Source of the DNA: Flagellimonas sp. MMG031
GTDB taxonomy: Bacteria; Bacteroidota; Bacteroidia; Flavobacteriales; Flavobacteriaceae
Reading direction: 5' to 3'
DNA length: 64,000 bases
NCBI RefSeq assembly: GCF_040112705.1
Contig: NZ_CP157804.1
Span: 1,614,501-1,678,500, forward strand
Position numbers and translations under genes: made by a program. The notes under the pieces are model-generated. The model did no database searches, was not told where the DNA came from, and was given only the letters and a program-made list of their open reading frames with translations. Below are positions 1 through 64,000 of this stretch, one piece after another; position 1 is the first letter of the stretch; each line of letters opens with the position of its first letter.

Positions 1-294
1 TTTAAACCTGCACTCCTTACCAAGGCAGTATCCGGTGCTCCATTGCAGGTTGATTTGTCCGCCAGCTTCCTTTTTGCAAACAAATTTAGTTTTGGTGCAG
101 CATACCGCTGGGATGCAGCAGTAAGTGGGTTGGTAGGTTTTCAGGTAACGGACCAGATTATGTTGGGATTGGCATACGACCGTGAAACCACCGAATTGGG
201 TGGGACACAGTTCAACGATGGATCGTTTGAATTATTTCTCCGCTTGGAATTGTTGAAATCGTTCCAAAGGACCATATCACCAAGATTCTTTTAA
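1..294 (+). CDS. PorP/SprF family outer-membrane protein, C-terminal part (5' end outside window)
   Basis: The reading frame is open from base 1 and ends in TAA at 292-294, so only the last 97 residues are present. They align with the end of the complete PorP at 12760-13713: both have FKPALLTKAV, GAPLQVDLSA, AYRWDAA, AYDRE, FNDGSFE and a terminal SPRFF, well over half identical. PorP/SprF proteins are outer-membrane beta-barrels of type IX secretion that serve secretion or surface attachment of adhesins. An in-frame TTG at 43 is internal and not the start. The PorE-like gene follows after 11 bases, so the two are probably co-transcribed. Family assignment is firm; the partner substrate is unknown and probably lies upstream of the window. 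Confidence 0.9.
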   Translation, partial: FKPALLTKAVSGAPLQVDLSASFLFANKFSFGAAYRWDAAVSGLVGFQVTDQIMLGLAYDRETTELGGTQFNDGSFELFLRLELLKSFQRTISPRFF

Positions 295-305
295 TATAGT
301 ACAGC

Positions 306-2255
306 ATGCTGAAAAGAATACTCATAGTATCGATAATCATTTACGGATGCTTTCAAAAGGCAACAGCGCAACAGGACAGTATTCCCGATAAGCAAATTGA
401 ACGGATTGTGGAAAGGGCCGATGAGCGCTATCAACAATATTCCTTTAGTCCGGCCATCGATATCTACAAAAAAGTGTTGGACAGGGGCTATTCTTCGTCC
501 GACCTTTTAAAAAAACTGGGTAATTCCTACTATTTCAATGCAAAGTATCAAGAAGCTGCCGACACCTACGGTAAGTTGGAGAAAAGCTATCCGAACGACA
601 TGTCCGTGGAGGATATCTTCCGTTATGCGCAGAGTTTAAAGTCCATTGGGAATTATGAAGAATCGAACAGGGTTATGGAAAACTTTAGGGAGTTGACCGC
701 TGCCATGGTGGATTTTGATGTGGATTATATGGCCAAGATCGAAGAAAATTCAGGTAGATACGATATAAAACCATTTCCTTACAACAGTGCATATTCCGAT
801 TTTGCTGCGGCCTATTACGAGAAGGGGCTCATTTTTGCATCGGACAGGGATACAGGAAACTTTGCCAGATATCGTCATACCTGGAACGCCAGTGACTTTT
901 TGGATTTATATAAGGTGGATGCCGATAGCGCTTCCCAAGGGAAGGTGATGAAATTGGAAGGGGACGTAAACACCCGTTTGCATGAATCCACATCTGTGGT
1001 AACCAAAGATGGCACGACCATGTATTTTACTCGGAACAACTTTTTCGACGGTCGAAGGAAAAAGGATGAAGAAGGAATAATTCGTCTTAAAATCTATAGT
1101 GCCGAGTATGTTGATGGTGAATGGACCAATATCGTAGAGCTCCCCTTTAACAGTGATTCCTATTCCGTGGCGCACCCCATGCTCAGTCCAGACGAAAAGA
1201 AGCTCTACTTTGTTTCCGATATGACAGGGAGCCTAGGGGCATCCGATATATTTGTCACCGAAATCATAGGGGATGGAACCTATGGTCCTATCCAAAACCT
1301 GGGAAGTAACGTCAATACCATTGGAAGGGAGACTTTTCCATATATTACGGAAGAAGGAGTACTATATTTTTCTTCGGATGGGCATCAAGGATTGGGAGGA
1401 TTGGATGTATTTGCCACAAAAATCACCTATAACGATTATTCACAGCCAGTAGTCAACGTAGGAAGGCCGGTAAACTCGCCCAAAGATGATTTTTCGTTCA
1501 TTTACAGGGCAAACGACAAAACAGGATACTTCGCATCTAACCGCGAAGGAGGTATGGGAGGCGACGACATCTATGAATTCGTGGAGACCGAACCACTTAC
1601 TCTGGACTGTATCCAAGAAGTCACAGGTACCGTTAGAGATCGTATTTCCAATGAAGTGTTGGCCGGTGCCACTGTTAAGATAATTGACGAAGAAAATAAT
1701 GAGATTTCATCGACCATTACCGATTCTGATGGAAACTACATACTGATGCTCGATTGTTCCAAAGGAAATTTTGTTAGGGCATCAAGGGACGGTTACGTTC
1801 CGGCAGAAGAATATCTGCCCATATCTGACGGAAAGCCAAGGATTGTTGATTTTTATCTGGAGCGCGATTTGGTGACAGGAGGTTTTGGTGACGACTTGGC
1901 CAAATTGCTGCAATTGAGCACCATCTACTTCGACCTCAACAAGTACGATATACGACCCGATGCGGAGATTGAGATTCAAAAGGTAATCGTGGCCATGGAG
2001 AAATATCCAAGTTTAAAAATCAAGGTAAACTCCCATACCGATAGCCGGGGAGTTGATGCCTACAACCTTTGGTTGTCCCAAAAACGGGCCGAATCCACTG
2101 TTAACTACATGATATCGAAGGGTATTGCCCCAGATAGGCTGGAAGGTGAAGGATTTGGAGAGATCAGATTGGTAAATGATTGCATTAACGGCATACCATG
2201 TTCAGAAGAACAACATCAATTAAACCGTAGATCCGAGTTCATCATATTTGAATAG
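306..2255 (+). CDS. PorE-like OmpA-family protein (TPR + PD40 propeller + CRD + OmpA domain)
   Basis: This 649-residue secreted protein starts with a signal peptide (about residues 1-21, ending near ATAQQ). The order of domains is TPR-like helices (about 45-130), PD40/WD40-like propeller repeats (about 190-425; LSPDEKKLYFVSD is one blade), a carboxypeptidase-regulatory-like domain (about 435-520; GTVRDRISNEVLAGATV), and a C-terminal OmpA peptidoglycan-binding domain (about 535-649; YFDLNKYDIRPDA, SHTDSRG, RRSEFIIFE). The same order is known for PorE of the type IX secretion system, which links outer-membrane components to peptidoglycan. It lies 11 bases behind a PorP gene and is followed by a terminator. 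Paralogues of PorE commonly accompany adhesin/PorP cassettes, so I read it as a cassette-specific relative and not as the core component. Confidence 0.88.
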   Translation: MLKRILIVSIIIYGCFQKATAQQDSIPDKQIERIVERADERYQQYSFSPAIDIYKKVLDRGYSSSDLLKKLGNSYYFNAKYQEAADTYGKLEKSYPNDMSVEDIFRYAQSLKSIGNYEESNRVMENFRELTAAMVDFDVDYMAKIEENSGRYDIKPFPYNSAYSDFAAAYYEKGLIFASDRDTGNFARYRHTWNASDFLDLYKVDADSASQGKVMKLEGDVNTRLHESTSVVTKDGTTMYFTRNNFFDGRRKKDEEGIIRLKIYSAEYVDGEWTNIVELPFNSDSYSVAHPMLSPDEKKLYFVSDMTGSLGASDIFVTEIIGDGTYGPIQNLGSNVNTIGRETFPYITEEGVLYFSSDGHQGLGGLDVFATKITYNDYSQPVVNVGRPVNSPKDDFSFIYRANDKTGYFASNREGGMGGDDIYEFVETEPLTLDCIQEVTGTVRDRISNEVLAGATVKIIDEENNEISSTITDSDGNYILMLDCSKGNFVRASRDGYVPAEEYLPISDGKPRIVDFYLERDLVTGGFGDDLAKLLQLSTIYFDLNKYDIRPDAEIEIQKVIVAMEKYPSLKIKVNSHTDSRGVDAYNLWLSQKRAESTVNYMISKGIAPDRLEGEGFGEIRLVNDCINGIPCSEEQHQLNRRSEFIIFE

Positions 2256-2280
2256 ATCTGGTTCATTTTTATAATGTAAA

Positions 2281-2309
2281 GCGACTCCTTTTTGGGGTCG
2301 TTTTTTTTT
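2281..2309 (+). terminator. Intrinsic terminator after the PorE-like gene
   Basis: A seven-base stem (2282-2288 with 2294-2300, one G-U pair) around a TTTTT loop is followed by a run of nine T. It ends the PorP-PorE transcript and separates it from the giant-protein operon. Confidence 0.75.
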
Positions 2310-2478
2310 GCTCAAAAATGAAGAAAAATGAATGTAAACGATAATGTCTGATGTGCGAATTATCCCATTATTATTGGGTTTCATCGATGAAGTGCGTTAA
2401 CAAAAACCAAAGAAATGATAGGGGGTAACCTCAAAAATCAGACACTATACAATGGGATTCAACAGGTTCACAACAATT

Positions 2479-2510
2479 ATTTTCTACGGCTAAAACTCAG
2501 GGTAATTTTG
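2479..2510 (+). promoter_or_regulatory. Bacteroidota-type promoter for the giant-protein operon
   Basis: TAATTTTG at 2503-2510 matches the Bacteroidota -7 consensus TAnnTTTG exactly. A TTTTC at 2479-2483 lies 19 bases upstream as a possible -33 element. Transcription would begin near 2517, leaving a leader of about 100 bases before the ATG at 2617. This also argues against the earlier in-frame ATG at 2512. The rest of the 2310-2478 gap is AT-rich and I see no gene in it. Confidence 0.6.
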
Positions 2511-2616
2511 TATGCAGTTGAAATTTGGGCGTATTGTATTGCCTCCATCAAAGTCAACTGAACAAGTGAAAATCAACAAACAAAGGTTTATATCATCCTC
2601 AACTAATACTAACCTC

Positions 2617-5600
2617 ATGAAGAAGAGCATTCTAGCCCTATTATTTCTTTTTTCAACAGGAATAGCTTTTTCGCAAACCACGGTAACCCTTCAGGACCAA
2701 TGTAACTGCGAAGTCTTAAAAGGAACTGACGTCTCGGGTTCAGGAGCAACAACTCCGGCGGGAGCAGACCTTGGTGATATTTATGTTAACACCAACACAG
2801 GTACCATTTACTTCTGGGATGGGGATACTTGGGAATTGACCGCTTCGGATGATCAACAGCTGACAGGTTTTACCTTTAATGATGCAACCAATACACTATC
2901 GCTTACTTTGGAAAATGGCGGAAGCGTCAATGTAGATTTAAGCAGTTTGAGCGATACGTTAACAGATTCAAACACCACGGTGACGTCTTTCGGGATTGAT
3001 GGTACGAATACGAATTTGGTTATCACCGACTCTGATTCGAACACCTTTGCTGTGGCATTGGCAGATTTGGCAGCCTTAATTGATACGGACACCCAATTGA
3101 CAGATGCCCAAGTGGCCACAGCGGTGAACAACGAGTTCCCGAATCTGGACACGGACAGCACAGACGATTTTTCAGGAGACTTTGGCGATTTGACCAACGT
3201 ACCGGCCAACTTGGATTTGGATTCCACCGACGATTTTGACGGTCAGTGGAGCAGCCTTACCGGGGTTCCGGCAGACTTCGCCGATAACGTGGACAATGTG
3301 GACGACGCGGACAACGACCCTTCGAACGAATTGCAGACCATCACTTCCACAGACGGAACGGTGACGGTAACACCTAACGGCAACGACTTTGACCTTTCAG
3401 GTTTCAGCGGAGACTTTGGAGACCTATCCAATGTTCCTGCGAACTTGGATACCGATAGTACGGATGATTTCTCTGGAGATTTCAATGATTTGACCAATGT
3501 TCCAGCGAATCTGGACACCGATAGTACAGATGATTTTGACGGTCAGTGGAGCAGCCTTACCGGGGTTCCGGCAGACTTCGCCGATAACGTGGACAATGTG
3601 GACGACGCGGACAACGACCCTTCGAACGAATTGCAGACCATCACTTCCACAGACGGAACGGTAACGGTAACACCCAACGGCAACGACTTTGACCTTTCAG
3701 GTTTCAGCGGAGACTTTGGAGACCTATCCAATGTTCCTGCGAACTTGGATACTGATAGCACAGATGATTTCTCTGGAGATTTCAATGATTTGACCAATGT
3801 TCCAGCGAATCTGGACACCGATAGTACAGATGACTTTTCTGGTGACTTTGGCGATTTGACCAACGTACCGGCCAACTTGGATTTGGACTCCACCGATGAT
3901 TTCGACGGTCAGTGGAGCAGCTTGACGGGAGTTCCTGCAGGTTTTGCGGATAATATCGATAACGACACCCAATTGACCGATGCCCAAGTGGCCACGGCGG
4001 TGAACAATGAGTTCCCGAATCTTGATACGGACAGTACAGACGACTTTTCAGGAAACTTTGGTGATTTGACCAACGTGCCTGCCAACTTGGACTTGGACTC
4101 GACCGACGATTTTGACGGACAGTGGAGCAGCCTTACGGGAGTTCCTTCAGATTTCGCTGATAACGTGGACAACGTGGACGATGCGGACAACGACCCAGCC
4201 AACGAATTGCAGGCCATCACTTCCACAGACGGAACGGTAACAGTGACCCCCAATGGCAACGACTTCGACCTATCCGGTTTCAGCGGAGACTTTGGAGACC
4301 TATCCAATATCCCTGCAAACTTGGACACCGACAGCACAGATGATTTTGACGGTCAGTGGAGCAGCTTGACAGGAGTTCCTGCAGGTTTTGCGGATAATAT
4401 CGACAACGATACCCAATTGACCGATGCCCAAGTGGCCACGGCGGTGAACAACGAGTTCCCAAATCTGGATACGGACAGCACAGATGATTTTTCAGGCGAC
4501 TTTGGAGACTTGACCAACGTACCGGCCAACTTGGATTTGGATTCCACCGATGATTTCGACGGCCAGTGGAGCAGCCTTACGGGAGTTCCGGCCGACTTCG
4601 CAGATAACGTGGACAATGTTGACGATGCGGACAACGACCCCGCGAACGAATTACAGGCCATCACATCCACCGACGGAACAGTGACTGTAACACCGAACGG
4701 CAATGACTTTGACCTATCCGGTTTCAGCGGAGACTTTGGAGATCTATCCAATATCCCTGCGAACTTGGACACCGACAGCACTGATGATTTCTCTGGCGAC
4801 TTTGGTGACTTGACCAATGTACCTGCCAACTTGGACTTGGATTCCACGGATGATTTTGACGGCCAGTGGAGCAGTCTAACGGGAGTTCCAGCCGACTTCG
4901 CCGACAACGTGGACAACGTGGACGATGCGGACAACGACCCAGCGAACGAATTGCAGGCCATCACTTCCACCGACGGAACAGTGACGGTAACGCCGAACGG
5001 CAACGACTTTGACCTTTCAGGTTTCAGCGGAGACTTTGGAGATTTATCCAATGTTCCTGCGAACTTGGATACTGATAGCACAGATGATTTCTCTGGAGAT
5101 TTCAATGATTTGACCAATGTTCCAGCGAATCTGGACACCGATAGTACAGATGACTTTTCTGGTGACTTTGGCGATTTGACCAACGTGCCCGCCAACTTGG
5201 ATTTGGATTCTACCGACGATTTCGACGGACAGTGGAGCAGTTTGACAGGTGTTCCAGCGGACTTCGCCGACAATGTGGACAACGTGGACGATGCCGATTC
5301 CGTTGTGGGCAACGAGTACAACACCGGTAGTTCCATAACCGATGGTGTTTTGGGCATCACGGATGGCGGCGGAACTGAACAAGTGGATTTGATCAGCAAC
5401 GATGCCAACAACAATATCACCTTTGGTTCCGATGGGGCGCTTTACCTGAACGTAGCTTCGGTAAGTATAGCGGAGACCATCACAAACCTAACCGATAACA
5501 ACAATGGTACTGTTACCTATGTCAATGAAAATGGGGTGTCCCAGACGATCAATAAGTCAGCGATCACGGACAACCTCGATGGAACCTACACATTTGACAA

Positions 5601-8600
5601 TGGCGATGGTTCACCGATAACCTTTATTGGAACCGACAACGATACCCAATTGACCGATGCCCAAGTGGCCACGGCGGTGAACAACGAGTTCCCAAATTTG
5701 GACACGGACAGCACTGACGATTTCGACGGACAGTGGAGCAGCTTGACAGGTATCCCTGCGGACTTTGCTGATAACGTGGACAACGTGGACGATGCGGACA
5801 ACGACCCAGCTAACGAATTACAGGCCATCACCTCTACCGACGGAACAGTGACGGTAACCCCCAACGGCAACGACTTTGACCTATCCGGTTTTAGCGGAGA
5901 TTTTGGAGACCTATCCAATGTTCCTGCGAACTTGGATACTGATAGCACAGATGATTTCTCTGGCGATTTTAATGATTTGACCAATGTTCCAGCGAACTTG
6001 GACACCGATAGTACGGATGACTTCAGTGGAGACTTCAATGATTTGACCAACGTTCCTGCCAATCTGGATTTAGATTCCACCGATGATTTTGATGGACAAT
6101 GGAGCAGCTTGACGGGAGTTCCTGCAGGTTTTGCGGACAATATCGACAACGATACCCAATTGACAGATGCCCAAGTGGCCACTGCGGTGAACAACGAGTT
6201 CCCGAATCTGGATACGGACAGTACAGACGATTTTTCTGGTGACTTTGGCGATTTGACCAACGTGCCTGCCAACCTGGACTTGGATTCCACCGACGATTTT
6301 GACGGACAGTGGAGCAGCTTGACAGGTATCCCAGCGGACTTCGCCGACAATGTGGACAACGTGGACGATGCGGACAACGACCCCGCGAACGAATTGCAAG
6401 CCATCACTTCCACAGACGGAACAGTGACGGTAACCCCCAACGGCAATGACTTTGACCTATCCGGTTTTAGCGGAGACTTTGGAGATCTATCCAATATCCC
6501 TGCGAACTTGGACACCGACAGCACCGATGATTTTGACGGTCAGTGGAGCAGCTTGACAGGAGTTCCTGCAGGTTTTGCGGACAATATCGATAATGATACC
6601 CAATTGACCGACGCCCAAGTGGCCACAGCGGTGAACAACGAGTTCCCGAATCTGGATACGGACAGTACCGATGATTTTTCAGGCGACTTTGGCGATTTGA
6701 CCAATGTACCTGCCAACTTGGACTTGGACTCCACCGACGATTTCGACGGCCAGTGGAGCAGCTTAACGGGAGTTCCGGCAGGTTTTGCGGACAATATCGA
6801 TAACGATACCCAATTGACAGATGCCCAAGTGGCCACGGCGGTGAACAACGAGTTCCCAAATCTTGATACGGACAGCACAGATGATTTTTCAGGCGACTTT
6901 GGAGACTTGACCAACGTACCGGCCAACTTGGATTTGGATGCCACGGATGATTTCGATGGTCAGTGGAGCAGCTTGACGGGTATCCCAGCGGACTTCGCAG
7001 ATAACGTGGACAACGTGGACGATGCGGACAACGACCCAGCTAACGAATTACAGGACATCACCTCTACCGACGGAACAGTGACGGTAACACCGAACGGCAA
7101 CGACTTTGACCTATCCGGTTTCAGCGGTGACTTTGGGGACCTATCCAATGTTCCTGCCAACTTGGATACAGATAGTACAGATGATTTCTCTGGAGACTTT
7201 AGAGACTTGACCAACGTGCCCGCCAATTTGGATTTGGATTCCACCGATGATTTTGACGGACAGTGGAGCAGCTTGACAAGTGTTCCGGCCGACTTCGCCG
7301 ATAACGTGGACAACGTGGACGATGCGGACAATGACCCAGCTAACGAATTGCAGACCATCACCTCCACCGACGGAACAGTGACGGTAACACCGAACGGCAA
7401 CGACTTTGACCTCTCAGGTTTCAGCGGAGACTTTGGAGACCTATCAAACGTACCTGCAAACTTAGATACCGATAGTACCGATGATTTCTCTGGCGATTTT
7501 AATGATTTGACCAATGTTCCTGCGAACTTGGACACGGATAGCACAGATGATTTTTCAGGTGATTTTAATGATTTGACCAACGTGCCTGCTAATCTGGATT
7601 TGGATTCTACCGATGATTTTGACGGACAATGGAGCAGCTTAACGGGAGTTCCAGCAGGTTTTGCGGACAATATCGACAACGATACCCAATTGACAGATGC
7701 CCAAGTGGCCACAGCGGTGAACAACGAGTTCCCGAATCTGGATACGGACAGCACAGATGATTTTTCAGGAGACTTTGGCGATTTGACCAACGTTCCTGCC
7801 AATTTGGATTTAGATTCCACGGATGATTTCTCTGGTGATTTCTACGATTTGACCAATGTTCCAGCGAATCTGGACACCGATAGTACAGATGACTTTTCTG
7901 GCGACTTTGGTGACTTGACCAATGTGCCGGCAAACTTGGACTTGGATTCCACTGATGATTTTGACGGACAGTGGAGCAGCTTGACGGGTATCCCAGCGGA
8001 CTTCGCCGATAATGTGGACAATGTGGACGATGCGGACAACGATCCTGCCAACGAATTACAGGCCATCACTTCCACAGACGGAACAGTGACGGTAACCCCC
8101 AACGGCAATGACTTTGACCTATCCGGTTTCAGCGGAGACTTTGGAGATCTATCCAATATCCCTGCGAACTTGGACACCGACAGCACCGATGACTTTGACG
8201 GACAGTGGAGCAGCTTGACAGGAGTTCCTGCAGATTTCGCCGATAACGTGGACAATGTGGACGATGCGGACAACGACCCTGCCAACGAATTACAGGCCAT
8301 TACCTCCACCGACGGAACGGTGACGGTAACACCGAACGGCAACGACTTTGACCTATCCGGTTTCAGCGGAGACTTTGGAGACCTATCAAACGTACCTGCA
8401 AACTTAGATACCGATAGTACGGATGATTTCTCTGGCGATTTCAATGATTTGACCAATGTTCCTGCAAACCTGGACACGGACAGCACTGATGATTTCGACG
8501 GTCAGTGGAGCAGCTTAACGGGAGTTCCTGCAGGTTTTGCGGACAATATCGACAACGATACCCAATTGACCGATGCCCAAGTGGCAATGGCGGTGAACAA

Positions 8601-10707
8601 TGAGTTCCCGAATCTGGATACGGACAGTACCGACGATTTTTCTGGCGACTTTGGCGATTTGACCAACGTTCCTGCCAACTTGGACTTGGATTCCACGGAT
8701 GACTTTGACGGACAGTGGAGCAGCTTGACAAGTGTTCCGGCCGACTTCGCTGACAATGTGGACAATGTGGACGATGCGGACAACGACCCTTCGAACGAAT
8801 TACAGGCCATCACATCCACAGACGGAACAGTGACGGTAACACCGAACGGCAACGACTTTGACCTATCCGGTTTCAGTGGGGACTTTGGGGACCTTTCCAA
8901 TGTTCCTGCGAACTTGGACACGGATAGCACGGACGACTTTTCAGGCGACTTTGGAGACTTGACCAACGTACCGGCCAACCTGGATTTGGATTCCACCGAC
9001 GATTTTGATGGACAGTGGAGCAGCTTGACAGGAGTTCCAGCAGGTTTTGCGGACAACATTGATAACGATACCCAATTGACCGACGCCCAAGTGGCCACGG
9101 CGGTGAACAACGAGTTCCCAAATCTGGATACGGACAGCACAGATGATTTCTCTGGAGACTTTGGAGACTTGACCAACGTACCGGCCAACCTGGATTTGGA
9201 TTCCACCGACGATTTTGATGGACAGTGGAGCAGCTTGACAGGTATCCCTGCAGGTTTTGCGGACAATATCGACAACGATACCCAATTGACAGATGCCCAA
9301 GTGGCCACTGCGGTGAACAACGAGTTCCCGAATCTGGATACGGACAGTACAGACGATTTTTCTGGTGACTTTGGCGATTTGACCAACGTGCCTGCCAACC
9401 TGGACTTGGATTCCACCGACGATTTTGACGGACAATGGAGCAGTCTAACGGGAGTTCCAGCCGACTTCGCCGACAATGTGGACAACGTGGACGATGCGGA
9501 CAACGATCCTGCGAACGAATTACAGGCCATCACATCCACCGATGGAACGGTAACGGTAACACCGAACGGCAACGACTTTGACCTATCCGGTTTTAGTGGT
9601 GACTTTGGAGATCTATCTAATGTTCCAGCGAACTTGGACACCGACAGCACCGATGATTTTGACGGTCAGTGGAGCAGCTTGACAGGAGTTCCAGCAGGTT
9701 TTGCGGACAATATCGACAACGATACCCAATTGACAGACGCCCAAGTGGCGACAGCGGTGAATAACGAGTTCCCGAACTTGGACACCGATAGTACAGATGA
9801 TTTTGACGGTCAGTGGAGCAGCCTTACGGGAGTTCCGGCCGACTTCGCCGATAACGTGGACAACGTGGACGATGCTGACAACGACCCTGCGAACGAATTG
9901 CAGGCCATCACATCCACCGACGGAACGGTGACGGTGACACCGAACGGCAATGATTTTGACCTGTCAGGTTTCAGCGGAGACTTTGGAGACCTTTCCAATG
10001 TTCCAGCGAACTTGGACACCGATAGTACGGATGATTTTTCAGGAGACTTTGGCGATCTGACCAATGTACCTGCCAACCTGGATTTGGATTCCACGGATGA
10101 TTTCGATGGTCAGTGGAGCAGCTTGACAGGTATCCCTGCGGACTTCGCCGATAACGTGGACAACGTGGACGATGCCGATGCCAGTGTCACCAACGAAATC
10201 AATACGCGTTTTGAAGTGAATGGAGCCAATCTTGAGATAGAGGATAGCAACGGTACACTTCAAGTAGCCTTGGCTGATATCGATACGGACGACCAAACGG
10301 CAGCGCAAGTGAATTCAGATTCACCTGTAGATGTGGATGGAGACGGAAATACTGAAGCTACCGTTGAGGATGTCATTCAAGATATAGCACCGATCACATC
10401 AAAAGCGGCAAGAATATTTTACCCTCCTTCCATCGCCATTGATGCTTCAACAAACGGAACAGGAAGAACTGTTGATTTGTATGCACAATACGTGGCGCAA
10501 TATGGAACACCAGCAGTATCAAGTGCAGGAGCGCCTACCGCTCTTCCAACGTATAGTGCAGCCGAATTGTATTACTACGTAACCTATGCGGATCCAACGG
10601 TGTTCGACAATATGAGTATTGATGCTAATGGAGTGTTGACCTACGACATAATTGGTCAGCCAGCCGATTATAATGCATTGATCAACGTAGTGTTTGTGGT
10701 AAGATAA
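2617..10707 (+). CDS. Giant acidic repeat protein, putative surface fibre or adhesin (2,696 aa)
   Basis: The start chosen is ATG 2617, which begins a signal peptide (MKKSILALLFLFSTGIAFSQ); an in-frame ATG at 2512 lies on the promoter. Residues about 21-157 form a non-repetitive head containing DIYVNTNTGTIYFWDG and short beta-type segments, a style common in Bacteroidota fibre-like proteins. Residues about 158-2518 are tandem repeats of four module types, interrupted by one unique island (about 894-1008). Residues about 2519-2696 form a distinct C-terminal domain (RIFYPPSIAIDAS, AAELYYYVTYADPTVF, YDIIGQPADYNALINVVFVV). The array is rich in Asp, Asn, Thr and Gly; I find no Cys, one Arg and, in the island only, one Lys. 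Neither a type-A nor a type-B T9SS sorting domain is visible. Two bases separate it from the next gene, which does carry a type-B domain. A fibre role is inference from repeats and neighbours; no function was recognised. Confidence 0.85.
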   Translation: MKKSILALLFLFSTGIAFSQTTVTLQDQCNCEVLKGTDVSGSGATTPAGADLGDIYVNTNTGTIYFWDGDTWELTASDDQQLTGFTFNDATNTLSLTLENGGSVNVDLSSLSDTLTDSNTTVTSFGIDGTNTNLVITDSDSNTFAVALADLAALIDTDTQLTDAQVATAVNNEFPNLDTDSTDDFSGDFGDLTNVPANLDLDSTDDFDGQWSSLTGVPADFADNVDNVDDADNDPSNELQTITSTDGTVTVTPNGNDFDLSGFSGDFGDLSNVPANLDTDSTDDFSGDFNDLTNVPANLDTDSTDDFDGQWSSLTGVPADFADNVDNVDDADNDPSNELQTITSTDGTVTVTPNGNDFDLSGFSGDFGDLSNVPANLDTDSTDDFSGDFNDLTNVPANLDTDSTDDFSGDFGDLTNVPANLDLDSTDDFDGQWSSLTGVPAGFADNIDNDTQLTDAQVATAVNNEFPNLDTDSTDDFSGNFGDLTNVPANLDLDSTDDFDGQWSSLTGVPSDFADNVDNVDDADNDPANELQAITSTDGTVTVTPNGNDFDLSGFSGDFGDLSNIPANLDTDSTDDFDGQWSSLTGVPAGFADNIDNDTQLTDAQVATAVNNEFPNLDTDSTDDFSGDFGDLTNVPANLDLDSTDDFDGQWSSLTGVPADFADNVDNVDDADNDPANELQAITSTDGTVTVTPNGNDFDLSGFSGDFGDLSNIPANLDTDSTDDFSGDFGDLTNVPANLDLDSTDDFDGQWSSLTGVPADFADNVDNVDDADNDPANELQAITSTDGTVTVTPNGNDFDLSGFSGDFGDLSNVPANLDTDSTDDFSGDFNDLTNVPANLDTDSTDDFSGDFGDLTNVPANLDLDSTDDFDGQWSSLTGVPADFADNVDNVDDADSVVGNEYNTGSSITDGVLGITDGGGTEQVDLISNDANNNITFGSDGALYLNVASVSIAETITNLTDNNNGTVTYVNENGVSQTINKSAITDNLDGTYTFDNGDGSPITFIGTDNDTQLTDAQVATAVNNEFPNLDTDSTDDFDGQWSSLTGIPADFADNVDNVDDADNDPANELQAITSTDGTVTVTPNGNDFDLSGFSGDFGDLSNVPANLDTDSTDDFSGDFNDLTNVPANLDTDSTDDFSGDFNDLTNVPANLDLDSTDDFDGQWSSLTGVPAGFADNIDNDTQLTDAQVATAVNNEFPNLDTDSTDDFSGDFGDLTNVPANLDLDSTDDFDGQWSSLTGIPADFADNVDNVDDADNDPANELQAITSTDGTVTVTPNGNDFDLSGFSGDFGDLSNIPANLDTDSTDDFDGQWSSLTGVPAGFADNIDNDTQLTDAQVATAVNNEFPNLDTDSTDDFSGDFGDLTNVPANLDLDSTDDFDGQWSSLTGVPAGFADNIDNDTQLTDAQVATAVNNEFPNLDTDSTDDFSGDFGDLTNVPANLDLDATDDFDGQWSSLTGIPADFADNVDNVDDADNDPANELQDITSTDGTVTVTPNGNDFDLSGFSGDFGDLSNVPANLDTDSTDDFSGDFRDLTNVPANLDLDSTDDFDGQWSSLTSVPADFADNVDNVDDADNDPANELQTITSTDGTVTVTPNGNDFDLSGFSGDFGDLSNVPANLDTDSTDDFSGDFNDLTNVPANLDTDSTDDFSGDFNDLTNVPANLDLDSTDDFDGQWSSLTGVPAGFADNIDNDTQLTDAQVATAVNNEFPNLDTDSTDDFSGDFGDLTNVPANLDLDSTDDFSGDFYDLTNVPANLDTDSTDDFSGDFGDLTNVPANLDLDSTDDFDGQWSSLTGIPADFADNVDNVDDADNDPANELQAITSTDGTVTVTPNGNDFDLSGFSGDFGDLSNIPANLDTDSTDDFDGQWSSLTGVPADFADNVDNVDDADNDPANELQAITSTDGTVTVTPNGNDFDLSGFSGDFGDLSNVPANLDTDSTDDFSGDFNDLTNVPANLDTDSTDDFDGQWSSLTGVPAGFADNIDNDTQLTDAQVAMAVNNEFPNLDTDSTDDFSGDFGDLTNVPANLDLDSTDDFDGQWSSLTSVPADFADNVDNVDDADNDPSNELQAITSTDGTVTVTPNGNDFDLSGFSGDFGDLSNVPANLDTDSTDDFSGDFGDLTNVPANLDLDSTDDFDGQWSSLTGVPAGFADNIDNDTQLTDAQVATAVNNEFPNLDTDSTDDFSGDFGDLTNVPANLDLDSTDDFDGQWSSLTGIPAGFADNIDNDTQLTDAQVATAVNNEFPNLDTDSTDDFSGDFGDLTNVPANLDLDSTDDFDGQWSSLTGVPADFADNVDNVDDADNDPANELQAITSTDGTVTVTPNGNDFDLSGFSGDFGDLSNVPANLDTDSTDDFDGQWSSLTGVPAGFADNIDNDTQLTDAQVATAVNNEFPNLDTDSTDDFDGQWSSLTGVPADFADNVDNVDDADNDPANELQAITSTDGTVTVTPNGNDFDLSGFSGDFGDLSNVPANLDTDSTDDFSGDFGDLTNVPANLDLDSTDDFDGQWSSLTGIPADFADNVDNVDDADASVTNEINTRFEVNGANLEIEDSNGTLQVALADIDTDDQTAAQVNSDSPVDVDGDGNTEATVEDVIQDIAPITSKAARIFYPPSIAIDASTNGTGRTVDLYAQYVAQYGTPAVSSAGAPTALPTYSAAELYYYVTYADPTVFDNMSIDANGVLTYDIIGQPADYNALINVVFVVR
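3088..10170 (+). repeat. Coding tandem repeat array of about 7.1 kb (four module types, ~40 + 26 + 12 copies)
   Basis: Direct reading of the translation gives these modules. B is 22 residues, opens SGDF and closes DSTDDF (about 40 copies). C is about 56 residues, opens DGQWSSLTGVPADF and closes NDFDLSGF (14 full copies and two that divert after DNVDNVDDAD). D is 20 residues, opens DGQWSSLT and contains VPAGFADNIDN (10 copies). A is 28 residues, opens DTQLTDAQVATAV (12 copies). DNA copies differ mostly at third positions, so copies have drifted at synonymous sites while the protein was held constant. Counts were made by eye and may be off by one or two. A unique stretch at 5296-5640 interrupts the array. 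Confidence 0.92.
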
Positions 10708-10709
10708 TA

Positions 10710-12758
10710 ATGGTCAAAGACGAGTCGATTTTGAAATCCAACACCTCATATAAGTCTTTATACATTGGACTGTTCGTTTTCTTTATAGGAATGAACCTTG
10801 CCAGTGCCCAATTTTTGTTGCAGGCCCCCAATACGGGCGATGAAACGAATTATCGCTGGTATGAGGCATCGGATACATCCACCGTTTTAGGGACCAATTC
10901 ATTTTATGAAGCGACCCAGCCTGGTGTGTATTTTGCCACGTACGATGGGACACTTTGTGGTTCCAATGCAACGGGATATTTTATTTTGACCGACTGTGAA
11001 GCACCCAATAATCAGGTGACTTTGGATATTTCGGCCAGTGTTCCCTCGGGAGCCACAGTAAGTTGGAGTCCCGCTCTTCCCGGTGATCAATCAAGGCCCA
11101 CAGTAACCAGTACACAGACCGTAATGCGATATGTGGCGACCATCACAAAGGTAGGCAACAGCACTTCGCTACCCAGATTTACAGTGGTATGTATGAGCCA
11201 AGCCGCTAACCTGTCGGATGACCTGATCACTGTCAACGAAGATGCATCGGTAACTGTGCCTATTTTCGACAATGATGCGGACATACCTACTACTGGAGTG
11301 TTAACGACGACCGACCCGGCGAACGGTACAGTGAGTATTGATGAAAACGGAACGGCCAACGACCCTTCGGATGATGTGGTCACTTACACCCCAAACCCGG
11401 ATTACAACGGAAGTGACAGTTTTGATTATACCCTTTGTAATTCCTTCGGGGATTGTAGCAACGCAACGGTGACCATTGATGTGCTGCCCATTGTGGACAC
11501 CATCGATGATTCGGTTTCCACGGATATCGGTGTTGATGCTGCGATATCATGGAGAGCAAATGACAATGACATCCCAACGCTTGGAACGATTACCGCGACC
11601 GACCCATCCAATGGAACCGTGGTTTTAAACGACAATGGAACGGCAAACAATCCATCCGATGACGATATTACTTATGTGCCAAATCCTGGATTTACGGGCA
11701 CGGATTCCTTTACTTATACCGTTTGTGATGACAATGGGAACTGTGATACGGCGACCATAACTGTAGTGGTCAATGACCTTGGTGTGGATATCGATAGTGA
11801 TAACGATGGCATCGTGGACGCCTTTGAGGATTTAAATGCGGATAGTGATGATGACCCATCCACTAACCCAACGGACACCGATGGAGATGGAATTCCAGAT
11901 TACCTCGATATCGATAGTGACAATGACGGAATTCCGGACAATATTGAGGCACAGCCTGCTTTGGGTTACCTCGCACCAAGCATGACAGATGCCAACGGCA
12001 ATGGTTTGGATGATGCTTACGAAGCTGATGGCAATCTTGGCCTGATTCCGTTGGATTCCGATAATGATGGTATTCCAGATTATGTGGATGAGGATAGCGA
12101 TAACGACAATGTGCCGGACGCCATTGAAGGACACGATTTGGACCATGATGGCTTACCAGAAGTAACTTTGATAGGTTCCGATAAGGACAACGATGGCTTG
12201 GATGATGGATACGAAGGCGAGACCATGATTGATATCGATATCAATGACGGTATGGACGATCCGAGTACGGCCTTGCCCGATAATGATAGCGATGGTATTC
12301 CAGATTTCAGGGACTCTGACGATGATGACGATGGTATCGAGACCATGGATGAAGATACCAACGCAGATGGTAATTACGCCAATGACGATGCCAACGAAGA
12401 TGGCATCCCGGATTACCTAGACCCAGACTTGGGTGAATTGACCACCGACGAAGAAGTGGTTGATGTCATCAATGTCATCACACCCAATGGGGATGGCGTA
12501 CACGATACCTTAGAGATCCGCGGACTTGAGAACTATCCGAACAACACGGTGAGGATATACAACAGATGGGGTGTAATGGTCTTCCAGACCAAGGCCTATG
12601 CCTCCAGCGGAAATGTATTCGATGGTACATCCCAAGGAAGGGTCACTGTGGACAAGGACAATAAATTACCTGTAGGGACATACTTCTATGTTATCGATTA
12701 TCAAGAGACAAGCGGAAACATGAAACAGCTAACAGGCTACATATACATAAACAGATAA
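10710..12758 (+). CDS. T9SS type-B sorted protein with Ig-like domains and TSP3 repeats
   Basis: A signal peptide ends near residue 34 (NLASAQ). The protein then has a Cys-containing N-terminal region, two cadherin/Big_9-like domains (about 170-260 and 262-352; both carry an NGT...SDD...TYTPNP core and end in C-x5-C), a run of thrombospondin type 3 calcium-binding repeats (about 355-580; DSDNDGIPD and variants), and a C-terminal gliding-motility-associated domain (about 595-682; VITPNGDGVHD, YNRWGVMVFQ, LPVGTYFYVIDY, GYIYINR). The last domain is the CHU_C/TIGR04131 type-B signal of type IX secretion. Type-B proteins usually need a PorP/SprF partner, and one is encoded one base downstream. Surface location is well supported. 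A role in capping or anchoring the giant protein is inference from gene order. Confidence 0.92.
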   Translation: MVKDESILKSNTSYKSLYIGLFVFFIGMNLASAQFLLQAPNTGDETNYRWYEASDTSTVLGTNSFYEATQPGVYFATYDGTLCGSNATGYFILTDCEAPNNQVTLDISASVPSGATVSWSPALPGDQSRPTVTSTQTVMRYVATITKVGNSTSLPRFTVVCMSQAANLSDDLITVNEDASVTVPIFDNDADIPTTGVLTTTDPANGTVSIDENGTANDPSDDVVTYTPNPDYNGSDSFDYTLCNSFGDCSNATVTIDVLPIVDTIDDSVSTDIGVDAAISWRANDNDIPTLGTITATDPSNGTVVLNDNGTANNPSDDDITYVPNPGFTGTDSFTYTVCDDNGNCDTATITVVVNDLGVDIDSDNDGIVDAFEDLNADSDDDPSTNPTDTDGDGIPDYLDIDSDNDGIPDNIEAQPALGYLAPSMTDANGNGLDDAYEADGNLGLIPLDSDNDGIPDYVDEDSDNDNVPDAIEGHDLDHDGLPEVTLIGSDKDNDGLDDGYEGETMIDIDINDGMDDPSTALPDNDSDGIPDFRDSDDDDDGIETMDEDTNADGNYANDDANEDGIPDYLDPDLGELTTDEEVVDVINVITPNGDGVHDTLEIRGLENYPNNTVRIYNRWGVMVFQTKAYASSGNVFDGTSQGRVTVDKDNKLPVGTYFYVIDYQETSGNMKQLTGYIYINR

Positions 12759-12759
12759 A

Positions 12760-13713
12760 ATGGTTACTGTGAAAAAAAAGAACGTCAACATAAACATCCA
12801 ATGGCTGATTGCCCTTCTGTTTTTGGGAGTGGTAAACGTGCAGGCGCAGCAGGATGCACAGTACACCCAATACATGTACAACACGGTCAGCGTGAATCCG
12901 GCCTATGCAGGTTCGCGCGGACATTTGAGCATTGCCGCCCTTTACCGAAACCAATGGTTGGGACTTGACGGTGCTCCGGAAACACAGACCTTGAACCTGC
13001 ACACCCCAGTGGGATATCGTGGAGTGGGGCTTGGCCTCTCTATCGTAAATGATAAGATTGGGCCTACTTCCGAGACTTATTTCGATGTCGATTTTTCCTA
13101 TACCATACAAACTTCTTGGGAAGGAAGGTTGAGTTTTGGCCTTAAGGCCAGTGCCCACATGTTGGATATCCGCTTCTCCGAGCTCGATGAGTTTGAGATA
13201 GACCCCCAATTGCAGTCACAGCAGGATATTCAAAATAAATTTTCCCCAAATATTGGAGCGGGGGTGTACTATCATACCGACAGATTTTATGCAGGTCTTT
13301 CTGCGCCTAGAATATTGGAGACCACGCATTTTGATACATCCTCCATCTCTACGGCAAAAGAACAGATGACCTTATATTTGATAACCGGATATGTTTGGGA
13401 CCTCAATCCCGTACTCAAGTTTAAACCTGCCCTTTTGACCAAAGCCGTCCAAGGAGCGCCACTCCAAGTAGACCTTTCCGCCAATTTTATGTTCAACGAA
13501 AAGTTTATAGGCGGTGTTGCGTATCGTTGGGATGCTGCCTTCAGCGGTCTTATCGGCTTTATGCTGTCCGATCAGTTTATGGTGGGCATTGCCTACGATC
13601 GTGAGATTACGGAGCTGGGAGCCGCTACCTTCAACGACGGTTCCTTCGAAATCATCCTTAGATACGATTTCATCAGAAACATCGGAAACCTAAAATCACC
13701 GCGCTTCTTTTAG
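12760..13713 (+). CDS. PorP/SprF family type IX secretion outer-membrane protein
   Basis: This complete 317-residue protein has a signal peptide ending near VQAQQ (about residue 29) and the family hallmark QYTQYMYNTVSVNPAYAG directly after it. The rest alternates short beta strands, as expected of an outer-membrane barrel, and ends SPRFF. It starts one base after the type-B substrate gene and closes the three-gene operon that begins at 2617. Its C-terminal third is clearly paralogous to the protein at 1-294. SprF of Flavobacterium johnsoniae is required for surface exposure of the giant adhesin SprB, so a similar dedicated role for the two upstream proteins is the simplest reading. No terminator is obvious before idi. 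Confidence 0.93.
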   Translation: MVTVKKKNVNINIQWLIALLFLGVVNVQAQQDAQYTQYMYNTVSVNPAYAGSRGHLSIAALYRNQWLGLDGAPETQTLNLHTPVGYRGVGLGLSIVNDKIGPTSETYFDVDFSYTIQTSWEGRLSFGLKASAHMLDIRFSELDEFEIDPQLQSQQDIQNKFSPNIGAGVYYHTDRFYAGLSAPRILETTHFDTSSISTAKEQMTLYLITGYVWDLNPVLKFKPALLTKAVQGAPLQVDLSANFMFNEKFIGGVAYRWDAAFSGLIGFMLSDQFMVGIAYDREITELGAATFNDGSFEIILRYDFIRNIGNLKSPRFF

Positions 13714-13769
13714 GAAGAATTTACGAGCCTTTACCACATATTTTACCTCAAAGGTCATATTTTTACCAT

Positions 13770-14303
13770 ATGAAAGAGGAAAAAGTAATATTGGTAAATG
13801 AACAAGACGAACCCATAGGCCTAATGCCCAAAATGGAAGCCCATGAAAAGGCGCTGCTCCATAGGGCATTTTCTGTTTTTGTGATGAACGCCAAAGGCGA
13901 AACCATGCTACAACAACGGGCCAAGGACAAATATCACTCCCCCCTGTTATGGACCAACACCTGTTGCAGCCACCAAAGGGAAGGGGAGAGCAATGTGGAG
14001 GCGGGCAAACGCAGGCTCATGGAAGAAATGGGCTTTACCACAGAACTCAAGGAACTGTTCCATTTTGTGTATAAGGCTCCTTTTGACAACGGACTCACCG
14101 AACACGAGTTTGATCACGTCATGGTGGGATATTTTGAGGATGAACCCAATATCAATCCAGATGAGGTGGCCGATTGGAAATGGATGTACCCAGCGGATAT
14201 CAAAAAGGATATGGACCAGAATCCTCAGCACTACACAGCTTGGTTCAAAATTATCTTTGAACGTTTTTATGACCATCTTTTGGAAAATACTCCTGCACAA
14301 TGA
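13770..14303 (+). CDS. idi: Isopentenyl-diphosphate delta-isomerase, type 1
   Basis: This 177-residue Nudix-fold enzyme interconverts isopentenyl and dimethylallyl diphosphate in the cytoplasm. It has the type 1 hallmarks: LLHRAFSVFV, the catalytic-cysteine segment TNTCCSH (near residues 52-58), the Nudix-like AGKRRLMEEMG, and the catalytic-glutamate segment EHEFDHV. The length is typical. Its stop overlaps the start of the pterin synthase gene by four bases. A TATTTTTA box, close to the TAnnTTTG consensus, ends only four bases before the ATG, so a nearly leaderless message is possible. The product feeds the carotenoid genes at the right end of the window. Confidence 0.95.
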   Translation: MKEEKVILVNEQDEPIGLMPKMEAHEKALLHRAFSVFVMNAKGETMLQQRAKDKYHSPLLWTNTCCSHQREGESNVEAGKRRLMEEMGFTTELKELFHFVYKAPFDNGLTEHEFDHVMVGYFEDEPNINPDEVADWKWMYPADIKKDMDQNPQHYTAWFKIIFERFYDHLLENTPAQ

Positions 14304-14707
14304 AAGTAAAGGCAAGTAGAAAAGCAACCTTCAATGCGGCCCATAGATTGTTTCGGCCCGATTGGGACGAGGATAAAAACAACGCCGTTTTTGGCAAATG
14401 CAATAACCCCAAATACCATGGACACAACTACGATTTGATCGTGAGCGTCACTGGGGAAATCGACCCGGAAACAGGGTTTGTGATGGACCTCAAGGTACTC
14501 AAGGATTTGATCAAGGAACAGGTGCTGGACCCATTGGACCATAAAAACCTGAATTTGGATGTGCCCGAGTTCAAGAATTTGAACCCTACGGCAGAAAATA
14601 TTGCAGTAGTCATTTGGAATAAACTGAGGCCACATATCGAGGCCGAAAAGGAGTTGGAGGTGGTACTCTACGAAACTCCACGCAATTTTGTGACCTATAC
14701 CGGATAA
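14300..14707 (+). CDS. 6-pyruvoyl-tetrahydropterin synthase / QueD family protein
   Basis: This 135-residue enzyme of the T-fold family acts on dihydroneopterin triphosphate. His15, His40 and His42 are the expected zinc ligands and Cys34 is the expected catalytic thiol. The spacing is C-x5-HGH (CNNPKYHGHNY), the form known from 6-pyruvoyl-tetrahydropterin synthases, whereas QueD proteins of queuosine synthesis usually have C-x3-HGH. The YETPRNFV segment near the C-terminus carries the conserved Glu. It overlaps idi by four bases and manA follows after one base, so it is translated within that operon. Automatic annotation would probably say QueD; I keep the choice between the two activities open. 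Confidence 0.85.
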   Translation: MKVKASRKATFNAAHRLFRPDWDEDKNNAVFGKCNNPKYHGHNYDLIVSVTGEIDPETGFVMDLKVLKDLIKEQVLDPLDHKNLNLDVPEFKNLNPTAENIAVVIWNKLRPHIEAEKELEVVLYETPRNFVTYTG

Positions 14708-14708
14708 A

Positions 14709-15677
14709 ATGAACTTATACCCCTTAAAATTCAAGCCCATACTCAAAGAACGCCTTTGGGGAGGAACCAAGCTAAAGGAAGTGTTGAACAAGCCTATCGA
14801 AAGTGATATTACCGGCGAAAGCTGGGAACTTTCTGGTGTGCAAGGGGATATTTCCGTGGTGTCCAATGGCGATTTGGAGGGGACATCCCTACAAAATTTG
14901 ATGGATCAAAGTGGCAAAGCGTTACTGGGCGATAGCGTGGTACAACGCTTTGGGAACGATTTTCCCATCCTTATCAAATTTATTGATGCCAAACAGGATC
15001 TCTCCATTCAACTACACCCCAATGATGAACTGGCCAAGAGCCGACATAATTCTTTCGGAAAAACGGAGATGTGGTACATTATGGATGCTGATCCTGGCGC
15101 CAAACTGATTGTGGGTTTCAATAAGGATGTGGAGAAAGAAGAGTATGTCAAAAGTCTTGAGGAAGGCACCCTGACCGATTTGATGAACTATGAAGAGGTT
15201 AAAGAAGGGGATACCTTTTTTATCAACACGGGAAAGATACACGCCATTGGTGCCGGGGTGTTGTTGGCCGAAATCCAGCAGACTTCCGACATTACCTATC
15301 GGGTATTCGATTTCAACCGCAGGGATAAGGATGGCAATTTAAGGGAACTGCACACCAGTTTGGCCGTAGACGCCATCGATTACGAAAAAAAGGATGATTT
15401 CAGGGTAAATTATGCCAACGATACAGACCAAACCAACAGCATGGTGGATTGTCCTTATTTTAAAACAAATTTCCTGGCGTTGACCCAACCCATGAAACAA
15501 GATTTGTCCCAAAGGGACTCATTCACCATTTATATGTGCGTGGGAGGTGAGGCTACCATTACCAACGATTGGGGAAGCACGTCCATACAAAAAGGGGAGA
15601 CAGCCCTTGTTGCCGCCTCCAGTACCCATTTGGAAATTGATACCCAACACGCCAAACTTTTAGAAGTTACCATTTAA
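14709..15677 (+). CDS. manA: Mannose-6-phosphate isomerase, class I
   Basis: This 322-residue zinc enzyme interconverts mannose 6-phosphate and fructose 6-phosphate in the cytoplasm and supplies mannose for surface polysaccharide. The zinc-binding signature SIQLHPND is near residue 100, followed by KTEMWYI, the GKIHAIGAG histidine motif and EIQQTSDITYRVFDF. These are the class I motifs of the short bacterial form. It begins one base after the pterin synthase stop. The next gene starts 28 bases downstream after an AT-rich stretch containing TATCTTTA, so the operon may end here or continue. Confidence 0.94.
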   Translation: MNLYPLKFKPILKERLWGGTKLKEVLNKPIESDITGESWELSGVQGDISVVSNGDLEGTSLQNLMDQSGKALLGDSVVQRFGNDFPILIKFIDAKQDLSIQLHPNDELAKSRHNSFGKTEMWYIMDADPGAKLIVGFNKDVEKEEYVKSLEEGTLTDLMNYEEVKEGDTFFINTGKIHAIGAGVLLAEIQQTSDITYRVFDFNRRDKDGNLRELHTSLAVDAIDYEKKDDFRVNYANDTDQTNSMVDCPYFKTNFLALTQPMKQDLSQRDSFTIYMCVGGEATITNDWGSTSIQKGETALVAASSTHLEIDTQHAKLLEVTI

Positions 15678-15705
15678 TAGTATCTTTAATCAAAACCACA
15701 GTGTT

Positions 15706-15978
15706 ATGCCAAGTATCCGTGACTTAAAAAAGGATGTTAATTATGTACTGGGAGACATCATTGAAGCAGTTTATATCTGGGAAGCCGGTTCCGGCAATAA
15801 AGAATCCGAAGAAGGAACCGTGATCATTGATGAAGCCATTGAGGTCTATGATAACCTTATGGATAAAATCAACCAGAAAAAAGTAGAGGACTCCAAAACC
15901 CACTTCAAGTCCATTCGTAACGAACTGGAAGAGAAAGCCACTAAGCTTGTGGAGCGGCTCAATAGCCTTGAAGCTTAA
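15706..15978 (+). CDS. Conserved hypothetical small helical protein (90 aa)
   Basis: I do not recognise a functional family. The 90 residues are highly charged and almost fully helical by appearance (long stretches such as EVYDNLMDKINQKKVED), with no signal peptide, Cys or membrane segment, so it is probably a small cytoplasmic protein. The start ATG follows a TATCTTTA promoter-like box by about 20 bases. Its last bases overlap the stop of the convergent DUF4369 gene by four bases. No function is proposed. Confidence 0.7.
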   Translation: MPSIRDLKKDVNYVLGDIIEAVYIWEAGSGNKESEEGTVIIDEAIEVYDNLMDKINQKKVEDSKTHFKSIRNELEEKATKLVERLNSLEA

Positions 15979-16673
15979 TTGTTCTGGTCCAAGAAGGCCT
16001 TAAATTCCTTTCCGTATTTCGAGGATGCTACTTCTGGAGCAAGACTATTGTAAATGGAATCCAGGTATTTCGGATTGGCTTCCCGTGCCTCGGTCATCAT
16101 TATGTAGGGAGTGGCGTAAGAATCGGTATTGCTAAGCCCAAAGTTAAGCGCATATCGATATCGGCCAATCGTGTTTTGATTGATCAAGCGTTGAAGGGAA
16201 TCCAAAGCGATGGAATCCTCTTGCATTTTGGGGGATGACCCTTGTTGGATCAGGCCAAGTTCCCTAATATTGAATTTAGAAGCCATTTGATAGAATTCCT
16301 CCAGCTTTTTATGGGATTTTGATCCTGAAATTTCCGCATTCGTGTCAAAAGTGTTCCATGCGGTATTGATGATAATGTCACCAGCTTCCCCAAAAAAGGT
16401 AATACGGTCGTTGATGTCGTTATTATCCTCTTTTTTGAGGTACAAATAGAAAATCTCAGGTTCTTCTACCTCTTGGGCAAAACTGAAATTGCCATCCCCT
16501 TGAATTTGTAAAGAATCCAACACTACCAAGGTAGAGTCCTTGAATTGCTGCAAATAAAGGGTTCCTTTTTTTAATCCTTTAATGTTCCCACTAAGGTTCA
16601 TGGTATGTTCCGTGCTCTTTTCGCAGGCAAGCACAGCGATTCCTATCAGTATAACAAACAATATCCGCTTCAT
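15975..16673 (-). CDS. DUF4369 domain lipoprotein
   Basis: This 232-residue protein begins with a lipoprotein signal (MKRILFVILIGIAVLAC, lipobox VLAC). The N-terminal half after the lipidated Cys has the beta-rich DUF4369 pattern (LSGNIKGLKKGTLYLQQF, VLDSLQIQGDGNFSF). That domain is common at the front of Bacteroidota thiol-disulfide lipoproteins. Here no thioredoxin domain follows; the C-terminal half is helical with an EARE-ANPKYLDSIYN segment. It is therefore a stand-alone DUF4369 protein of unknown function, probably attached to the outer or inner membrane and facing the periplasm. Confidence 0.8.
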   Translation of the reverse strand: MKRILFVILIGIAVLACEKSTEHTMNLSGNIKGLKKGTLYLQQFKDSTLVVLDSLQIQGDGNFSFAQEVEEPEIFYLYLKKEDNNDINDRITFFGEAGDIIINTAWNTFDTNAEISGSKSHKKLEEFYQMASKFNIRELGLIQQGSSPKMQEDSIALDSLQRLINQNTIGRYRYALNFGLSNTDSYATPYIMMTEAREANPKYLDSIYNSLAPEVASSKYGKEFKAFLDQNN

Positions 16674-16717
16674 CTTAAAATTTTAGCTGGGCAAAGATGC
16701 ACAATCTTCTCAAAATA

Positions 16718-17980
16718 TTAAACATTGGAGGCCACTTCCATCAACAAAGCGCACAAATAGGCTCCTGCAGTTCCTACCACATAGCCAAAAACGGCCAATA
16801 GGATACCCACCGAAGTCAGTGAAGGGTGAAATTCCGCGGCAACAACGGGAGCCGATGCGGCTCCGCCCACATTGGCCTGACTGCCCACGGCCAAGAAAAA
16901 AAATGGTGCCTTGATCAGTTTTGCCATCAGAATTAGCAGTCCTGCATGAATGGTAATCCAAATCAGTCCGATGGCAATAAGTCCAGGGTTGTCCAATACC
17001 TTGCCCAAGTCCATTTTCATACCTATGGTCGCCACCAAAATATAAATGAACATGCCCCCAACTTTGCTCGCCCCTGCACCTTCGTAATTTTTGGCCTTTG
17101 TAAAGGAAAGCCCAATGCCTATGGCTGTGGCGAAAACCACCATCCAAAGGAAATCCGAACCTAAGGACGACAAAATTTTCTGTGGGTTACGGATGACCTC
17201 AAAATTGTTTTGAAGGAAATTGGCAAAGTGGTGTCCCGCCAAATGGGATATGCCCACTCCCACAAAGGCGAAGAACAGCAACATCATTAAGTCTCGTAGG
17301 GTAGTTACACGGGCTATTTTTTCGGTGTAGGTCGATACCTTAACCTTCAAATCTTCAATGGAAGAGGTATCCGCTTTGAGCCAGCGGTCAATTTTATCGG
17401 TTTTGCCCACGCCCAATAAGATGATGGCCAGCCAGAGGTTGGCGACCACGATATCTATGAGGACCATGCCCCCATAACTTTCTTGATTGTATTTAAAAAC
17501 TTCGAGCATGGCGGCTTGATTGGCACCTCCACCTATCCAGCTCCCTGCAATGGTGGCCAATCCTCTCCAAACTGCATCTGGGCCAGCACCCCCAACCGTT
17601 TCGGGGGAAAATATAGACACGATCAAAATGGCAATGGGTCCACCAATAACGATACCCACTGTGCCTGTTAGAAACATGACCAAGGCCTTGGACCCTAGGT
17701 TGATGATGGCCTTTAGGTCTATACTGAGGGTCATCAAGATCAAAGCAGCTGGCAGCAGATATCTACTAGCCACGTAATAGGTGTTGGAAGACGATTCGTC
17801 TATGATTCCAATACTGGCTAAAATGGCTGGCAACAAATAGCACATAAGCACGGTGGGAACCACGCTATAAAACTTGCTCCAGAAGCCTGTTTTGATGGAT
17901 GAGGTATAAAATACAAAGCCTAGACAGAGGCAAAGCAGCCCGAAGATAACAGTGTCTTGGGTAAACGGTAGTTGGTCCAT
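16718..17980 (-). CDS. DUF819 family integral membrane protein
   Basis: This 420-residue protein has about ten hydrophobic segments and the glycine-rich signature IAGSWIGGGANQAAM near residue 150, plus GSQANVGGAASAPVVAAEF near residue 365, both typical of DUF819 (YjcL-like) proteins. The two motifs look like an inverted-repeat transporter fold. Substrate and direction are unknown. The small Cys-rich lipoprotein gene lies about 100 bases upstream on the same strand, separated by a terminator-like hairpin, and the DUF4369 gene is 44 bases downstream. Confidence 0.85.
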   Translation of the reverse strand: MDQLPFTQDTVIFGLLCLCLGFVFYTSSIKTGFWSKFYSVVPTVLMCYLLPAILASIGIIDESSSNTYYVASRYLLPAALILMTLSIDLKAIINLGSKALVMFLTGTVGIVIGGPIAILIVSIFSPETVGGAGPDAVWRGLATIAGSWIGGGANQAAMLEVFKYNQESYGGMVLIDIVVANLWLAIILLGVGKTDKIDRWLKADTSSIEDLKVKVSTYTEKIARVTTLRDLMMLLFFAFVGVGISHLAGHHFANFLQNNFEVIRNPQKILSSLGSDFLWMVVFATAIGIGLSFTKAKNYEGAGASKVGGMFIYILVATIGMKMDLGKVLDNPGLIAIGLIWITIHAGLLILMAKLIKAPFFFLAVGSQANVGGAASAPVVAAEFHPSLTSVGILLAVFGYVVGTAGAYLCALLMEVASNV

Positions 17981-18060
17981 AGATGTGATGCTAAAAGGCT
18001 CAAATATAGGAAAATAACAGGGCTGCCCAGGAAATTTACTGTTGCCTTTGCATTGGTCTT

Positions 18061-18086
18061 AAAATAGACTTCTTGGAGGGTCTATG
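18061..18086 (-). terminator. Hairpin directly after the small lipoprotein gene
   Basis: ATAGAC and GTCTAT arms (18080-18085 with 18064-18069) are followed on the minus strand by a short T run. It begins one base past the stop codon at 18087. The T tract is weak, so efficiency is uncertain. Confidence 0.4.
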
Positions 18087-18197
18087 TCAACAAGGGCACT
18101 CAACATTCCCATCTTTGTCAACCTCACAATCACATTCATATCTGCAAGCACTTAGAAATAAAATGGCTAGTAGTAAAAAAAAGACTGTTTTTTTCAT
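18087..18197 (-). CDS. Small Cys-rich lipoprotein (36 aa)
   Basis: Read on the minus strand, the sequence encodes MKKTVFFLLLAILFLSAC followed by 18 residues and a TGA stop. The signal and lipobox (LSAC) are textbook, so the product should be lipidated at Cys18. The mature part has two CxC pairs (Cys22/24 and Cys34/36) around an acidic DKDGN turn that resembles a calcium-loop fragment. It is too short for normal gene calling. A hairpin follows the stop, and the gene stands alone between the DUF5916 and DUF819 genes on the same strand. Function unknown; metal binding or disulfide pairing by the CxC pairs is a guess. Confidence 0.65.
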   Translation of the reverse strand: MKKTVFFLLLAILFLSACRYECDCEVDKDGNVECPC

Positions 18198-18234
18198 ATC
18201 AATTTTTCCATTGTAGGACTGTAAATAAAGTCCA

Positions 18235-20433
18235 TTATATATTTAGCCAATAGGTCAATTTTAGGTTAATGGACCGAGTGCGCGGCATGAAGGTGTTTAC
18301 AAAATAATTGTCGTTGTATACCAAAAATAGGTCGGATAGCGGCGCAAAGCGCCATTGCAGCCTTGAATTGATTCCTAGATTGTCAGCCTGATTGCTGTAT
18401 TGGATTAGGGTGGACCAAAAAACGGATTTATTGAACGTAAGTTCAATCCTTGGACTTACCAGCCAAATATCACGGCTTGCATAGGGTTCAGGTAGCATGA
18501 TACTGTTATAATTGACACCAAGGGAAAGCAACATTTTGGGTTGGAGACGTAGACTTAAATCACCTTCCATAACAAATCGATTGCCATTGTAAAAGTCACC
18601 ATAACCAGGTTGCACCGAGTAGGAAAACACTCTTCTTCTGTCGCTTTGGAACTGCATCTCGTAGCTGGTGTAATAATAGCCTATATCTCCTGGCAGTCCC
18701 ACCGCACCATCTGTTCCTGTGGGGTCAAATTCTTCCGTTAAGAAAGTGTAGCGGTTAAACATCCGTACCGAAAACTCTTCTTGGGACTTAAATCTGGCCT
18801 GCCAGCTCAAAAAGATGTTGTAATCCGTATTCTTATAATCTAATGTGGGTCGCCAAATAGCGTTTGGGCTAATGCGGAATCCATGTGAATTCAGTTTTCC
18901 TTTTTGGGGCCAAAAATTGAATTCGACAAAAGGCCTTGCGGCCACAATATCCTGTCGGCGCACAAACCCGAGATCTGATCGGAAGTCGTTGCCCACGAAA
19001 TTTCCACGAAGCCCAAAATTGAAGAATCTTGAGTTATATCGGAGGTCCATACCTCCCGAGGCATCACGATTCCCAATATCCCTTGCGAAGGATTTGTGAT
19101 AGAAGAATTTACCCGTCCAGGTGTTGTCTGCGGAGGCAAGATTGTAATCCAAGCCAACCACACGGTTGTATCTGTCCGTTTCTTCCAGAAAATCGTATTC
19201 CCCAAAACTTTGTCGGTTCACAAAAATGAAGCTGAGGTTGGAACGCGAGAACATCTTTTTTTGGAGTGCCAACACGGTATTATTGTTACTGGCAATCTCG
19301 TTTTCTTCGTCCTCTTCCGTTTGTATGTTCAAAAGACCGAGCCGCCAATTTTCATTTAATTTGCCACTGAGCCTAACACCGCCCACAATTCCATTTTCTA
19401 TGGTTTCATCATCCTTGTTTTTGGCAATACCAATTCTTCTTGAGAAAAAGGGGTTGGCATCCCTTTCGTTTCCAAAGGAGCCAAAAAGGTCATTGTTGTC
19501 GATAAAAAACTGTCGTCTTTCGGGCAAGGCCACTTGAAAACGGGAAAGGTTGACGATGACATTGTCCACTTGTACGTTGGAAAAATCGGGGTTAAGGGTT
19601 ACGTCCAAATTCATTCCGTTGCCAATGGAGATTTTGGCATCGCCCCCAACATTGAAATTGTTAAACTCCTCATTGTTTTCATAATCCTTCGCCAAAATAC
19701 CATTGATGTATGGAATGAGGGCCATGGGGGTTCTCGATTTTCCAAGGGGCTTTTCAAAAATCATATCGCCCATAAAGGCCAAACTGTACACCAGTTGGTT
19801 TTGCGGAATTTTCATCCAACTACTGGTTTCATTCGACTGCATATCAAAGCGATAACTATTGAACCGCCATTTGGTCTCACCTTGCCTAAATTTAAAAGAG
19901 GTGAGGGGTATGGCCAGCTCGCAAATGTAGTAGCCCTCGTAGATTTTGGTCTCACCTTTCCACTTTACATCCCACGAAGTGGTAAAACCACTGGGCCCGG
20001 AACCACCATTGGAAATGAGTGCCTCACGACGTACGCCGTAGGGGTTCATCCCGAATAGGAAAGCGTTGGTGCCGTCGTTAAAGGTGTCGAACATTAAACT
20101 GATGTTGTCATTGCCCCCAGCGCGGTAATCCCGTTGTAAGGAGGGAATCACGTAGTTGTCCCCTTCGGTATTCAGTTTGATGCCAACATATAGGGTGGTA
20201 TTGTTGTACAGCATCTTAATGTCCGTTTGCTGGAAGGCAAGAGTGGTGTCGCTTGGAAAGTATTGATGGAAATCGGAGGCGCTTTCTGCAATTTCCCAAA
20301 CACTTTCGTCCATAATACCATCAACTTTGATAATGTCATCGATATATTTTACCGTAAAACTTTTCGGGTCGGATTGGGAAAATAGAACGTAGGAACAGAG
20401 GATTGTAACGAGTACAAAACTTTTTTTGAACAT
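18235..20433 (-). CDS. DUF5916 outer-membrane protein with N-terminal CBM9-like domain
   Basis: This 732-residue protein has a signal peptide (ending near LFSQ), an N-terminal carbohydrate-binding family 9-like domain (about 25-230; DGIMDESVWE, LYVGIKL, FDTFNDGTNAFLFGMNP) and a long beta-rich DUF5916 domain (about 235-732). The latter ends in an outer-membrane-barrel style strand (INLKLTYWLNI). Members are widespread in Flavobacteriia and are thought to sit in the outer membrane; the ligand is not known. A TACATTTG box at 20463-20456 on this strand gives a likely promoter. The gene is transcribed away from the S1/P1 nuclease gene. Confidence 0.85.
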   Translation of the reverse strand: MFKKSFVLVTILCSYVLFSQSDPKSFTVKYIDDIIKVDGIMDESVWEIAESASDFHQYFPSDTTLAFQQTDIKMLYNNTTLYVGIKLNTEGDNYVIPSLQRDYRAGGNDNISLMFDTFNDGTNAFLFGMNPYGVRREALISNGGSGPSGFTTSWDVKWKGETKIYEGYYICELAIPLTSFKFRQGETKWRFNSYRFDMQSNETSSWMKIPQNQLVYSLAFMGDMIFEKPLGKSRTPMALIPYINGILAKDYENNEEFNNFNVGGDAKISIGNGMNLDVTLNPDFSNVQVDNVIVNLSRFQVALPERRQFFIDNNDLFGSFGNERDANPFFSRRIGIAKNKDDETIENGIVGGVRLSGKLNENWRLGLLNIQTEEDEENEIASNNNTVLALQKKMFSRSNLSFIFVNRQSFGEYDFLEETDRYNRVVGLDYNLASADNTWTGKFFYHKSFARDIGNRDASGGMDLRYNSRFFNFGLRGNFVGNDFRSDLGFVRRQDIVAARPFVEFNFWPQKGKLNSHGFRISPNAIWRPTLDYKNTDYNIFLSWQARFKSQEEFSVRMFNRYTFLTEEFDPTGTDGAVGLPGDIGYYYTSYEMQFQSDRRRVFSYSVQPGYGDFYNGNRFVMEGDLSLRLQPKMLLSLGVNYNSIMLPEPYASRDIWLVSPRIELTFNKSVFWSTLIQYSNQADNLGINSRLQWRFAPLSDLFLVYNDNYFVNTFMPRTRSINLKLTYWLNI

Positions 20434-20455
20434 TGATTCAGTTTAGTTGGTTTAA

Positions 20456-20463
20456 CAAATGTA
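20456..20463 (-). promoter_or_regulatory. -7 box for the DUF5916 gene
   Basis: TACATTTG on the minus strand matches TAnnTTTG exactly and ends 23 bases before the start codon at 20433. A clear -33 element was not seen at ideal spacing. Confidence 0.5.
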
Positions 20464-20582
20464 AAGTTTACATAGTTAAAAAAATCCCAAAATTTTAAAA
20501 TCGGTTGTTCTTTGCCAAAACATTCAGAAATTTCCAGAAATAAAAATCGCCGTATTTTTTGTCAACCTAAGCGTCAGTTCAA

Positions 20583-21353
20583 ATGAAAAAAATCACATTA
20601 TTGTTGTTATTGCTCCCTGTTATTGTTTTGGCAAATACCACTTGGGGAAAAACGGGTCACCGCGTTACAGGTGAAATTGCTGAGGCCTATTTGACGGGAA
20701 AGGCCAAACGGGCTTTGAACGATTTGTTGGATGGGCACAGTTTGGCTTTCGTTTCCACCTTTGCCGATGATATTAAAGCAGACCGTGCGTTTTCCAAATA
20801 TTCCGCTTGGCATTATGTGAATTATCCCTTGGGTACCAGTTATCGGGATTCGGAGAAAAGTGAATATGGGGATATTGTAATGGCCATTGAGGAATGTACG
20901 TCCAAGGTGAAGGATAAAAACAATAGCCGTGAGGACCGGGTCTTTTATTTAAAGATGCTGATTCATTTGATAGGAGACCTGCACCAACCGATGCATGCGA
21001 GTAGGGCAGAGGATAAGGGTGGCAACGATATTCAAGTGCAATGGTTTGGAGAGGGAAGCAACCTGCACCGGGTCTGGGACAAGAATATGATCGAATCTTA
21101 TGGTATGACTTATACCGAACTGGCCGGTGAACTGGTAGAAGTTAGTCGTGCCGAAAGAAAGGAAATTCAGGCGGGAACCATCTTCGATTGGGTGGACGAA
21201 TCCCATGAGATTTGTGCAAAGCTCTACGATTCCGTGGAAATAGGGGAAAAGTTGGGCTATCGCTATTCCTACGACTACAATGACCTTTTGTTCGAGCAGC
21301 TCCAAAAAGGAGGACTTCGCTTGGCAAAGGTGTTGAACGACCTATTTGCCTAA
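20583..21353 (+). CDS. S1/P1 family nuclease (secreted, zinc-dependent)
   Basis: This 256-residue protein has a short signal peptide expected to be cut close to Trp21. In this family the amino-terminal Trp of the mature enzyme is itself a zinc ligand, which fits. Other ligands are visible in order: His26 (GKTGHRV), FADDIK, WHYVN, HLIGDLHQPMHA and NLHRVWD, so all three zinc sites seem intact. These enzymes cut single-stranded DNA and RNA and can remove 3' phosphates, so a role in nucleic-acid scavenging in the periplasm or outside the cell is likely. It converges with the AraC gene, with only four bases between stops. Confidence 0.92.
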   Translation: MKKITLLLLLLPVIVLANTTWGKTGHRVTGEIAEAYLTGKAKRALNDLLDGHSLAFVSTFADDIKADRAFSKYSAWHYVNYPLGTSYRDSEKSEYGDIVMAIEECTSKVKDKNNSREDRVFYLKMLIHLIGDLHQPMHASRAEDKGGNDIQVQWFGEGSNLHRVWDKNMIESYGMTYTELAGELVEVSRAERKEIQAGTIFDWVDESHEICAKLYDSVEIGEKLGYRYSYDYNDLLFEQLQKGGLRLAKVLNDLFA

Positions 21354-21357
21354 GCGA

Positions 21358-22230
21358 TCAGGATTGCAATACGGTTTTCAACTGGTTTCTGTATTCCGAA
21401 GGATTTTGCCCCGTAAAGGCCTTGAAGGACTTATTGAAATGGGAAAAGTTGTTGAAGCCGCTATCGTAGCACACCTGCGTGATGCTTATGGGCTGTTCCG
21501 CCAAAAGTTTTGAAGCATGCACCAGTCTATACTCATTTACGAACTGCGTAAAGGTCTTTTTCGTGATTTTTTTGAAGTATCTACAGAAGGAGGGTACCGT
21601 CATGCTCACCATATCGGCAATCTGTTCCAAACTGATATCTTCCTTAAAGTGTGTTTTTACATGATTAAAGACGACATTGATGCGGTCGTTGTCCTTTAAT
21701 TCAGTTTCAATTGAAAAGCCTTCCGCGTTCAAAACGTGCATTTCTTTGGAGGTGGCCAAAATATTCAAAATGTTGAGTATGGAAAGCAAGCGCTGAAAAT
21801 CGGTCTGGTATTCCAGGATTTCCATTTTTTCACCCACCTTCATTTTGGTCTTTCCGCTAAAGGCGATACCTCCTTTGGCAACTTCGAACAGCTTTTGGAT
21901 ATTTTTCATTTCGGGAATATTGAAGAAATCACTTCCCAAAAAGTCGGCCTTCATTTGTACAAGCGTCTCACTTTTATTACCGGTTAGCTTGTCCGTAAAT
22001 CCACAGTGGGGCAAATTGGACCCTATTAATATAAGGTCACCGTTCCTGTAATAGGAAACATGGCTCCCGATCTGTCTTTTTCCAGAACCCCCGTTCACAT
22101 AAACCAATTCCAGCTCTGGATGGTAATGCCAACCATTGTTTTTGTTCTCATTGCTTTCATTAAACTTTTGAAAGGTAAATGAGTGCCCAAAACTGGGAGC
22201 GATCGCTTCAAATGCCGGTTTTTGAATCAT
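21358..22230 (-). CDS. AraC family transcriptional regulator (cupin sensor)
   Basis: This 290-residue protein has an N-terminal cupin-like region (about 25-110; GWHYHPELELVYVNGGSG, GDLILIGSNLPH) that usually binds a small ligand. The C-terminal pair of helix-turn-helix motifs spans about 185-285 (LEQIADMVSMTVPSFCRYFKK, then ITQVCYDSGFNNFSHFNKSFK with FTGQNPSEYR), the AraC/XylS signature. Two -7 boxes lie upstream on the same strand. The divergent gene at 22443 encodes an unrecognised secreted protein and is the nearest candidate target, with AT-rich sequence between them. Direction of regulation and ligand are unknown. Confidence 0.92.
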   Translation of the reverse strand: MIQKPAFEAIAPSFGHSFTFQKFNESNENKNNGWHYHPELELVYVNGGSGKRQIGSHVSYYRNGDLILIGSNLPHCGFTDKLTGNKSETLVQMKADFLGSDFFNIPEMKNIQKLFEVAKGGIAFSGKTKMKVGEKMEILEYQTDFQRLLSILNILNILATSKEMHVLNAEGFSIETELKDNDRINVVFNHVKTHFKEDISLEQIADMVSMTVPSFCRYFKKITKKTFTQFVNEYRLVHASKLLAEQPISITQVCYDSGFNNFSHFNKSFKAFTGQNPSEYRNQLKTVLQS

Positions 22231-22290
22231 GTACTACAATTTTTGTTCGCAATGATAAAGTTACAACTACCATTGTCGTACGAATGTCAA

Positions 22291-22309
22291 CAAAATTACC
22301 GCAAAGTTA
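22291..22309 (-). promoter_or_regulatory. Two overlapping -7 boxes for the AraC gene
   Basis: On the minus strand TAACTTTG (22309-22302) and TAATTTTG (22298-22291) both match TAnnTTTG. Use of either would give a leader of about 50-65 bases before the ATG at 22230. Confidence 0.45.
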
Positions 22310-22406
22310 TGCTATTTTATCATTAATACTATGTTAAATGATATACCATGTTAATATAGCACATAAACTGGAAAAAGGAGTGGTATTTCTATGCGCTATT
22401 GTGTCC

Positions 22407-22414
22407 TACATTTG
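22407..22414 (+). promoter_or_regulatory. -7 box for the secreted protein gene at 22443
   Basis: TACATTTG matches TAnnTTTG and would start transcription near 22421, about 22 bases before ATG 22443. It shows that longer in-frame extensions starting upstream of the box are not used. Confidence 0.5.
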
Positions 22415-22442
22415 TACTGTAATCTTAAAAAAACGAAATGTT

Positions 22443-22820
22443 ATGAAAGTAGTTAAGAACCTAACAGTAGCAGCAGCCCTTTTGATCAGTGCAATTGCGG
22501 TTGCCAACACGACAGCAACAGAATTTGGTAAAAAGACAGTTGCCAAATATGAAGTTGAAAAGAACTTGGTAAAGGTAAACCTTGACCCCGTATTTGTAAG
22601 GAAAGGTCAAAAAGTTATGATGAACCTTTTGAACGTATCCAAGGGAAAGGTACTATTGAAAGTTTACGATAGCGAAGAAAGACTTGTCTTTGACGAGGCT
22701 ATCGACGGTGACATCGTTGTTGAGAAAGCATTCAACTTCGAAAAAGCCTTTAGAGGAGAATATACCATTGTTGTAGTGGACAAATTCGGTACCTACAAGC
22801 AGAAAATGGTTGTAAGATAG
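22443..22820 (+). CDS. Unrecognised small secreted protein (125 aa)
   Basis: The start chosen gives a clean signal peptide (MKVVKNLTVAAALLISAIAV, cut near VANTT) and lies just behind a -7 box. The mature part of about 105 residues is rich in Val and Lys and alternates short beta strands (KVNLDPVFVRKGQKVMMNLL, KVLLKVYDSEERLVFDE, EYTIVVVDKFGTYKQKMVV). This is a small immunoglobulin-like sandwich by appearance and recalls DUF3244-type secreted proteins of Bacteroidota. No Cys is present. It is a single-gene unit, closed by a strong terminator and facing away from the AraC gene. Function unknown. Confidence 0.75.
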   Translation: MKVVKNLTVAAALLISAIAVANTTATEFGKKTVAKYEVEKNLVKVNLDPVFVRKGQKVMMNLLNVSKGKVLLKVYDSEERLVFDEAIDGDIVVEKAFNFEKAFRGEYTIVVVDKFGTYKQKMVVR

Positions 22821-22847
22821 TTTGTTTAGTTAATTTTTATGTGCATT

Positions 22848-22873
22848 GGGGAGCTGGGAGGCTCCCCTTTTTT
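22848..22873 (+). terminator. Intrinsic terminator
   Basis: GGGGAGC and GCTCCCC arms (22848-22854 and 22861-22867) with a six-base loop are followed by TTTTTT. The T run overlaps the stop codon of the convergent MOSC gene at 22872-22874. Confidence 0.85.
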
Positions 22874-23504
22874 ATGCCCATTTCTGAAGTTTCTCCCTTT
22901 TTCCCAACGGTAGGGCCTCATTATGGAGCGCCTGTTGCAATACATGCTGGTCCTTTTCCTTGGCAAAAAGCAGCTCATAGAACTGTGCTATGGTCAAAGG
23001 GCTCTCCGATGCCGTCACCAGTTCCATGGAATCTCCTTTTGATACGGTACCGGGCTCCATAACCCTAATATAGGTCCCGGGACGACCATGGTCGATGAAT
23101 TGTTTCAGTATCCCTTGATTGCCAAAACGGATGCCCAATTTATAGCAGGGTTCCCTTGGTTGCGAAATTTGTACCAAGGCCGTGCCCAATCGGTAGGTGC
23201 TTCCGATCTTTAATTGCGTTTCGTCCAAGCCCTGTATGGTGAGGTTTTCCCCGAACATGCCCCAGTCCCATTCCAATTGAGGGTACTTTGCCTTCCAATA
23301 ATCGTAATGGTCCGCCGAGAACAAATAACAGGCTTTGTATATACCGCCATGGTATTTTCTGTCCACTACGGTATCGCCCTGCACATCTTCGGTATCCATA
23401 TAAATCGGTTGGTCCACAGGATATTTGTAAATACCCGTCAAGGTTTGTTTGCCGTTCCAATTGATTTTGGTCGGCTCCCCTAGATTTGTTGAGATTACTT
23501 TCAT
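22872..23504 (-). CDS. MOSC domain protein
   Basis: This 210-residue protein has the MOSC beta-strand fold, found at the end of molybdenum-cofactor sulfurases and in YiiM-like proteins. Visible marks are YHGGIYKACYLF near residue 55, WGMFGENLTI near residue 80 and the conserved Cys segment REPCYKLGIRFG near residue 115. These proteins bind molybdenum cofactor and handle sulfur or N-hydroxylated compounds; the substrate here is unknown. ATG 23504 was preferred over an in-frame codon 24 bases upstream because that one lies inside the terminator of the preceding gene. Confidence 0.87.
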   Translation of the reverse strand: MKVISTNLGEPTKINWNGKQTLTGIYKYPVDQPIYMDTEDVQGDTVVDRKYHGGIYKACYLFSADHYDYWKAKYPQLEWDWGMFGENLTIQGLDETQLKIGSTYRLGTALVQISQPREPCYKLGIRFGNQGILKQFIDHGRPGTYIRVMEPGTVSKGDSMELVTASESPLTIAQFYELLFAKEKDQHVLQQALHNEALPLGKREKLQKWA

Positions 23505-23516
23505 AATGGCAAGGTA

Positions 23517-23543
23517 TAAAAAAACCACCGCTGGTGGCGGTGG
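23517..23543 (-). terminator. Intrinsic terminator after the DUF6249 gene
   Basis: On the minus strand CCACCGC and GCGGTGG arms (23543-23537 and 23531-23525) with a five-base loop are followed by a T run of about eight bases. Confidence 0.85.
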
Positions 23544-23572
23544 TCCTTCAGTTTAATTGTTGTCGTGAAAAA

Positions 23573-23926
23573 TTAATCCTCCCGATACAATTTCTTTGTC
23601 ATATTGAAACCTACAAAAAGCCCAATACCTGCCATGAGGAAAATAGTGCCCGGATAGGCTACCTCTTCATCCACCCCTAAGCTATAGTGCAAGATGGAGG
23701 CAACAAAAATTGCGGCTCCAATACCCATTAGCAATAGGGCTAGGTTAAGGAGGAGGACTTTCCATACCGGAGCGGCTTCATCTCTTTTACCTCTAACAAA
23801 GATGCTGGCGTCAGCTCCTTTTTCGATCAAGGCCAATCGTTCCTTGTTCCTCGTTGAAAAATAAAGATAGGCAATCGCAAAAATGACTCCGAAAATAATA
23901 GGTATGATAATTACTTCTGATCCCAT
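23573..23926 (-). CDS. DUF6249 family small membrane protein
   Basis: This 117-residue protein has an N-terminal membrane segment (about 5-24), a basic cytoplasmic stretch (RNKERLALIEKGAD) and two further membrane segments (about 55-78 and 92-110). The LIEKGAD segment after the first helix is typical of DUF6249 proteins, which in Bacteroidota often stand next to ECF sigma factor genes. Here the sigma gene at 24063 is divergent from it. A terminator follows. Function unknown; a link to the sigma/anti-sigma pair is suggested by position only. Confidence 0.75.
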   Translation of the reverse strand: MGSEVIIIPIIFGVIFAIAYLYFSTRNKERLALIEKGADASIFVRGKRDEAAPVWKVLLLNLALLLMGIGAAIFVASILHYSLGVDEEVAYPGTIFLMAGIGLFVGFNMTKKLYRED

Positions 23927-24062
23927 AACTGTTCGTTTTACTGATTATTTGATAATTTATTTGTTCATAAGCTATGACGACAGTTTTTCAAATCAGGTTA
24001 CATCAAATCAAAAATTTTATTTTCGGTGTAACCTAAATGGAGCATTTGGCGTCCTATGAACA

Positions 24063-24641
24063 ATGCTGACCAATACAGAACAAGAACTGATTTCGGAAAT
24101 ACGCAGGGGAAATACCCGCGCATTCTCCGATTTGGTGGATAGCTATAAGGATTTGGTCTTTACGCTGGCCGTTCGGATGTTGGGCAAGCGGGAAGAGGCC
24201 GAAGAAGTGTCGCAAGATGTTTTTATTAAGGTGTACAAATCCTTGTCTAAATTTAAAGGTGACAGCAAACTGTCGACTTGGGTATATCGGATTGCCTACA
24301 ACAGTTGTTTGGACCAGATCAAGAAAATAAAAAAGGAACGGGTCCTTACCGACTTGGAACATATCAATAAAATTGCCTACGCGGATTTGGACAATGCCTT
24401 TCAAAGAATGGCCGACGAAGAAAGGAGCGAAATCATAAGGCAATGCTTGGCGCAATTGTCGTCGGAAGATGCGGGAATTCTCACCTTGTTTTATCTCGAG
24501 GAAAGTAGCCTGCAGGAGATGGAGAAAGCGACCGGCCTGCCCGTAAATACCTTAAAGGTGCGGTTGTTCAGGGCCAGGAAGCGATTGGCCGGTATTATGG
24601 AAAACAGTGTGAACAAAGAAATTTTGCAAAGCAATGGATAA
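24063..24641 (+). CDS. RNA polymerase ECF sigma factor
   Basis: This 192-residue protein has region 2 (about 20-90; FSDLVDSYKDLVFTLAVRML, SQDVFIKVYKSL, STWVYRIAYNSCLD) and region 4 (about 130-180; LSSEDAGILTLFYLEESSLQEM, then VNTLKVRLFRARKRL) without regions 1 and 3, the layout of ECF sigma factors. Its 3' end overlaps by eight bases the next gene, which encodes a one-span membrane protein in the usual place of the cognate anti-sigma factor. The upstream region has no good TAnnTTTG box. Confidence 0.93.
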   Translation: MLTNTEQELISEIRRGNTRAFSDLVDSYKDLVFTLAVRMLGKREEAEEVSQDVFIKVYKSLSKFKGDSKLSTWVYRIAYNSCLDQIKKIKKERVLTDLEHINKIAYADLDNAFQRMADEERSEIIRQCLAQLSSEDAGILTLFYLEESSLQEMEKATGLPVNTLKVRLFRARKRLAGIMENSVNKEILQSNG

Positions 24642-25044
24642 ACGAGAGGATAAAAAACTGGAAGCATTTATCGATAAGTTCATGGAAGATGCCCCATTGG
24701 AATCACCTTCTGTAGACTTTACCCAAAAAGTCCTGCACAAATTGGAAGCCGATGCGCAACAAGAGGTGTTTCAATATAAGCCGTTGGTATCCGGAAAGAT
24801 GTTGTCCGGTGTATCTATAGCCTTTGTTGCTTTGTTGGTTTTTATTGGGGCACAGCTGGGAATGGATAGCGGACAAGGTTGGTTCGCCAGCATACATATG
24901 GATGCGTGGTTCCAAACGGATTGGCAATGGGTGGATCAGTATACCTCCTCCAAGATCATGGTGTACGCGTTTTTGCTTTTCGGTTTTATGTTTTTTGTAC
25001 AGGTGGGCTGGTTAAAAAAGCAAATGGATCAAACCTTGGGTTAA
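24634..25044 (+). CDS. Putative membrane anti-sigma factor
   Basis: This 136-residue protein has a charged cytoplasmic N-terminus (about 1-55; LEAFIDKFMEDAPLESPS) and two hydrophobic segments (about 57-75 and 108-126). It overlaps the sigma gene by eight bases. Position, size and layout fit the family of small anti-sigma proteins in Bacteroidota, but no zinc-binding HxxxCxxC motif is present, so the call rests on context. Its stop overlaps by four bases the stop of the convergent DoxX-like gene. Confidence 0.65.
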   Translation: MDKREDKKLEAFIDKFMEDAPLESPSVDFTQKVLHKLEADAQQEVFQYKPLVSGKMLSGVSIAFVALLVFIGAQLGMDSGQGWFASIHMDAWFQTDWQWVDQYTSSKIMVYAFLLFGFMFFVQVGWLKKQMDQTLG

Positions 25045-25397
25045 ACATAGGCATAATAGTATGCCCAATACATCAAGAAAAATTGAAGGGGGATTCGGAG
25101 GATTAAAATCCATTTGGGAATCCCAGCGGCGGCTTTTTCACTGGAAAGCATGTAAAAATGTACGGGGAGAAAGGCCGCTAGCATCAAAATAATACCGAAA
25201 GTGCTCAATGTACGGGTAGCATCAAAACAAACGCCAATTCCCAGTAAAATTTCTGCAACACCGCTTAAATAGACCAAAAGTCTATGGTTTGGTAAATACA
25301 TGGGCATAATCCGCATGTACATTTTTGGTTTGATGAAATGCATAGCTCCAGCCAGCACATACATTCCTGCCATAACATATAAATCCCACGGTGCCAT
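25041..25397 (-). CDS. DoxX-like family membrane protein (118 aa)
   Basis: Four hydrophobic segments and the motifs LAGAMHFIKPKMYMRIMP near the N-terminus and SGVAEILLGIGV in the middle are those of the DoxX/DoxX-like family of four-helix membrane proteins. Several members associate with redox enzymes; the role here is unknown. It follows the 445-residue membrane protein gene on the same strand after only five bases, so both are probably one transcript. Confidence 0.78.
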   Translation of the reverse strand: MAPWDLYVMAGMYVLAGAMHFIKPKMYMRIMPMYLPNHRLLVYLSGVAEILLGIGVCFDATRTLSTFGIILMLAAFLPVHFYMLSSEKAAAGIPKWILILRIPLQFFLMYWAYYYAYV

Positions 25398-25402
25398 ACA
25401 AC

Positions 25403-26740
25403 CTATTTTTTATAATACCAGAACGGCAAGATAACATCTGTTTGACTGACCACACTATCCTTGACCTTTCTTTTTCTTCGAAGCCGTAAAATATGTTTGC
25501 CCTGTTCCAGGTCCGATATGTTGAGATAGGTTTCAAAACCAAGCGTATTGTTGATTCCCGTGGTCAGGATAAAATCCTCGTCCAGTTCCAGACTGTCAAT
25601 ACGAAAAGAGTGGATTTCATTAAAGGTGCTGAGGTACTTCCTTCGAATACTATCCTTTTGGCTTCGGCTGGTAATCTCATCATCCCAACTGGTGGTCACC
25701 TGCATATTGGAGGTAAGTCCGCGACGGTCTATTTTCGGGGAAAGCGAATCGTTGTAGGCAAAAATCCGGTTTTCCAAGCTTTCGGAAAAAGGCACAAAAA
25801 CGTTCAAATACGGTTCGGTGATTACTTTGGAGGGTATCACCATCCTTCCCGGGAAGTCCTCTTTGTCCGTTAGCATATCCAAATAATTCTCCTTGTTGGC
25901 AAAAAAACTGGACGATTCAAGGTCTTTTTCCAGGTAATTGGAATGTCGGTATTCCAAAGTGGTGATCATCAAAATGGCAATATAAATGGGAACCAATAGC
26001 AAAATCAATCGTTTACCGAAACGGTTGTCCAAAAAATTGTAGACCAAGGGTCGATATAAAAAGGAAAGGGTGATAAAACTGAATATCCAATACACGGGGA
26101 AGTATACACGGGATATCCACTTTTTCCGCTTTAACCACCCTTGGGTCACAAAATCGATAAAAGTAAGGAGCATTCCTAGGATGATTAGAATAATCAGGAT
26201 GGTGCCCAAAGTCGCGGATAGTGCGTCCGGCAATTGGTCGTTATCAAAAATAAAGTTGGCTACCAGTACTATGGATAAAATGATCATGGTGAGTGCCAAC
26301 ACGTAGAAGATCAACAGAAACGAAATGGCAAAGAGAACACTACAATAATTTTCCAAGTTGGCGATGTAGCGATCAAAGGATACGATACGCTTTTTTAGAT
26401 AGTTGGTGAACTTTTCGGAATAGCGCAGCTTCTCAAATTCGATATCGCCAGAAACATATCGTAGGCCCAATGCGCCTATCCAAAGCCCTCTAAGGATGAC
26501 ATGCAGCAGTAGGTTGAAAAGCAAAATGGAAGATGCGATGTGCAAAATAAGGTATACCAGAAAACTGTAGACAGAATCCTCGTTTTCGGCATGCAGCATT
26601 TCCAAACGAAGGGGTTCATAAGCCGTGAAAAGTCCAAAAATGGCAAAACCCGAAATAATGAGTTCCAGTTCCCAGCTTTGCTGCTGAAGGGAATCCAATA
26701 GTTTTTTAAAGGCCGGACTATTGTAATCGTTATTGCCCAC
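25403..26740 (-). CDS. Unrecognised multi-span membrane protein (445 aa)
   Basis: I do not recognise the family. The N-terminal 270 residues contain about six membrane helices, arranged as pairs separated by charged loops (for example LEFEKLRYSEKFTNYLKK-like basic stretches between helices 3 and 4). The C-terminal 170 residues are soluble, rich in Ser, Asp and Leu, and would face the periplasm or cytoplasm. No catalytic motif or Cys cluster is visible. The DoxX-like gene follows immediately. The terminator of htpG lies just upstream of its start. Confidence 0.65.
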   Translation of the reverse strand: MGNNDYNSPAFKKLLDSLQQQSWELELIISGFAIFGLFTAYEPLRLEMLHAENEDSVYSFLVYLILHIASSILLFNLLLHVILRGLWIGALGLRYVSGDIEFEKLRYSEKFTNYLKKRIVSFDRYIANLENYCSVLFAISFLLIFYVLALTMIILSIVLVANFIFDNDQLPDALSATLGTILIILIILGMLLTFIDFVTQGWLKRKKWISRVYFPVYWIFSFITLSFLYRPLVYNFLDNRFGKRLILLLVPIYIAILMITTLEYRHSNYLEKDLESSSFFANKENYLDMLTDKEDFPGRMVIPSKVITEPYLNVFVPFSESLENRIFAYNDSLSPKIDRRGLTSNMQVTTSWDDEITSRSQKDSIRRKYLSTFNEIHSFRIDSLELDEDFILTTGINNTLGFETYLNISDLEQGKHILRLRRKRKVKDSVVSQTDVILPFWYYKK

Positions 26741-26777
26741 GGTTTGATTGGTTTGCTACACCAAGATAGGCATAAAA

Positions 26778-26806
26778 TGCAAAAGCCGCTCCAAAAGAGC
26801 GGCTTT
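26778..26806 (-). terminator. Intrinsic terminator after htpG
   Basis: AAAGCCGCTC and GAGCGGCTTT form a ten-base stem (26806-26797 with 26791-26782) around a five-base loop, followed on the minus strand by a T-rich tail. It lies about 30 bases past the htpG stop. Confidence 0.8.
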
Positions 26807-26834
26807 GCGTTGTTGATTATAGTGCAAATCCAAA

Positions 26835-28721
26835 TTATTTGATCATTTCATAGCTGCGGGAGATAAAGTTGGTGAGTTCCTCACCTTTCAATAATCCTTT
26901 GGATAGTCGTGCCAGATCCAAGGATTGGTTGATCAATCTTTCCCGCTTTTTGGCTGTTTTGGTGTTCAATATTTCGCTCACCAGTTCGTGATTGGTGTTC
27001 ACGATCAGGTTGTACATATCGGGCATATTGCCCATGCCGAACATGCCGCCGCCTCCAGTGCGCTGCATCTCTTTCATCCGGCGCATAAACTCAGGCTCGG
27101 TGATGATAAAGGGAGAGGCGCTACTTTCCATGGCCTCCATTTGAATGGTATACCCTTTCTCCTTGGTCACTTCTTCGATTTCCTTTTTTAGTTTCTCTTT
27201 TTCTTCATCGGACAGCTTGGAAATGGCCGTGTCCTCTTTTTTGATGAGGTTATCCACATGGTCGGCATCTACGCGCACAAAGGATAGGTTCTCCTTGCTG
27301 GTCTCCAATTTCTGCATCAGGTGCGGAACAATGGGCGAATCTAACAAAAGGACCTCGTACTCTTTCTTTTTGGCCGCTTCGATATAACTGTGCTGTGCCT
27401 CTTTGTCAGAAGCATATAAAATCACCAGCTTATCATCCTTATCGGTTTGATTATCCTTTATCTTGTTCTCTAGCTCTTCGAAGGTGTAGAAATCACCATC
27501 GATGGTTGGGTAAAGGGCGAACTTGTCAGCCTTTTCAAAGAATTTGTCCTCAGAAAGCATACCGTATTCAATGACCACCTTAATGTCGTTCCATTTCTTT
27601 TCAAAGTCCTCTCGGTTGTTTTTGAAAAGGGATGTCAATTTATCCGCCACCTTTCGGGTGATGTAGGAAGAAATCTTCTTAACGGCACCATCTGCCTGCA
27701 AATACGACCTTGAAACGTTCAATGGAATATCAGGAGAGTCAATGACCCCTTTCAACATGGTCAAGAACTCTGGAACAATCCCTTCCACATTGTCGGTAAC
27801 GAATACTTGGTTCTGGTAGAGTTGTATCCTATCCTTTTGAATGTTGAGGTCATTGGTGAGTTTAGGGAAGTACAAAATTCCTGTCAGGTTGAACGGATAA
27901 TCCACGTTCAAGTGAATATGGAACAACGGCTCTTCGAACTGCATGGGGTAGAGCTCACGGTAGAAATTCTTGTAGTCCTCCTCTTCTAAATCCGTGGGTT
28001 GCTTGGTCCAAGCTGGTTCGGGGTTGTTGATGATGTCATCCACTTCCTTGGTCGGGGCCGGTTCGTCCTCTTTGGCGCCCTCTGGTTTGGGAAGGGTTTC
28101 CTTTCTGGTCCCAAACTTAATCGGTATGGGCATAAACTTGTTGTACTTGACCAACAGTTGGCGAATTCTGGAATTTTCCAAAAACTCGGTAGAGTCCTCT
28201 GCAACGTGAAGGATGATTTCGGTACCTCGCTCTGTTTTGTCGCTGGGCTCAATGGTGAATTCGGGCGAACCATCGCAAATCCAGTGCACAGCTGGCTCAT
28301 CCTTATGACTTTTTGTAATGATCTCCACTTTTTCGGCGACCATAAATGCCGAGTAGAAACCAAGGCCAAAATGTCCGATAATGCCCGCATCCTTTCCAGC
28401 ATCCTTGTATTTGTCCAAAAATTCCTCGGCACCGGAAAAGGCCACTTCGTTAATGTATTTTTTTACCTCTTCCTCGGTCATACCAATACCTTGGTCCAAG
28501 ATATGGATGCGCTTATTGTCTTTGTCCACCTTCACTTCTATGATCGGGTTTCCATAATCTACCTTCGCCTCCCCAATGGAGGTAAGGTGCTTTAGTTTTA
28601 AGGTCGCATCAGTAGCATTGGAAATAAGCTCCCTCAAGAAAATTTCGTGGTCACTGTACAGAAATTTTTTGATCAAGGGAAAAATGTTCTCAACTGAAAC
28701 ATTGATTTTACCTGTAGCCAT
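26835..28721 (-). CDS. htpG: Molecular chaperone HtpG (Hsp90)
   Basis: This full-length 628-residue Hsp90 has an N-terminal GHKL ATP-binding domain (about 1-220; ELISNATDA with the catalytic Glu and metal-binding Asn, ILDQGIGMT, GHFGLGFYSAFMV), a middle domain (about 230-500; LYQNQVFVTDN, DIPLNVSRSYLQ) and a C-terminal dimerisation domain ending ISRSYEMIK. A segment between the N and middle domains (about 205-235) is rich in Glu, Pro and Lys, a linker common in Bacteroidota HtpG. It acts in the cytoplasm on client folding under stress. Upstream sequence carries repeated CTGACA motifs that may be heat-shock control elements. Confidence 0.97.
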   Translation of the reverse strand: MATGKINVSVENIFPLIKKFLYSDHEIFLRELISNATDATLKLKHLTSIGEAKVDYGNPIIEVKVDKDNKRIHILDQGIGMTEEEVKKYINEVAFSGAEEFLDKYKDAGKDAGIIGHFGLGFYSAFMVAEKVEIITKSHKDEPAVHWICDGSPEFTIEPSDKTERGTEIILHVAEDSTEFLENSRIRQLLVKYNKFMPIPIKFGTRKETLPKPEGAKEDEPAPTKEVDDIINNPEPAWTKQPTDLEEEDYKNFYRELYPMQFEEPLFHIHLNVDYPFNLTGILYFPKLTNDLNIQKDRIQLYQNQVFVTDNVEGIVPEFLTMLKGVIDSPDIPLNVSRSYLQADGAVKKISSYITRKVADKLTSLFKNNREDFEKKWNDIKVVIEYGMLSEDKFFEKADKFALYPTIDGDFYTFEELENKIKDNQTDKDDKLVILYASDKEAQHSYIEAAKKKEYEVLLLDSPIVPHLMQKLETSKENLSFVRVDADHVDNLIKKEDTAISKLSDEEKEKLKKEIEEVTKEKGYTIQMEAMESSASPFIITEPEFMRRMKEMQRTGGGGMFGMGNMPDMYNLIVNTNHELVSEILNTKTAKKRERLINQSLDLARLSKGLLKGEELTNFISRSYEMIK

Positions 28722-28765
28722 TTTTCTTATCGTTTTAAATCTTTAATCCTCTTTGGTCAAAAAAA

Positions 28766-28823
28766 ATACCAGATCTCAAAATCTGACAAACTGGCATTTT
28801 ACAGGGGCTGACAGCCCAATGGA
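28766..28823 (-). promoter_or_regulatory. Possible heat-shock control region upstream of htpG
   Basis: Within 60 bases there is an inverted repeat CAGAT-N6-ATCTG (28770-28785), a CTGACAAACTGGCA element (28783-28796) and a second CTGACA inside the near-palindrome GGGCTGACAGCCC (28805-28817). The cluster lies 50-100 bases before the htpG start. I know no consensus that covers all of it; a role in htpG control is inference. Confidence 0.35.
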
Positions 28824-28892
28824 CAGTTTTAACAAAATTTTGTTTATTTTTTTTTCAAAAAGATTAAACATAATGAGTATCTTTACATCGTT

Positions 28893-28990
28893 ATGGGAAA
28901 ATTGCTATGAAACAGTAATACTATAACAAGTTTGTTTATTTATTGGTTAGGTTGTGAAAATGCACTTTCGCTCGGAAGTGCATTTTCTTT
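28893..28990 (+). ncRNA. Candidate small RNA in the htpG-tetR divergent gap
   Basis: A strong hairpin (gaaaatgcactttc pairing with its complement; 14-base stem closed by a GCTC tetraloop, 28956-28987) followed by TTT lies between two genes that are both transcribed away from it. Neither gene can use it as terminator. A TATCTTTA box, close to TAnnTTTG, sits at 28878-28885, about 70 bases upstream of the hairpin. Frames between them have no credible ORF: the two ATG codons meet stops within five codons. A short non-coding transcript of about 100 bases explains the layout. RNA family not recognised; the 5' end is estimated. Confidence 0.35.
28956..28990 (+). terminator. Strong hairpin terminator in the htpG-tetR gap
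   Basis: Fourteen-base stem with GCTC tetraloop and a T-rich tail (TTTTCTTT) reading on the plus strand. The minus-strand tail is poorer in T, so the plus direction is preferred. Confidence 0.65.
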
Positions 28991-29052
28991 AAAAGCTTAA
29001 TTTTGTAAGCAAGACTACACCACGACATTAGTAATCCATAAAAAATACCACA

Positions 29053-29709
29053 ATGGCAAATACATCAAAATCCAAAATCACCGAGGATAAAATTATAAGC
29101 CTGTTCATGGAGTCCGTATTGGAGCATGAAAAGGTGCCAAGCTCGGTATTCAAATTTTGCAAGGAAAACAAAATAACCGAAGAGGAGTTCTACGGCTTTT
29201 TTGGTTCGTTTGACACGCTTCAGAAGTCCATCTGGACCAAATTCTTCGATAATAGTTATGGCGTGATGCAAAAGAACAAGGATTACGAGTCGATGACCAA
29301 TGAGGAAAAGATGCTTACCTTTTTCTTTACCTTCTTCGAAAATTTGACGCTTAACAGAAGTTATGTATTGTTTATTATGAACGAGCACAAGCATTCCATG
29401 GAAGGCTTGGTGCAATTGAAAGGGCTTCGCAAAAAGTTCAAGGATTTCGCATCTACCCTGATCGAGGAACGCAATGAGGAAAAGAACCTGAAAATCTTTA
29501 GATATAATGCACCACTTTTCTCGGAAGGCGCTTGGTTGCAATTTTTGTTCATCTTAAAGTTTTGGATGGAGGATGGCTCGCCCGGACTGGAAAAAACGGA
29601 TATTGCCATTGAGAAATCGGTAACTACCATATTTCAAATATTTGAAAGTACACCTTTGGAAAAAATCGTGGACTTTGGAAAATTCCTGTATAAGGAGAAA
29701 TTCGCATAA
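29053..29709 (+). CDS. TetR-like transcriptional regulator
   Basis: This 218-residue protein has an N-terminal helix-turn-helix region (about 10-60; EDKIISLFMESVLEHEKVP, FKFCKENKITEEEFYGFFGS, LQKSIWTKFF). It resembles TetR proteins, although the recognition helix is atypical. A helical C-terminal ligand domain follows (about 70-215). It is separated by five bases from the AarF-type kinase gene, and TetR-AarF pairs recur in Flavobacteriia to my knowledge. Because the kinase gene is frameshifted, the regulator may have lost its main target or both may be intact through a sequencing error. Confidence 0.78.
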   Translation: MANTSKSKITEDKIISLFMESVLEHEKVPSSVFKFCKENKITEEEFYGFFGSFDTLQKSIWTKFFDNSYGVMQKNKDYESMTNEEKMLTFFFTFFENLTLNRSYVLFIMNEHKHSMEGLVQLKGLRKKFKDFASTLIEERNEEKNLKIFRYNAPLFSEGAWLQFLFILKFWMEDGSPGLEKTDIAIEKSVTTIFQIFESTPLEKIVDFGKFLYKEKFA

Positions 29710-29714
29710 GGCCC

Positions 29715-31024
29715 ATGAAAAGTCTGGATACCATTCCCACCGGCAAGATTGAGCGGGCCGGTAAGCTTGTGAAAACAGGTGTTAAAATCGGCGGCAACTA
29801 CGTAAAATACTACGGCAAAAAATTGGTGGACCCAAAGACCTCGAAGGATACTTTGGACCAAGACAATGCCGAAGATATTTACGATGGGCTAAAAAGCTTA
29901 AAAGGAAGCGCCCTAAAGGTTGCGCAAATGCTCAGCATGGAGAAAAACCTTTTACCACGGGCCTACGTGGAAAAGTTTTCTCTCTCCCAGTTTTCGGTCC
30001 TCCCTTGTCGGCACCGCTTGTGCGCAAAACCTTTAAGAAGTACTTGGGCAAATATCCCGAGGATGTCTTTGATCAGTTCGAAAAGGATTCCGTTAATGCA
30101 GCAAGCATAGGCCAAGTGCACCGTGCCGAAAAGGACGGAAGAAAGTTGGCCGTAAAAATCCAATATCCCGGTGTGGCGGAAAGCATTAGCAGCGATTTGG
30201 CCTTGGTCAAGCCTGTGGCCATCAAAATGTTCAACCTAAAAGGAAAGGATTCCGAAAAATACTTTAAGGAAGTAGAACATAAATTGGTAGAGGAGACCAA
30301 TTACATTTTGGAGCTGGAACAGAGCGATGAGATTACCAACGCTTGTTCTGTAATTCCCAACATGAGATTTCCCAAATACTACCGTGACCTTTCCAGCGAA
30401 CGGATTTTGACGATGGATTGGATGGAAGGCAAGCATTTGGGCGAATTTACCAAAACCGATTTTGATTCCGAATTGGGGAACAAGCTCGGTCAGGCCCTTT
30501 GGGACTTTTATATGTTCCAAATCCATGCGTTGAGAAGGGTGCACGCCGACCCACACCCAGGTAACTTTTTGGTCAGTGAGGCAGGGGAGTTGATCGCCAT
30601 CGATTTTGGCTGTATCAAAGCAATCCCAGAAGAATTTTACGTACCTTATTTTGAGCTGGCCAAGCCAGAAAACATCAACAATGATGAGGTGTTCATGGAG
30701 AAGCTGTATGAACTGGAAATTTTAACACCGACCGATTCGGAGAAGGAGCTACAATTTTTCAAGGCTCTTTTTAAAGAAATGTTGACCATTTTTACTTCTC
30801 CCTTCCATAAGGAAACCTTCGATTTCGGTGATGAGGGATTCTGGTCCCAGATTGCCAATCTAAGCGAACGGTATTCCAAGGATGAACAAATACGCAAGAT
30901 GAATGGGAACCGCGGTTCCAAACACTTTTTGTACATCAACCGTACCTTTTTCGGACTCTATAACCTATTGCATGACCTAAAGGCCCATGTGGAGGTGAAT
31001 TCCTTTGAAAAGTATATGGATTGA
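29715..31024 (+). pseudogene. ABC1/AarF/UbiB family kinase-like gene, disrupted by a one-base frameshift
   Basis: Two frames together encode one AarF protein. The first frame (29715 to about 29998) gives the N-terminal part with LKGSALKVAQMLSMEKN, the family's KxGQ region here written KVAQ. The second frame (about 29999-31024) continues with SAPLVRKTFKKYLGKYPED, the Ala-rich loop NAASIGQVHRA, the ATP-binding Lys in LAVKIQYPG, catalytic HADPHPGNF and metal-binding IDFGC. The shift lies in the C-rich stretch GGTCCTCCC at 29996-30004. Restoring one C reads SVPPLSAPLV and gives 1,311 bases or 436 residues. Everything downstream is conserved and free of further damage. So it is a recent mutation, a programmed shift, or a base-call error in a homopolymer. 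UbiB-type proteins act on isoprenoid quinone and lipid metabolism at the membrane. Confidence 0.8.
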
Positions 31025-31045
31025 TGATTATTGTGGTTTATAAAA

Positions 31046-31076
31046 AAAACCTGTTGGAAATTCCAACAGGTTTTTT
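31046..31076 (+). terminator. Bidirectional intrinsic terminator
   Basis: AACCTGTTGGAA and TTCCAACAGGTT form a twelve-base stem (31048-31059 with 31061-31072), with a T run on the plus side and an A run on the other. It can serve both the AarF gene and the convergent S9 peptidase gene. Confidence 0.85.
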
Positions 31077-31097
31077 GTTTTTACGGCTGTAACTCAA

Positions 31098-33515
31098 TTA
31101 TTTTTTTTGCTTCACATATTTTTCCAGCCATTGGTCTTGTTCCCAAAGCATGTGGAGTATACTTTCCTTGCCTCGGTATCCGTGGCTTTCTTTTGGCAGC
31201 ATCACCAAACGAACGGTAGCCCCCAATCCTTTGAGCGCATTAAAATAACGTTCACTTTGCATGGGATAGGTTCCCGAGTTGTTGTCCGCTTGCCCATGGA
31301 TCAACAACAGCGGAGTTTTCATCTTATCGGCATGCATAAAGGGCGACATGGTGTAGTACACCTCTGGTGCTTCCCAATAGTTTCTTTCTTCACTTTGGAA
31401 ACCGAAGGGCGTCAATGTCCGGTTGTAGGCACCGCTACGGGCGATTCCTGCGGCAAATAGATCGGAATGCGAAAGTAGGTTGGCCACCATAAAGGCGCCA
31501 TAACTGTGACCTCCCACGGCAATGCGGTCCCTGTCAATATAACCGAGCTCGTCAACCGCATCAATGGCCGCTTTGGCATTGGCCACCAACTGGCTCCTAA
31601 AGGTATCGTTGGGTTGTTCATCTCCCTCCCCAATGATCGGGAAAGCCGCTCCATCGAGCACCACGTATCCTTTGGTGACCCAATAGATGGGCGAACCCCA
31701 ATAGGGATAGGTGAACTCGTTGGGGTTTGAAGTATTCTGCGAAGCACTGTTCTTGTCCTTGTACTCCCTTGGATAGGCCCATAGAATCATGGGCATCTTT
31801 TCTTTTTTCTCCATATCGTAGCCTACGGGAAGATAAAGGGTTCCGGAAAGTTCCAATCCATCGTCTCTTTTATAGGTAATCACCTCCTTGTGTACGTTTT
31901 GGATACTCTTGTATGGATTATCAAAATCGGTCAACTGTATAGGTCCACGTCTCTTGATCAAACTTTTATAATAGTAATTGGGATATTCATTGGCCGATTC
32001 GATACGCACCAATAATTGGTCTTTTTCGGGGTCGTACTCGATCAAATTTTCCAATTTCCCCTCTAGTTTTGAGGTGTACAGCCTTGTTTTCTTCAAGCTG
32101 TTCAAATCCATTTTTTCAACGAACGGAAACTGTCCTTCCTCGGTATATCCATCACCTATAAGATAGGCGTTGTTGTTTTTGTCCAAGGACAACACCCAAG
32201 CGCCGTTCTCATTTCTTTTGGTGACGAAGCTTCCCGGGTTACTGTACACATCTTGGTAGTTTCTGTCCTCAATGATTTTTGCTTCCGCATCAGGATTTGA
32301 GGGGTTGAACAGATACGTTTTTGTATTTCTGTTGTTCCACCAGCGGTCGTGGGCAATAGCAACATTATCATTGCCCCATTGGATGTAGCTAAATCGGTTT
32401 TTGGTTTTAAGGATGGATTTTCCTTCACCATCAAAAGGTGCCTCAATTTCAAAAACTTCGTCGCGATACGGGACTTCATTTTCTGGGTCGCCCCCATCCA
32501 AGGCTTCAACATAGGTCAAGGTTGCCGGTTTGTCGTTTCTCCAGCTAATGTCCCGCATGCCTGTTCGTGTGGCCATAAACCCTTGGGGCAAATCTTCGAT
32601 AAGCGGCACCTGCAGAAGCGTTTTCACCTTGGTGCCGTCTTTTTTGTAAACGGTTGTGGTATTGGGGAATCTGTAGTAAGGAACCAAGTACGAGAAAGGT
32701 TTGTCCAAGGTTACGGTCATTACATATTCACCATCCGGTGAAAAACTGATGCTGGTATACAGGTCGGCATCTTTCCACTTCGTCTTGGTACCGTCCATTT
32801 GAACTTTGTAGAGTTCTGATCGGGCCAATTGCTCAAAGTTGAACTCATCATTTGGGTTTTTCAAAAGATCCTGATAGGTCCTGTTCTGTGCCTTTTTACC
32901 ATCGTTGGTGGAGATGGTAGGTCCATCTGGAACGGCTTCATCGGTATTGATCAGCGGTTTTCTATCCTCGGGCAGCATTTTTACCAAAACGGATTCTCCA
33001 TCCTTGAACCAATTGATAATGTCCCTCATGTTCGCATTCACATTGGTTTTGGTAATGGCCGTTACCGTTGCCGATTTCAAATCGAGAACCATCACCTCCA
33101 CACCTTCGATAGTGGTATTGGTGAATGCTATTTTGGATTGGTCGGGCGACCAATTGAAGTTGGCCAGCCTTGGATTTTCAGGTAGTCCCTTTACCTGAGT
33201 ACCTTCGTTGTCACCAATCTTTTTGATGATGACATTATTATAATAGTTGGTTCGGCTCCCAATGTTGGTCTTTGGGTTGATGCGAAGACCGGCCAAACGC
33301 AGCTCGGTTTCCGATAATTCGGCAATGGTTTTATAGTAGTCCCTGTAGAGCAATACCATGTAGTTGCCCTCATCGTTAATAAGAACACTAGGGGCCAGAG
33401 GTGCGTTCACCAGTTCCAGTATTTCTTCGGAAGGCTTTTGATACGTTAGTTTTTCCTGTGCATGGACAAAGCCAATGGAGAGCAGTGCCCAAAATACCCA
33501 GAGATAATTTTTCAT
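31098..33515 (-). CDS. Secreted S9 family serine peptidase (glutamyl endopeptidase-like)
   Basis: This 805-residue protein has a signal peptide (ending near GFVHAQ), an N-terminal beta-propeller part (about 30-540; NWSPDQSKIAFTNT and SFSPDGEYVMTVTL are blades) and a C-terminal alpha/beta-hydrolase domain (about 550-805). The nucleophile is about Ser671 in GGHSYGAF, with Asp in LIHGQADNNSGT and His in KESHGYRGKES. The overall sequence resembles the S9 members related to plant chloroplast glutamyl endopeptidase. It should cleave peptides in the periplasm or outside the cell. A TATTTTTA box precedes it. It shares an intergenic region of 154 bases with the divergent KAS III gene. Confidence 0.9.
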   Translation of the reverse strand: MKNYLWVFWALLSIGFVHAQEKLTYQKPSEEILELVNAPLAPSVLINDEGNYMVLLYRDYYKTIAELSETELRLAGLRINPKTNIGSRTNYYNNVIIKKIGDNEGTQVKGLPENPRLANFNWSPDQSKIAFTNTTIEGVEVMVLDLKSATVTAITKTNVNANMRDIINWFKDGESVLVKMLPEDRKPLINTDEAVPDGPTISTNDGKKAQNRTYQDLLKNPNDEFNFEQLARSELYKVQMDGTKTKWKDADLYTSISFSPDGEYVMTVTLDKPFSYLVPYYRFPNTTTVYKKDGTKVKTLLQVPLIEDLPQGFMATRTGMRDISWRNDKPATLTYVEALDGGDPENEVPYRDEVFEIEAPFDGEGKSILKTKNRFSYIQWGNDNVAIAHDRWWNNRNTKTYLFNPSNPDAEAKIIEDRNYQDVYSNPGSFVTKRNENGAWVLSLDKNNNAYLIGDGYTEEGQFPFVEKMDLNSLKKTRLYTSKLEGKLENLIEYDPEKDQLLVRIESANEYPNYYYKSLIKRRGPIQLTDFDNPYKSIQNVHKEVITYKRDDGLELSGTLYLPVGYDMEKKEKMPMILWAYPREYKDKNSASQNTSNPNEFTYPYWGSPIYWVTKGYVVLDGAAFPIIGEGDEQPNDTFRSQLVANAKAAIDAVDELGYIDRDRIAVGGHSYGAFMVANLLSHSDLFAAGIARSGAYNRTLTPFGFQSEERNYWEAPEVYYTMSPFMHADKMKTPLLLIHGQADNNSGTYPMQSERYFNALKGLGATVRLVMLPKESHGYRGKESILHMLWEQDQWLEKYVKQKK

Positions 33516-33669
33516 AATTCTGATTTAGTAATTAATTGCGTTAAGATTTTCAAGTTTTTAAAAATACAACTTTTAAAAAGTATTATTTTGGCGGAATAAT
33601 GAATATTTAGAGGGAATATTTATTAATTTTCAAATTGTAACTATCATTTTTCTTTAAAAATTATAATAA

Positions 33670-34680
33670 ATGTACAATTCCAAGATTGCTGGATTAGGGT
33701 TTTACGTCCCTGAAAATGTGGTCACTAACGATGATTTATCGAAAGTGATGGACACGAATGATGAGTGGATTCAAGAGCGGACGGGAATCAAAGAGCGGCG
33801 CCATGTGATAAAAGATACCGAAACCACGACCTCCATGGGGGTAGAGGCCGCTAAAAAGGCCATTGAACGGGCGGGCATCGATAAGGATGAAATCGATTTT
33901 ATCGTTTTTGCCACCTTGAGTCCCGATTATTATTTTCCCGGTCCAGGCGTGTTGGTGCAACGGGACCTCCAATTGAAGCGTACTGTAGGTGCGCTGGATG
34001 TCCGAAACCAATGTTCCGGCTTTGTGTACGGAATTTCCGTGGCCGACCAGTATATTAAAAGTGGGATGTACAAGAACGTTTTGGTAATCGGTTCTGAACT
34101 GCACTCTCGAGGATTGGACATGACCACACGGGGTAGGGGTGTTTCCGTAATTTTCGGAGATGGCGCCGGAGCTGCGGTGCTGACCCGTGAAGAGGATACC
34201 TCCAAAGGAATTTTGAGTACCCATTTGCATTCCGAAGGGCAACATGCCGAAGAACTTTCGTTGATAGCCCCTGGAATGGGCAAACGTTGGGTACTGGATA
34301 TCATTGAGGACAATGACCCTGACGATACTTCTTATTATCCACACATGAATGGGCAGTTCGTGTTTAAAAATGCAGTTGTGCGTTTTAGCGAGGTCATTAT
34401 GGAAGGGCTTACCAAGAATAATTTGACCCCGGCAGACATCGATATGCTGATACCCCACCAAGCCAACCTGCGGATTTCCCAATTTATTCAGAATAAGTTT
34501 CGTTTGAAGGACGATCAAGTCTTCAACAATATCATGAAATATGGAAATACGACTGCTGCCTCTATACCTATCGCCTTAACCGAGGCTTGGGAGGCCGGTA
34601 AAATAAAAGAGGGAGATTTGGTGGTGCTTGCCGCCTTTGGCAGTGGCTTTACCTGGGGCAGTGTGATTATTCGCTGGTAG
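33670..34680 (+). CDS. 3-oxoacyl-ACP synthase III (FabH-like) family protein
   Basis: This 336-residue thiolase-fold enzyme has the full KAS III catalytic triad: Cys115 (RNQCSGF), His263 (IPHQANLRI) and Asn293 (YGNTTAAS). N-terminal VTNDDLSKVMDTNDEWIQ and RTGIKER motifs are standard. It joins an acyl-CoA with malonyl-ACP, or a related Claisen condensation, in the cytoplasm. It is not in a plsX-fab operon and is a single transcript with its own terminator. Bacteroidota often carry a second FabH-like protein in addition to the housekeeping one, so its acyl substrate could be different; I leave the symbol blank. Confidence 0.9.
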   Translation: MYNSKIAGLGFYVPENVVTNDDLSKVMDTNDEWIQERTGIKERRHVIKDTETTTSMGVEAAKKAIERAGIDKDEIDFIVFATLSPDYYFPGPGVLVQRDLQLKRTVGALDVRNQCSGFVYGISVADQYIKSGMYKNVLVIGSELHSRGLDMTTRGRGVSVIFGDGAGAAVLTREEDTSKGILSTHLHSEGQHAEELSLIAPGMGKRWVLDIIEDNDPDDTSYYPHMNGQFVFKNAVVRFSEVIMEGLTKNNLTPADIDMLIPHQANLRISQFIQNKFRLKDDQVFNNIMKYGNTTAASIPIALTEAWEAGKIKEGDLVVLAAFGSGFTWGSVIIRW

Positions 34681-34705
34681 GTTCGCCAAACCATTTATAA
34701 AAGTA

Positions 34706-34735
34706 AAACCCCGATCTGAAAAGATCGGGGTTTTT
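34706..34735 (+). terminator. Bidirectional intrinsic terminator after the KAS III gene
   Basis: AAACCCCGATCT and AGATCGGGGTTT form a twelve-base stem (34706-34717 with 34722-34733) with T on one side and A on the other side. Confidence 0.85.
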
Positions 34736-34799
34736 GATTAATGCCCCCACAAGATAACCAACCAACACTCGAATATGAGGCATCAATGTTTAACTGATA

Positions 34800-34892
34800 T
34801 TATGCTCGCCAATCCATCATCTTGGTGAATAGGTTGTATGTTTTTTGGAAAATAAACATCTGGAAGATGCTTAGGAGAAAGAAACTTTGCAT
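34800..34892 (-). CDS. Possible 30-residue peptide in the 34.7-35.2 kb gap
   Basis: On the minus strand an ATG at 34892 opens 30 codons (MQSFFLLSIFQMFIFQ then a basic, aromatic tail ending KMMDWRA) and a TAA. The first 16 residues are a hydrophobic helix, so a tiny membrane peptide is possible. It lies between two terminator-like hairpins (34706-34733 and 35064-35086), which suggests some transcript in this 545-base gap. I see no good promoter box or ribosome site. It could be chance; evidence is positional only. Confidence 0.25.
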   Translation of the reverse strand: MQSFFLLSIFQMFIFQKTYNLFTKMMDWRA

Positions 34893-35063
34893 GAGCCGTT
34901 CGTTTTTTGATCGATGATTGATGACACTATATAGACGCACTTTAGGATGGAATGTTACAGCTTCGGGCCATTTTAACATTCTTTAAAGACACCGATGAGG
35001 TCAAGACAAGCTTGTAAGGAGTGATGTATTCAGATGACCAATAAAACAGGTCATAAAAGAAGA

Positions 35064-35086
35064 AACCCCGGCCAAAAGCCGGGGTT
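35064..35086 (-). terminator. GC-rich hairpin in the 34.7-35.2 kb gap
   Basis: AACCCCGGC and GCCGGGGTT form a nine-base stem around CAAAA. On the minus strand the tail is TTTCTTCTTTT, on the plus strand AAACATTG, so termination would read leftwards. No minus-strand gene is known to its right. Confidence 0.5.
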
Positions 35087-35171
35087 AAACATTGATAAGC
35101 TATACTAAACACTAACCATTAACTATAAAAATACAGTCTTACCAATGACAATAAGTTATGAATAAAAGACG

Positions 35172-35189
35172 ACTTTTGCATGCAAAAGT
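35172..35189. promoter_or_regulatory. 18-base perfect palindrome upstream of the CoA-binding protein gene
   Basis: ACTTTTGCATGCAAAAGT is a perfect inverted repeat 37 bases before ATG 35226. The position suits an operator for a dimeric regulator. The regulator is unknown. Confidence 0.4.
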
Positions 35190-35225
35190 TACAGTCAATT
35201 CTAAGTTTAACACTAAAATTAACAA

Positions 35226-35585
35226 ATGTCAAAAACACTTGTTGTAGGGGCTTCTACAAACCCGGGAAGATACAGTAACATAGCGATACGTAGGCTGGTC
35301 GAACACAATATTGAGACGACCGCATTTGGGATACGTGGGGGAACTGTATCAGAAGTGCAAATTAAACACAACTTGGATGAATTTCAAAATATTGATACGG
35401 TAACTTTATATTTAAATCCAAAAAATCAAGAACCCTACTATCAGCAAATATTGGATTTAAAACCACGACGGGTCATTTTTAACCCCGGTACCGAGAATCC
35501 GGAATTCTACAAACTCCTTGAAGCAGAGGGAGTAGAGGTGGAGGTGGCCTGTACCTTGGTGTTATTGGCTACCGGACAGTACTAG
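35226..35585 (+). CDS. CoA-binding domain protein (119 aa)
   Basis: This small protein is a single Rossmann-like CoA-binding domain: [20 protein letters not shown] is the nucleotide loop near the N-terminus, and [14 protein letters not shown] lies near residue 85. Stand-alone members (COG1832-like) bind CoA or acyl-CoA; the biological role is not established. Its last 17 bases overlap the end of the convergent symporter gene. An 18-base palindrome lies upstream. Confidence 0.85.
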
Positions 35586-37056
35586 TGGTAGGGACCGATT
35601 TTTTGGTTCGTATCAGCCAAAGCCCGATGAATGTCAACAATCCGTTGAGCGGTAACAATTCATAGCCAACTTGATAACCGCCCAAATATGCTACGGGCAA
35701 ATTGGCGATCAAAATAATGGTCAACACGGATGCAAGTGCTACAATCCAAACATAACTGTCCTTGATTTGGTGCTTGGTAAAAATACCAAAGGCAAAGAGT
35801 CCCAATAAGGGGCCGTAGGTGTATCCGGCAACGGTAAGCAAACTGTCGATGACATTGCTGCTAAGAATGTACTTGAAAGCGATGATAACAATCACCAAGG
35901 CAACGCTCATGAGCACATGGGTACGCTTCCTAATTCGTTTCTGCTCCTTTTCCTCTTTTTCCTGAACATTCAATAAATCGACACAAAAGGAAGTGGTGAG
36001 CGACGTCAGTGCGCTATCCGCACTGCTGTATGCCGCGGCGATAAGGCCCAGCATGAAGGTAACGGACAAGGCCAGCCCTAAATCCCCGTTCAAGGCGATC
36101 TCGGGGAAAAGGAGGTCCGTTTTGGGTGTTCCATCCATCAAGGGAATCGCGATTCCATCCCTATTCGCATAAATGTAGAGTAAAGCGCCCAAGAGCATGA
36201 ACAAAAAGGTGACCCCGACCAGTACAAAACTGAAGGAAACCATATTTTTCTGTGCATCTTTCAAGGATTTACAGGTCAGGTTCTTTTGCATCATATCTTG
36301 ATCCAAACCAGTCATGCAAATCGTAACGAACATCCCGCCCAAAAAGGACTTGATAAAGTAGCTTTTGTCCAGAAAACTATCGGTAACTAGAAAATCATCA
36401 TAGTTTTTTAGCGCATCCGAAGCTAGGAACTCCCCAAAACTCCACCCTAATTCTTGGTTGATCATCACTATGGAAAGGATGACGGCCACAATCATAAAGA
36501 GTGTTTGCAAGGTATCGGTCCAAACAATGGTTTTGATACCGCCTTTGTTGGTGTACAGCCAGATCAGCAAAATGGAAATGACCACGGTAAACTCAAAACG
36601 GACCCCTAGATCATCGAACACAAACTGCTGAAGCACAATGGCGACCAAATACAATCGAAACGCAGCACCCAATACCCTCGAAACAAAAAAGAAAAAGGCC
36701 CCGGTCATATGACTCACCTTGCCAAAGCGGTCCAACAAATACTCGTATATCGAGGTGAGATTCAATTTGTAATACAAGGGCAACAACAAAAAAGCCACTA
36801 CAAAATACCCAAATAGATACCCAAGAACCACTTGCATGTAAGTCAATTGACTATCGCCTACCCAACCCGGAACAGAGATAAAGGTCACCCCCGATAATGA
36901 GGCACCCACCATGCCAAAAGCGACGATATACCAAGGCGATTGCTTGCCCGCCTTAAAAAAATCGGCATTGGAATCGTTCTTTCCGGTAAAATAAGAGATA
37001 AGGATAAGCACCAAGAAATAGGCGCCGATGAGCAACAGAATTTGGGTAGCTGTCAT
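35569..37056 (-). CDS. Sodium:solute symporter (SSS family)
   Basis: The start ATG 37056 ([20 protein letters not shown]) was chosen because it opens the first membrane helix; in-frame codons further upstream would run into the recR promoter and coding sequence. The 495-residue protein has about 13 hydrophobic segments and the SSS core motifs [18 protein letters not shown] near residue 50, and [18 protein letters not shown]. It imports an organic solute with sodium; the substrate is not predictable. It is divergent from recR, with 76 bases between the starts. Confidence 0.92.
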
Positions 37057-37108
37057 ATATGTAATTTGAATTGCAAAGTACGAAAGTAAATTGGTAAAGG
37101 TAAAATCG

Positions 37109-37116
37109 TAATTTTG
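37109..37116 (+). promoter_or_regulatory. -7 box for recR
   Basis: TAATTTTG matches TAnnTTTG and ends 16 bases before ATG 37133. A TTGG at 37091-37094 lies too close for an ideal -33. Confidence 0.5.
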
Positions 37117-37132
37117 TGATAGAATTGATGCT

Positions 37133-37753
37133 ATGGAATTTTCGTCGAAGCTATTGGAAAACGCAGTGTACGAGATGTCGCAATTGCCCGGAATAGGCAA
37201 ACGCACGGCATTGCGATTGGTGCTGCACCTGCTCAAACAGCCTGAGGAACGTACGGAGTTGCTGGCCCATGCGCTGGTAAAATTGAAGGGTGAGGTCAAT
37301 TTTTGCAAAAACTGCCATAACATTTCCGATACCGAAGTTTGCGAGATTTGCGCAAACCCGAAGCGTGACGAGACCTTGGTCTGTGTGGTGGAAGACATTA
37401 GGGACGTGATGGCCATTGAGAATACCTCACAGTATAACGGTCTTTACCATGTGCTGGGCGGCAAAATATCCCCAATGGAAGGCGTCGGTCCGCAAGACCT
37501 TACCATTGCCCAATTAGTCAAAAAAGTAAAGGAGGGAACCGTTAAAGAACTAATTTTGGCCTTGAGCTCCACCATGGAGGGCGACACTACCAATTTTTAT
37601 ATTTATAAACAATTGGAAGGATTGGAGGTCACCACCTCCACCATAGCCAGGGGAATCTCGGTGGGTGATGAGTTGGAATATGCAGATGAAGTGACTTTGG
37701 GAAGGAGCATTATCAATAGGGTGCCTTTTGAAAGTTCGATAAAAGCGAATTAG
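37133..37753 (+). CDS. recR: Recombination mediator RecR
   Basis: This 206-residue protein has the RecR layout: N-terminal helix-hairpin-helix region (about 1-50; [19 protein letters not shown]), the four-Cys zinc finger (about 58-75; [16 protein letters not shown]), the Toprim domain (about 80-175; [29 protein letters not shown]) and the C-terminal [15 protein letters not shown]. With RecO and RecF it loads RecA on gapped DNA in recombination repair. Length is standard. Confidence 0.97.
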
Positions 37754-37787
37754 TGAACATAAATCAAAAATAAGTCGATTTCTTTAG

Positions 37788-37795
37788 TATTTTTG
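37788..37795 (+). promoter_or_regulatory. -7 box for the E2 acyltransferase gene
   Basis: TATTTTTG matches TAnnTTTG and ends 37 bases before ATG 37833. It also argues that an in-frame TTG at 37818 is not needed as start. Confidence 0.5.
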
Positions 37796-37832
37796 TAAAA
37801 TACAAATCAAAACCACTTTGATAAATACGAAT

Positions 37833-39194
37833 ATGTCAAAATTTGAATTGAAATTACCGCAAATGGGAGAAAGTGTCGCCGAGGCCACCTTGACCAATTG
37901 GTTGAAGGAAGTGGGCGATACCATTGAGATGGATGAGGCCGTCTTTGAGATCGCCACCGATAAGGTCGACTCCGAAGTGCCCAGCGAGGTGGATGGGGTG
38001 TTGTTGGAAAAGCGGTTCGATGTAGACGACGTAATAAAAGTAGGTGAAGTTGTAGCCGTTATCCAGATTGAGGGAGAGGTCGATGATACAACCGATGATG
38101 ACTCTGGTGAGGAAATGACCGAGGAGGAGCCAGCAGCCGTTCCAGCACAGGAACTGGAAGCCCAAATGGCAAGTGTAAAGGAGTCCGTTTCCACAGCAAC
38201 GCCGGATTATTCGAGCTCCGAGCGCTTTTATTCACCTTTGGTGAAAAACATCGCTAAGGAAGAAAACGTGTCCATGGACGAGTTGGAGGCCATTGCAGGC
38301 ACCGGTAAGGAAGGAAGGGTCACGAAGAACGATATTATGGCCTATTTGGAGAGCCGTTCCAATGGAAACCAGCCCAAAGCGCAGACTGCTCCCCAACCCG
38401 AAGCCAAGAAAGAAACACCTATGGCAACGGAGCAGCCAAAAGCAGCGCCGGAAAAACCAAAAGAATCCAAACTAACGGTAGGCGCAGGGGATGAGGTCAT
38501 CCCGTTGAGCCGTATGGGCAAATTGATTGCCCATCATATGATCGAGAGCGTATCCACTTCGGCCCACGTACAAAGCTTTGTGGAAGTGGATGTGACCAAT
38601 GTGGTCAAATGGCGTGATAAGGTAAAAAACGCGTTCCAACAACGTGAAGGCGAGAAATTGACCTTTACTCCGATTTTTATGGAAGCTGTGGCCATGGCCC
38701 TAAAAAAATATCCGATGATGAACATATCGTTGGATGGGGACAAGGTCATCAAAAAGAAAAACATCAATTTGGGAATGGCCGCCGCCCTGCCTGATGGTAA
38801 CTTGATCGTGCCCGTCATCAAAAATGCCGACCAATTGAACTTGGTGGGGATGGCCAAAACGGTAAACGATCTTGCCGATAGGGCCAGAAACAATCAGTTA
38901 AAGCCCGATGAGATCAAGGATGGTACTTACACGGTGACGAACGTAGGGTCTTTTGGCAGTGTTTTTGGAACACCCATCATCAATCAACCACAAGTTGGTA
39001 TTTTGGCCTTGGGTGCCATAAGAAAAATGCCATCGGTCATCGAAACCGACCAAGGGGAGTATATTGGCATCCGCAGTAAAATGTACCTTTCGCACAGTTA
39101 TGATCATAGGGTTGTGAACGGTGCTTTGGGCGGAATGTTCGTAAAAGCAGTTGCCGATTATTTGGAAGCTTGGGACATCAATAGGGAAATATAG
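37833..39194 (+). CDS. 2-oxo acid dehydrogenase complex E2 (dihydrolipoamide acyltransferase)
   Basis: This 453-residue protein has a lipoyl domain (about 1-80; LPQMGESVAEATLTNWL, and FEIATDKVDSEVPS with the lipoylated Lys), an acidic linker, an E3/E1-binding domain (about 130-170; YSPLVKNIAKEENV, GTGKEGRVTKNDI), a Pro/Ala/Lys-rich linker and the catalytic domain (about 225-453; TSAHVQSFVEVDVTNV, TVTNVGSFGSVFGTPIINQP, SHSYDHRVVNGALGG with catalytic His and Asp). One lipoyl domain and this acyltransferase type fit the branched-chain 2-oxo acid or 2-oxoglutarate complexes. No E1 or E3 gene is adjacent, so the substrate is not settled. Confidence 0.93.
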   Translation: MSKFELKLPQMGESVAEATLTNWLKEVGDTIEMDEAVFEIATDKVDSEVPSEVDGVLLEKRFDVDDVIKVGEVVAVIQIEGEVDDTTDDDSGEEMTEEEPAAVPAQELEAQMASVKESVSTATPDYSSSERFYSPLVKNIAKEENVSMDELEAIAGTGKEGRVTKNDIMAYLESRSNGNQPKAQTAPQPEAKKETPMATEQPKAAPEKPKESKLTVGAGDEVIPLSRMGKLIAHHMIESVSTSAHVQSFVEVDVTNVVKWRDKVKNAFQQREGEKLTFTPIFMEAVAMALKKYPMMNISLDGDKVIKKKNINLGMAAALPDGNLIVPVIKNADQLNLVGMAKTVNDLADRARNNQLKPDEIKDGTYTVTNVGSFGSVFGTPIINQPQVGILALGAIRKMPSVIETDQGEYIGIRSKMYLSHSYDHRVVNGALGGMFVKAVADYLEAWDINREI

Positions 39195-39266
39195 CCAAAA
39201 AGCACCCGTATTCCTTTCACTATGCTTAATTTAGAAGCCTAGTGATGTTCATTTAAAAGTCCCAAC

Positions 39267-40040
39267 ATGCAATTACAATTGACCAAACCTATCTGCTTTT
39301 TTGACCTAGAGACCACGGGAACCAATGTGGCCAAAGATCGGATAGTCGAAATTTCCATTTTAAAGGTATATCCGAACGGTAACAAGGAAAGCAGAACGTG
39401 GTTGGTAAACCCAGAAATGCCCATTCCGGAGGAATCTACCGCCATACATGGTATTTCCAATGAAAAAGTGGCCAACGAGCCCACCTTCAAACAATTGTCA
39501 AAGGAAATTTACGCCATGATCAGGGACAGTGATCTCGCCGGCTTTAATTCCGACCGGTTCGATATTCCGCTGTTGGCGGAAGAAATGCTGCGTGCGGATA
39601 TCGATTTTGATATGAAAAGCATGGTATCCGTAGATGTGCAGACCATTTTCCATAAAATGGAAAAACGCACCTTGGAGGCGGCCTATCAATTTTATTGTAA
39701 GAAAAGTTTGGAGGATGCCCACAGTGCCGAAGCGGACACCTTGGCAACCTATGAAGTGCTTTTGGCACAGTTGGAACGCTATCCTGAACTGGAAAACGAC
39801 ATCAAGAAACTCTCCGAGTTCACTACCAGAAGGCAAAATCTGGACTTTGCCGGATTTATTGGATTGGACGAGGACAATAATCCCATATTTTCCTTTGGAA
39901 AACATAAGGGCAAAACGGTGGATGAGGTTATGGAAAAAGAACCCGGCTACTTTGGTTGGATCTTGAATGCCGACTTTCCACTGTACACCAAAAAAGTACT
40001 TACCCAAATAAAGCTGAGTAAGCTCAACAACAAGTTTTAA
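39267..40040 (+). CDS. DEDDh 3'-5' exonuclease with exonuclease X-type C-terminus
   Basis: This 257-residue protein has the three exonuclease motifs: CFFDLETTGTNV (Exo I, near residue 10), GFNSDRFDIPLL (Exo II, near 93) and HSAEADTLATYEVL (Exo III with the DEDDh His, near 152). The last 60 residues contain FSFGKHKGKTVDEV and GYFGWILNADFP, a small domain found at the end of exodeoxyribonuclease X-type proteins. It probably degrades single-stranded or mismatched DNA ends in the cytoplasm. It is followed by the FAH gene in the same direction after 30 bases. Confidence 0.9.
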   Translation: MQLQLTKPICFFDLETTGTNVAKDRIVEISILKVYPNGNKESRTWLVNPEMPIPEESTAIHGISNEKVANEPTFKQLSKEIYAMIRDSDLAGFNSDRFDIPLLAEEMLRADIDFDMKSMVSVDVQTIFHKMEKRTLEAAYQFYCKKSLEDAHSAEADTLATYEVLLAQLERYPELENDIKKLSEFTTRRQNLDFAGFIGLDEDNNPIFSFGKHKGKTVDEVMEKEPGYFGWILNADFPLYTKKVLTQIKLSKLNNKF

Positions 40041-40070
40041 AAGAAGCAAGCGTTAACCCCCGTACACACT

Positions 40071-40682
40071 ATGAAGCTGATTTGTATAGGACGTAATTAT
40101 GTAGACCATATTAAAGAGTTGAAAAATGAGCGTCCGGATGAACCTGTGGTTTTTATAAAGCCCGACTCCGCAATACTGCCCAAAGAGCAGGATTTTTACA
40201 TCCCTGAATTCTCCAATGATGTCCATTACGAAGTGGAGGTGTTGGTGAAAATCAAAAAAGTGGGAAAACACATTGCCAAGGAATTTGCCCATAAGTATTA
40301 TGATGAGGTGGGCTTGGGTATCGATTTTACCGCCCGCGACCTTCAGTCCAAACTAAAGGCCAAAGGGCTGCCTTGGGAAAAGGCCAAAGGTTTTGATGGA
40401 GCCGCCGTAGTGGGCAATTGGCTGCCCAAAAAGAAATTTCAAAGTATGGATGACCTCAGTTTCTCATTGGTGAAAAATGGAGAAACGGTCCAAAATGGAA
40501 ATACGTCCTTGATGTTGTGGAAGATAGACGAAATCATCGCCTACGTATCCACTTTTTTTATGTTGAAAAAGGGCGATATCATTTTTACCGGAACGCCTGC
40601 CGGTGTTGGTAAAGTAAGCCCAAATGACTACCTTGTCGGTGCTTTGGAAGGAGAACAACTTTTTGACATTAATGTAAGATAA
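40071..40682 (+). CDS. Fumarylacetoacetate hydrolase family protein
   Basis: This 203-residue protein is a single FAH catalytic domain. KLICIGRNYVDHIKEL opens it, KPDSAILP and EVEVLVKI follow with the metal-binding Glu residues, then GLGIDFTARDLQ and DIIFTGTPAGVG near the C-terminus. Such short members hydrolyse or decarboxylate acylpyruvates or oxaloacetate-like compounds with a divalent metal. Its stop overlaps the start of the Hpt gene by one base (TAATG), so the two are translationally coupled. Confidence 0.9.
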   Translation: MKLICIGRNYVDHIKELKNERPDEPVVFIKPDSAILPKEQDFYIPEFSNDVHYEVEVLVKIKKVGKHIAKEFAHKYYDEVGLGIDFTARDLQSKLKAKGLPWEKAKGFDGAAVVGNWLPKKKFQSMDDLSFSLVKNGETVQNGNTSLMLWKIDEIIAYVSTFFMLKKGDIIFTGTPAGVGKVSPNDYLVGALEGEQLFDINVR

Positions 40683-41020
40683 TGATATACAACCTCGATA
40701 AAATCAATGAAATGGCAGAAGGAGATGAAGATTTCATCGTTTCCGTTGTTTCTGTGTTTTTGGAAGAAGTCCCTGAGGATTTGGAAGGCTTGGAAAAAGC
40801 CATCAACAATAAAGACTACGAAAATATTTACAAACTGGCCCATAAGATAAAGCCGAATGTGGATATTTTGGGCATGGAGCAGACACGTGCCAAGGCTCTT
40901 GAAATAGAAACCTTGGGGAAAACTGCGGGCAGTATGTCGGAAATCGAGGAAAAATTTCCGATTCTTAAAAGGGATGTGCTGCAAGTAGTTGCCGAGCTTA
41001 AAAATGATTTTGACCTTTAG
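40682..41020 (+). CDS. Orphan Hpt (histidine phosphotransfer) domain protein
   Basis: This 112-residue all-helical protein is one Hpt domain. His54 in YKLAHKIKPNVDILGM is the expected phosphate-accepting residue. No kinase or receiver domain is attached or encoded nearby. It overlaps the FAH gene by one base, and cinA begins directly after its stop, so it is embedded in a metabolic operon. Partner proteins of a phosphorelay must be encoded elsewhere. Confidence 0.85.
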   Translation: MIYNLDKINEMAEGDEDFIVSVVSVFLEEVPEDLEGLEKAINNKDYENIYKLAHKIKPNVDILGMEQTRAKALEIETLGKTAGSMSEIEEKFPILKRDVLQVVAELKNDFDL

Positions 41021-42271
41021 ATGCAAGCCGAGATCATCACCATTGGGGATGAAATCCTCATCGGGCAGATTGTGGACTCCAACTCGGCGTTTATTGCCAA
41101 GGAACTGAATAAAATAGGGGTTTCTGTCTATCAAATCACTTCGATTCAAGATGATAGGGAGCATATCCTAAAATCCTTACAAGAAGCTGGTGAACGGTCC
41201 TCAGTCGTTATCATAACAGGAGGTTTGGGTCCTACTAAGGATGATGTTACCAAGCATACACTATGTGAGTTCTTTGAGGATAAATTGGTCAGGGACGAGT
41301 CTGTTCTGAACCATATCGAAGAATTGTTCCGAAAGTATATTTCAACCCCCATTTCCGATCTGAACCGTGAACAGGCGATGGTGCCCTCCAAAGCAACGGT
41401 TTTGCACAATTCCTATGGAACAGCACCCGGATTGTGGATGAAAAAAGGGGAAACAGCCTTTGTATCGCTTCCCGGCGTTCCCTACGAGATGAAAAACCTG
41501 ATGCTCAAATCGGTGTTGCCCAAAATCGTGGAGGATTACGAGCGTCCGCATATTGTTCATAGAACCATTTTGACCTATGGTTTGGGCGAGAGTGCCGTCG
41601 CGGAAAAACTGGAAGATTGGGAAAATAACTTGCCCTCCTATATCAAGTTTGCCTATTTGCCAAGTCTAGGGAGTGTGCGGCTTCGCTTGTCGGCAAAAGG
41701 AGAGAACAAGGAAGCCCTGATGGCAGGAATCGACGAGGAGGTCAAGAAAATGTATCCGCTGATTGGGGATATCATCTACGGGGAGGAAGAGGAAGATGGC
41801 CGTGTGGAAAAACAGATAGGCGCATTGTTGAAAGACAGGGGAATGACCCTATCCACGGCAGAGAGTTTTACCGGTGGAAGTATTGCAGAACGAATCACCA
41901 AGGTCCCGGGAGCGTCCCACTATTTTAAAGGAAGCTTGGTTTGCTATGCCACTGAGGCCAAAATAAAGGTGTTGGGGGTGCCGCAAGCGCTGATTGATGG
42001 ACATTCTGTTGTGAGCGAACAAGTGGCCATCGCCATGGCGCAAAACGTTAAGGAGAAACTAGGGACCGATTTTGCCATTGCCACCACTGGAAATGCAGGC
42101 CCCACCAAAGGTGACTCCGATGTTGAGGTGGGTACGGTATACATTGGAATAAGTGGTCCCAAGCGGACTTTTGCCCAAAAATTCGTGATGGGCAAGCATA
42201 GGGAAAGGGTAGTGGAAAAGTCTGTGAACAAGGCTTTTGAGCTGCTGTACAAAGAAATTTTAAATTTCTGA
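41021..42271 (+). CDS. cinA: CinA family protein (nicotinamide-nucleotide amidase)
   Basis: This 416-residue protein has an N-terminal molybdopterin-binding-like (MoCF) domain (about 1-170; [42 protein letters not shown]) and a C-terminal CinA deamidase domain (about 255-410; [38 protein letters not shown]). The C-terminal part hydrolyses nicotinamide mononucleotide and the N-terminal part has ADP-ribose pyrophosphatase activity in related proteins. It starts directly after the Hpt stop. rpmB follows from its own promoter. Confidence 0.95.
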
Positions 42272-42278
42272 AAAAGAA

Positions 42279-42311
42279 TTTTGTACGTCCCGTTAAAAAG
42301 GTATAAATTTG
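42279..42311 (+). promoter_or_regulatory. Strong Bacteroidota promoter of the rpmB-rpmG-DUF4295 operon
   Basis: TTTTG (42279-42283) and TAAATTTG (42304-42311) match both consensus elements with a 20-base spacer, the best promoter seen in the window. Transcription would start near 42318, leaving a 28-base leader. Confidence 0.75.
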
Positions 42312-42345
42312 CAGCCTCAATAAAATCACTCAAATAGTTAGGGAG

Positions 42346-42573
42346 ATGTCTAAAGTTTGTGAAGTAACAGGAAAAAAGGTGATGTTTGGAAACAACGTTT
42401 CCTTTTCTATCAATAAGACCAAGAGGAGATTCGATGCAAATATCTCCAAGAAGAGATTTTATATTCCCGAGGAAGACCGTTGGGTAACCTTGAACGTATC
42501 TGCCCGTGGGTTGAAAATCATCAACAAAAAAGGAATCTCTGCTGTCTTGAAGGAAATCAATTCCAAAAAGTAA
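42346..42573 (+). CDS. rpmB: 50S ribosomal protein L28
   Basis: This 75-residue basic protein is bL28: SKVCEVTGKKVMFGNNVSFS is the family N-terminus, followed by NKTKRRFDANI and WVTLNVSARGLKIINKKG. It is part of the large subunit. It is first in a short operon with rpmG and the DUF4295 gene, behind a consensus promoter. Confidence 0.97.
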   Translation: MSKVCEVTGKKVMFGNNVSFSINKTKRRFDANISKKRFYIPEEDRWVTLNVSARGLKIINKKGISAVLKEINSKK

Positions 42574-42601
42574 GTTGTAAAAGCATTATAAGTACGATAC
42601 A

Positions 42602-42784
42602 ATGGCAAAGAAAGGAAATAGGGTTCAGGTAATTTTAGAGTGTACAGAACACAAAGAATCTGGTATGCCAGGTACTTCTAGGTATATTACCACCAAGAAC
42701 AAAAAGAACACGCCAGATAGGATGGAAATCAAGAAGTACAATCCTATCCTAAAGCGTATGACCGTTCATAAAGAAATTAAGTAA
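42602..42784 (+). CDS. rpmG: 50S ribosomal protein L33
   Basis: This 60-residue protein is bL33 ([48 protein letters not shown]). Only one of the four zinc-ligand Cys of the C+ form is present, so it is a zinc-free type. It follows rpmB after 28 bases. Confidence 0.97.
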
Positions 42785-42821
42785 TCGCTTTTTACACGTA
42801 AAAAGCAGAAAAATATAAGCC

Positions 42822-42974
42822 ATGGCAAAGAAAACAGTAGCAACACTTCAGTCGTCCTCCAAAAGATTGACAAAGGCCATTAAAATGGTGAAATCTCCAA
42901 AAACGGGAGCTTACACCTTTGTGGAGTCCGTAATGGCGCCCGAGTTGGTGAATGACTGGTTGAACAGTAAATAA
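42822..42974 (+). CDS. DUF4295 family protein (50 aa)
   Basis: The 50 codons from ATG 42822 to TAA 42972-42974 encode a basic peptide (MAKKTVATLQSSSKRLTKAI then KMVKSPKTGAYTFVE and a terminal VNDWLNSK). This is the DUF4295 family, known in Bacteroidota as the small gene directly after rpmG. Position and charge suggest a ribosome-associated protein; function is not established. An intrinsic terminator follows. In many relatives ftsY comes next; here a reverse-strand gene intervenes. Confidence 0.9.
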   Translation: MAKKTVATLQSSSKRLTKAIKMVKSPKTGAYTFVESVMAPELVNDWLNSK

Positions 42975-43000
42975 GGAACTTTCCTTGTACAAAATAATAA

Positions 43001-43025
43001 AAGCCGCTTTTTAGCGGCTTTTTTT
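43001..43025 (+). terminator. Intrinsic terminator of the rpmB operon
   Basis: AAGCCGCT and AGCGGCTT form an eight-base stem (43001-43008 with 43013-43020), followed by seven T. Confidence 0.9.
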
Positions 43026-43041
43026 GTTGGGTCTATATCAA

Positions 43042-44925
43042 CTAGTTTTTATTGACGCGATAGGTTACCCTTCTATTGGTGATCATCGTGTTCACCCGTA
43101 GGGTCAATGTGGCCGTATTGCTCGTTGTAGTCCCACATACAAACGCATCATTGCTTACCACAAGACGGTAAGGGGTGCTGTTTTCGTTCGGGGTTGGATT
43201 GGTAATGGTCAATACATTTGTTGAGGTACCAGAGTAAATCCCCGTATCGGAAAGATTTACCCACGAACTGCCATTGTAGAATTGCCATTGGTACTGATCT
43301 GCCGTCACCGTAGCGGAGATACTTGTGGTACATCCAGGGCAGGTGGTCACATCCACAGGTTGCGAGCTAATCGTAGGGGCAGTTCCCGCTTCCCTAAAAT
43401 CAAATATCGTATTGGAATCTTTGTCGTTTGGTGCGGAATAACCGTCCGAGCCACTGGTTACCATTCCTTCGGAATTTATGGTGACGGGATTTGGTCCCAA
43501 AAGCCCATCATCATTGTTATCCGTAAAACCGGACTCCACCACATCGGTACAACCATCACCATCAGCATCCAGGGTGTAGGCATCATAGGTGCCATCACTA
43601 TCAGAATCAAAAATGGTGTAAGTCAATAGGGCATAGGGTGTGTCGTTGTCCTCAATCCCTGAATAAATTCCATTCGTTCCAGAACTGCTTACTGCGCCGT
43701 CAATTCTACCATCATTGTTGTTGTCGTTGACCCCAGGTTCTTCCAATGCACCCGATTCCACAAGGTCGAATAATCCATCGTTGTCCGAGTCCAGATCAAG
43801 GTGATTACTGATACCATCACCATCCGTATCGCAGATAGCACTGGCAAAAAGTTCCCCAGTGAAGCCCTCTGGTCCCGGTCCTTGTTGGTTGGTCAAGGTG
43901 AAGGTATTGTTGTTGCCCGGTATCCAGGCTATGGTATTGAACGGAGTTCCGCCTTGTGCCTCCATGAGTTCCAAGGAGGTGGCTGAGGTATTTCTGCTTC
44001 CGTACAGGCTAATCATTCCATATTCGTCCACTACCAAACGCAATCTTGGGATGCCGTTGGAGTTGGCGACCCATGGTTGACTGATAAAGCTCCCATCAGA
44101 TTGGAAAACAAAGTACTCGTCACCGGGACCCAGGGCACCATTCTCAAACTCCAAAATGGAGGGGTGCACGGTAGTACCGTTAATATCCAATTGAAAGGAA
44201 TTGTCCATGGAAGAAAAATCGATGCGCAAGTAACCGGTGTCCGTATGGTTGATCACCACGTTACGTTCCCCCACATCGGAGGAAGCTAGAAATGAAGCGC
44301 TAATAGTGGAGCAATACTCCTCTTCATCCGTGATTCCGTCGTTATCATCGTCCAAATCGACTACATCTATGGCACCGTCCCCATCGGTGTCTGTGGATGG
44401 GACAGATGTTGTCGTAATCAATATGTTATCAATGTAGGCACGGTCGTTACTTCCGGACCAGTTGCCGCCACCTTTTATAAAACGGATGGTGGTATTGGCC
44501 GACATATAGGCTGAAATATCTTGACTAAAAGAGCCAGTTTGACTACCTGTGAACGTATCCAATGTTGTGAAAGAGGAACCATCGCTCGAAATTTCAATGG
44601 AAAGTGTCTCTCCACTCTCCAAACTCGAAGTCCTCCAATCAAAGGTCAGGGTGGCCGAAGTGTAAGCACTTAAATCTGCCGACCTTCTTATATTCTCACT
44701 CCATAGATAGTAGAAAAATAATTCCCCGCCGGTGATGCGGATATATCCGTTCGATGCGCTATTGTTATCGTTGTATTCCAGCCAATTGGTGGACCAACTT
44801 TGGGTTCCATCATTATTGGAGTAGGAGACAGCGCTAAAATTATCTGCAAAGGTATCCTGCCCCATGACAGGTAAGTATACTGCGATGGATAGTATAAACA
44901 ATAGTTTGTTTAGACTTTTGGTCAT
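43042..44925 (-). CDS. Secreted TSP3/Ig-like surface protein (627 aa)
   Basis: ATG 44925 opens a signal peptide (MTKSLNKLLFILSIAVYLPV, cut near VMGQ), with a -7 box just upstream. Residues about 25-175 resemble a jelly-roll binding domain (LTFDWRTSSLESGETLSIEI, IRFIKGGGNWSG). Then come thrombospondin type 3-like acidic loops (DTDGDGAIDVVDLDDDNDGI and later copies), a second beta-rich domain (about 220-365), more TSP3 loops (about 370-510) and a C-terminal Ig-like domain with TCPGC and FVCGTT cysteines (about 515-600). It ends in a short basic tail (TNRRVTYRVNKN) and not in a complete type-A or type-B sorting domain. Export by the Sec route is clear; surface attachment is uncertain. The gene interrupts the usual DUF4295-ftsY order. 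Confidence 0.82.
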   Translation of the reverse strand: MTKSLNKLLFILSIAVYLPVMGQDTFADNFSAVSYSNNDGTQSWSTNWLEYNDNNSASNGYIRITGGELFFYYLWSENIRRSADLSAYTSATLTFDWRTSSLESGETLSIEISSDGSSFTTLDTFTGSQTGSFSQDISAYMSANTTIRFIKGGGNWSGSNDRAYIDNILITTTSVPSTDTDGDGAIDVVDLDDDNDGITDEEEYCSTISASFLASSDVGERNVVINHTDTGYLRIDFSSMDNSFQLDINGTTVHPSILEFENGALGPGDEYFVFQSDGSFISQPWVANSNGIPRLRLVVDEYGMISLYGSRNTSATSLELMEAQGGTPFNTIAWIPGNNNTFTLTNQQGPGPEGFTGELFASAICDTDGDGISNHLDLDSDNDGLFDLVESGALEEPGVNDNNNDGRIDGAVSSSGTNGIYSGIEDNDTPYALLTYTIFDSDSDGTYDAYTLDADGDGCTDVVESGFTDNNDDGLLGPNPVTINSEGMVTSGSDGYSAPNDKDSNTIFDFREAGTAPTISSQPVDVTTCPGCTTSISATVTADQYQWQFYNGSSWVNLSDTGIYSGTSTNVLTITNPTPNENSTPYRLVVSNDAFVCGTTTSNTATLTLRVNTMITNRRVTYRVNKN

Positions 44926-44949
44926 GTAAAGGTTGTTGTTGAGGTAGGT

Positions 44950-44957
44950 CAAAAATA
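44950..44957 (-). promoter_or_regulatory. -7 box for the TSP3/Ig surface protein gene
   Basis: TATTTTTG on the minus strand matches TAnnTTTG, with a TTG about 22 bases upstream. It lies 24 bases before ATG 44925 and excludes an in-frame start at 44982. Confidence 0.55.
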
Positions 44958-45121
44958 GTCCGATATCGTGGTTTAGGTGCAACTTTTGTTGTGAAGCAAT
45001 GGGTTTGCAGGGTAAAACACTGCTTTTCTTGGGTTTAAAGGGTGCTCCACTGTGACTTTGGTGATGGTATTCAGGAAGGCTTATTCTAAAATTAGACTAA
45101 ACAAAACTCCCCTTACTTTGC

Positions 45122-45129
45122 TATCTTTG
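45122..45129 (+). promoter_or_regulatory. -7 box for ftsY
   Basis: TATCTTTG matches TAnnTTTG and ends 21 bases before ATG 45151. It shows that ftsY has its own promoter and is not read from the ribosomal operon. Confidence 0.55.
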
Positions 45130-45150
45130 GTCATTCTCAAAGAACACAGG

Positions 45151-46107
45151 ATGAGCTTATTCAAAAATATATTTTCAAAGGATAAAAAAGAGACCTTGGA
45201 CAAAGGTCTGGAAAAATCCAAGACCAGTTTCTTCGGAAAACTGGGCAAGGCGGTGGCCGGTAAATCCAAGGTCGATGACGAGGTCTTGGACAATCTGGAA
45301 GAAGTATTGGTTACTTCCGATGTGGGCGTGAATACTACCCTTAAAATCATTGAGCGTATCGAAGAACGGGTGTCCCGTGACAAATATATGGGCACCGATG
45401 AACTCAATACCATTTTACGCGAGGAAATTGCCGGGCTGCTTTCCGAAACCAATTCAGGGGAAGCTAGTGAGGTAAGCATACCCACGGATAAAAAACCCTA
45501 TGTGATCATGGTGGTCGGCGTTAATGGGGTAGGTAAAACGACAACCATTGGAAAACTGGCTCATAAATTCAAGGCCAAAGGACTGAAAGTGGTTTTGGGA
45601 GCTGCGGATACCTTCCGTGCAGCAGCCATTGACCAGTTGGAGGTTTGGGCTCAACGAGTTGATGTGCCCATCATCAAACAAAAAATGGGAAGTGACCCTG
45701 CATCCGTAGCATTCGATACGCTGCATTCTGCAGTGGCGGAAAAGGCCGACGTAGTATTGGTCGATACCGCAGGACGTCTTCACAATAAAGTCAATTTGAT
45801 GAACGAACTTTCCAAGGTAAAGCGCGTAATGCAAAAAGTAGTGCCCGATGCGCCACACGAAGTACTTTTGGTCTTGGATGGTTCCACCGGACAAAACGCC
45901 TTTGAACAGGCCAAACAGTTTACCAAAGCCACCGAGGTCACCAGTTTGGCAGTGACCAAATTGGACGGTACCGCCAAGGGCGGCGTTGTGATTGGAATTT
46001 CGGACCAATTTCAGATTCCGGTCAAATACATCGGTGTCGGGGAAGGCATTGAAGACCTTCAGGTATTTAATAAATATGAGTTCGTCGATTCATTTTTCAA
46101 CATATAA
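45151..46107 (+). CDS. ftsY: Signal recognition particle receptor FtsY
   Basis: This 318-residue GTPase starts at ATG 45151 (MSLFKNIFSKDKKE), behind a -7 box; an in-frame upstream codon at 45052 would lie before the promoter. The N domain (about 25-100) is followed by the G domain with GVNGVGKTTTIGKLAHKF (G1), AADTFRAAAIDQL (G2), LVDTAGR (G3), VTKLDGTAKGG (G4) and KYIGVGEGIEDL (G5). The acidic A domain is almost missing, as in many Bacteroidota. It docks ribosomes carrying membrane proteins at the inner membrane. Confidence 0.96.
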   Translation: MSLFKNIFSKDKKETLDKGLEKSKTSFFGKLGKAVAGKSKVDDEVLDNLEEVLVTSDVGVNTTLKIIERIEERVSRDKYMGTDELNTILREEIAGLLSETNSGEASEVSIPTDKKPYVIMVVGVNGVGKTTTIGKLAHKFKAKGLKVVLGAADTFRAAAIDQLEVWAQRVDVPIIKQKMGSDPASVAFDTLHSAVAEKADVVLVDTAGRLHNKVNLMNELSKVKRVMQKVVPDAPHEVLLVLDGSTGQNAFEQAKQFTKATEVTSLAVTKLDGTAKGGVVIGISDQFQIPVKYIGVGEGIEDLQVFNKYEFVDSFFNI

Positions 46108-46113
46108 ACAGCC

Positions 46114-47775
46114 ATGTACAAAAACCTCTTACTTTTCTTTATCCTGATTGGATTTATTTCATGTAAACAAAAAGAAGCAGCACCCAAAGACGATGTTGTG
46201 CTGTGGACGCCATACAACGACTCATCAGAAGTAGCGGCAAGCGCGGACAATGAAAGCCCACGAATGCGCTACAAATTCATCCAAAGTAAAGTTTTGGACA
46301 AAAATGAAGTGTTTCTGCCCCTCTACGAGGAGGTTTCCCAATTCACCGAAGAACAATATGGCATGATGAAGCCTTTGGTCTTGGAGCAGGATATTCCTAC
46401 CATCCAAAACCATATCAAGGACGGCAAGTTCACCTATGAAGATTTGGTGCTTTTTTACTTACATCGAATCTACAAATACGAACTGCCCAACAATACCACT
46501 CTTAACACGATTATTGCGCTCAATCCGAATGTACTGGAAGAAGCCCGAAAGTTGGACGCCAACCAAGGCGACCAGCATCCCATTTATGGAATGCCCATTT
46601 TGTTGAAGGACAATATTGGAACGTCCGAAATGAAGACTACGGCAGGCGCCATTGCATTGCAACAAAGCCAAACAGATGATGCCTTTATCGTGGAACGTTT
46701 ACAAGAAAAAGGCGCGCTTATTTTGGGCAAGGCCAATTTGAGCGAGTGGGCCAATTTTATCTGTGGCGTATGTCCAAATGGACAAAGTGCCGTAGGTGGA
46801 CAAACCTTGAATCCCTACGGAAGACGGGTTTTTGATACCGGGGGGTCCAGTGCAGGGAGCGGAACATCCACAGCCGCCAACTATGCCGTAGGTGCCGTGG
46901 GAACCGAAACCTCGGGGTCCATACTTTCGCCTTCGAGTCAGAACTCGGTCGTAGGCCTAAAACCGACCATTGGTTTGTTGAGCCGAACAGGAATTGTGCC
47001 CATTTCCAGCACCCTCGATACGCCGGGCCCCATGACCAAGAATGTAACGGACAACGCTATTTTATTGGATGCCATGTTGGGTAAGGACAGCCAAGACTCT
47101 AAGTCCTTGGATTCCGAAACAGGTATGTTGTCCTCGGCGATGGACTCAGCATCGATAGAGGATTTGCGACTTGGGGTGATGACCAATCTTATGGAAGCGG
47201 ATTCTATCTACGCTGCCAATGTGGAAGCCTTACGCACTGCGGGAGCACAAATCATCGAATTTGAACCCGAAAACATTCCCTTAGATGGTTTCGTAACCTT
47301 GCTGAATTTGGATATGAAGCAAGACTTGCCGGCTTATATCGCGGCCCAAGTCAAAAATAAAGATGTAGTTTCGGTGGATAGCGTTGAAGATGTAGTAAGA
47401 TTCAACCAACAGGACTCTTTGGTTAGGATTCCTTATGGCCAAGAGCGATTGGACGGGATTTTGGCGGATTCCACTTCGGCAGAGGAATTTGAGGAAATCA
47501 AAATCAATTTAAAAGAATCGGGTAGGGCATTCTTTCAAATTTTGGAAGAACAAGATTTGGACGCCGTTTTGAGCATCAATAACTACCACGCAGGTTATGC
47601 AGCGGTGGCAGAATACCCGGCGTTGACCGTTCCGATGGGGTACAAGGCCAATGGTGAACCCGAAAGCTTGACGTTTATTGGAAAGCCACTCTCGGAAGCC
47701 CAGTTATTGCGCATAGGTAAAGCCTTTGAAGATCTGACCAAGGCCCGAAAGATTCCAGAGGGATACAAAAACTAA
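46114..47775 (+). CDS. Amidase-signature family lipoprotein
   Basis: This 553-residue protein has a lipoprotein-type signal (MYKNLLLFFILIGFISC, lipobox FISC) and an amidase-signature domain. The Ser-cisSer-Lys triad is in place: Lys in PILLKDNIG, the middle Ser in GGSSAGSGTS and the nucleophile Ser in GTETSGSILSP. C-terminal AEYPALTVPMGY is also typical. It should hydrolyse an amide outside the cytoplasmic membrane. It begins six bases after ftsY and is probably co-transcribed with it; in other Bacteroidota ftsY is commonly followed by rimO, which here comes next. Confidence 0.93.
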   Translation: MYKNLLLFFILIGFISCKQKEAAPKDDVVLWTPYNDSSEVAASADNESPRMRYKFIQSKVLDKNEVFLPLYEEVSQFTEEQYGMMKPLVLEQDIPTIQNHIKDGKFTYEDLVLFYLHRIYKYELPNNTTLNTIIALNPNVLEEARKLDANQGDQHPIYGMPILLKDNIGTSEMKTTAGAIALQQSQTDDAFIVERLQEKGALILGKANLSEWANFICGVCPNGQSAVGGQTLNPYGRRVFDTGGSSAGSGTSTAANYAVGAVGTETSGSILSPSSQNSVVGLKPTIGLLSRTGIVPISSTLDTPGPMTKNVTDNAILLDAMLGKDSQDSKSLDSETGMLSSAMDSASIEDLRLGVMTNLMEADSIYAANVEALRTAGAQIIEFEPENIPLDGFVTLLNLDMKQDLPAYIAAQVKNKDVVSVDSVEDVVRFNQQDSLVRIPYGQERLDGILADSTSAEEFEEIKINLKESGRAFFQILEEQDLDAVLSINNYHAGYAAVAEYPALTVPMGYKANGEPESLTFIGKPLSEAQLLRIGKAFEDLTKARKIPEGYKN

Positions 47776-47826
47776 ATGCCTTTTTAAAATTATGACCTAA
47801 TCGGGCTGTAATGCATTGTGTTGTTG

Positions 47827-47834
47827 TATTTTTG
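47827..47834 (+). promoter_or_regulatory. -7 box for rimO
   Basis: TATTTTTG matches TAnnTTTG, 19 bases before ATG 47854. No good -33 element was found at ideal spacing. Confidence 0.5.
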
Positions 47835-47853
47835 CACTCCATTTTAAGGAACT

Positions 47854-49155
47854 ATGCGCACAAAATCGCTTAAAAAGAACAAAATCAATGTGGTGACCTT
47901 GGGTTGTAGCAAGAACGTCTACGACTCGGAAGTGTTGATGGGACAACTGCGTGCCAACAACAAGGAAGTTGCCCATGAGGAGGAAGGCAATGTAGTGGTC
48001 ATCAACACCTGCGGATTTATTGCCAATGCCAAGGAAGAAAGCGTCAACACGATTTTGGAATACGTGCAGCGCAAAGAGGCCGGTGATGTGGACAAGGTCT
48101 TTGTGACCGGCTGTTTGAGCGAGCGCTACAAACCCGATTTGGAGAAGGAGATTCCCAATGTAGATGCCTATTTTGGGACTACCGACCTTCCCAATTTATT
48201 GAAGGCCCTTGGAGCCGACTACAAGCACGAGCTGATAGGTGAGCGCTTGACCACCACCCCAAAAAACTACGCTTACCTTAAAATTGCCGAGGGCTGCGAT
48301 AGACCATGTTCTTTTTGTGCGATTCCTTTGATGCGCGGTAAACACCGTAGCACCCCCATTGAGGATTTGGTGAAAGAGGCCGAAAAATTGGCAGCAAACG
48401 GTGTTAAGGAATTAATTTTGATTGCCCAAGACCTTACATATTACGGTCTGGATTTGTATAAGAAACGAAACTTGGCCGAACTTCTCCAAGCCTTGGCCCA
48501 AGTGGAGGCTATTGAATGGATTCGTTTGCACTACGCTTTCCCAACGGGCTTCCCTATGGATGTGTTGGAGGTGATGCGCAACGAACCCAAAATCTGCAAT
48601 TACATCGATATCCCATTGCAGCATATATCCGACAACATACTTAAAAGTATGCGCCGTGGAACCACCCAAGCCAAAACCACAAAACTGTTACAGGATTTCA
48701 GGGCGGCGGTACCCGAAATGGCCATCCGAACTACCTTGATAGTGGGTTATCCCGGAGAGACTAAGGAAGATTTTGAGACCTTGAAACAATGGGTGCAGGA
48801 CATGCGTTTTGAGCGCTTGGGCTGCTTTACCTATAGCCATGAGGAAAATACCCATGCCTACCAGTTGGAGGACAATGTCCCCGAAGAAGTAAAGCAAGAA
48901 CGGGCCAATGCCATCATGGAAATCCAATCCCAGATTTCGTGGGAGCTCAATCAGGAAAAAATTGGCAAAACCTTCCGTTGTATTATCGATAGGAAAGAAG
49001 GGAACCATTTTATCGGTCGTACCGAATTTGATTCCCCCGATGTGGACAACGAGGTACTTATAGATGCGACCAAACATTACGTGAAAATTGGTGATTTCAC
49101 CAACATCAAGATCACGGATGCATCCGACTACGACCTTTTTGGGGAACCGGTGTAA
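47854..49155 (+). CDS. rimO: Ribosomal protein S12 methylthiotransferase RimO
   Basis: This 433-residue radical-SAM enzyme has the N-terminal UPF0004 domain (about 10-115; VVTLGCSKNVYDSEVLMGQL, NTCGFI and VTGCLSERY carry the three Cys of the auxiliary cluster), the radical-SAM domain (about 140-365; GCDRPCSFCAIPLMRGKHRS with CxxxCxxC) and a C-terminal TRAM domain (about 370-430). It methylthiolates an Asp of ribosomal protein S12. SKN in the first motif separates it from MiaB. Confidence 0.96.
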   Translation: MRTKSLKKNKINVVTLGCSKNVYDSEVLMGQLRANNKEVAHEEEGNVVVINTCGFIANAKEESVNTILEYVQRKEAGDVDKVFVTGCLSERYKPDLEKEIPNVDAYFGTTDLPNLLKALGADYKHELIGERLTTTPKNYAYLKIAEGCDRPCSFCAIPLMRGKHRSTPIEDLVKEAEKLAANGVKELILIAQDLTYYGLDLYKKRNLAELLQALAQVEAIEWIRLHYAFPTGFPMDVLEVMRNEPKICNYIDIPLQHISDNILKSMRRGTTQAKTTKLLQDFRAAVPEMAIRTTLIVGYPGETKEDFETLKQWVQDMRFERLGCFTYSHEENTHAYQLEDNVPEEVKQERANAIMEIQSQISWELNQEKIGKTFRCIIDRKEGNHFIGRTEFDSPDVDNEVLIDATKHYVKIGDFTNIKITDASDYDLFGEPV

Positions 49156-49164
49156 TCCTGTTTT

Positions 49165-49308
49165 TTAATATAGATTTTCTAGTGCAACTTCCCGTTGCAC
49201 CTCATATACCATAAAGCTGTTGGTATTTCGCGCAATCCCTTTGCGCGTTGACACAATGGCTTTTTTGTTTTCCATTTCTTCTAAACCGTCAAAACTGACA
49301 ATGGTCAT
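49165..49308 (-). CDS. Possible 47-residue peptide between rimO and the DoxX gene
   Basis: On the minus strand ATG 49308 opens 47 codons ending in TAA at 49165-49167. The peptide starts MTIVSFDGLEEMENKKAIVS and continues with a basic stretch (TRKGIARN) and an acidic end. It has no signal or membrane helix. The stop lies just nine bases beyond the rimO stop. No promoter box is obvious upstream of 49308. The composition looks protein-like, but it may be chance. The remaining gap to 49438 holds a long-loop inverted repeat (AGGGGATT at 49338-49345 with AATCCCCT) and nothing else I can name. Confidence 0.3.
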   Translation of the reverse strand: MTIVSFDGLEEMENKKAIVSTRKGIARNTNSFMVYEVQREVALENLY

Positions 49309-49438
49309 GGTTTGTGATTGGACTCTTGTCTAATTTTAGGGGATTGAACCATTTTTCATGTTCATGGTCCCCAAATCCCCTGCTTTATGCCATTTTGGAT
49401 GAGCTATTATTGAATAATGACAATTAACTATAACCATT

Positions 49439-49918
49439 ATGAACCAAAATCACAATAAACTAAAAGCAAGCGTCACCCTGCTTCGCATTTTTATAGGGTG
49501 GCACTTTTTATTTGAAGGTGTGGTGAAAATGTACAATCCCGAGTGGACCTCATTCGGGTACCTGGCCACTGCACAAGGACCATTTGAGTGGTTCTTTACC
49601 CTATTGATTGGGGATGCTACCATTGGTTGGGTGGATACCTTGAACATTATTGCCCTCATGGTAGTGGGAGTAACCTTTACCTTGGGCATTTTTGAACGTA
49701 TTGGCGCTATAGTGGGCATTGGCCTGCTTGCCCTTTACTTTTTGGCTCACCCACCCTTTCCTGGTCTTACACAAATGAATGTGGAAGGGAACTATTGGCT
49801 CATCAACAAAAACTTAATTGAAATGGTGGCCTGTATCGTAATCTACCAACTGCCTACGGGGCGGTATTTTGGATTGGACTATCTCAGAAAGCATAAACTT
49901 AAAACCCAAGAGCAATGA
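49439..49918 (+). CDS. DoxX family membrane protein (159 aa)
   Basis: This 159-residue protein has four hydrophobic segments and DoxX marks: LLRIFIGWHFLFEGVVKMYN near the N-terminus, then a second half with FTLGIFERIGAIVGIGLLAL. It ends in a basic tail. The oxidoreductase gene overlaps its stop by four bases (ATGA), so the two are translationally coupled and their products may work together at the membrane. The exact reaction is unknown. Confidence 0.87.
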   Translation: MNQNHNKLKASVTLLRIFIGWHFLFEGVVKMYNPEWTSFGYLATAQGPFEWFFTLLIGDATIGWVDTLNIIALMVVGVTFTLGIFERIGAIVGIGLLALYFLAHPPFPGLTQMNVEGNYWLINKNLIEMVACIVIYQLPTGRYFGLDYLRKHKLKTQEQ

Positions 49919-51531
49919 AATGGACTAGAAGAGACCTGTTAATAGGATTGGGAGGCCTTCCCATATTGGGCGCTGTATGGTGGGCCGGAGCTGCGACCTC
50001 TGTCGGTTCCAGAAAAAAGCGCTCGGAAATATTGGAGCAACTCAATATAAAACCGTCACTGCCCCCAGCCGTACCCGGAATAGGAGGAGACCCTGTTCGT
50101 ATCGGGGTCATTGGGTTTGGTATACGGGGCGAACAGTTGACAAGGGCCTTGGGATTTGCAACGGATGAATGGAAGGAGGAAATGCGATTGGCCGCCGAAG
50201 AAGACCCCAATAACAAACGATTGGAGGATTTTGAAAGCCAAGAACGTCTCAATGTCAAATTGGTGGGTATCTGCGACATATTTGATGTGAGGGCAGAAAC
50301 GTTTATCAATTCCTTTTCCACAGCGGACCATAAAGTAAAGCGATACACCACATATACCGATATGATCCGAAGCGGTGAAGTGGATGCTGTGGTGATTGCT
50401 ACCCCTGATCACTGGCACGCGCCCATGTCCATCGAAGCTTTGAACAACAATGTGCACGTGTACGTGGAAAAACCGATGACCCATACTGTAGGTGAAACCT
50501 ATACGTTGCGTGAGGCCGCAGCAAATTCAGATGCGGTTTTTGCCGTGGGTCATCAACACAGACAGACGCTTAGCTTTGGAACAGCCAGGGATATTGTGGA
50601 AAAGGGAACTTTGGGCCATGTCTCATTGATTCAGACCAATACCAACAGGAACGATGACAATGGTGCCTGGAACTATGATATCCATGAAAAGGCCAGTCCT
50701 GAAACTATCGACTGGGAGCAATTTTTGGGCTCTGCACCAAAGGTGCCCTTTAATAAGAACCACTTTTTTAGATGGCGCAAATGGTGGGCCTATGGCTCTG
50801 GACTCTCCGGAGATTTGTTGACCCACGATTACGACCGTTTGAACTGTGTGCTCAATATGGGGATACCTGCTTCGGTGAGTGCTTCGGGGGGAATATACAC
50901 CCATAATGATGGCAGAAACGTTCCCGATGTCATACAGGTGAATATGGAGTTCCCGGATTTCAGTACAGGAAGTAGTCAAACCAAGGGCAAGGAAAAAGGA
51001 ATGACATTCTGCTACAGTGCTACTTTGGGCAACGGCTTCAACAGACCCACTGTTTTGATGGGCCACGATGCCACCATGGAATTGGGCAACCGTTTGACTG
51101 TCTGGCCAGATGGCGCATCCACCCGATATGCCGAAATGCTGGAAGCTGAAAAAATGAGACCCGATGTGCCCATTTATCAATATGATCCTGCAGGTACCGC
51201 TACCGATGCGGTATCCTCTGCAACTTCGCAATATTTTGCTGATAAAGGGCTTATGTGGACCTACATTGATGGTGTTCGTGTGGACTCTACCTTTTTGCAC
51301 ATGCGCGAATGGTTGAGCGTTATTAAAAATGGAGGAAAGGTCAGTTGTGGAATCAACGAAGGCTTCGATGAAGCGATTTCGGCCCATATGGCAGGTCTGT
51401 CGTGGAAATTGGGCAGAAAAATAGAGTGGGATGCCGCTAGCCAGACCTTAAAGCCCATCGAAGGCATTGATTTTGACCAAGTACTCTTGGCCAACGAAAA
51501 TTGGAACATACAACCAGAGATGGTTGGGTGA
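49915..51531 (+). CDS. Gfo/Idh/MocA family oxidoreductase with Tat-type signal
   Basis: This 538-residue protein starts with a twin-arginine style signal (MKWTRRDLLIGLGGLPILGA), then a Rossmann NAD(P)-binding domain (about 60-210; IGVIGFGIRGEQL, ATPDHWHAP, YVEKPMTHT with the catalytic Lys motif EKP) and a substrate domain (about 215-510; FRWRKWWAYGSGLSGDLLTHDYD). Tat export of a cofactor-loaded enzyme fits this family in Bacteroidota, where members act on sugars or glycans in the periplasm. Coupling to a DoxX membrane protein suggests a redox partner. Confidence 0.9.
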   Translation: MKWTRRDLLIGLGGLPILGAVWWAGAATSVGSRKKRSEILEQLNIKPSLPPAVPGIGGDPVRIGVIGFGIRGEQLTRALGFATDEWKEEMRLAAEEDPNNKRLEDFESQERLNVKLVGICDIFDVRAETFINSFSTADHKVKRYTTYTDMIRSGEVDAVVIATPDHWHAPMSIEALNNNVHVYVEKPMTHTVGETYTLREAAANSDAVFAVGHQHRQTLSFGTARDIVEKGTLGHVSLIQTNTNRNDDNGAWNYDIHEKASPETIDWEQFLGSAPKVPFNKNHFFRWRKWWAYGSGLSGDLLTHDYDRLNCVLNMGIPASVSASGGIYTHNDGRNVPDVIQVNMEFPDFSTGSSQTKGKEKGMTFCYSATLGNGFNRPTVLMGHDATMELGNRLTVWPDGASTRYAEMLEAEKMRPDVPIYQYDPAGTATDAVSSATSQYFADKGLMWTYIDGVRVDSTFLHMREWLSVIKNGGKVSCGINEGFDEAISAHMAGLSWKLGRKIEWDAASQTLKPIEGIDFDQVLLANENWNIQPEMVG

Positions 51532-51634
51532 GGTTTCTTGATTTTTAAGGATTTTAGTCCGGAAAGTGGGACGTTGCAAAAAGGATTTTTCCTTGGTCAA
51601 TGTCCCACTTTAATTTTAGTGTACTTTCCAAACA

Positions 51635-52390
51635 TCAAAGGGTAACGAAGGAAACCAATTGTTCCACGTTGGGGTGGTCGCTTCCCCCTGCAGGTTCAAT
51701 AGTGATGTTAAGGGATTCCGCGTTCTCGATATATTTTAATGACACTAGCTCCGTATCTGTGGGCAGTGTGCCCATACTGATCATTTCCCCGTCCACATCG
51801 CTCCACATTTGGTAGGTCTTATCACTTGGCAACACGGGTAGGCCTTTGGGGTTGACCAGTACTAGGTGGTTTTTGTGGTTTACATAGGCAACCGCCTTTC
51901 CATTAGGTGCCTTTTGGTTTCCGTACAATACCAAAGGAATCACATCGGGATTGTTGATGCTTTCCAGACGATTGGACGTCAATCGAAATTCAGATTCCAG
52001 ATTATTTACCTGACGTTGTAATCTATCGGTCTGTGTTTGCAGCGTCTCCAAGTTACTTTCGGCATTTTGCCATTTTTCATAGAGCCAAAAGCTGCTCAGA
52101 CCAAAAATCAGGGCAAAACCTGCCGCTATGGAAAGAGGCGTCCAATTGGTCTTACGTACCAAATTAGGTTGTACTGAGTCTTTGATTCTTGCCTTCACGG
52201 CTGGGGGTGGTGCAATGGCCTGCTCCATGCTCATTCGTTCAAAGTCGGCTTCCAGGGCATCAAACTGCTCCCGTAGGGCTGTATCTTGGTCCAGGGCTTC
52301 TTCCACCATGGAGGCCTGTTCCTCTGAAAGCTCTCCGGTAAGATAAAGCTCCAGAAGTCCTTCTTCCAATATCTTTTTCTTTTCCATCAT
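51635..52390 (-). CDS. Anti-sigma factor (RskA-like)
   Basis: This 251-residue protein starts at ATG 52390, sharing four bases with the sigma gene stop; the next codon is also ATG. It has an N-terminal sigma-binding helical region (about 1-80; LELYLTGELSEEQASMVEEA), one membrane segment (about 95-115; IAAGFALIFGLSSFWLY), a periplasmic coiled coil (about 118-150; LETLQTQTDRLQRQVNNLES) and the C-terminal RskA domain (about 165-250; VNPKGLPVLPSDKTYQMW, ITIEPAGGSDHPN). The domain order is that of anti-SigK type regulators. It should hold the sigma factor at the membrane until a signal arrives. Confidence 0.93.
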   Translation of the reverse strand: MMEKKKILEEGLLELYLTGELSEEQASMVEEALDQDTALREQFDALEADFERMSMEQAIAPPPAVKARIKDSVQPNLVRKTNWTPLSIAAGFALIFGLSSFWLYEKWQNAESNLETLQTQTDRLQRQVNNLESEFRLTSNRLESINNPDVIPLVLYGNQKAPNGKAVAYVNHKNHLVLVNPKGLPVLPSDKTYQMWSDVDGEMISMGTLPTDTELVSLKYIENAESLNITIEPAGGSDHPNVEQLVSFVTL

Positions 52391-52950
52391 GCCATTAATT
52401 CTAAAACGGCCCAAATATAGACCAACTTGGTACCGTAAGTCTCCCTTAATTGTTTTAGTGCTTGTCGAACATAGGATTTAAAGGTGCCCAACGGGACCCC
52501 CATCTTTTCGTGGGCCTCCCTATGGGTGTACCCGCTGTAATATACCAGTGCAATTGCCTGTTGATGGTGGGGCTCCAGAGATTTGATGGAACCTTTCAAT
52601 TCTGAATAATCCGGTGCCTCTTCATCATCCTTGATATTAGTATATACACTCAAATCATCCGTTTGGATGAGCTTGTCCTTGGTTCTCAATGCATTTAGGG
52701 TCGTATTTCGTGCAATCCGGTATGCCCAAGTGTAAAATCTTCCCTTGGATGCATCATAACCATCAATACTTTTCCAAATTTTGATAAAAGTCTCCTGCAA
52801 CAGGTCCTCCGCCTTATTTTGATCCCTGCACATTCGGAGTATGACCCCGAAAAGTGCCCCGGAATATTTATCGTAAAGTTGGTAGAGTGCCGCATTGTCG
52901 CCGGAAAGCAATCGGTTTATAAGCTCTGTATCGTTGGTTGTGGTCCTCAT
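52387..52950 (-). CDS. RNA polymerase ECF sigma factor (SigK-like)
   Basis: This 187-residue protein has region 2 (about 15-85; YQLYDKYSGALFGVILRMC, DLLQETFIKIWKSIDGYD, FYTWAYRIARNTTLN) and region 4 (about 125-175; LEPHHQQAIALVYYSGYTHRE, LGTFKSYVRQALKQL). It overlaps its anti-sigma gene by four bases. The divergent fasciclin gene lies 118 bases away, and such ECF-anti-sigma pairs often control a neighbouring secreted protein, so that gene is the first candidate target. A TATCTTTA box lies before the start. Confidence 0.94.
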   Translation of the reverse strand: MRTTTNDTELINRLLSGDNAALYQLYDKYSGALFGVILRMCRDQNKAEDLLQETFIKIWKSIDGYDASKGRFYTWAYRIARNTTLNALRTKDKLIQTDDLSVYTNIKDDEEAPDYSELKGSIKSLEPHHQQAIALVYYSGYTHREAHEKMGVPLGTFKSYVRQALKQLRETYGTKLVYIWAVLELMA

Positions 52951-53068
52951 TGTCGATGTTAAAGATATGATAAAAAACTACAGACTTCATCCAGAAGGTA
53001 AAAGCATGTGTAAATACTAGTAGAAAGCGCTTTAAAAACAATAATCATTAAAATTTAAATCTGAAAAC

Positions 53069-53584
53069 ATGAAAAAATTAATTTTTGCACTAGCCGCCTT
53101 TGTACTTTTGCTGGCACCTAAAACAACTACAGCACAATCTAAGGACATTGTTGATGTTGCCGTATCGGTAGATGACTTTTCAACCTTGGTCACTGCACTC
53201 AAGGCCGCCGATTTGGTGGGAGCTTTGAAAGGTGACGGACCTTTTACCGTATTTGCGCCAGTCAATTCAGGATTTGCCAAAATCGATTCCGAAACCTTGA
53301 ATTCCCTATTGCAGCCCGAGAACAAAGAACAATTATCCGCAATCTTAACCTATCACGTGGTTTCCGGAAAGCTAATGGCCTCTGATGTGGCCGCTGCCCT
53401 TGGAAAAGGAAATGGTAAAGCAGAACTTACAACCTTGAACGGTGGGAAATTGACTGCTATGAAAAAGGACGACGGTATCTATTTGAAAGATGCCAAAGGG
53501 AACTGGAGCAAAATCTCCAAAACCGATGTCGTTGCCTCAAATGGAGTGATCCATATTATTGAGGATGTTGTAATGCCCAACTAA
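53069..53584 (+). CDS. Secreted fasciclin-domain protein
   Basis: This 171-residue protein has a signal peptide (MKKLIFALAAFVLLLAPKTT, cut near TAQ) and one FAS1 domain (about 35-170). The H1 and H2 boxes of the family are visible: FSTLVTALKAADLVGALKG, GPFTVFAPVNSGF, LTYHVVSG and GVIHIIEDVVMP. FAS1 proteins mediate adhesion or matrix contact outside the cell. The gene is monocistronic with a strong terminator and faces the ECF sigma/anti-sigma pair. Confidence 0.94.
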   Translation: MKKLIFALAAFVLLLAPKTTTAQSKDIVDVAVSVDDFSTLVTALKAADLVGALKGDGPFTVFAPVNSGFAKIDSETLNSLLQPENKEQLSAILTYHVVSGKLMASDVAAALGKGNGKAELTTLNGGKLTAMKKDDGIYLKDAKGNWSKISKTDVVASNGVIHIIEDVVMPN

Positions 53585-53609
53585 GTAAGCGTTGTTCGTT
53601 TTGATGCTG

Positions 53610-53640
53610 AAAAGCACCGCGGGGGCGGTGCTTTTCTATT
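53610..53640 (+). terminator. Intrinsic terminator after the fasciclin gene
   Basis: AAAAGCACCGC and GCGGTGCTTTT form an eleven-base stem (53610-53620 with 53625-53635), with T and A on its two sides, so it can also serve the convergent gene. Confidence 0.88.
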
Positions 53641-53658
53641 TTATAAGGTAAAGTGAAG

Positions 53659-54792
53659 TTATCTTTTCCGTTCCAACTCTAATTGGTACAGTTCCCGGCC
53701 CAATTGCGCCAAAAAGGGTATGCCCACCTCGTCATATTCATAGGCATCGTCATTGAAGACTTCATCACTATTCACCAAAATAGTGGCCGTTAACATAAAA
53801 TCGATGTTGTTTTTGGTGTCTTTGATGTAAGCGTTGTCCGTTAGTGTGCCATAGGCATAGCCCACTTTGTTATAGATTTTGATATGCTCCGGCATGGGTT
53901 CGGTACTATCGCCGAACAGAAAGAATTTAACATAGCTGTCGTAATACTCCACAGGGTCGTATCCCACTTTTGAGGGCAAAGTGTGCATGGCTTCCAATAG
54001 AAATTCCCGTTGTTTCTTATTTAGATTGAATTGTTGGGCTTCGGGAAACACTTCCGGGAAGATGATTCTTTTCAGCAAGGCGGATTGGGCTTCGATAGGA
54101 AAGTAGTTCTTCAAACTGAAATCAAAGGCACCCTGTTGATAGGTCTCACCGGCAATATATCCTTTTCCTTTTTCGATATCGTCCAAATCGAGTGGACGAA
54201 TGGCGGCATTTATAATGGAGCTGCTCAAGGCCGTGGTCGAATCGTTCAAGTAAAAAACCAAAGGTTTGGTGGTCACATCGTCCGCATTATCCGTGGAAAG
54301 TCTATGGGCAATCCTAATGGGACTGATCCCTCTTCGCTCCATCCTGCGGTTGAGGTCGTCCTGCCCCAAAAACTCCAACAAGCGGTTGTTCGCTGCATTG
54401 TCCGAAACCGCAAAGATTTCCGAAACTGCCTTGGCAAAGGTGGTCTGTACCGAATCGCCTTCCACGAAAAAGCGGGTGTCCATGGATAGGGAGTCAATCT
54501 CGTTCAACTTTTCCAGAGCGGCCACGGCTGCAGGGAACTTTACCGTGCTCGCCGGATAAAAATAGCTGTTCGCGTCCACTTGAAAATCATGGTCCGTAAA
54601 TATTACGCTATCGTTTCGTCGGTCAATTTGGGTATAGCGAATTTGGACCTCGTAGGCATCCAAATTGTCCATTACCCTTTGAATGTTCGGGCTCTGGGAA
54701 GCAAGGGCTTTCTCCAGTGGGGGGGTGGTGTCATTTTTTGCACAGGACACGACCCACAAAGCCGTGCCTAAGATTACGAATCTGGTCCACAT
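53659..54792 (-). CDS. Beta-lactamase-like serine hydrolase lipoprotein
   Basis: The start ATG 54792 opens a lipoprotein signal (MWTRFVILGTALWVVSC); a GTG 21 bases upstream overlaps the previous gene and is less likely. The 377-residue protein has a class A beta-lactamase fold: nucleophile motif SxxK in ASTVKFPAAV (near residue 72), SDN in VSDNAANNRLL, and KVG where most members have KTG (NKVGYAYGTLTDNAYIKD). It probably hydrolyses or binds peptidoglycan-like or beta-lactam substrates outside the membrane. It is last in a minus-strand operon with an 85-residue protein and an SRPBCC protein. Confidence 0.88.
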   Translation of the reverse strand: MWTRFVILGTALWVVSCAKNDTTPPLEKALASQSPNIQRVMDNLDAYEVQIRYTQIDRRNDSVIFTDHDFQVDANSYFYPASTVKFPAAVAALEKLNEIDSLSMDTRFFVEGDSVQTTFAKAVSEIFAVSDNAANNRLLEFLGQDDLNRRMERRGISPIRIAHRLSTDNADDVTTKPLVFYLNDSTTALSSSIINAAIRPLDLDDIEKGKGYIAGETYQQGAFDFSLKNYFPIEAQSALLKRIIFPEVFPEAQQFNLNKKQREFLLEAMHTLPSKVGYDPVEYYDSYVKFFLFGDSTEPMPEHIKIYNKVGYAYGTLTDNAYIKDTKNNIDFMLTATILVNSDEVFNDDAYEYDEVGIPFLAQLGRELYQLELERKR

Positions 54793-54802
54793 AAGCAATT
54801 CC

Positions 54803-55060
54803 TTATATTTCACCCGTATATACCTGACCCCTATGCGGTTTTAGGATGCTGCGCACCTCTTTGAGTTCAAATTCCGCCACTACCAAAAAGGCAATGCTAT
54901 GGGTTGGGCTGAAATGTTCCACACCTCCTAGATCGTACTTCAGTTCTTCGACCTCGACGAACTCCTTTAGGTGCTTTAGGTAATGTTCTGCCGTATGGGC
55001 CGCACTGGGTCCACGAAAATCCCAAATAATCTTGATTTTTCTATCCAAAAGTTTATCCAT
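54803..55060 (-). CDS. Conserved hypothetical protein (85 aa)
   Basis: This 85-residue soluble protein has no signal or Cys. It looks like a ferredoxin-type alpha/beta fold (KIKIIWDFRGPSAAHTAEHY, then HSIAFLVVAEFELKEV). AHTAEHYLKHLKEF and VEHFSPTH contain several His. It begins five bases after the SRPBCC stop and ends 10 bases before the hydrolase start, so it belongs to their operon. I know no function. Confidence 0.72.
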   Translation of the reverse strand: MDKLLDRKIKIIWDFRGPSAAHTAEHYLKHLKEFVEVEELKYDLGGVEHFSPTHSIAFLVVAEFELKEVRSILKPHRGQVYTGEI

Positions 55061-55065
55061 TGTAT

Positions 55066-55518
55066 TTAGTTATTTAGTACCGACTCGCCTTTTTCGGCGA
55101 ATGCTTTAAAATCTTCCATGTATGCCAAGGACTGCTTTTTAAATGCCCCAGGCATCAAAAGTCCCATCAATTTCATTCCAAAACTGGAGAATTGGAACTC
55201 CGTCTCGGAAATCCATCGGGTTTTGTCTCCTTCGTCCCTAAAGTAGTTTTTTTGAATATTGTGCACGCCTTTGGTATCGTAGGTCATGTGCATTTCTTCC
55301 GGAAGCTGTTTTTTGATGATGGTCTCCACCATGCTAAGTTCGCGTTTTCCCATTTTATAGCTTAAGCTCATTTGGGCGCCTTCCTGTCCGGGGTTGGGTG
55401 AAAGTTGCTCAAATTCCAATAGTCCCTTTTGCCAGTGTTTCATGTTCTCGGGATTCATCATTTTTTCGATGAATTCATCCCTTGGCACATTCACAACGAC
55501 TTCGGTAGTATACTTCAT
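55066..55518 (-). CDS. SRPBCC family protein (150 aa)
   Basis: ATG 55518 (MKYTTEVVVNVPRDEFIEKM) gives the usual start of the START/Bet v1-like fold; longer in-frame starts add an unlikely N-terminus. The order of strands with MSLSYKMGKRELSM, EMHMTYDTKGVHNI and TRWISETEFQFSSF, followed by a long C-terminal helix, is characteristic. These proteins bind hydrophobic ligands in a cavity; the ligand is unknown. It is first gene of the three-gene minus-strand operon. Confidence 0.85.
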   Translation of the reverse strand: MKYTTEVVVNVPRDEFIEKMMNPENMKHWQKGLLEFEQLSPNPGQEGAQMSLSYKMGKRELSMVETIIKKQLPEEMHMTYDTKGVHNIQKNYFRDEGDKTRWISETEFQFSSFGMKLMGLLMPGAFKKQSLAYMEDFKAFAEKGESVLNN

Positions 55519-55623
55519 GTTGGTTTGGTTTTGCACTAATGTAGCAATTTCTGTGCATCTATCCCCAACCAAAAAATTCTGTTAATGATATGAGAACCTT
55601 CTTGTAAGGGATTTTGTAATTGT

Positions 55624-55631
55624 TATTTTTG
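55624..55631 (+). promoter_or_regulatory. -7 box immediately before the PPIase-like lipoprotein gene
   Basis: TATTTTTG matches TAnnTTTG but ends only four bases before ATG 55636, so transcription would begin at or near the start codon. Either the message is leaderless or another promoter is used. Confidence 0.45.
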
Positions 55632-55635
55632 CGAA

Positions 55636-56517
55636 ATGCTTAAGCTCCAAAAAAATAGGTTCTTCCTACTATGCTGTTTTGTGGCGCTATTGGTTTCCTC
55701 CTGCGAGGGAATGTTCAATAAGGAAGAGGAAAAGGAACCCTTGGCTCGGGTAGGCGACACCTATCTTTACAAGGAAGATATCGCGTCTTTGATACGAGAT
55801 GACATGACCGCCGAGGATAGCACCATTTTCGTAACCAATTACATCAACAATTGGGCGTCGAAGCAATTACTGCTCGATAAATCCAAGATCAATCTGCCCG
55901 AAGAAAAGCTGAGGGAATTTGACCGTTTGGTCTCGGATTACAGATCGGACCTTTACACACGTGCCTACATTGAGGCTTTGGTGCTCCAATCCCAAGATAC
56001 CGCGGTCACCAAAAACCAGCTGCAAGAATTTTACGATAGGGAAAAGGAAAATTTCAAACTGAACGAGAAATTGGTGCAGTTGCGTTTTGTGGGCATGTCC
56101 GAACAATTTCTGGACCGCGATGGGGTAGAGCAAAAAATCAAGAATTGGGACGAGGCTGACAAACGGTATTTGGATTCCATAGCCGTCCAATTCAAAAAAA
56201 TCCATTTTAACGACTCCATTTGGGTAAGTGCCAGTCGGGTAATAGAGGAAATACCCCCATTGACGCAGGCAAATGAGGAATCCCACTTAAAAAAATCACA
56301 ATTTTTTGAGCTACAAGACTCGTTAGAGGTATATTTGGGCTGGGTGACCAACGTTCTGGAAGTCAATGAAACAGCCCCATTCGATTATGTGGAACCGGAC
56401 ATAAGGCAATTGATACTCAACCGGAGACGTTTGAATTATGTAAAAAAACTAGAAACCGAAATAATAGATGAAGCTATCAAGAAGAATGAATTTGAGGTTT
56501 ATGACAAAGAAAAGTAA
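55636..56517 (+). CDS. PPIase-related lipoprotein without parvulin domain
   Basis: This 293-residue protein has a lipoprotein signal (FFLLCCFVALLVSSCEG, lipobox VSSC). Helices that follow resemble the N-terminal SurA-type chaperone region (RVGDTYLYKEDIASLI, ASKQLLLDKSKINLPEEKL), and no parvulin core with its conserved His and GG motifs is present. It overlaps by 17 bases the SurA-like gene, which retains two parvulin domains. Probably it is a periplasmic chaperone partner for outer-membrane protein assembly. The function is inferred from the overlap and resemblance. Confidence 0.78.
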   Translation: MLKLQKNRFFLLCCFVALLVSSCEGMFNKEEEKEPLARVGDTYLYKEDIASLIRDDMTAEDSTIFVTNYINNWASKQLLLDKSKINLPEEKLREFDRLVSDYRSDLYTRAYIEALVLQSQDTAVTKNQLQEFYDREKENFKLNEKLVQLRFVGMSEQFLDRDGVEQKIKNWDEADKRYLDSIAVQFKKIHFNDSIWVSASRVIEEIPPLTQANEESHLKKSQFFELQDSLEVYLGWVTNVLEVNETAPFDYVEPDIRQLILNRRRLNYVKKLETEIIDEAIKKNEFEVYDKEK

Positions 56518-57901
56518 GGCACTTTCCATCGCACTCTTAGCGATTGTTGGAATGGTGCAGGCACAGGAAGTGGACCAAGCTTTGAGCGAGACAGATTCCA
56601 CCACTAATACCAACCGGGTTAAATTGGACGGTATCGCTGCCGTCATTGGCGATTATGTGATCCTGGAATCGGATATCGACAAGACCTTGATCGATTTGCA
56701 GAACCAAGGAGCGTCCACAGAAGACGTAACCCGCTGCGGATTATTGGGCAAACTTATGGAGGACCGGTTGTATGCGCATCAAGCGGTGCAGGACAGTTTG
56801 TTAGTCTCCGACGATATGGTGAATGCCCAAAGTGATCGTCAAATCCAGCAACTGACCCAACAGATCGGTAGTGTGGAGAAGATGCTGAGCTACTACAAAA
56901 AATCGGATATGGAAAGTTTCCGTGAAGAGCTGTTTGAAATCAACAAACTGCGGATGCTTTCAGAAAAGATGCAGGGAAAAATTGTCGAGGAAATTGAAGT
57001 GACCCCTGAGGAGGTGCGTCAGTTCTTCTATAAAATTCCTGAAGATGAGCGCCCAGTATTTGGAGCGGAATTGGAAATTGCCCAGATTGTAAAACAACCG
57101 GAAGCCCCTGAAGAGGAAAAGCAAAAGGTCATCAACCAACTGAAGGAAATCCGTCAAGATGTGTTGGAGAACGATGCCAGTTTTAATGTGAAGGCTATTT
57201 TGTACTCACAAGACCCAGGGTCAAAATCAAAAGGTGGGTTTTACAGTATGACCAAGGAAACTCCTTTTGTAAAAGAATTCAAGGATGTTGCCTTCAGCCT
57301 TAGGGAAGGGGAAATTTCAGAGCCTTTTGAAACCATTTTTGGTTACCACATTATTTATATTGAAAAAATTAGGGGTCAGGAACTGGATTTAAGACATATC
57401 TTGATGATTCCAGATATTCCCAAAAGTGCCATTGACAAAGCAGTAAAAGAACTGGACAGCATCCGTCAGCAGGTTTTGGATGGGAAATATACGTTCGCAG
57501 AAGCTGCATTGAACTTTTCCGATGAAAAAGAGACCAAGTTCGATGGTGGTTTGCTCCGAAACCCAATCAACTTCGACTCCCGTTTTGAACTGACCAAAAT
57601 GGACCCGACCCTTTACAATCAGGTGCGAAACCTGAAAGACGGGGAAATTTCAAGGCCTATTCGCGAGGATGACCCAAGAGGGGGACCTCCAAAGTTCAAG
57701 ATCATGAAGATTTCCAACCGCTATGATGAACATGAGGCCGATTTTGCGAAAGATTATATGAAGATACAGGAATTGGCTCTTCGCGAGAAACAATTCAAGG
57801 CCATTAAGGAGTGGATGGACGAACATATCGAAGACACCTATATTCACGTTGACCCAGACAATAGGGACTGTGATTTTGCGAACAACTGGGTAAAGGAATA
57901 A
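56501..57901 (+). CDS. SurA-like periplasmic peptidyl-prolyl isomerase
   Basis: This 466-residue protein starts at ATG 56501 (MTKKSKALSIALLAIVGMVQ signal), within the end of the previous gene. After an N-terminal chaperone region (about 40-170; IAAVIGDYVILESDIDKTL) there are two parvulin-type regions (about 190-290; SQDPGSKSKGGFYSMTKETPFVKEF, GEISEPFETIFGYHIIYIEK, and about 295-400; LRHILMIPDIP, FSDEKETKFDGGLLRNPINF). It should help fold outer-membrane proteins in the periplasm, which suits a genome rich in PorP-type barrels. moxR follows after four bases. Confidence 0.92.
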   Translation: MTKKSKALSIALLAIVGMVQAQEVDQALSETDSTTNTNRVKLDGIAAVIGDYVILESDIDKTLIDLQNQGASTEDVTRCGLLGKLMEDRLYAHQAVQDSLLVSDDMVNAQSDRQIQQLTQQIGSVEKMLSYYKKSDMESFREELFEINKLRMLSEKMQGKIVEEIEVTPEEVRQFFYKIPEDERPVFGAELEIAQIVKQPEAPEEEKQKVINQLKEIRQDVLENDASFNVKAILYSQDPGSKSKGGFYSMTKETPFVKEFKDVAFSLREGEISEPFETIFGYHIIYIEKIRGQELDLRHILMIPDIPKSAIDKAVKELDSIRQQVLDGKYTFAEAALNFSDEKETKFDGGLLRNPINFDSRFELTKMDPTLYNQVRNLKDGEISRPIREDDPRGGPPKFKIMKISNRYDEHEADFAKDYMKIQELALREKQFKAIKEWMDEHIEDTYIHVDPDNRDCDFANNWVKE

Positions 57902-57905
57902 TTGT

Positions 57906-58859
57906 ATGTCTGATGTTGTTGCAGTAGAAAATCTGGTTAAAAAGCATCAAGAGCTAAAAAAGGAAATCGCAAAGGTCATTGTGGGCCAAGAGGCGGTCAT
58001 CGAACAAATACTCTTGTCCATATACACTGGAGGACATTCCTTGCTGATAGGTGTTCCCGGTCTGGCGAAGACTTTGATGGTCAATACCATAGCGCAGACC
58101 TTGGGATTGGATTTCAAAAGGATACAATTTACCCCCGATTTGATGCCCAGTGATATTTTGGGCAGCGAGGTACTCGACCAAAACCGCAACTTCAAATTCA
58201 TTATGGGTCCTGTGTTCGGGAATATTATCCTTGCGGACGAAATCAACCGGACGCCACCAAAAACACAGGCCGCTTTGTTGGAGGCTATGCAGGAAAGGGC
58301 GGTGACCATTGGTGGAAAGCAGTACAAGCTCAATGAGCCCTATTTTGTGCTGGCTACACAGAATCCGATTGAGCAGGAAGGAACCTATCCCTTGCCAGAG
58401 GCGCAATTGGACCGTTTTATGTTCGCCATCGAACTCAAATATCCGTCCATAGCGGAGGAAATACAAGTGGTCAAATCCACCACCACCGATGATCAGGTGA
58501 CCATCAATACACTTTTTGATGCTGAAGAGATCATTGAAGTGCAACATTTGATTCGTCGCATACCAGTACCCGACAATGTTATCGATTATGCCGTTAGGCT
58601 GGTGAACAGAACAAGGCCAGGGCAAGAAGACGCACCGGATTTTGTAAAAAACTACATCGATTGGGGCGCTGGGCCAAGGGCTTCACAAAATTTGGTGCTG
58701 GCTGCAAAAGCCCATGCCGCCATCCACGGGAAGTTCTCTCCGGACATTGAAGATGTAAAGGCGGTAAGCCTGGGAATCCTTCGTCACCGGATTTTAAAAA
58801 ACTACAAAGCGGAAGCTGAAGGCCTTACCGAGGAAAAAATTATTACGGAACTGTTGTAA
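57906..58859 (+). CDS. MoxR family AAA+ ATPase
   Basis: This 317-residue protein has the Walker A motif GVPGLAKTLMVNTIAQTLG (near residue 45), Walker B NIILADEINR (near 108), sensor 1 FVLATQNPIEQEGTYPLPEAQ and the arginine finger region QLDRFMF. A C-terminal lid region runs from about 200. MoxR proteins assist the maturation of protein complexes in the cytoplasm, commonly with DUF58 and VWA partners. Those partners are not encoded here: aconitase follows after a gap. It is close to the SurA-like gene (four bases), so it is part of that transcript. Confidence 0.93.
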   Translation: MSDVVAVENLVKKHQELKKEIAKVIVGQEAVIEQILLSIYTGGHSLLIGVPGLAKTLMVNTIAQTLGLDFKRIQFTPDLMPSDILGSEVLDQNRNFKFIMGPVFGNIILADEINRTPPKTQAALLEAMQERAVTIGGKQYKLNEPYFVLATQNPIEQEGTYPLPEAQLDRFMFAIELKYPSIAEEIQVVKSTTTDDQVTINTLFDAEEIIEVQHLIRRIPVPDNVIDYAVRLVNRTRPGQEDAPDFVKNYIDWGAGPRASQNLVLAAKAHAAIHGKFSPDIEDVKAVSLGILRHRILKNYKAEAEGLTEEKIITELL

Positions 58860-58963
58860 AAAATAATTCGGTCCAGAAGGATTTAGTTCGATTCTAATTC
58901 CAAATTACTATACGATTTAGTAAATTTACCGAATTACGAAAATCTTAAAAACTCAATTGTAGA

Positions 58964-61231
58964 ATGGCATTTGATATAGACATGATAAAGGGTGTCTACG
59001 CTTCCATGGGGGAACGCGTGGAAAAGGCCCGTGAATTGGTGGGCAAGCCCCTTACACTTTCAGAAAAAATCTTATACTCCCACCTTTGGGACGGTAAACC
59101 GGAAAAAGCCTTTGTTAGAGGCAAGGATTACGTTGACTTTGCCCCCGATAGGATTGCATGTCAAGATGCAACGGCCCAAATGGCCCTGTTGCAATTTATG
59201 CAGGCTGGAAAAGACAAGGTGGCAGTTCCTACAACGGTTCACTGTGACCACTTGATCCAAGCCAAGGAAGGTGCCGCACAAGATTTGAAGCATGCCAACG
59301 AGACCAGCAAGGAAGTTTTTGATTTTCTGGAGTCTGTATCGAACAAATACGGAATCGGCTTTTGGAAGCCGGGAGCAGGTATCATTCACCAAGTAGTTTT
59401 GGAGAACTATGCCTTTCCAGGCGGTATGATGATTGGAACCGACTCACACACCGTAAATGCTGGTGGATTGGGTATGGTGGCCATTGGGGTAGGTGGTGCT
59501 GATGCCGTGGATGTTATGGCCGGAATGGCCTGGGAGCTTAAATTCCCTAAATTGATTGGTGTAAAGTTGACCGGAAAATTATCAGGTTGGACCGCACCCA
59601 AGGATGTTATCCTTAAAGTAGCCGAAATTCTTACCGTAAAAGGCGGTACGGGTGCCATTGTAGAATATTTTGGCCCTGGAGCTACCTCCATGTCATGTAC
59701 CGGTAAAGGAACCATTTGTAACATGGGTGCTGAAATTGGTGCTACCACGTCAACCTTTGGTTATGACGAATCCATGGAGCGCTATCTAAGAGCTACCGAC
59801 AGGTCCGACGTTGCTGACGAAGCCAACAAGGTAAAAGAACATTTGACCGCTGACCCAGAAGTATATGCCAATCCAGAGCAGTATTTTGATCAAGTGATCG
59901 AAATCAATCTTTCCGAATTGAAACCATTGCTCAACGGACCATTTACCCCGGATTTGGCCACAGAAGTGGGAACCATGAAGGAAAAGGCAGAGAAAAATGG
60001 ATGGCCATTGGCCGTGGAGTGGGGATTGATAGGTTCTTGTACCAACTCTTCCTATGAAGATTTATCTCGAGCCTCATCCATTGCACAACAGGCTTTGGAC
60101 AAAAAACTGAAGACAAAGGCCGAGTTTGGAATCAACCCAGGTTCGGAACAAGTGCGATATACAACGGAGCGGGACGGTATCCTCGAAATCTTTGAAAAAC
60201 TGGATGCCAAAATCTTCACCAACGCCTGCGGACCATGTATCGGTCAGTGGGGACGTTATGAAGATCCAAAGAACGCACCCAAGAACAGTATCGTACATTC
60301 CTTCAACCGAAACTTCGCAAAGCGTGCGGACGGTAACCCAAATACCCACGCATTTGTGGCATCACCAGAGATGACCGCTGCAATTGCCATTGCAGGTCGT
60401 TTGGACTTTAACCCTTTGACCGATAAGTTGATCAATGAGGACGGTGAAGAAGTGATGTTGGATGAGCCAACAGGATGGGAATTGCCTCCAAAAGGTTTTG
60501 AAGTGAAGGAGAATGGTTATCTAGAGCCCGTTAAGGATGGAAGCGGAGTTGAGGTAATCGTTGCCGAAGGTTCTGAAAGACTACAACTGTTGGAGCCTTT
60601 TGAGCCTATCACTGCAAAAGACCTTCAAGGGATGAAGCTGCTGATCAAGGCCTTTGGAAAATGTACCACGGACCACATTTCCATGGCGGGACCATGGTTG
60701 CGCTTTAGAGGACATTTGGACAATATTGCCAACAATACCTTAATTGGAGCAGTCAATGCCTTCAACCAAAAAACAAACTTTGTCAAGAACCAATTGACAG
60801 GGGAGTACGGTGGAGTTCCAGATACCCAGCGCGAGTACAAAAAGAAAGGTATCAAGACCATTGTTGTGGGAGACCATAACTACGGTGAAGGTTCTTCCCG
60901 TGAGCATGCGGCTATGCAACCCAGACATTTGGGCGTAGCTGTGGTTTTGGTGAAATCCTTTGCAAGGATTCACGAGACCAACTTGAAAAAACAAGGAATG
61001 TTGGCCTTGACCTTCGTCAATGAGAACGATTATGACCTGATCCAAGAAGACGATACTTTCAATTTTGTGGATGTTGCAGAGTTTGCACCGGACAAGCCAC
61101 TCACCATTGAGGTAGTGCATGCCGATGGTAGCAAAGACACTATTATGGCAAACCATTCTTACAACGATGCACAGATCAAATGGTTCAATGAAGGTTCGGC
61201 CTTGAACTTGATCAAAAAACAAAATGCTTAA
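58964..61231 (+). CDS. acn: Aconitate hydratase (mitochondrial-type)
   Basis: This 755-residue enzyme isomerises citrate to isocitrate in the TCA cycle. Cluster Cys are in [14 protein letters not shown] and [14 protein letters not shown]. Other marks are [31 protein letters not shown] and the C-terminal swivel domain with [32 protein letters not shown]. The length and sequence style match the mitochondrial-like aconitase of Bacteroidota, not AcnB. The 104-base gap before it is AT-rich and has a TAAATTTA box. Confidence 0.96.
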
Positions 61232-61253
61232 TTGTATCTAAAATAATCTGTTG

Positions 61254-61293
61254 AAACTCCTGATGTCGACTATTGATGTCAGGAGTTTTTATT
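61254..61293 (+). terminator. Intrinsic terminator after aconitase gene
   Basis: AAACTCCTGA and TCAGGAGTTT form a ten-base stem (61254-61263 with 61279-61288) with a 15-base loop, followed by T-rich sequence that runs up to the next gene. Confidence 0.82.
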
Positions 61294-61312
61294 TTTTGAG
61301 AAAAACCATTCC

Positions 61313-61873
61313 ATGAAAATCAGTAAGAAGACCGTCCTCAATATCATTTTGATTCTCTTTGTCCTGTCATTTTTTGTGACTCCCATTGGATATTATGGGA
61401 AAATCTGGTTGAACAGGCTCTTCTCGTTTTCCCCAGCGGTCATTGAGGAAACAGAGCGTCAACAGATTACGGATTACGATTGGCGATTAAAGGATGCTGA
61501 TTGGAACTTCTTCAATTTTGAAAAATCCAAGGGAAATGTGGTCTTAATCAATTTTTGGGCCTCTTGGCGACTGCCTTCCGAAGCGGAGCTTGCAAGTATT
61601 CAGGAATTGTACGACAAATACAAAGGGCAAATGGATTTTTATATCATTACCAATGAAGAGCAAGAACCTGTAGAAGCCTTTATGGAAGAGCATGGATTTT
61701 CTTTTCCGGTCACCTATTTGATCATCGGGGAGAAGATGCCGGTGGATGCTAGCAAGGTGCCATCATCCTATCTGCTCGATAAGGAGGGCCATATCGTAAT
61801 CCATGAAGAAGGCATTTCGGATTGGAGCTCGAAAAAGGTGTACCAGTTATTGGATGAATTGATTGCAGAATGA
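61313..61873 (+). CDS. TlpA-like thioredoxin-fold protein lacking both active-site cysteines
   Basis: This 186-residue protein has an N-terminal membrane anchor (about 8-28), then a thioredoxin-like domain (about 65-185). At the redox site it reads FWASWRLPSEAEL, with Arg86 and Ser89 in place of the two Cys of WCxxC. No other Cys is present that could replace them. The cis-Pro region is recognisable (KVPSSYLLDKEGHIV). The next gene is a tandem paralogue with an intact WCPPC, overlapping by four bases. It cannot do thiol exchange; a structural or binding role next to its active neighbour is inference. Confidence 0.88.
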   Translation: MKISKKTVLNIILILFVLSFFVTPIGYYGKIWLNRLFSFSPAVIEETERQQITDYDWRLKDADWNFFNFEKSKGNVVLINFWASWRLPSEAELASIQELYDKYKGQMDFYIITNEEQEPVEAFMEEHGFSFPVTYLIIGEKMPVDASKVPSSYLLDKEGHIVIHEEGISDWSSKKVYQLLDELIAE

Positions 61874-62436
61874 AAATCACAAAAGAACAGGTCGGCAATA
61901 TTATTTGGATTGTAGCGATATTGCTCATTCTTTTTACCCCAGTAGGATTTCATGTGCGCGTGTGGGCCAACAAAGCCATGGCAGCGATTGTCAGTCCAAG
62001 CACGGTGGAAGAATCAGAGCGTTCAGTTTTGGAGGATTATACTTGGAACTGGGTGGATTTGGAAGGCAAACCAGCCAATCTTCAATCCAAAAAAGGCAAA
62101 GTGATCTTGATCAACGTTTGGGCCACTTGGTGCCCGCCCTGTGTGGCTGAGCTACCTGGGTTTGCCACACTATATGCAGACTATAAGGATAAGGTCGAAT
62201 TTGCCTTTGTCGCCAATGACGACCAAGAAAAAGTGCTGACTTTTTTGGAGAAAAAGGGCTATGATCTACCTGTTTATTTTCAGGTATCCGCAACACCAAA
62301 AGCGTTGGAGAGCGGAAGCATCCCTGTTACCTACATCATAGATAAAAAAGGCGATTTGGTGGTGGACAAAACAGGTGCCGCTAACTGGAATTCGGACAAG
62401 GTCCGCAATCTTTTGGACCAACTGTTGGCCCAATAA
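61870..62436 (+). CDS. TlpA-type membrane-anchored thiol-disulfide oxidoreductase
   Basis: This 188-residue protein has an N-terminal anchor (about 9-28) and a periplasm-facing thioredoxin domain with Cys88 and Cys91 in VWATWCPPCVAELPG and the cis-Pro segment SIPVTYIIDKKGDLVV. It reduces disulfides in secreted proteins, possibly for cytochrome or other thiol proteins. It is coupled to the Cys-less paralogue by a four-base overlap. Its stop lies directly against the stop of crtZ on the other strand. Confidence 0.93.
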   Translation: MKITKEQVGNIIWIVAILLILFTPVGFHVRVWANKAMAAIVSPSTVEESERSVLEDYTWNWVDLEGKPANLQSKKGKVILINVWATWCPPCVAELPGFATLYADYKDKVEFAFVANDDQEKVLTFLEKKGYDLPVYFQVSATPKALESGSIPVTYIIDKKGDLVVDKTGAANWNSDKVRNLLDQLLAQ

Positions 62437-62889
62437 CTACTTTTTCTTAAAGTATTTGAAGGGAACCACCAACATCCCAAAACATTCCCCATCTTCTTTT
62501 CCTAGATGCTTGTGATGGATTTTGTGCGCCCTGCGGACTCCACGGGCATACCAATTATTGGCATTGCGGAACATTTTAAAGCGTTGGTGAATAAAAATAT
62601 CATGTACCATAAAATAGGCGATTCCATAGGCCAATATGCCGAAGCCCAACGGCCAACCATACCAGAAAGAAGTGGCGCTGCCCAGATAAAACAGGGACAT
62701 GCTCACTACGGCATAAAAGATAAAAAAGGCATCGTTACGCTCGAACCAAGAGTCATGGTCCTTTCTGTGATGATCCTTGTGAAGGCTCCATAAGAAGCCG
62801 TGCATCACATACTTGTGGGTAAACCATGCCATAAATTCCATAAAGCAAAAAGTTGCCAAAAATATCAATATCCAAAGTGCTACTTTCAT
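62437..62889 (-). CDS. crtZ: Beta-carotene hydroxylase
   Basis: This 150-residue membrane di-iron enzyme has the His motifs of the family: His25/His30 (HKYVMH), His37/His40/His41 (HKDHH), HDIFIHQRF and RAHKIHHKH. It adds hydroxyl groups to the rings of beta-carotene and so leads to zeaxanthin. It overlaps the crtB gene by four bases and is last of the crtI-crtB-crtZ transcript. Four hydrophobic segments are seen. Confidence 0.95.
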   Translation of the reverse strand: MKVALWILIFLATFCFMEFMAWFTHKYVMHGFLWSLHKDHHRKDHDSWFERNDAFFIFYAVVSMSLFYLGSATSFWYGWPLGFGILAYGIAYFMVHDIFIHQRFKMFRNANNWYARGVRRAHKIHHKHLGKEDGECFGMLVVPFKYFKKK

Positions 62890-63728
62890 TGTACCAATTG
62901 TAGTTTATAATTTACGTAAGATTGTGCCAAAAGTCCGAATTTTTGATAATTGGGCACACGTATCCTGGTATTTTTTATTTCTAAAGGTGGAGTGCTCTGC
63001 AATTTTTGCAACAGCTTTTTATAATAGCGGTATGCAGTATAAACGCCAAACTTAGCCTGTTCCGGCAATTCAACGATACCTGCGTAACCTAAGGCAAAAT
63101 CTGCTTTTATTTCATTGACAATGCGTCTTTTGGACGCTTCATCGAGTTCCAAAAGGTCAGTGTCGGGAAAATAGGTGCGGTTCAAGTCCTCATAATCCGC
63201 TTTAAGATCCCTGAGGAAATTTACCTTTTGGAAAGCTGAGCCCAAGGCCATGGCAGATTCCTTCAATCTTTCATATTTTTCCTTGTCCCCATCCACAAAT
63301 ACACAGAGGCACATTAGGCCGACTACATCAGCGGAACCATAAATGTACTCCCGGTATTCATCAAAAGTCTCATAGTTTTTCTTGGTCAGGTCCATCCGCA
63401 TACTCTTCATAAAGGACTCCACCAAATGATGCGGAATGTCGTATTTGTGATAGGTATGTTGAAATGCGTTCAAAATAGGATTTAGGCTGATTTTATCCGC
63501 GATGGCCCGCTCCATGTCCTTTTCAAAGGCATCGAACAGTTGTGCTTTATCGTAATCATGAAAAGTATCCACGATTTCATCCGCAAATCGCACAAAACCA
63601 TAAATATTGTAAATATCGGCCCTGATCGATGGGGCCAGCATTTTGGTGGCCAAGGAAAAGGAAGTGCTGTAAGACTTGGTTACGATCTTACTGCAATCGT
63701 ACGAGACGTTGTCAAAAATAGTTTTCAT
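62886..63728 (-). CDS. crtB: Phytoene synthase
   Basis: This 280-residue enzyme condenses two geranylgeranyl diphosphates. The two Asp-rich motifs are RFADEIVDTFHD (near residue 50) and the second, DLKADYEDLNRTYFP (near 185). FQKVNFLRDL is also typical of phytoene and squalene synthases. It overlaps crtI upstream and crtZ downstream by four bases each, so the three are translationally coupled. Phytoene rather than squalene is indicated by the crtI and crtZ neighbours. Confidence 0.95.
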   Translation of the reverse strand: MKTIFDNVSYDCSKIVTKSYSTSFSLATKMLAPSIRADIYNIYGFVRFADEIVDTFHDYDKAQLFDAFEKDMERAIADKISLNPILNAFQHTYHKYDIPHHLVESFMKSMRMDLTKKNYETFDEYREYIYGSADVVGLMCLCVFVDGDKEKYERLKESAMALGSAFQKVNFLRDLKADYEDLNRTYFPDTDLLELDEASKRRIVNEIKADFALGYAGIVELPEQAKFGVYTAYRYYKKLLQKLQSTPPLEIKNTRIRVPNYQKFGLLAQSYVNYKLQLVQ

Positions 63729-64000
63729 CGGTTTTCATCTTTAATGATTAAATCAGCCACCAGTTTACCGGATATCAGGGATGGTGGGACCCCTGGTCCG
63801 GGTACGGTCAACTGACCGGTAAAGAACAAGTTTTTTACCTTGCTACTTTTGAGGTTAGGTCTTAAAAAAGCGGTCTGGCGCAGCGTGTTGGCCATTCCAT
63901 AAGCGTTTCCTTTATAGGAATTGTACTGTTCCACAAAATCGTTTACGCAAAAACTTTCCCGAAAAATTACAGAATTTTTTACAGATTGATGGGTTAAATT
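63725..64000 (-). CDS. crtI: Phytoene desaturase, C-terminal part (5' end outside window)
   Basis: The frame is open from base 64000 down to the stop at 63725 and gives the last 91 residues. FCVNDFVEQYNSYKGNAYG, TLRQTAFLRPN, NLFFTGQLTVPGPGVPPSLI and SGKLVADLII are the end of CrtI-type phytoene desaturases, including the C-terminal FAD-binding motif. CrtI converts phytoene to lycopene. It is upstream in the operon with crtB and crtZ. The window edge, not a mutation, truncates it. Confidence 0.95.
   Translation of the reverse strand, partial: NLTHQSVKNSVIFRESFCVNDFVEQYNSYKGNAYGMANTLRQTAFLRPNLKSSKVKNLFFTGQLTVPGPGVPPSLISGKLVADLIIKDENR

Follow-up and report, generated by a model that had tools for sequence, protein, structure and literature searches.

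We found that a giant repetitive protein of Flagellimonas sp. MMG031, a type-B T9SS substrate and a PorP/SprF-family barrel are encoded in a conserved block of genes, whose recurrence among relatives is beyond chance. The block probably holds a huge acidic fiber on the cell surface. Comparison with relatives suggests that the end of this fiber cooperates with several surface proteins that bear a short C-terminal tag, previously unnamed. The block and one tagged gene lie in the window, the whole stretch of 64,000 nucleotides that was analyzed (Table 1).

Table 1. Features of the giant-protein locus and a tagged gene, by position in the window
Feature	Position	Strand	Basis
PorE-like TPR/PD40/CarboxypepD_reg/OmpA protein, candidate peptidoglycan anchor	306..2255	+	Pfam, NCBIfam
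Terminator-like hairpin with T tract, 11 pairs, between PorE-like gene and giant	2278..2304	+	consensus match only
Possible flavobacterial -7 box, TAATTTTG	2503..2510	+	motif read in sequence; no -33 box matched
Giant fiber gene, whole	2617..10707	+	sequence
Signal peptide of giant, MKKSILALLFLFSTGIAFS, next residue Q	2617..2673	+	sequence, judged by eye
Conserved N-terminal domain of giant, QTTVTLQDQCNCEVL..GDIYVNT..WEL	2674..2870	+	comparison of giants; 3' limit approximate
Repeat shaft, very acidic	2871..10380	+	repeat counts
C-terminal domain (CTD), 108 aa, FYPPS...YYYVTYADP...INVVFVVR	10381..10704	+	alignment A1 (first row)
Type-B T9SS substrate	10710..12758	+	Pfam, NCBIfam, profile; signal peptide by eye
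N-domain peculiar to type-B protein	10812..11195	+	profile search
Type-B sorting domain	12462..12752	+	profile match over curated cut-off
PorP/SprF-family barrel, candidate cognate shuttle/anchor	12760..13713	+	PF11751, TIGR03519
Tagged secreted protein, 627 aa, ending ...MITNRRVTYRVNKN	43042..44925	-	length from likely start; listed ORF begins with TTG, 44982

Gene content of the block

The initial annotation had described three tightly packed genes separated by 2 bases and then 1 base, the middle one a type-B T9SS substrate and the third a PorP/SprF barrel, and the open reading frames and domain searches agree. The type-B sorting domain matched CHU_C (PF13585, E = 2.5e-28) and TIGR04131 (51.7 bits, cut-off 35). 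The gene directly downstream encodes the barrel, which matched PorP_SprF (PF11751, E = 2.2e-97) and, over cut-off, TIGR03519. Between its ends, the type-B protein contains two Big_9 domains and an acidic TSP3-like region, the latter recognized by eye.

The PorE-like gene is adjacent to the giant and on the same strand, but it lies behind another PorP, with the terminator-like hairpin in between. It closes an upstream group in the order type-B#1, PorP#1, PorE-like (the upstream genes were read in locus L092). Its product matched OmpA (E = 1.3e-15), CHU_0125_OmpA, the best NCBIfam match (2.1e-119), and T9SS_PorE (7.1e-94), the last two below cut-off. Because the hairpin intervenes, a single operon that includes the PorE-like gene seems less likely, and PorE may serve type-B#1 only. 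The three genes of the block may share one promoter, as the initial annotation had it. The hairpin and the sequence TAATTTTG, which may be a flavobacterial -7-like box, are compatible with a separate transcription unit. The full flavobacterial promoter pattern had no match upstream of the giant, and promoter- and terminator-like sites were not enriched in the region relative to shuffled sequence.

The giant protein has conserved ends and a variable shaft

The longest open reading frame of the giant begins at position 2512; the start at 2617 gives the signal peptide. The start of the N-terminal domain is identical in all 13 uncut giants of at least 1,600 aa with an FYPPS-type CTD, that of MMG031 included, and the mature protein has no cysteines besides the two in this domain. 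The mature giant has 596 aspartates and glutamates versus 8 lysines and arginines, and its shaft includes 39 copies of SGDFxDL[TS]N[VI]PANLD and 26 modules of the DGQWSSLT type. Shafts differ among the loci of the family while both ends are conserved. Because collagen-like runs occur in 16 of the 62 shafts, all in relatives and not in MMG031, we lean toward a trimeric fiber.

As the initial annotation had stated, the giant begins with a signal peptide (by eye) and lacks a recognizable T9SS sorting domain. Neither Pfam nor NCBIfam gave a match to the giant over cut-off, and the sub-threshold matches listed look like repeat artefacts. Comparison of the CTD with T9SS profiles (hhalign) gave a probability of 0.3 for type A and 0.1 for type B, the control comparison of type A with type B reaching 88, with sorting-signal profiles built from the MMG031 genome alone (10 type A and 16 type B). 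A hidden T9SS domain, sought as evidence against the initial annotation, was rejected on both counts. NCBIfam also gave no match to a type C (ChiA) signal, the presence of a ChiA-type model in that library being unconfirmed.

The CTD matched solved structures no better than E = 0.23 and had no similarity to 'tip2', another C-terminal domain of long fibers (six sequences). A phage origin of the shaft or the CTD was rejected. The CTD was not found in viral contigs or in phage records (the latter searched with the low-complexity filter on), the 309 residues that follow the signal peptide had no match in phage records under the same filter, and the giant's PHROG matches look like artefacts of its repeats. 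In the literature searched, which excluded subscription papers and preprints, we found neither the CTD string, the tag string nor PF26696, the precomputed Pfam label of short CTD relatives; the titles and abstract openings listed, with the same exclusions, contained no description of such a locus.

The CTD is followed by type-B and PorP genes in most loci

The separate C-terminal domain with a YYYVTYADP core, noted in the initial annotation, proved to be real and conserved. It was found in 62 of 299 family genomes, including MMG031 (64 before removal of G096 and G135, which had repeat matches only). Positions Y14, P16, Y37, Y65, D71 and G84 are invariant in alignment A1.

The association of such giants with type-B genes was also borne out. 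Of the 62 family-sample loci, 52 have type-B and PorP genes directly after the CTD gene, in that order and on the same strand; in 7 others a further gene intervenes, and the remaining 3 are arranged differently. The same order was found in 77 of 80 named loci (the best 80 of 481, mostly from related genera); L140, scored there as an exception, does have a PorP gene, which an antisense reading frame had hidden.

The N-domain of the type-B protein is closely tied to the CTD. All 49 of its strong matches (E of 5e-38 or better) lie directly behind a CTD, in 49 of 62 CTD genomes versus 0 of 237 others. Weak matches (E of 4e-5 to 6e-4) occur in ten further genomes, nine of them without a CTD, and counting these gives 50/62 versus 9/237.

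A C-terminal tag tracks the CTD across genomes

We found that a tag of ~15 residues, with the consensus [VI]ITNR[RK]ITYRVxxN, ends secreted proteins of several families in close relatives. The tag is likely a beta strand. The ten tagged proteins scanned have differing domains (lectin, Ig-like and IgGFc-binding-like families), and all 51 tags located in fetched stretches sit 1-5 residues from the stop. In G177 the motif is internal to a frame. MMG031 encodes three tagged proteins, one of them in the window, and none adjoins the giant. For the proposed docking of the tag on the CTD, the tag peptide considered is VITNRRITYRVNKN.

The pattern NR[RK]ITYRV was found in 37 of 62 CTD genomes versus 0 of 237 others, and all tag patterns together in 40/62 versus 7/237; the CTD genomes are related, so that Fisher values for such counts overstate independence. 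In the phylum sample, the tag profile reaches the tail of a protein in 7 of 13 CTD genomes versus 0 of 382 others, five of the seven being in the family set as well and only G521 and G597 being new. Of the 25 CTD genomes that lack the exact pattern, 12 have a variant (G000, G014, G030, G075, G094, G176, G220, G223, G256, G257, G289 and G297); the G075 variant reads NSR and was not placed at a protein end. No variant was seen in the other 13, which were searched no further.

Tag-ended reading frames were found in 14 of the 61 stretches of the family set and in 8 of the 80 named ones; many stretches are cut off at contig ends. Neighborhood alone cannot explain the pairing of tag and CTD because some tagged genes (in G143, G191, G215 and G227) are far from the CTD locus.

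The CTD and the tag might instead represent new classes of T9SS export signal in addition to types A, B and C, each using a shuttle of its own and neither needing to dock on the other. Both are conserved and C-terminal in proteins that begin with a signal peptide (by eye), the organism has an SprA gene and 12 PorP-family matches, and three signal classes are already counted in a review (PMC10202324). However, the tag is far shorter than known T9SS signals, which PMC12618676 puts at roughly 100 to 235 residues, and profile comparison showed no resemblance of the CTD to type A or B. The tracking of the CTD by the tag would also stay unexplained, and we consider this alternative unlikely.

Neighbors of the CTD in divergent loci

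Tagged proteins adjoin the CTD in several loci where the usual type-B partner differs. In Aquimarina muelleri (L157) and in L163, the gene with the FYPPS-type CTD is followed directly by a VITNR-tag gene and then by a short type-B gene without the usual N-domain. L225 likewise keeps the tag with the CTD where the type-B partner differs. In the Chryseobacterium-type genomes, the tail of the CTD neighbor resembles VITN..ITYRV: in L220-L223 a divergent CTD lies 7-48 bases ahead of a protein whose tail is likewise divergent (for instance ...VISNKNVTQ), and in L219 it comes right after such a protein. No clear tag was seen beside the CTD in G196 and G117. Of the candidate partners of the CTD, the tagged protein may be the one that is more constantly present.

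The initial annotation had proposed that the giant is displayed through the type-B protein and PorP with the CTD as its attachment unit, and had held that CTD homologues regularly lacking these neighbors would refute it. Display through the two proteins fits the conserved block, and we think it reasonably probable that the giant is anchored in this way. The CTD as a simple attachment unit for the type-B protein is unsupported as stated. A single-sequence search, which a very divergent homologue could escape, found no type-B or PorP neighbor of the CTD in L219-L223, G196 or G117, genomes that do have PorP genes elsewhere. These cases bear the objection out in part; most loci keep both neighbors.

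An alternative in which the CTD plugs into the type-B protein and the tag is unrelated would account for the near-constant gene order and for the position of every strong N-domain match, but it leaves these exceptions and the co-occurrence of tag and CTD unexplained. Nor do the CTD and the type-B N-domain show special co-divergence. Over 41 loci, the partial correlation of CTD distances was 0.39 with the N-domain and 0.28-0.38 with other parts of the operon, compared to 0.70 for the reference pair of PorP and type-B sorting domain. Co-divergence was thus uninformative as a guide to the partner of the CTD. On balance, this alternative seems to us rather unlikely.

Co-inheritance, with tag and CTD as old markers in a surface cluster of one flavobacterial clade and no functional link between them, appears very improbable. 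It is favored by the confinement of CTD genomes in the family and phylum samples to one family and its order, and by the relatedness of the genera among the best 80 of 481 loci. However, the divergent CTDs and tails of the Chryseobacterium-type genomes are still adjacent in a different neighborhood, and constraint on only the tails of different proteins suggests a recognizer.

A possible surface scaffold and its relation to known systems

We tentatively favor a stationary display scaffold on the cell surface, anchored by PorP, whose CTD docks tagged adhesins; we hold it to be plausible, if a little short of probable. The type-B substrate, the adjacent PorP and the PorE-like protein would form an anchor spanning cell wall, outer membrane and surface, as published work on type-B/PorP/PorE trios leads one to expect. 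An SprA gene, on which export of the type-B substrate would depend together with the cognate barrel, is present. The giant would be a long, probably trimeric, highly acidic fiber belonging to this anchor, with its ends (the cysteine-containing N-domain and the CTD) fixed and its shaft free to vary. The CTD would be a new docking module for the tag of several secreted protein families, a predicted binding that we rate as nearly an even call, and the anchored fiber could carry exchangeable adhesins (lectin, Ig-like or IgGFc-binding-like). The giant and the tagged proteins could cross the outer membrane by riding with the type-B protein, or the CTD or the tag could act as a new export signal.

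More generally, and with greater doubt, these loci may represent an undescribed tag-and-dock system of Bacteroidota. The VITNR[RK]ITYRVxxN tag would route and attach several adhesin families to a docking domain, located on a small secreted protein or at one end of a giant trimeric fiber that varies between clades, and a T9SS type-B/PorP pair would export and hold the assembly. Cargo that lacks a T9SS signal would thereby be carried to the surface on a protein that has one. If so, T9SS export and anchoring would reach proteins without any known sorting domain, and lectin-like and Ig-like surface proteins of marine flavobacteria, now called 'hypothetical' or 'Ig-like domain-containing', would share one destination. 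The pair of CTD and tag would provide a one-line motif for finding cargo in further genomes.

PG1035-PorP-PorE of P. gingivalis and Fjoh_3952-3951-3950 of F. johnsoniae are reportedly static type-B surface anchors. Like these trios, MMG031 encodes a PorP-family barrel immediately after a type-B substrate, accompanied by a PorE-like protein. Unlike them, it adds a giant fiber with a CTD and tagged proteins across the genome, and its PorE-like gene sits next to another type-B/PorP pair, the upstream one.

The initial annotation had called the locus a variant of the SprB-SprF arrangement with the sorting signal on a separate protein. The separate signal stands, and both systems place a very long, repeat-rich protein of the cell surface close to a PorP/SprF barrel, but the likeness is loose. 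According to PMC12635249, SprB itself carries the type-B sorting domain and the CxC tail of SprF holds the gliding track. The MMG031 barrel contains no cysteine and therefore no such tail, and none of the 52 adjacent PorPs has Cys-x-Cys in its last 40 residues. The missing CxC weakens a role in gliding, as does the presence of the locus in Muricauda okinawensis 81s02 (L107), whose cells are called non-gliding in the abstract of its description.

LPXTG and PEP-CTERM are C-terminal sorting-tag systems. The VITNR tag resembles them in that one short, conserved C-terminus recurs on secreted proteins from different families and its occurrence among genomes follows that of a fixed partner gene. Unlike them, it has no hydrophobic helix or sortase motif (by eye), and its candidate partner is a fiber-end domain, not an enzyme.

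Phage tail fibers and the tail-fiber-like proteins of Bacteroidota combine a fixed N-domain, interchangeable shafts, including collagen-like ones, and a compact C-terminal domain. The giants differ from them in the signal peptide, the T9SS neighbors and the lack of detected phage homology. They share the fixed N-domain, the variable shafts and the compact CTD, and collagen-like, trimer-type shaft modules occur in the family, outside the shaft of MMG031 itself.

The three-gene unit

We found that the giant repeat protein gene lies in a compact and conserved locus (Table). The initial annotation had described three genes separated by two bases and one base, the second encoding a type-B T9SS substrate and the third a PorP/SprF barrel. 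Coordinates and gaps agreed when re-read from the sequence, and both assignments scored above curated cut-offs. The separate C-terminal domain claimed for the giant also held: it corresponds to a conserved domain of 108 residues (CTD; FYPPS...YYYVTYADP) present in 62 of 299 family genomes, this one included.

The giant starts with a signal peptide (judged by eye) and a conserved N-domain with the sole cysteines of the protein (positions 29 and 31). The shaft consists of repeats, the two commonest modules occurring in 39 and 26 copies; listed copies of the 300-base repeat are 61-95% identical to the reference copy (threshold 60%). In the mature protein, 596 residues are acidic and 8 basic. The genome, a single contig (C1) of 3.76 Mb, encodes SprA, 16 type-B domains above cut-off, 10 type-A domains and 12 PorP-family matches, one of them possibly broken (Table).

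Synteny of the CTD

The C-terminal query matched 64 family genomes; G096 and G135 were left out because they matched to repeats only. We fetched all 61 other loci for comparison. Type-B and PorP genes directly followed the CTD in 52 of 62 loci, one gene intervened in 7, and 3 (genomes G177, G196 and G117) were arranged otherwise. A scan of named genomes gave 481 stretches with a relative, the nearest from Muricauda/Flagellimonas; among the best 80, gene order was the same in 77 (78 counting the PorP of locus L140). A strong type-B N-domain occurred in 49/62 CTD genomes vs 0/237 others (P 2e-44, a statistic inflated by relatedness of the genomes). In the phylum sample, 13 of 395 genomes had the CTD, all in the same order of bacteria as ours; six also belong to the family sample.

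With a short CTD protein as query, 333 relatives were found. Among the 120 listed, names were mostly Chryseobacterium, plus two Dysgonomonas and one Neptunitalea, and listed short-CTD relatives carried the precomputed label PF26696. The name Chryseobacterium-type was given to family f2 on the basis of the match between its short CTD proteins and these relatives. One such genome, G564 (loci L219 and L223), has four CTD matches, two in tandem after a 3882-aa ORF ending ...CIITNPSLTRKIK.

The locus is real and conserved and, as far as our searches show, undescribed. We filed it as a variant of type-B/PorP surface display. On synteny, the fibre would belong to the type-B/PorP anchor, a part modelled here on two published trios: the PG1035-PorP-PorE anchor of P. 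gingivalis (PMC9143113) and the static Fjoh_3952-3951-3950 (PMC12618676). SprF is linked to GldK through its CxC (PMC12635249). Unlike SprF, the CTD-adjacent PorPs have no CxC (0/52), so a static role is likelier for them.

A second type-B protein and its PorP, mostly outside the window, precede a PorE-like gene directly 5' of the giant's unit, and a terminator-like hairpin parts this group from the giant. On the 3' side are genes for isopentenyl-diphosphate isomerase, a 6-pyruvoyl-tetrahydropterin synthase-like protein and manA, which look unrelated. The isomerase is within the first four downstream ORFs in 41 of 62 family-set loci (ours included); therefore, the neighbourhood itself is old.

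A C-terminal tag in genomes with the CTD

In divergent loci, CTD-adjacent genes end in [VI][IV][ST]N... (Table); tails in four genomes (G030, G094, G257 and G297) read [VI]ITNPMLPS.., and the form in close relatives is VITNR[RK]ITYRVxxN. The DNA pattern NR.ITYRV matched in 47 of 299 family genomes. Read by codon (by eye), 37 of these have NR[RK]ITYRV, all 37 with a CTD; three further CTD genomes have NRN or NSR in place of NR[RK], and the seven without a CTD read otherwise. NR[RK]ITYRV thus occurs in 37/62 CTD genomes vs 0/237 others (P 5e-31, again inflated by relatedness). No tag or variant was seen for 13 of 62 CTD genomes, and none was clear beside the CTD in G196 and G117. In locus L066 (G177), NRRITYRV lies inside a reading frame, not at its end.

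Placement was scored in 40 stretches, three as controls. The motif was 1-5 residues from the frame end in 51/51 motif-bearing frames (37 stretches, 25 genomes); one control gave a frame of 10 residues. The 7 phylum-sample genomes in which the tag profile (A2) extended to the tail all have a CTD, and five are shared with the family set; three other genomes among those listed, G390, G459 and G513, had matches that stopped before the tail. Tag-ended ORFs were held by 14/61 family-set stretches and 8/80 named ones. Although contig ends truncate many of these stretches within the repeats, the shortfall stands.

Table. Features of the locus, tagged proteins of the same genome, and tails beside CTDs in divergent loci (L-handles)
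Feature	Location	Strand	Tail or remark
Giant repeat protein	window 2617-10707	+	
Type-B T9SS substrate	window 10710-12758	+	
PorP/SprF barrel	window 12760-13713	+	
Upstream trio: second type-B protein (1127 aa, rich in DCDGDGV-type repeats), PorP, PorE-like gene	L092 (own locus):5950-12255 = C1 1610450-1616755		directly 5' of giant's unit
PorE-like protein	window 306-2255		
Terminator-like hairpin	window 2278-2304		
PorP-family match	G000 (own genome):C1:1012175-1013020	minus	one in-frame TAG; gene may be broken
Tagged secreted protein, 627 aa	window 43042-44925	minus	MITNRRVTYRVNKN
Tagged protein	C1:1235849	minus	VITNRGVTYRVNKN
Tagged protein	C1:781242	minus	VITNRNITYRVNKN
Gene upstream of CTDs	L219		IITNPSLT
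Tail beside CTD	L220		VISNPMLP
Tail beside CTD	L221		VISNKNVT
Tail beside CTD	L222		IITNRMIT
Tail beside CTD	L223		VVSNKMIT
Tail beside CTD	L224		VITNPMIY
Tail beside CTD	L225		IITNRGITYRV

Tagged proteins and possible docking

A Pfam scan of ten of the 51 tagged proteins gave L-type lectin, CBM_4_9, HYR_4C, IgGFc_binding, DUF11 and Big_9 above cut-offs and Lectin_C below; three had no match at the limit used, and no NCBIfam or Pfam model extended to the tail in any of the ten. One passenger family has 205 homologues. Of 120 listed, 114 matched the tag expression, four had close variants and two had missing ends. Mean entropy in this family was 0.69 bits over the last 14 columns vs 1.53 over the preceding 14 and 1.08 over residues 116-320. 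The giant adjoins none of the three tagged proteins that the A2 profile finds in its own genome; the one in the window has Ig-like, galactose-binding-like and TSP3 matches, all below cut-off.

We propose that the tag of secreted proteins would dock on the CTD. The proposal comes from the co-occurrence of tag and CTD, from tagged genes that lie far from the locus, and from the persistence of the CTD-tag pair across a change of type-B partner (L157, L163 and L225). In L219-L223, CTD and tag are together and no type-B neighbour was found. Counting against it are the small number of stretches with tag-ended ORFs, the 13 CTD genomes in which no tag or variant was seen, the cases of G177, G196 and G117, and the finding that CTD and type-B N-domain showed no special co-divergence. 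Judged from these sequence patterns, this novel tag-and-dock reading of the locus is possible, and we put it forward tentatively, as somewhat less than an even prospect. The initial annotation, which had the giant displayed through the type-B protein and PorP with its C-terminal domain as attachment unit, was right in outline; its attachment model must also account for the tagged proteins.

A modular fibre

Shafts vary among genomes: 16 of 62 contain collagen-like G-X-Y runs, and other repeats occur elsewhere; the SGDFxDLTN-type repeats of our giant were in none of the other loci of this set. The same N-domain (QCNCEVL...) starts all 13 uncut giants of at least 1,600 aa with an FYPPS-type CTD, ours included, and is absent from the start of the G014 protein (2069 aa, FYMP-type CTD).

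In six genomes a separate protein carries the CTD; its length is 214-228 aa for G150, G086, G201, G103 and G177 and 599 aa for G176. Directly 5' is an ORF with another C-terminal domain, frequently truncated at a contig end or by masked sequence. Where both ends are visible in one ORF (G201 and G176), it starts with the giant's N-domain; in G150 a giant-type start occurs on an ORF of its own, beyond masked bases. The CTD is therefore modular, and long fibres can have other ends. A second conserved C-terminal domain, tip2 (YQITFTTALPNANYIIQLS...FMFTVITIPN), was seen in loci L055 and L079 and in the upstream genes of all six genomes, on fibres whose genes immediately precede that of a separate CTD protein.
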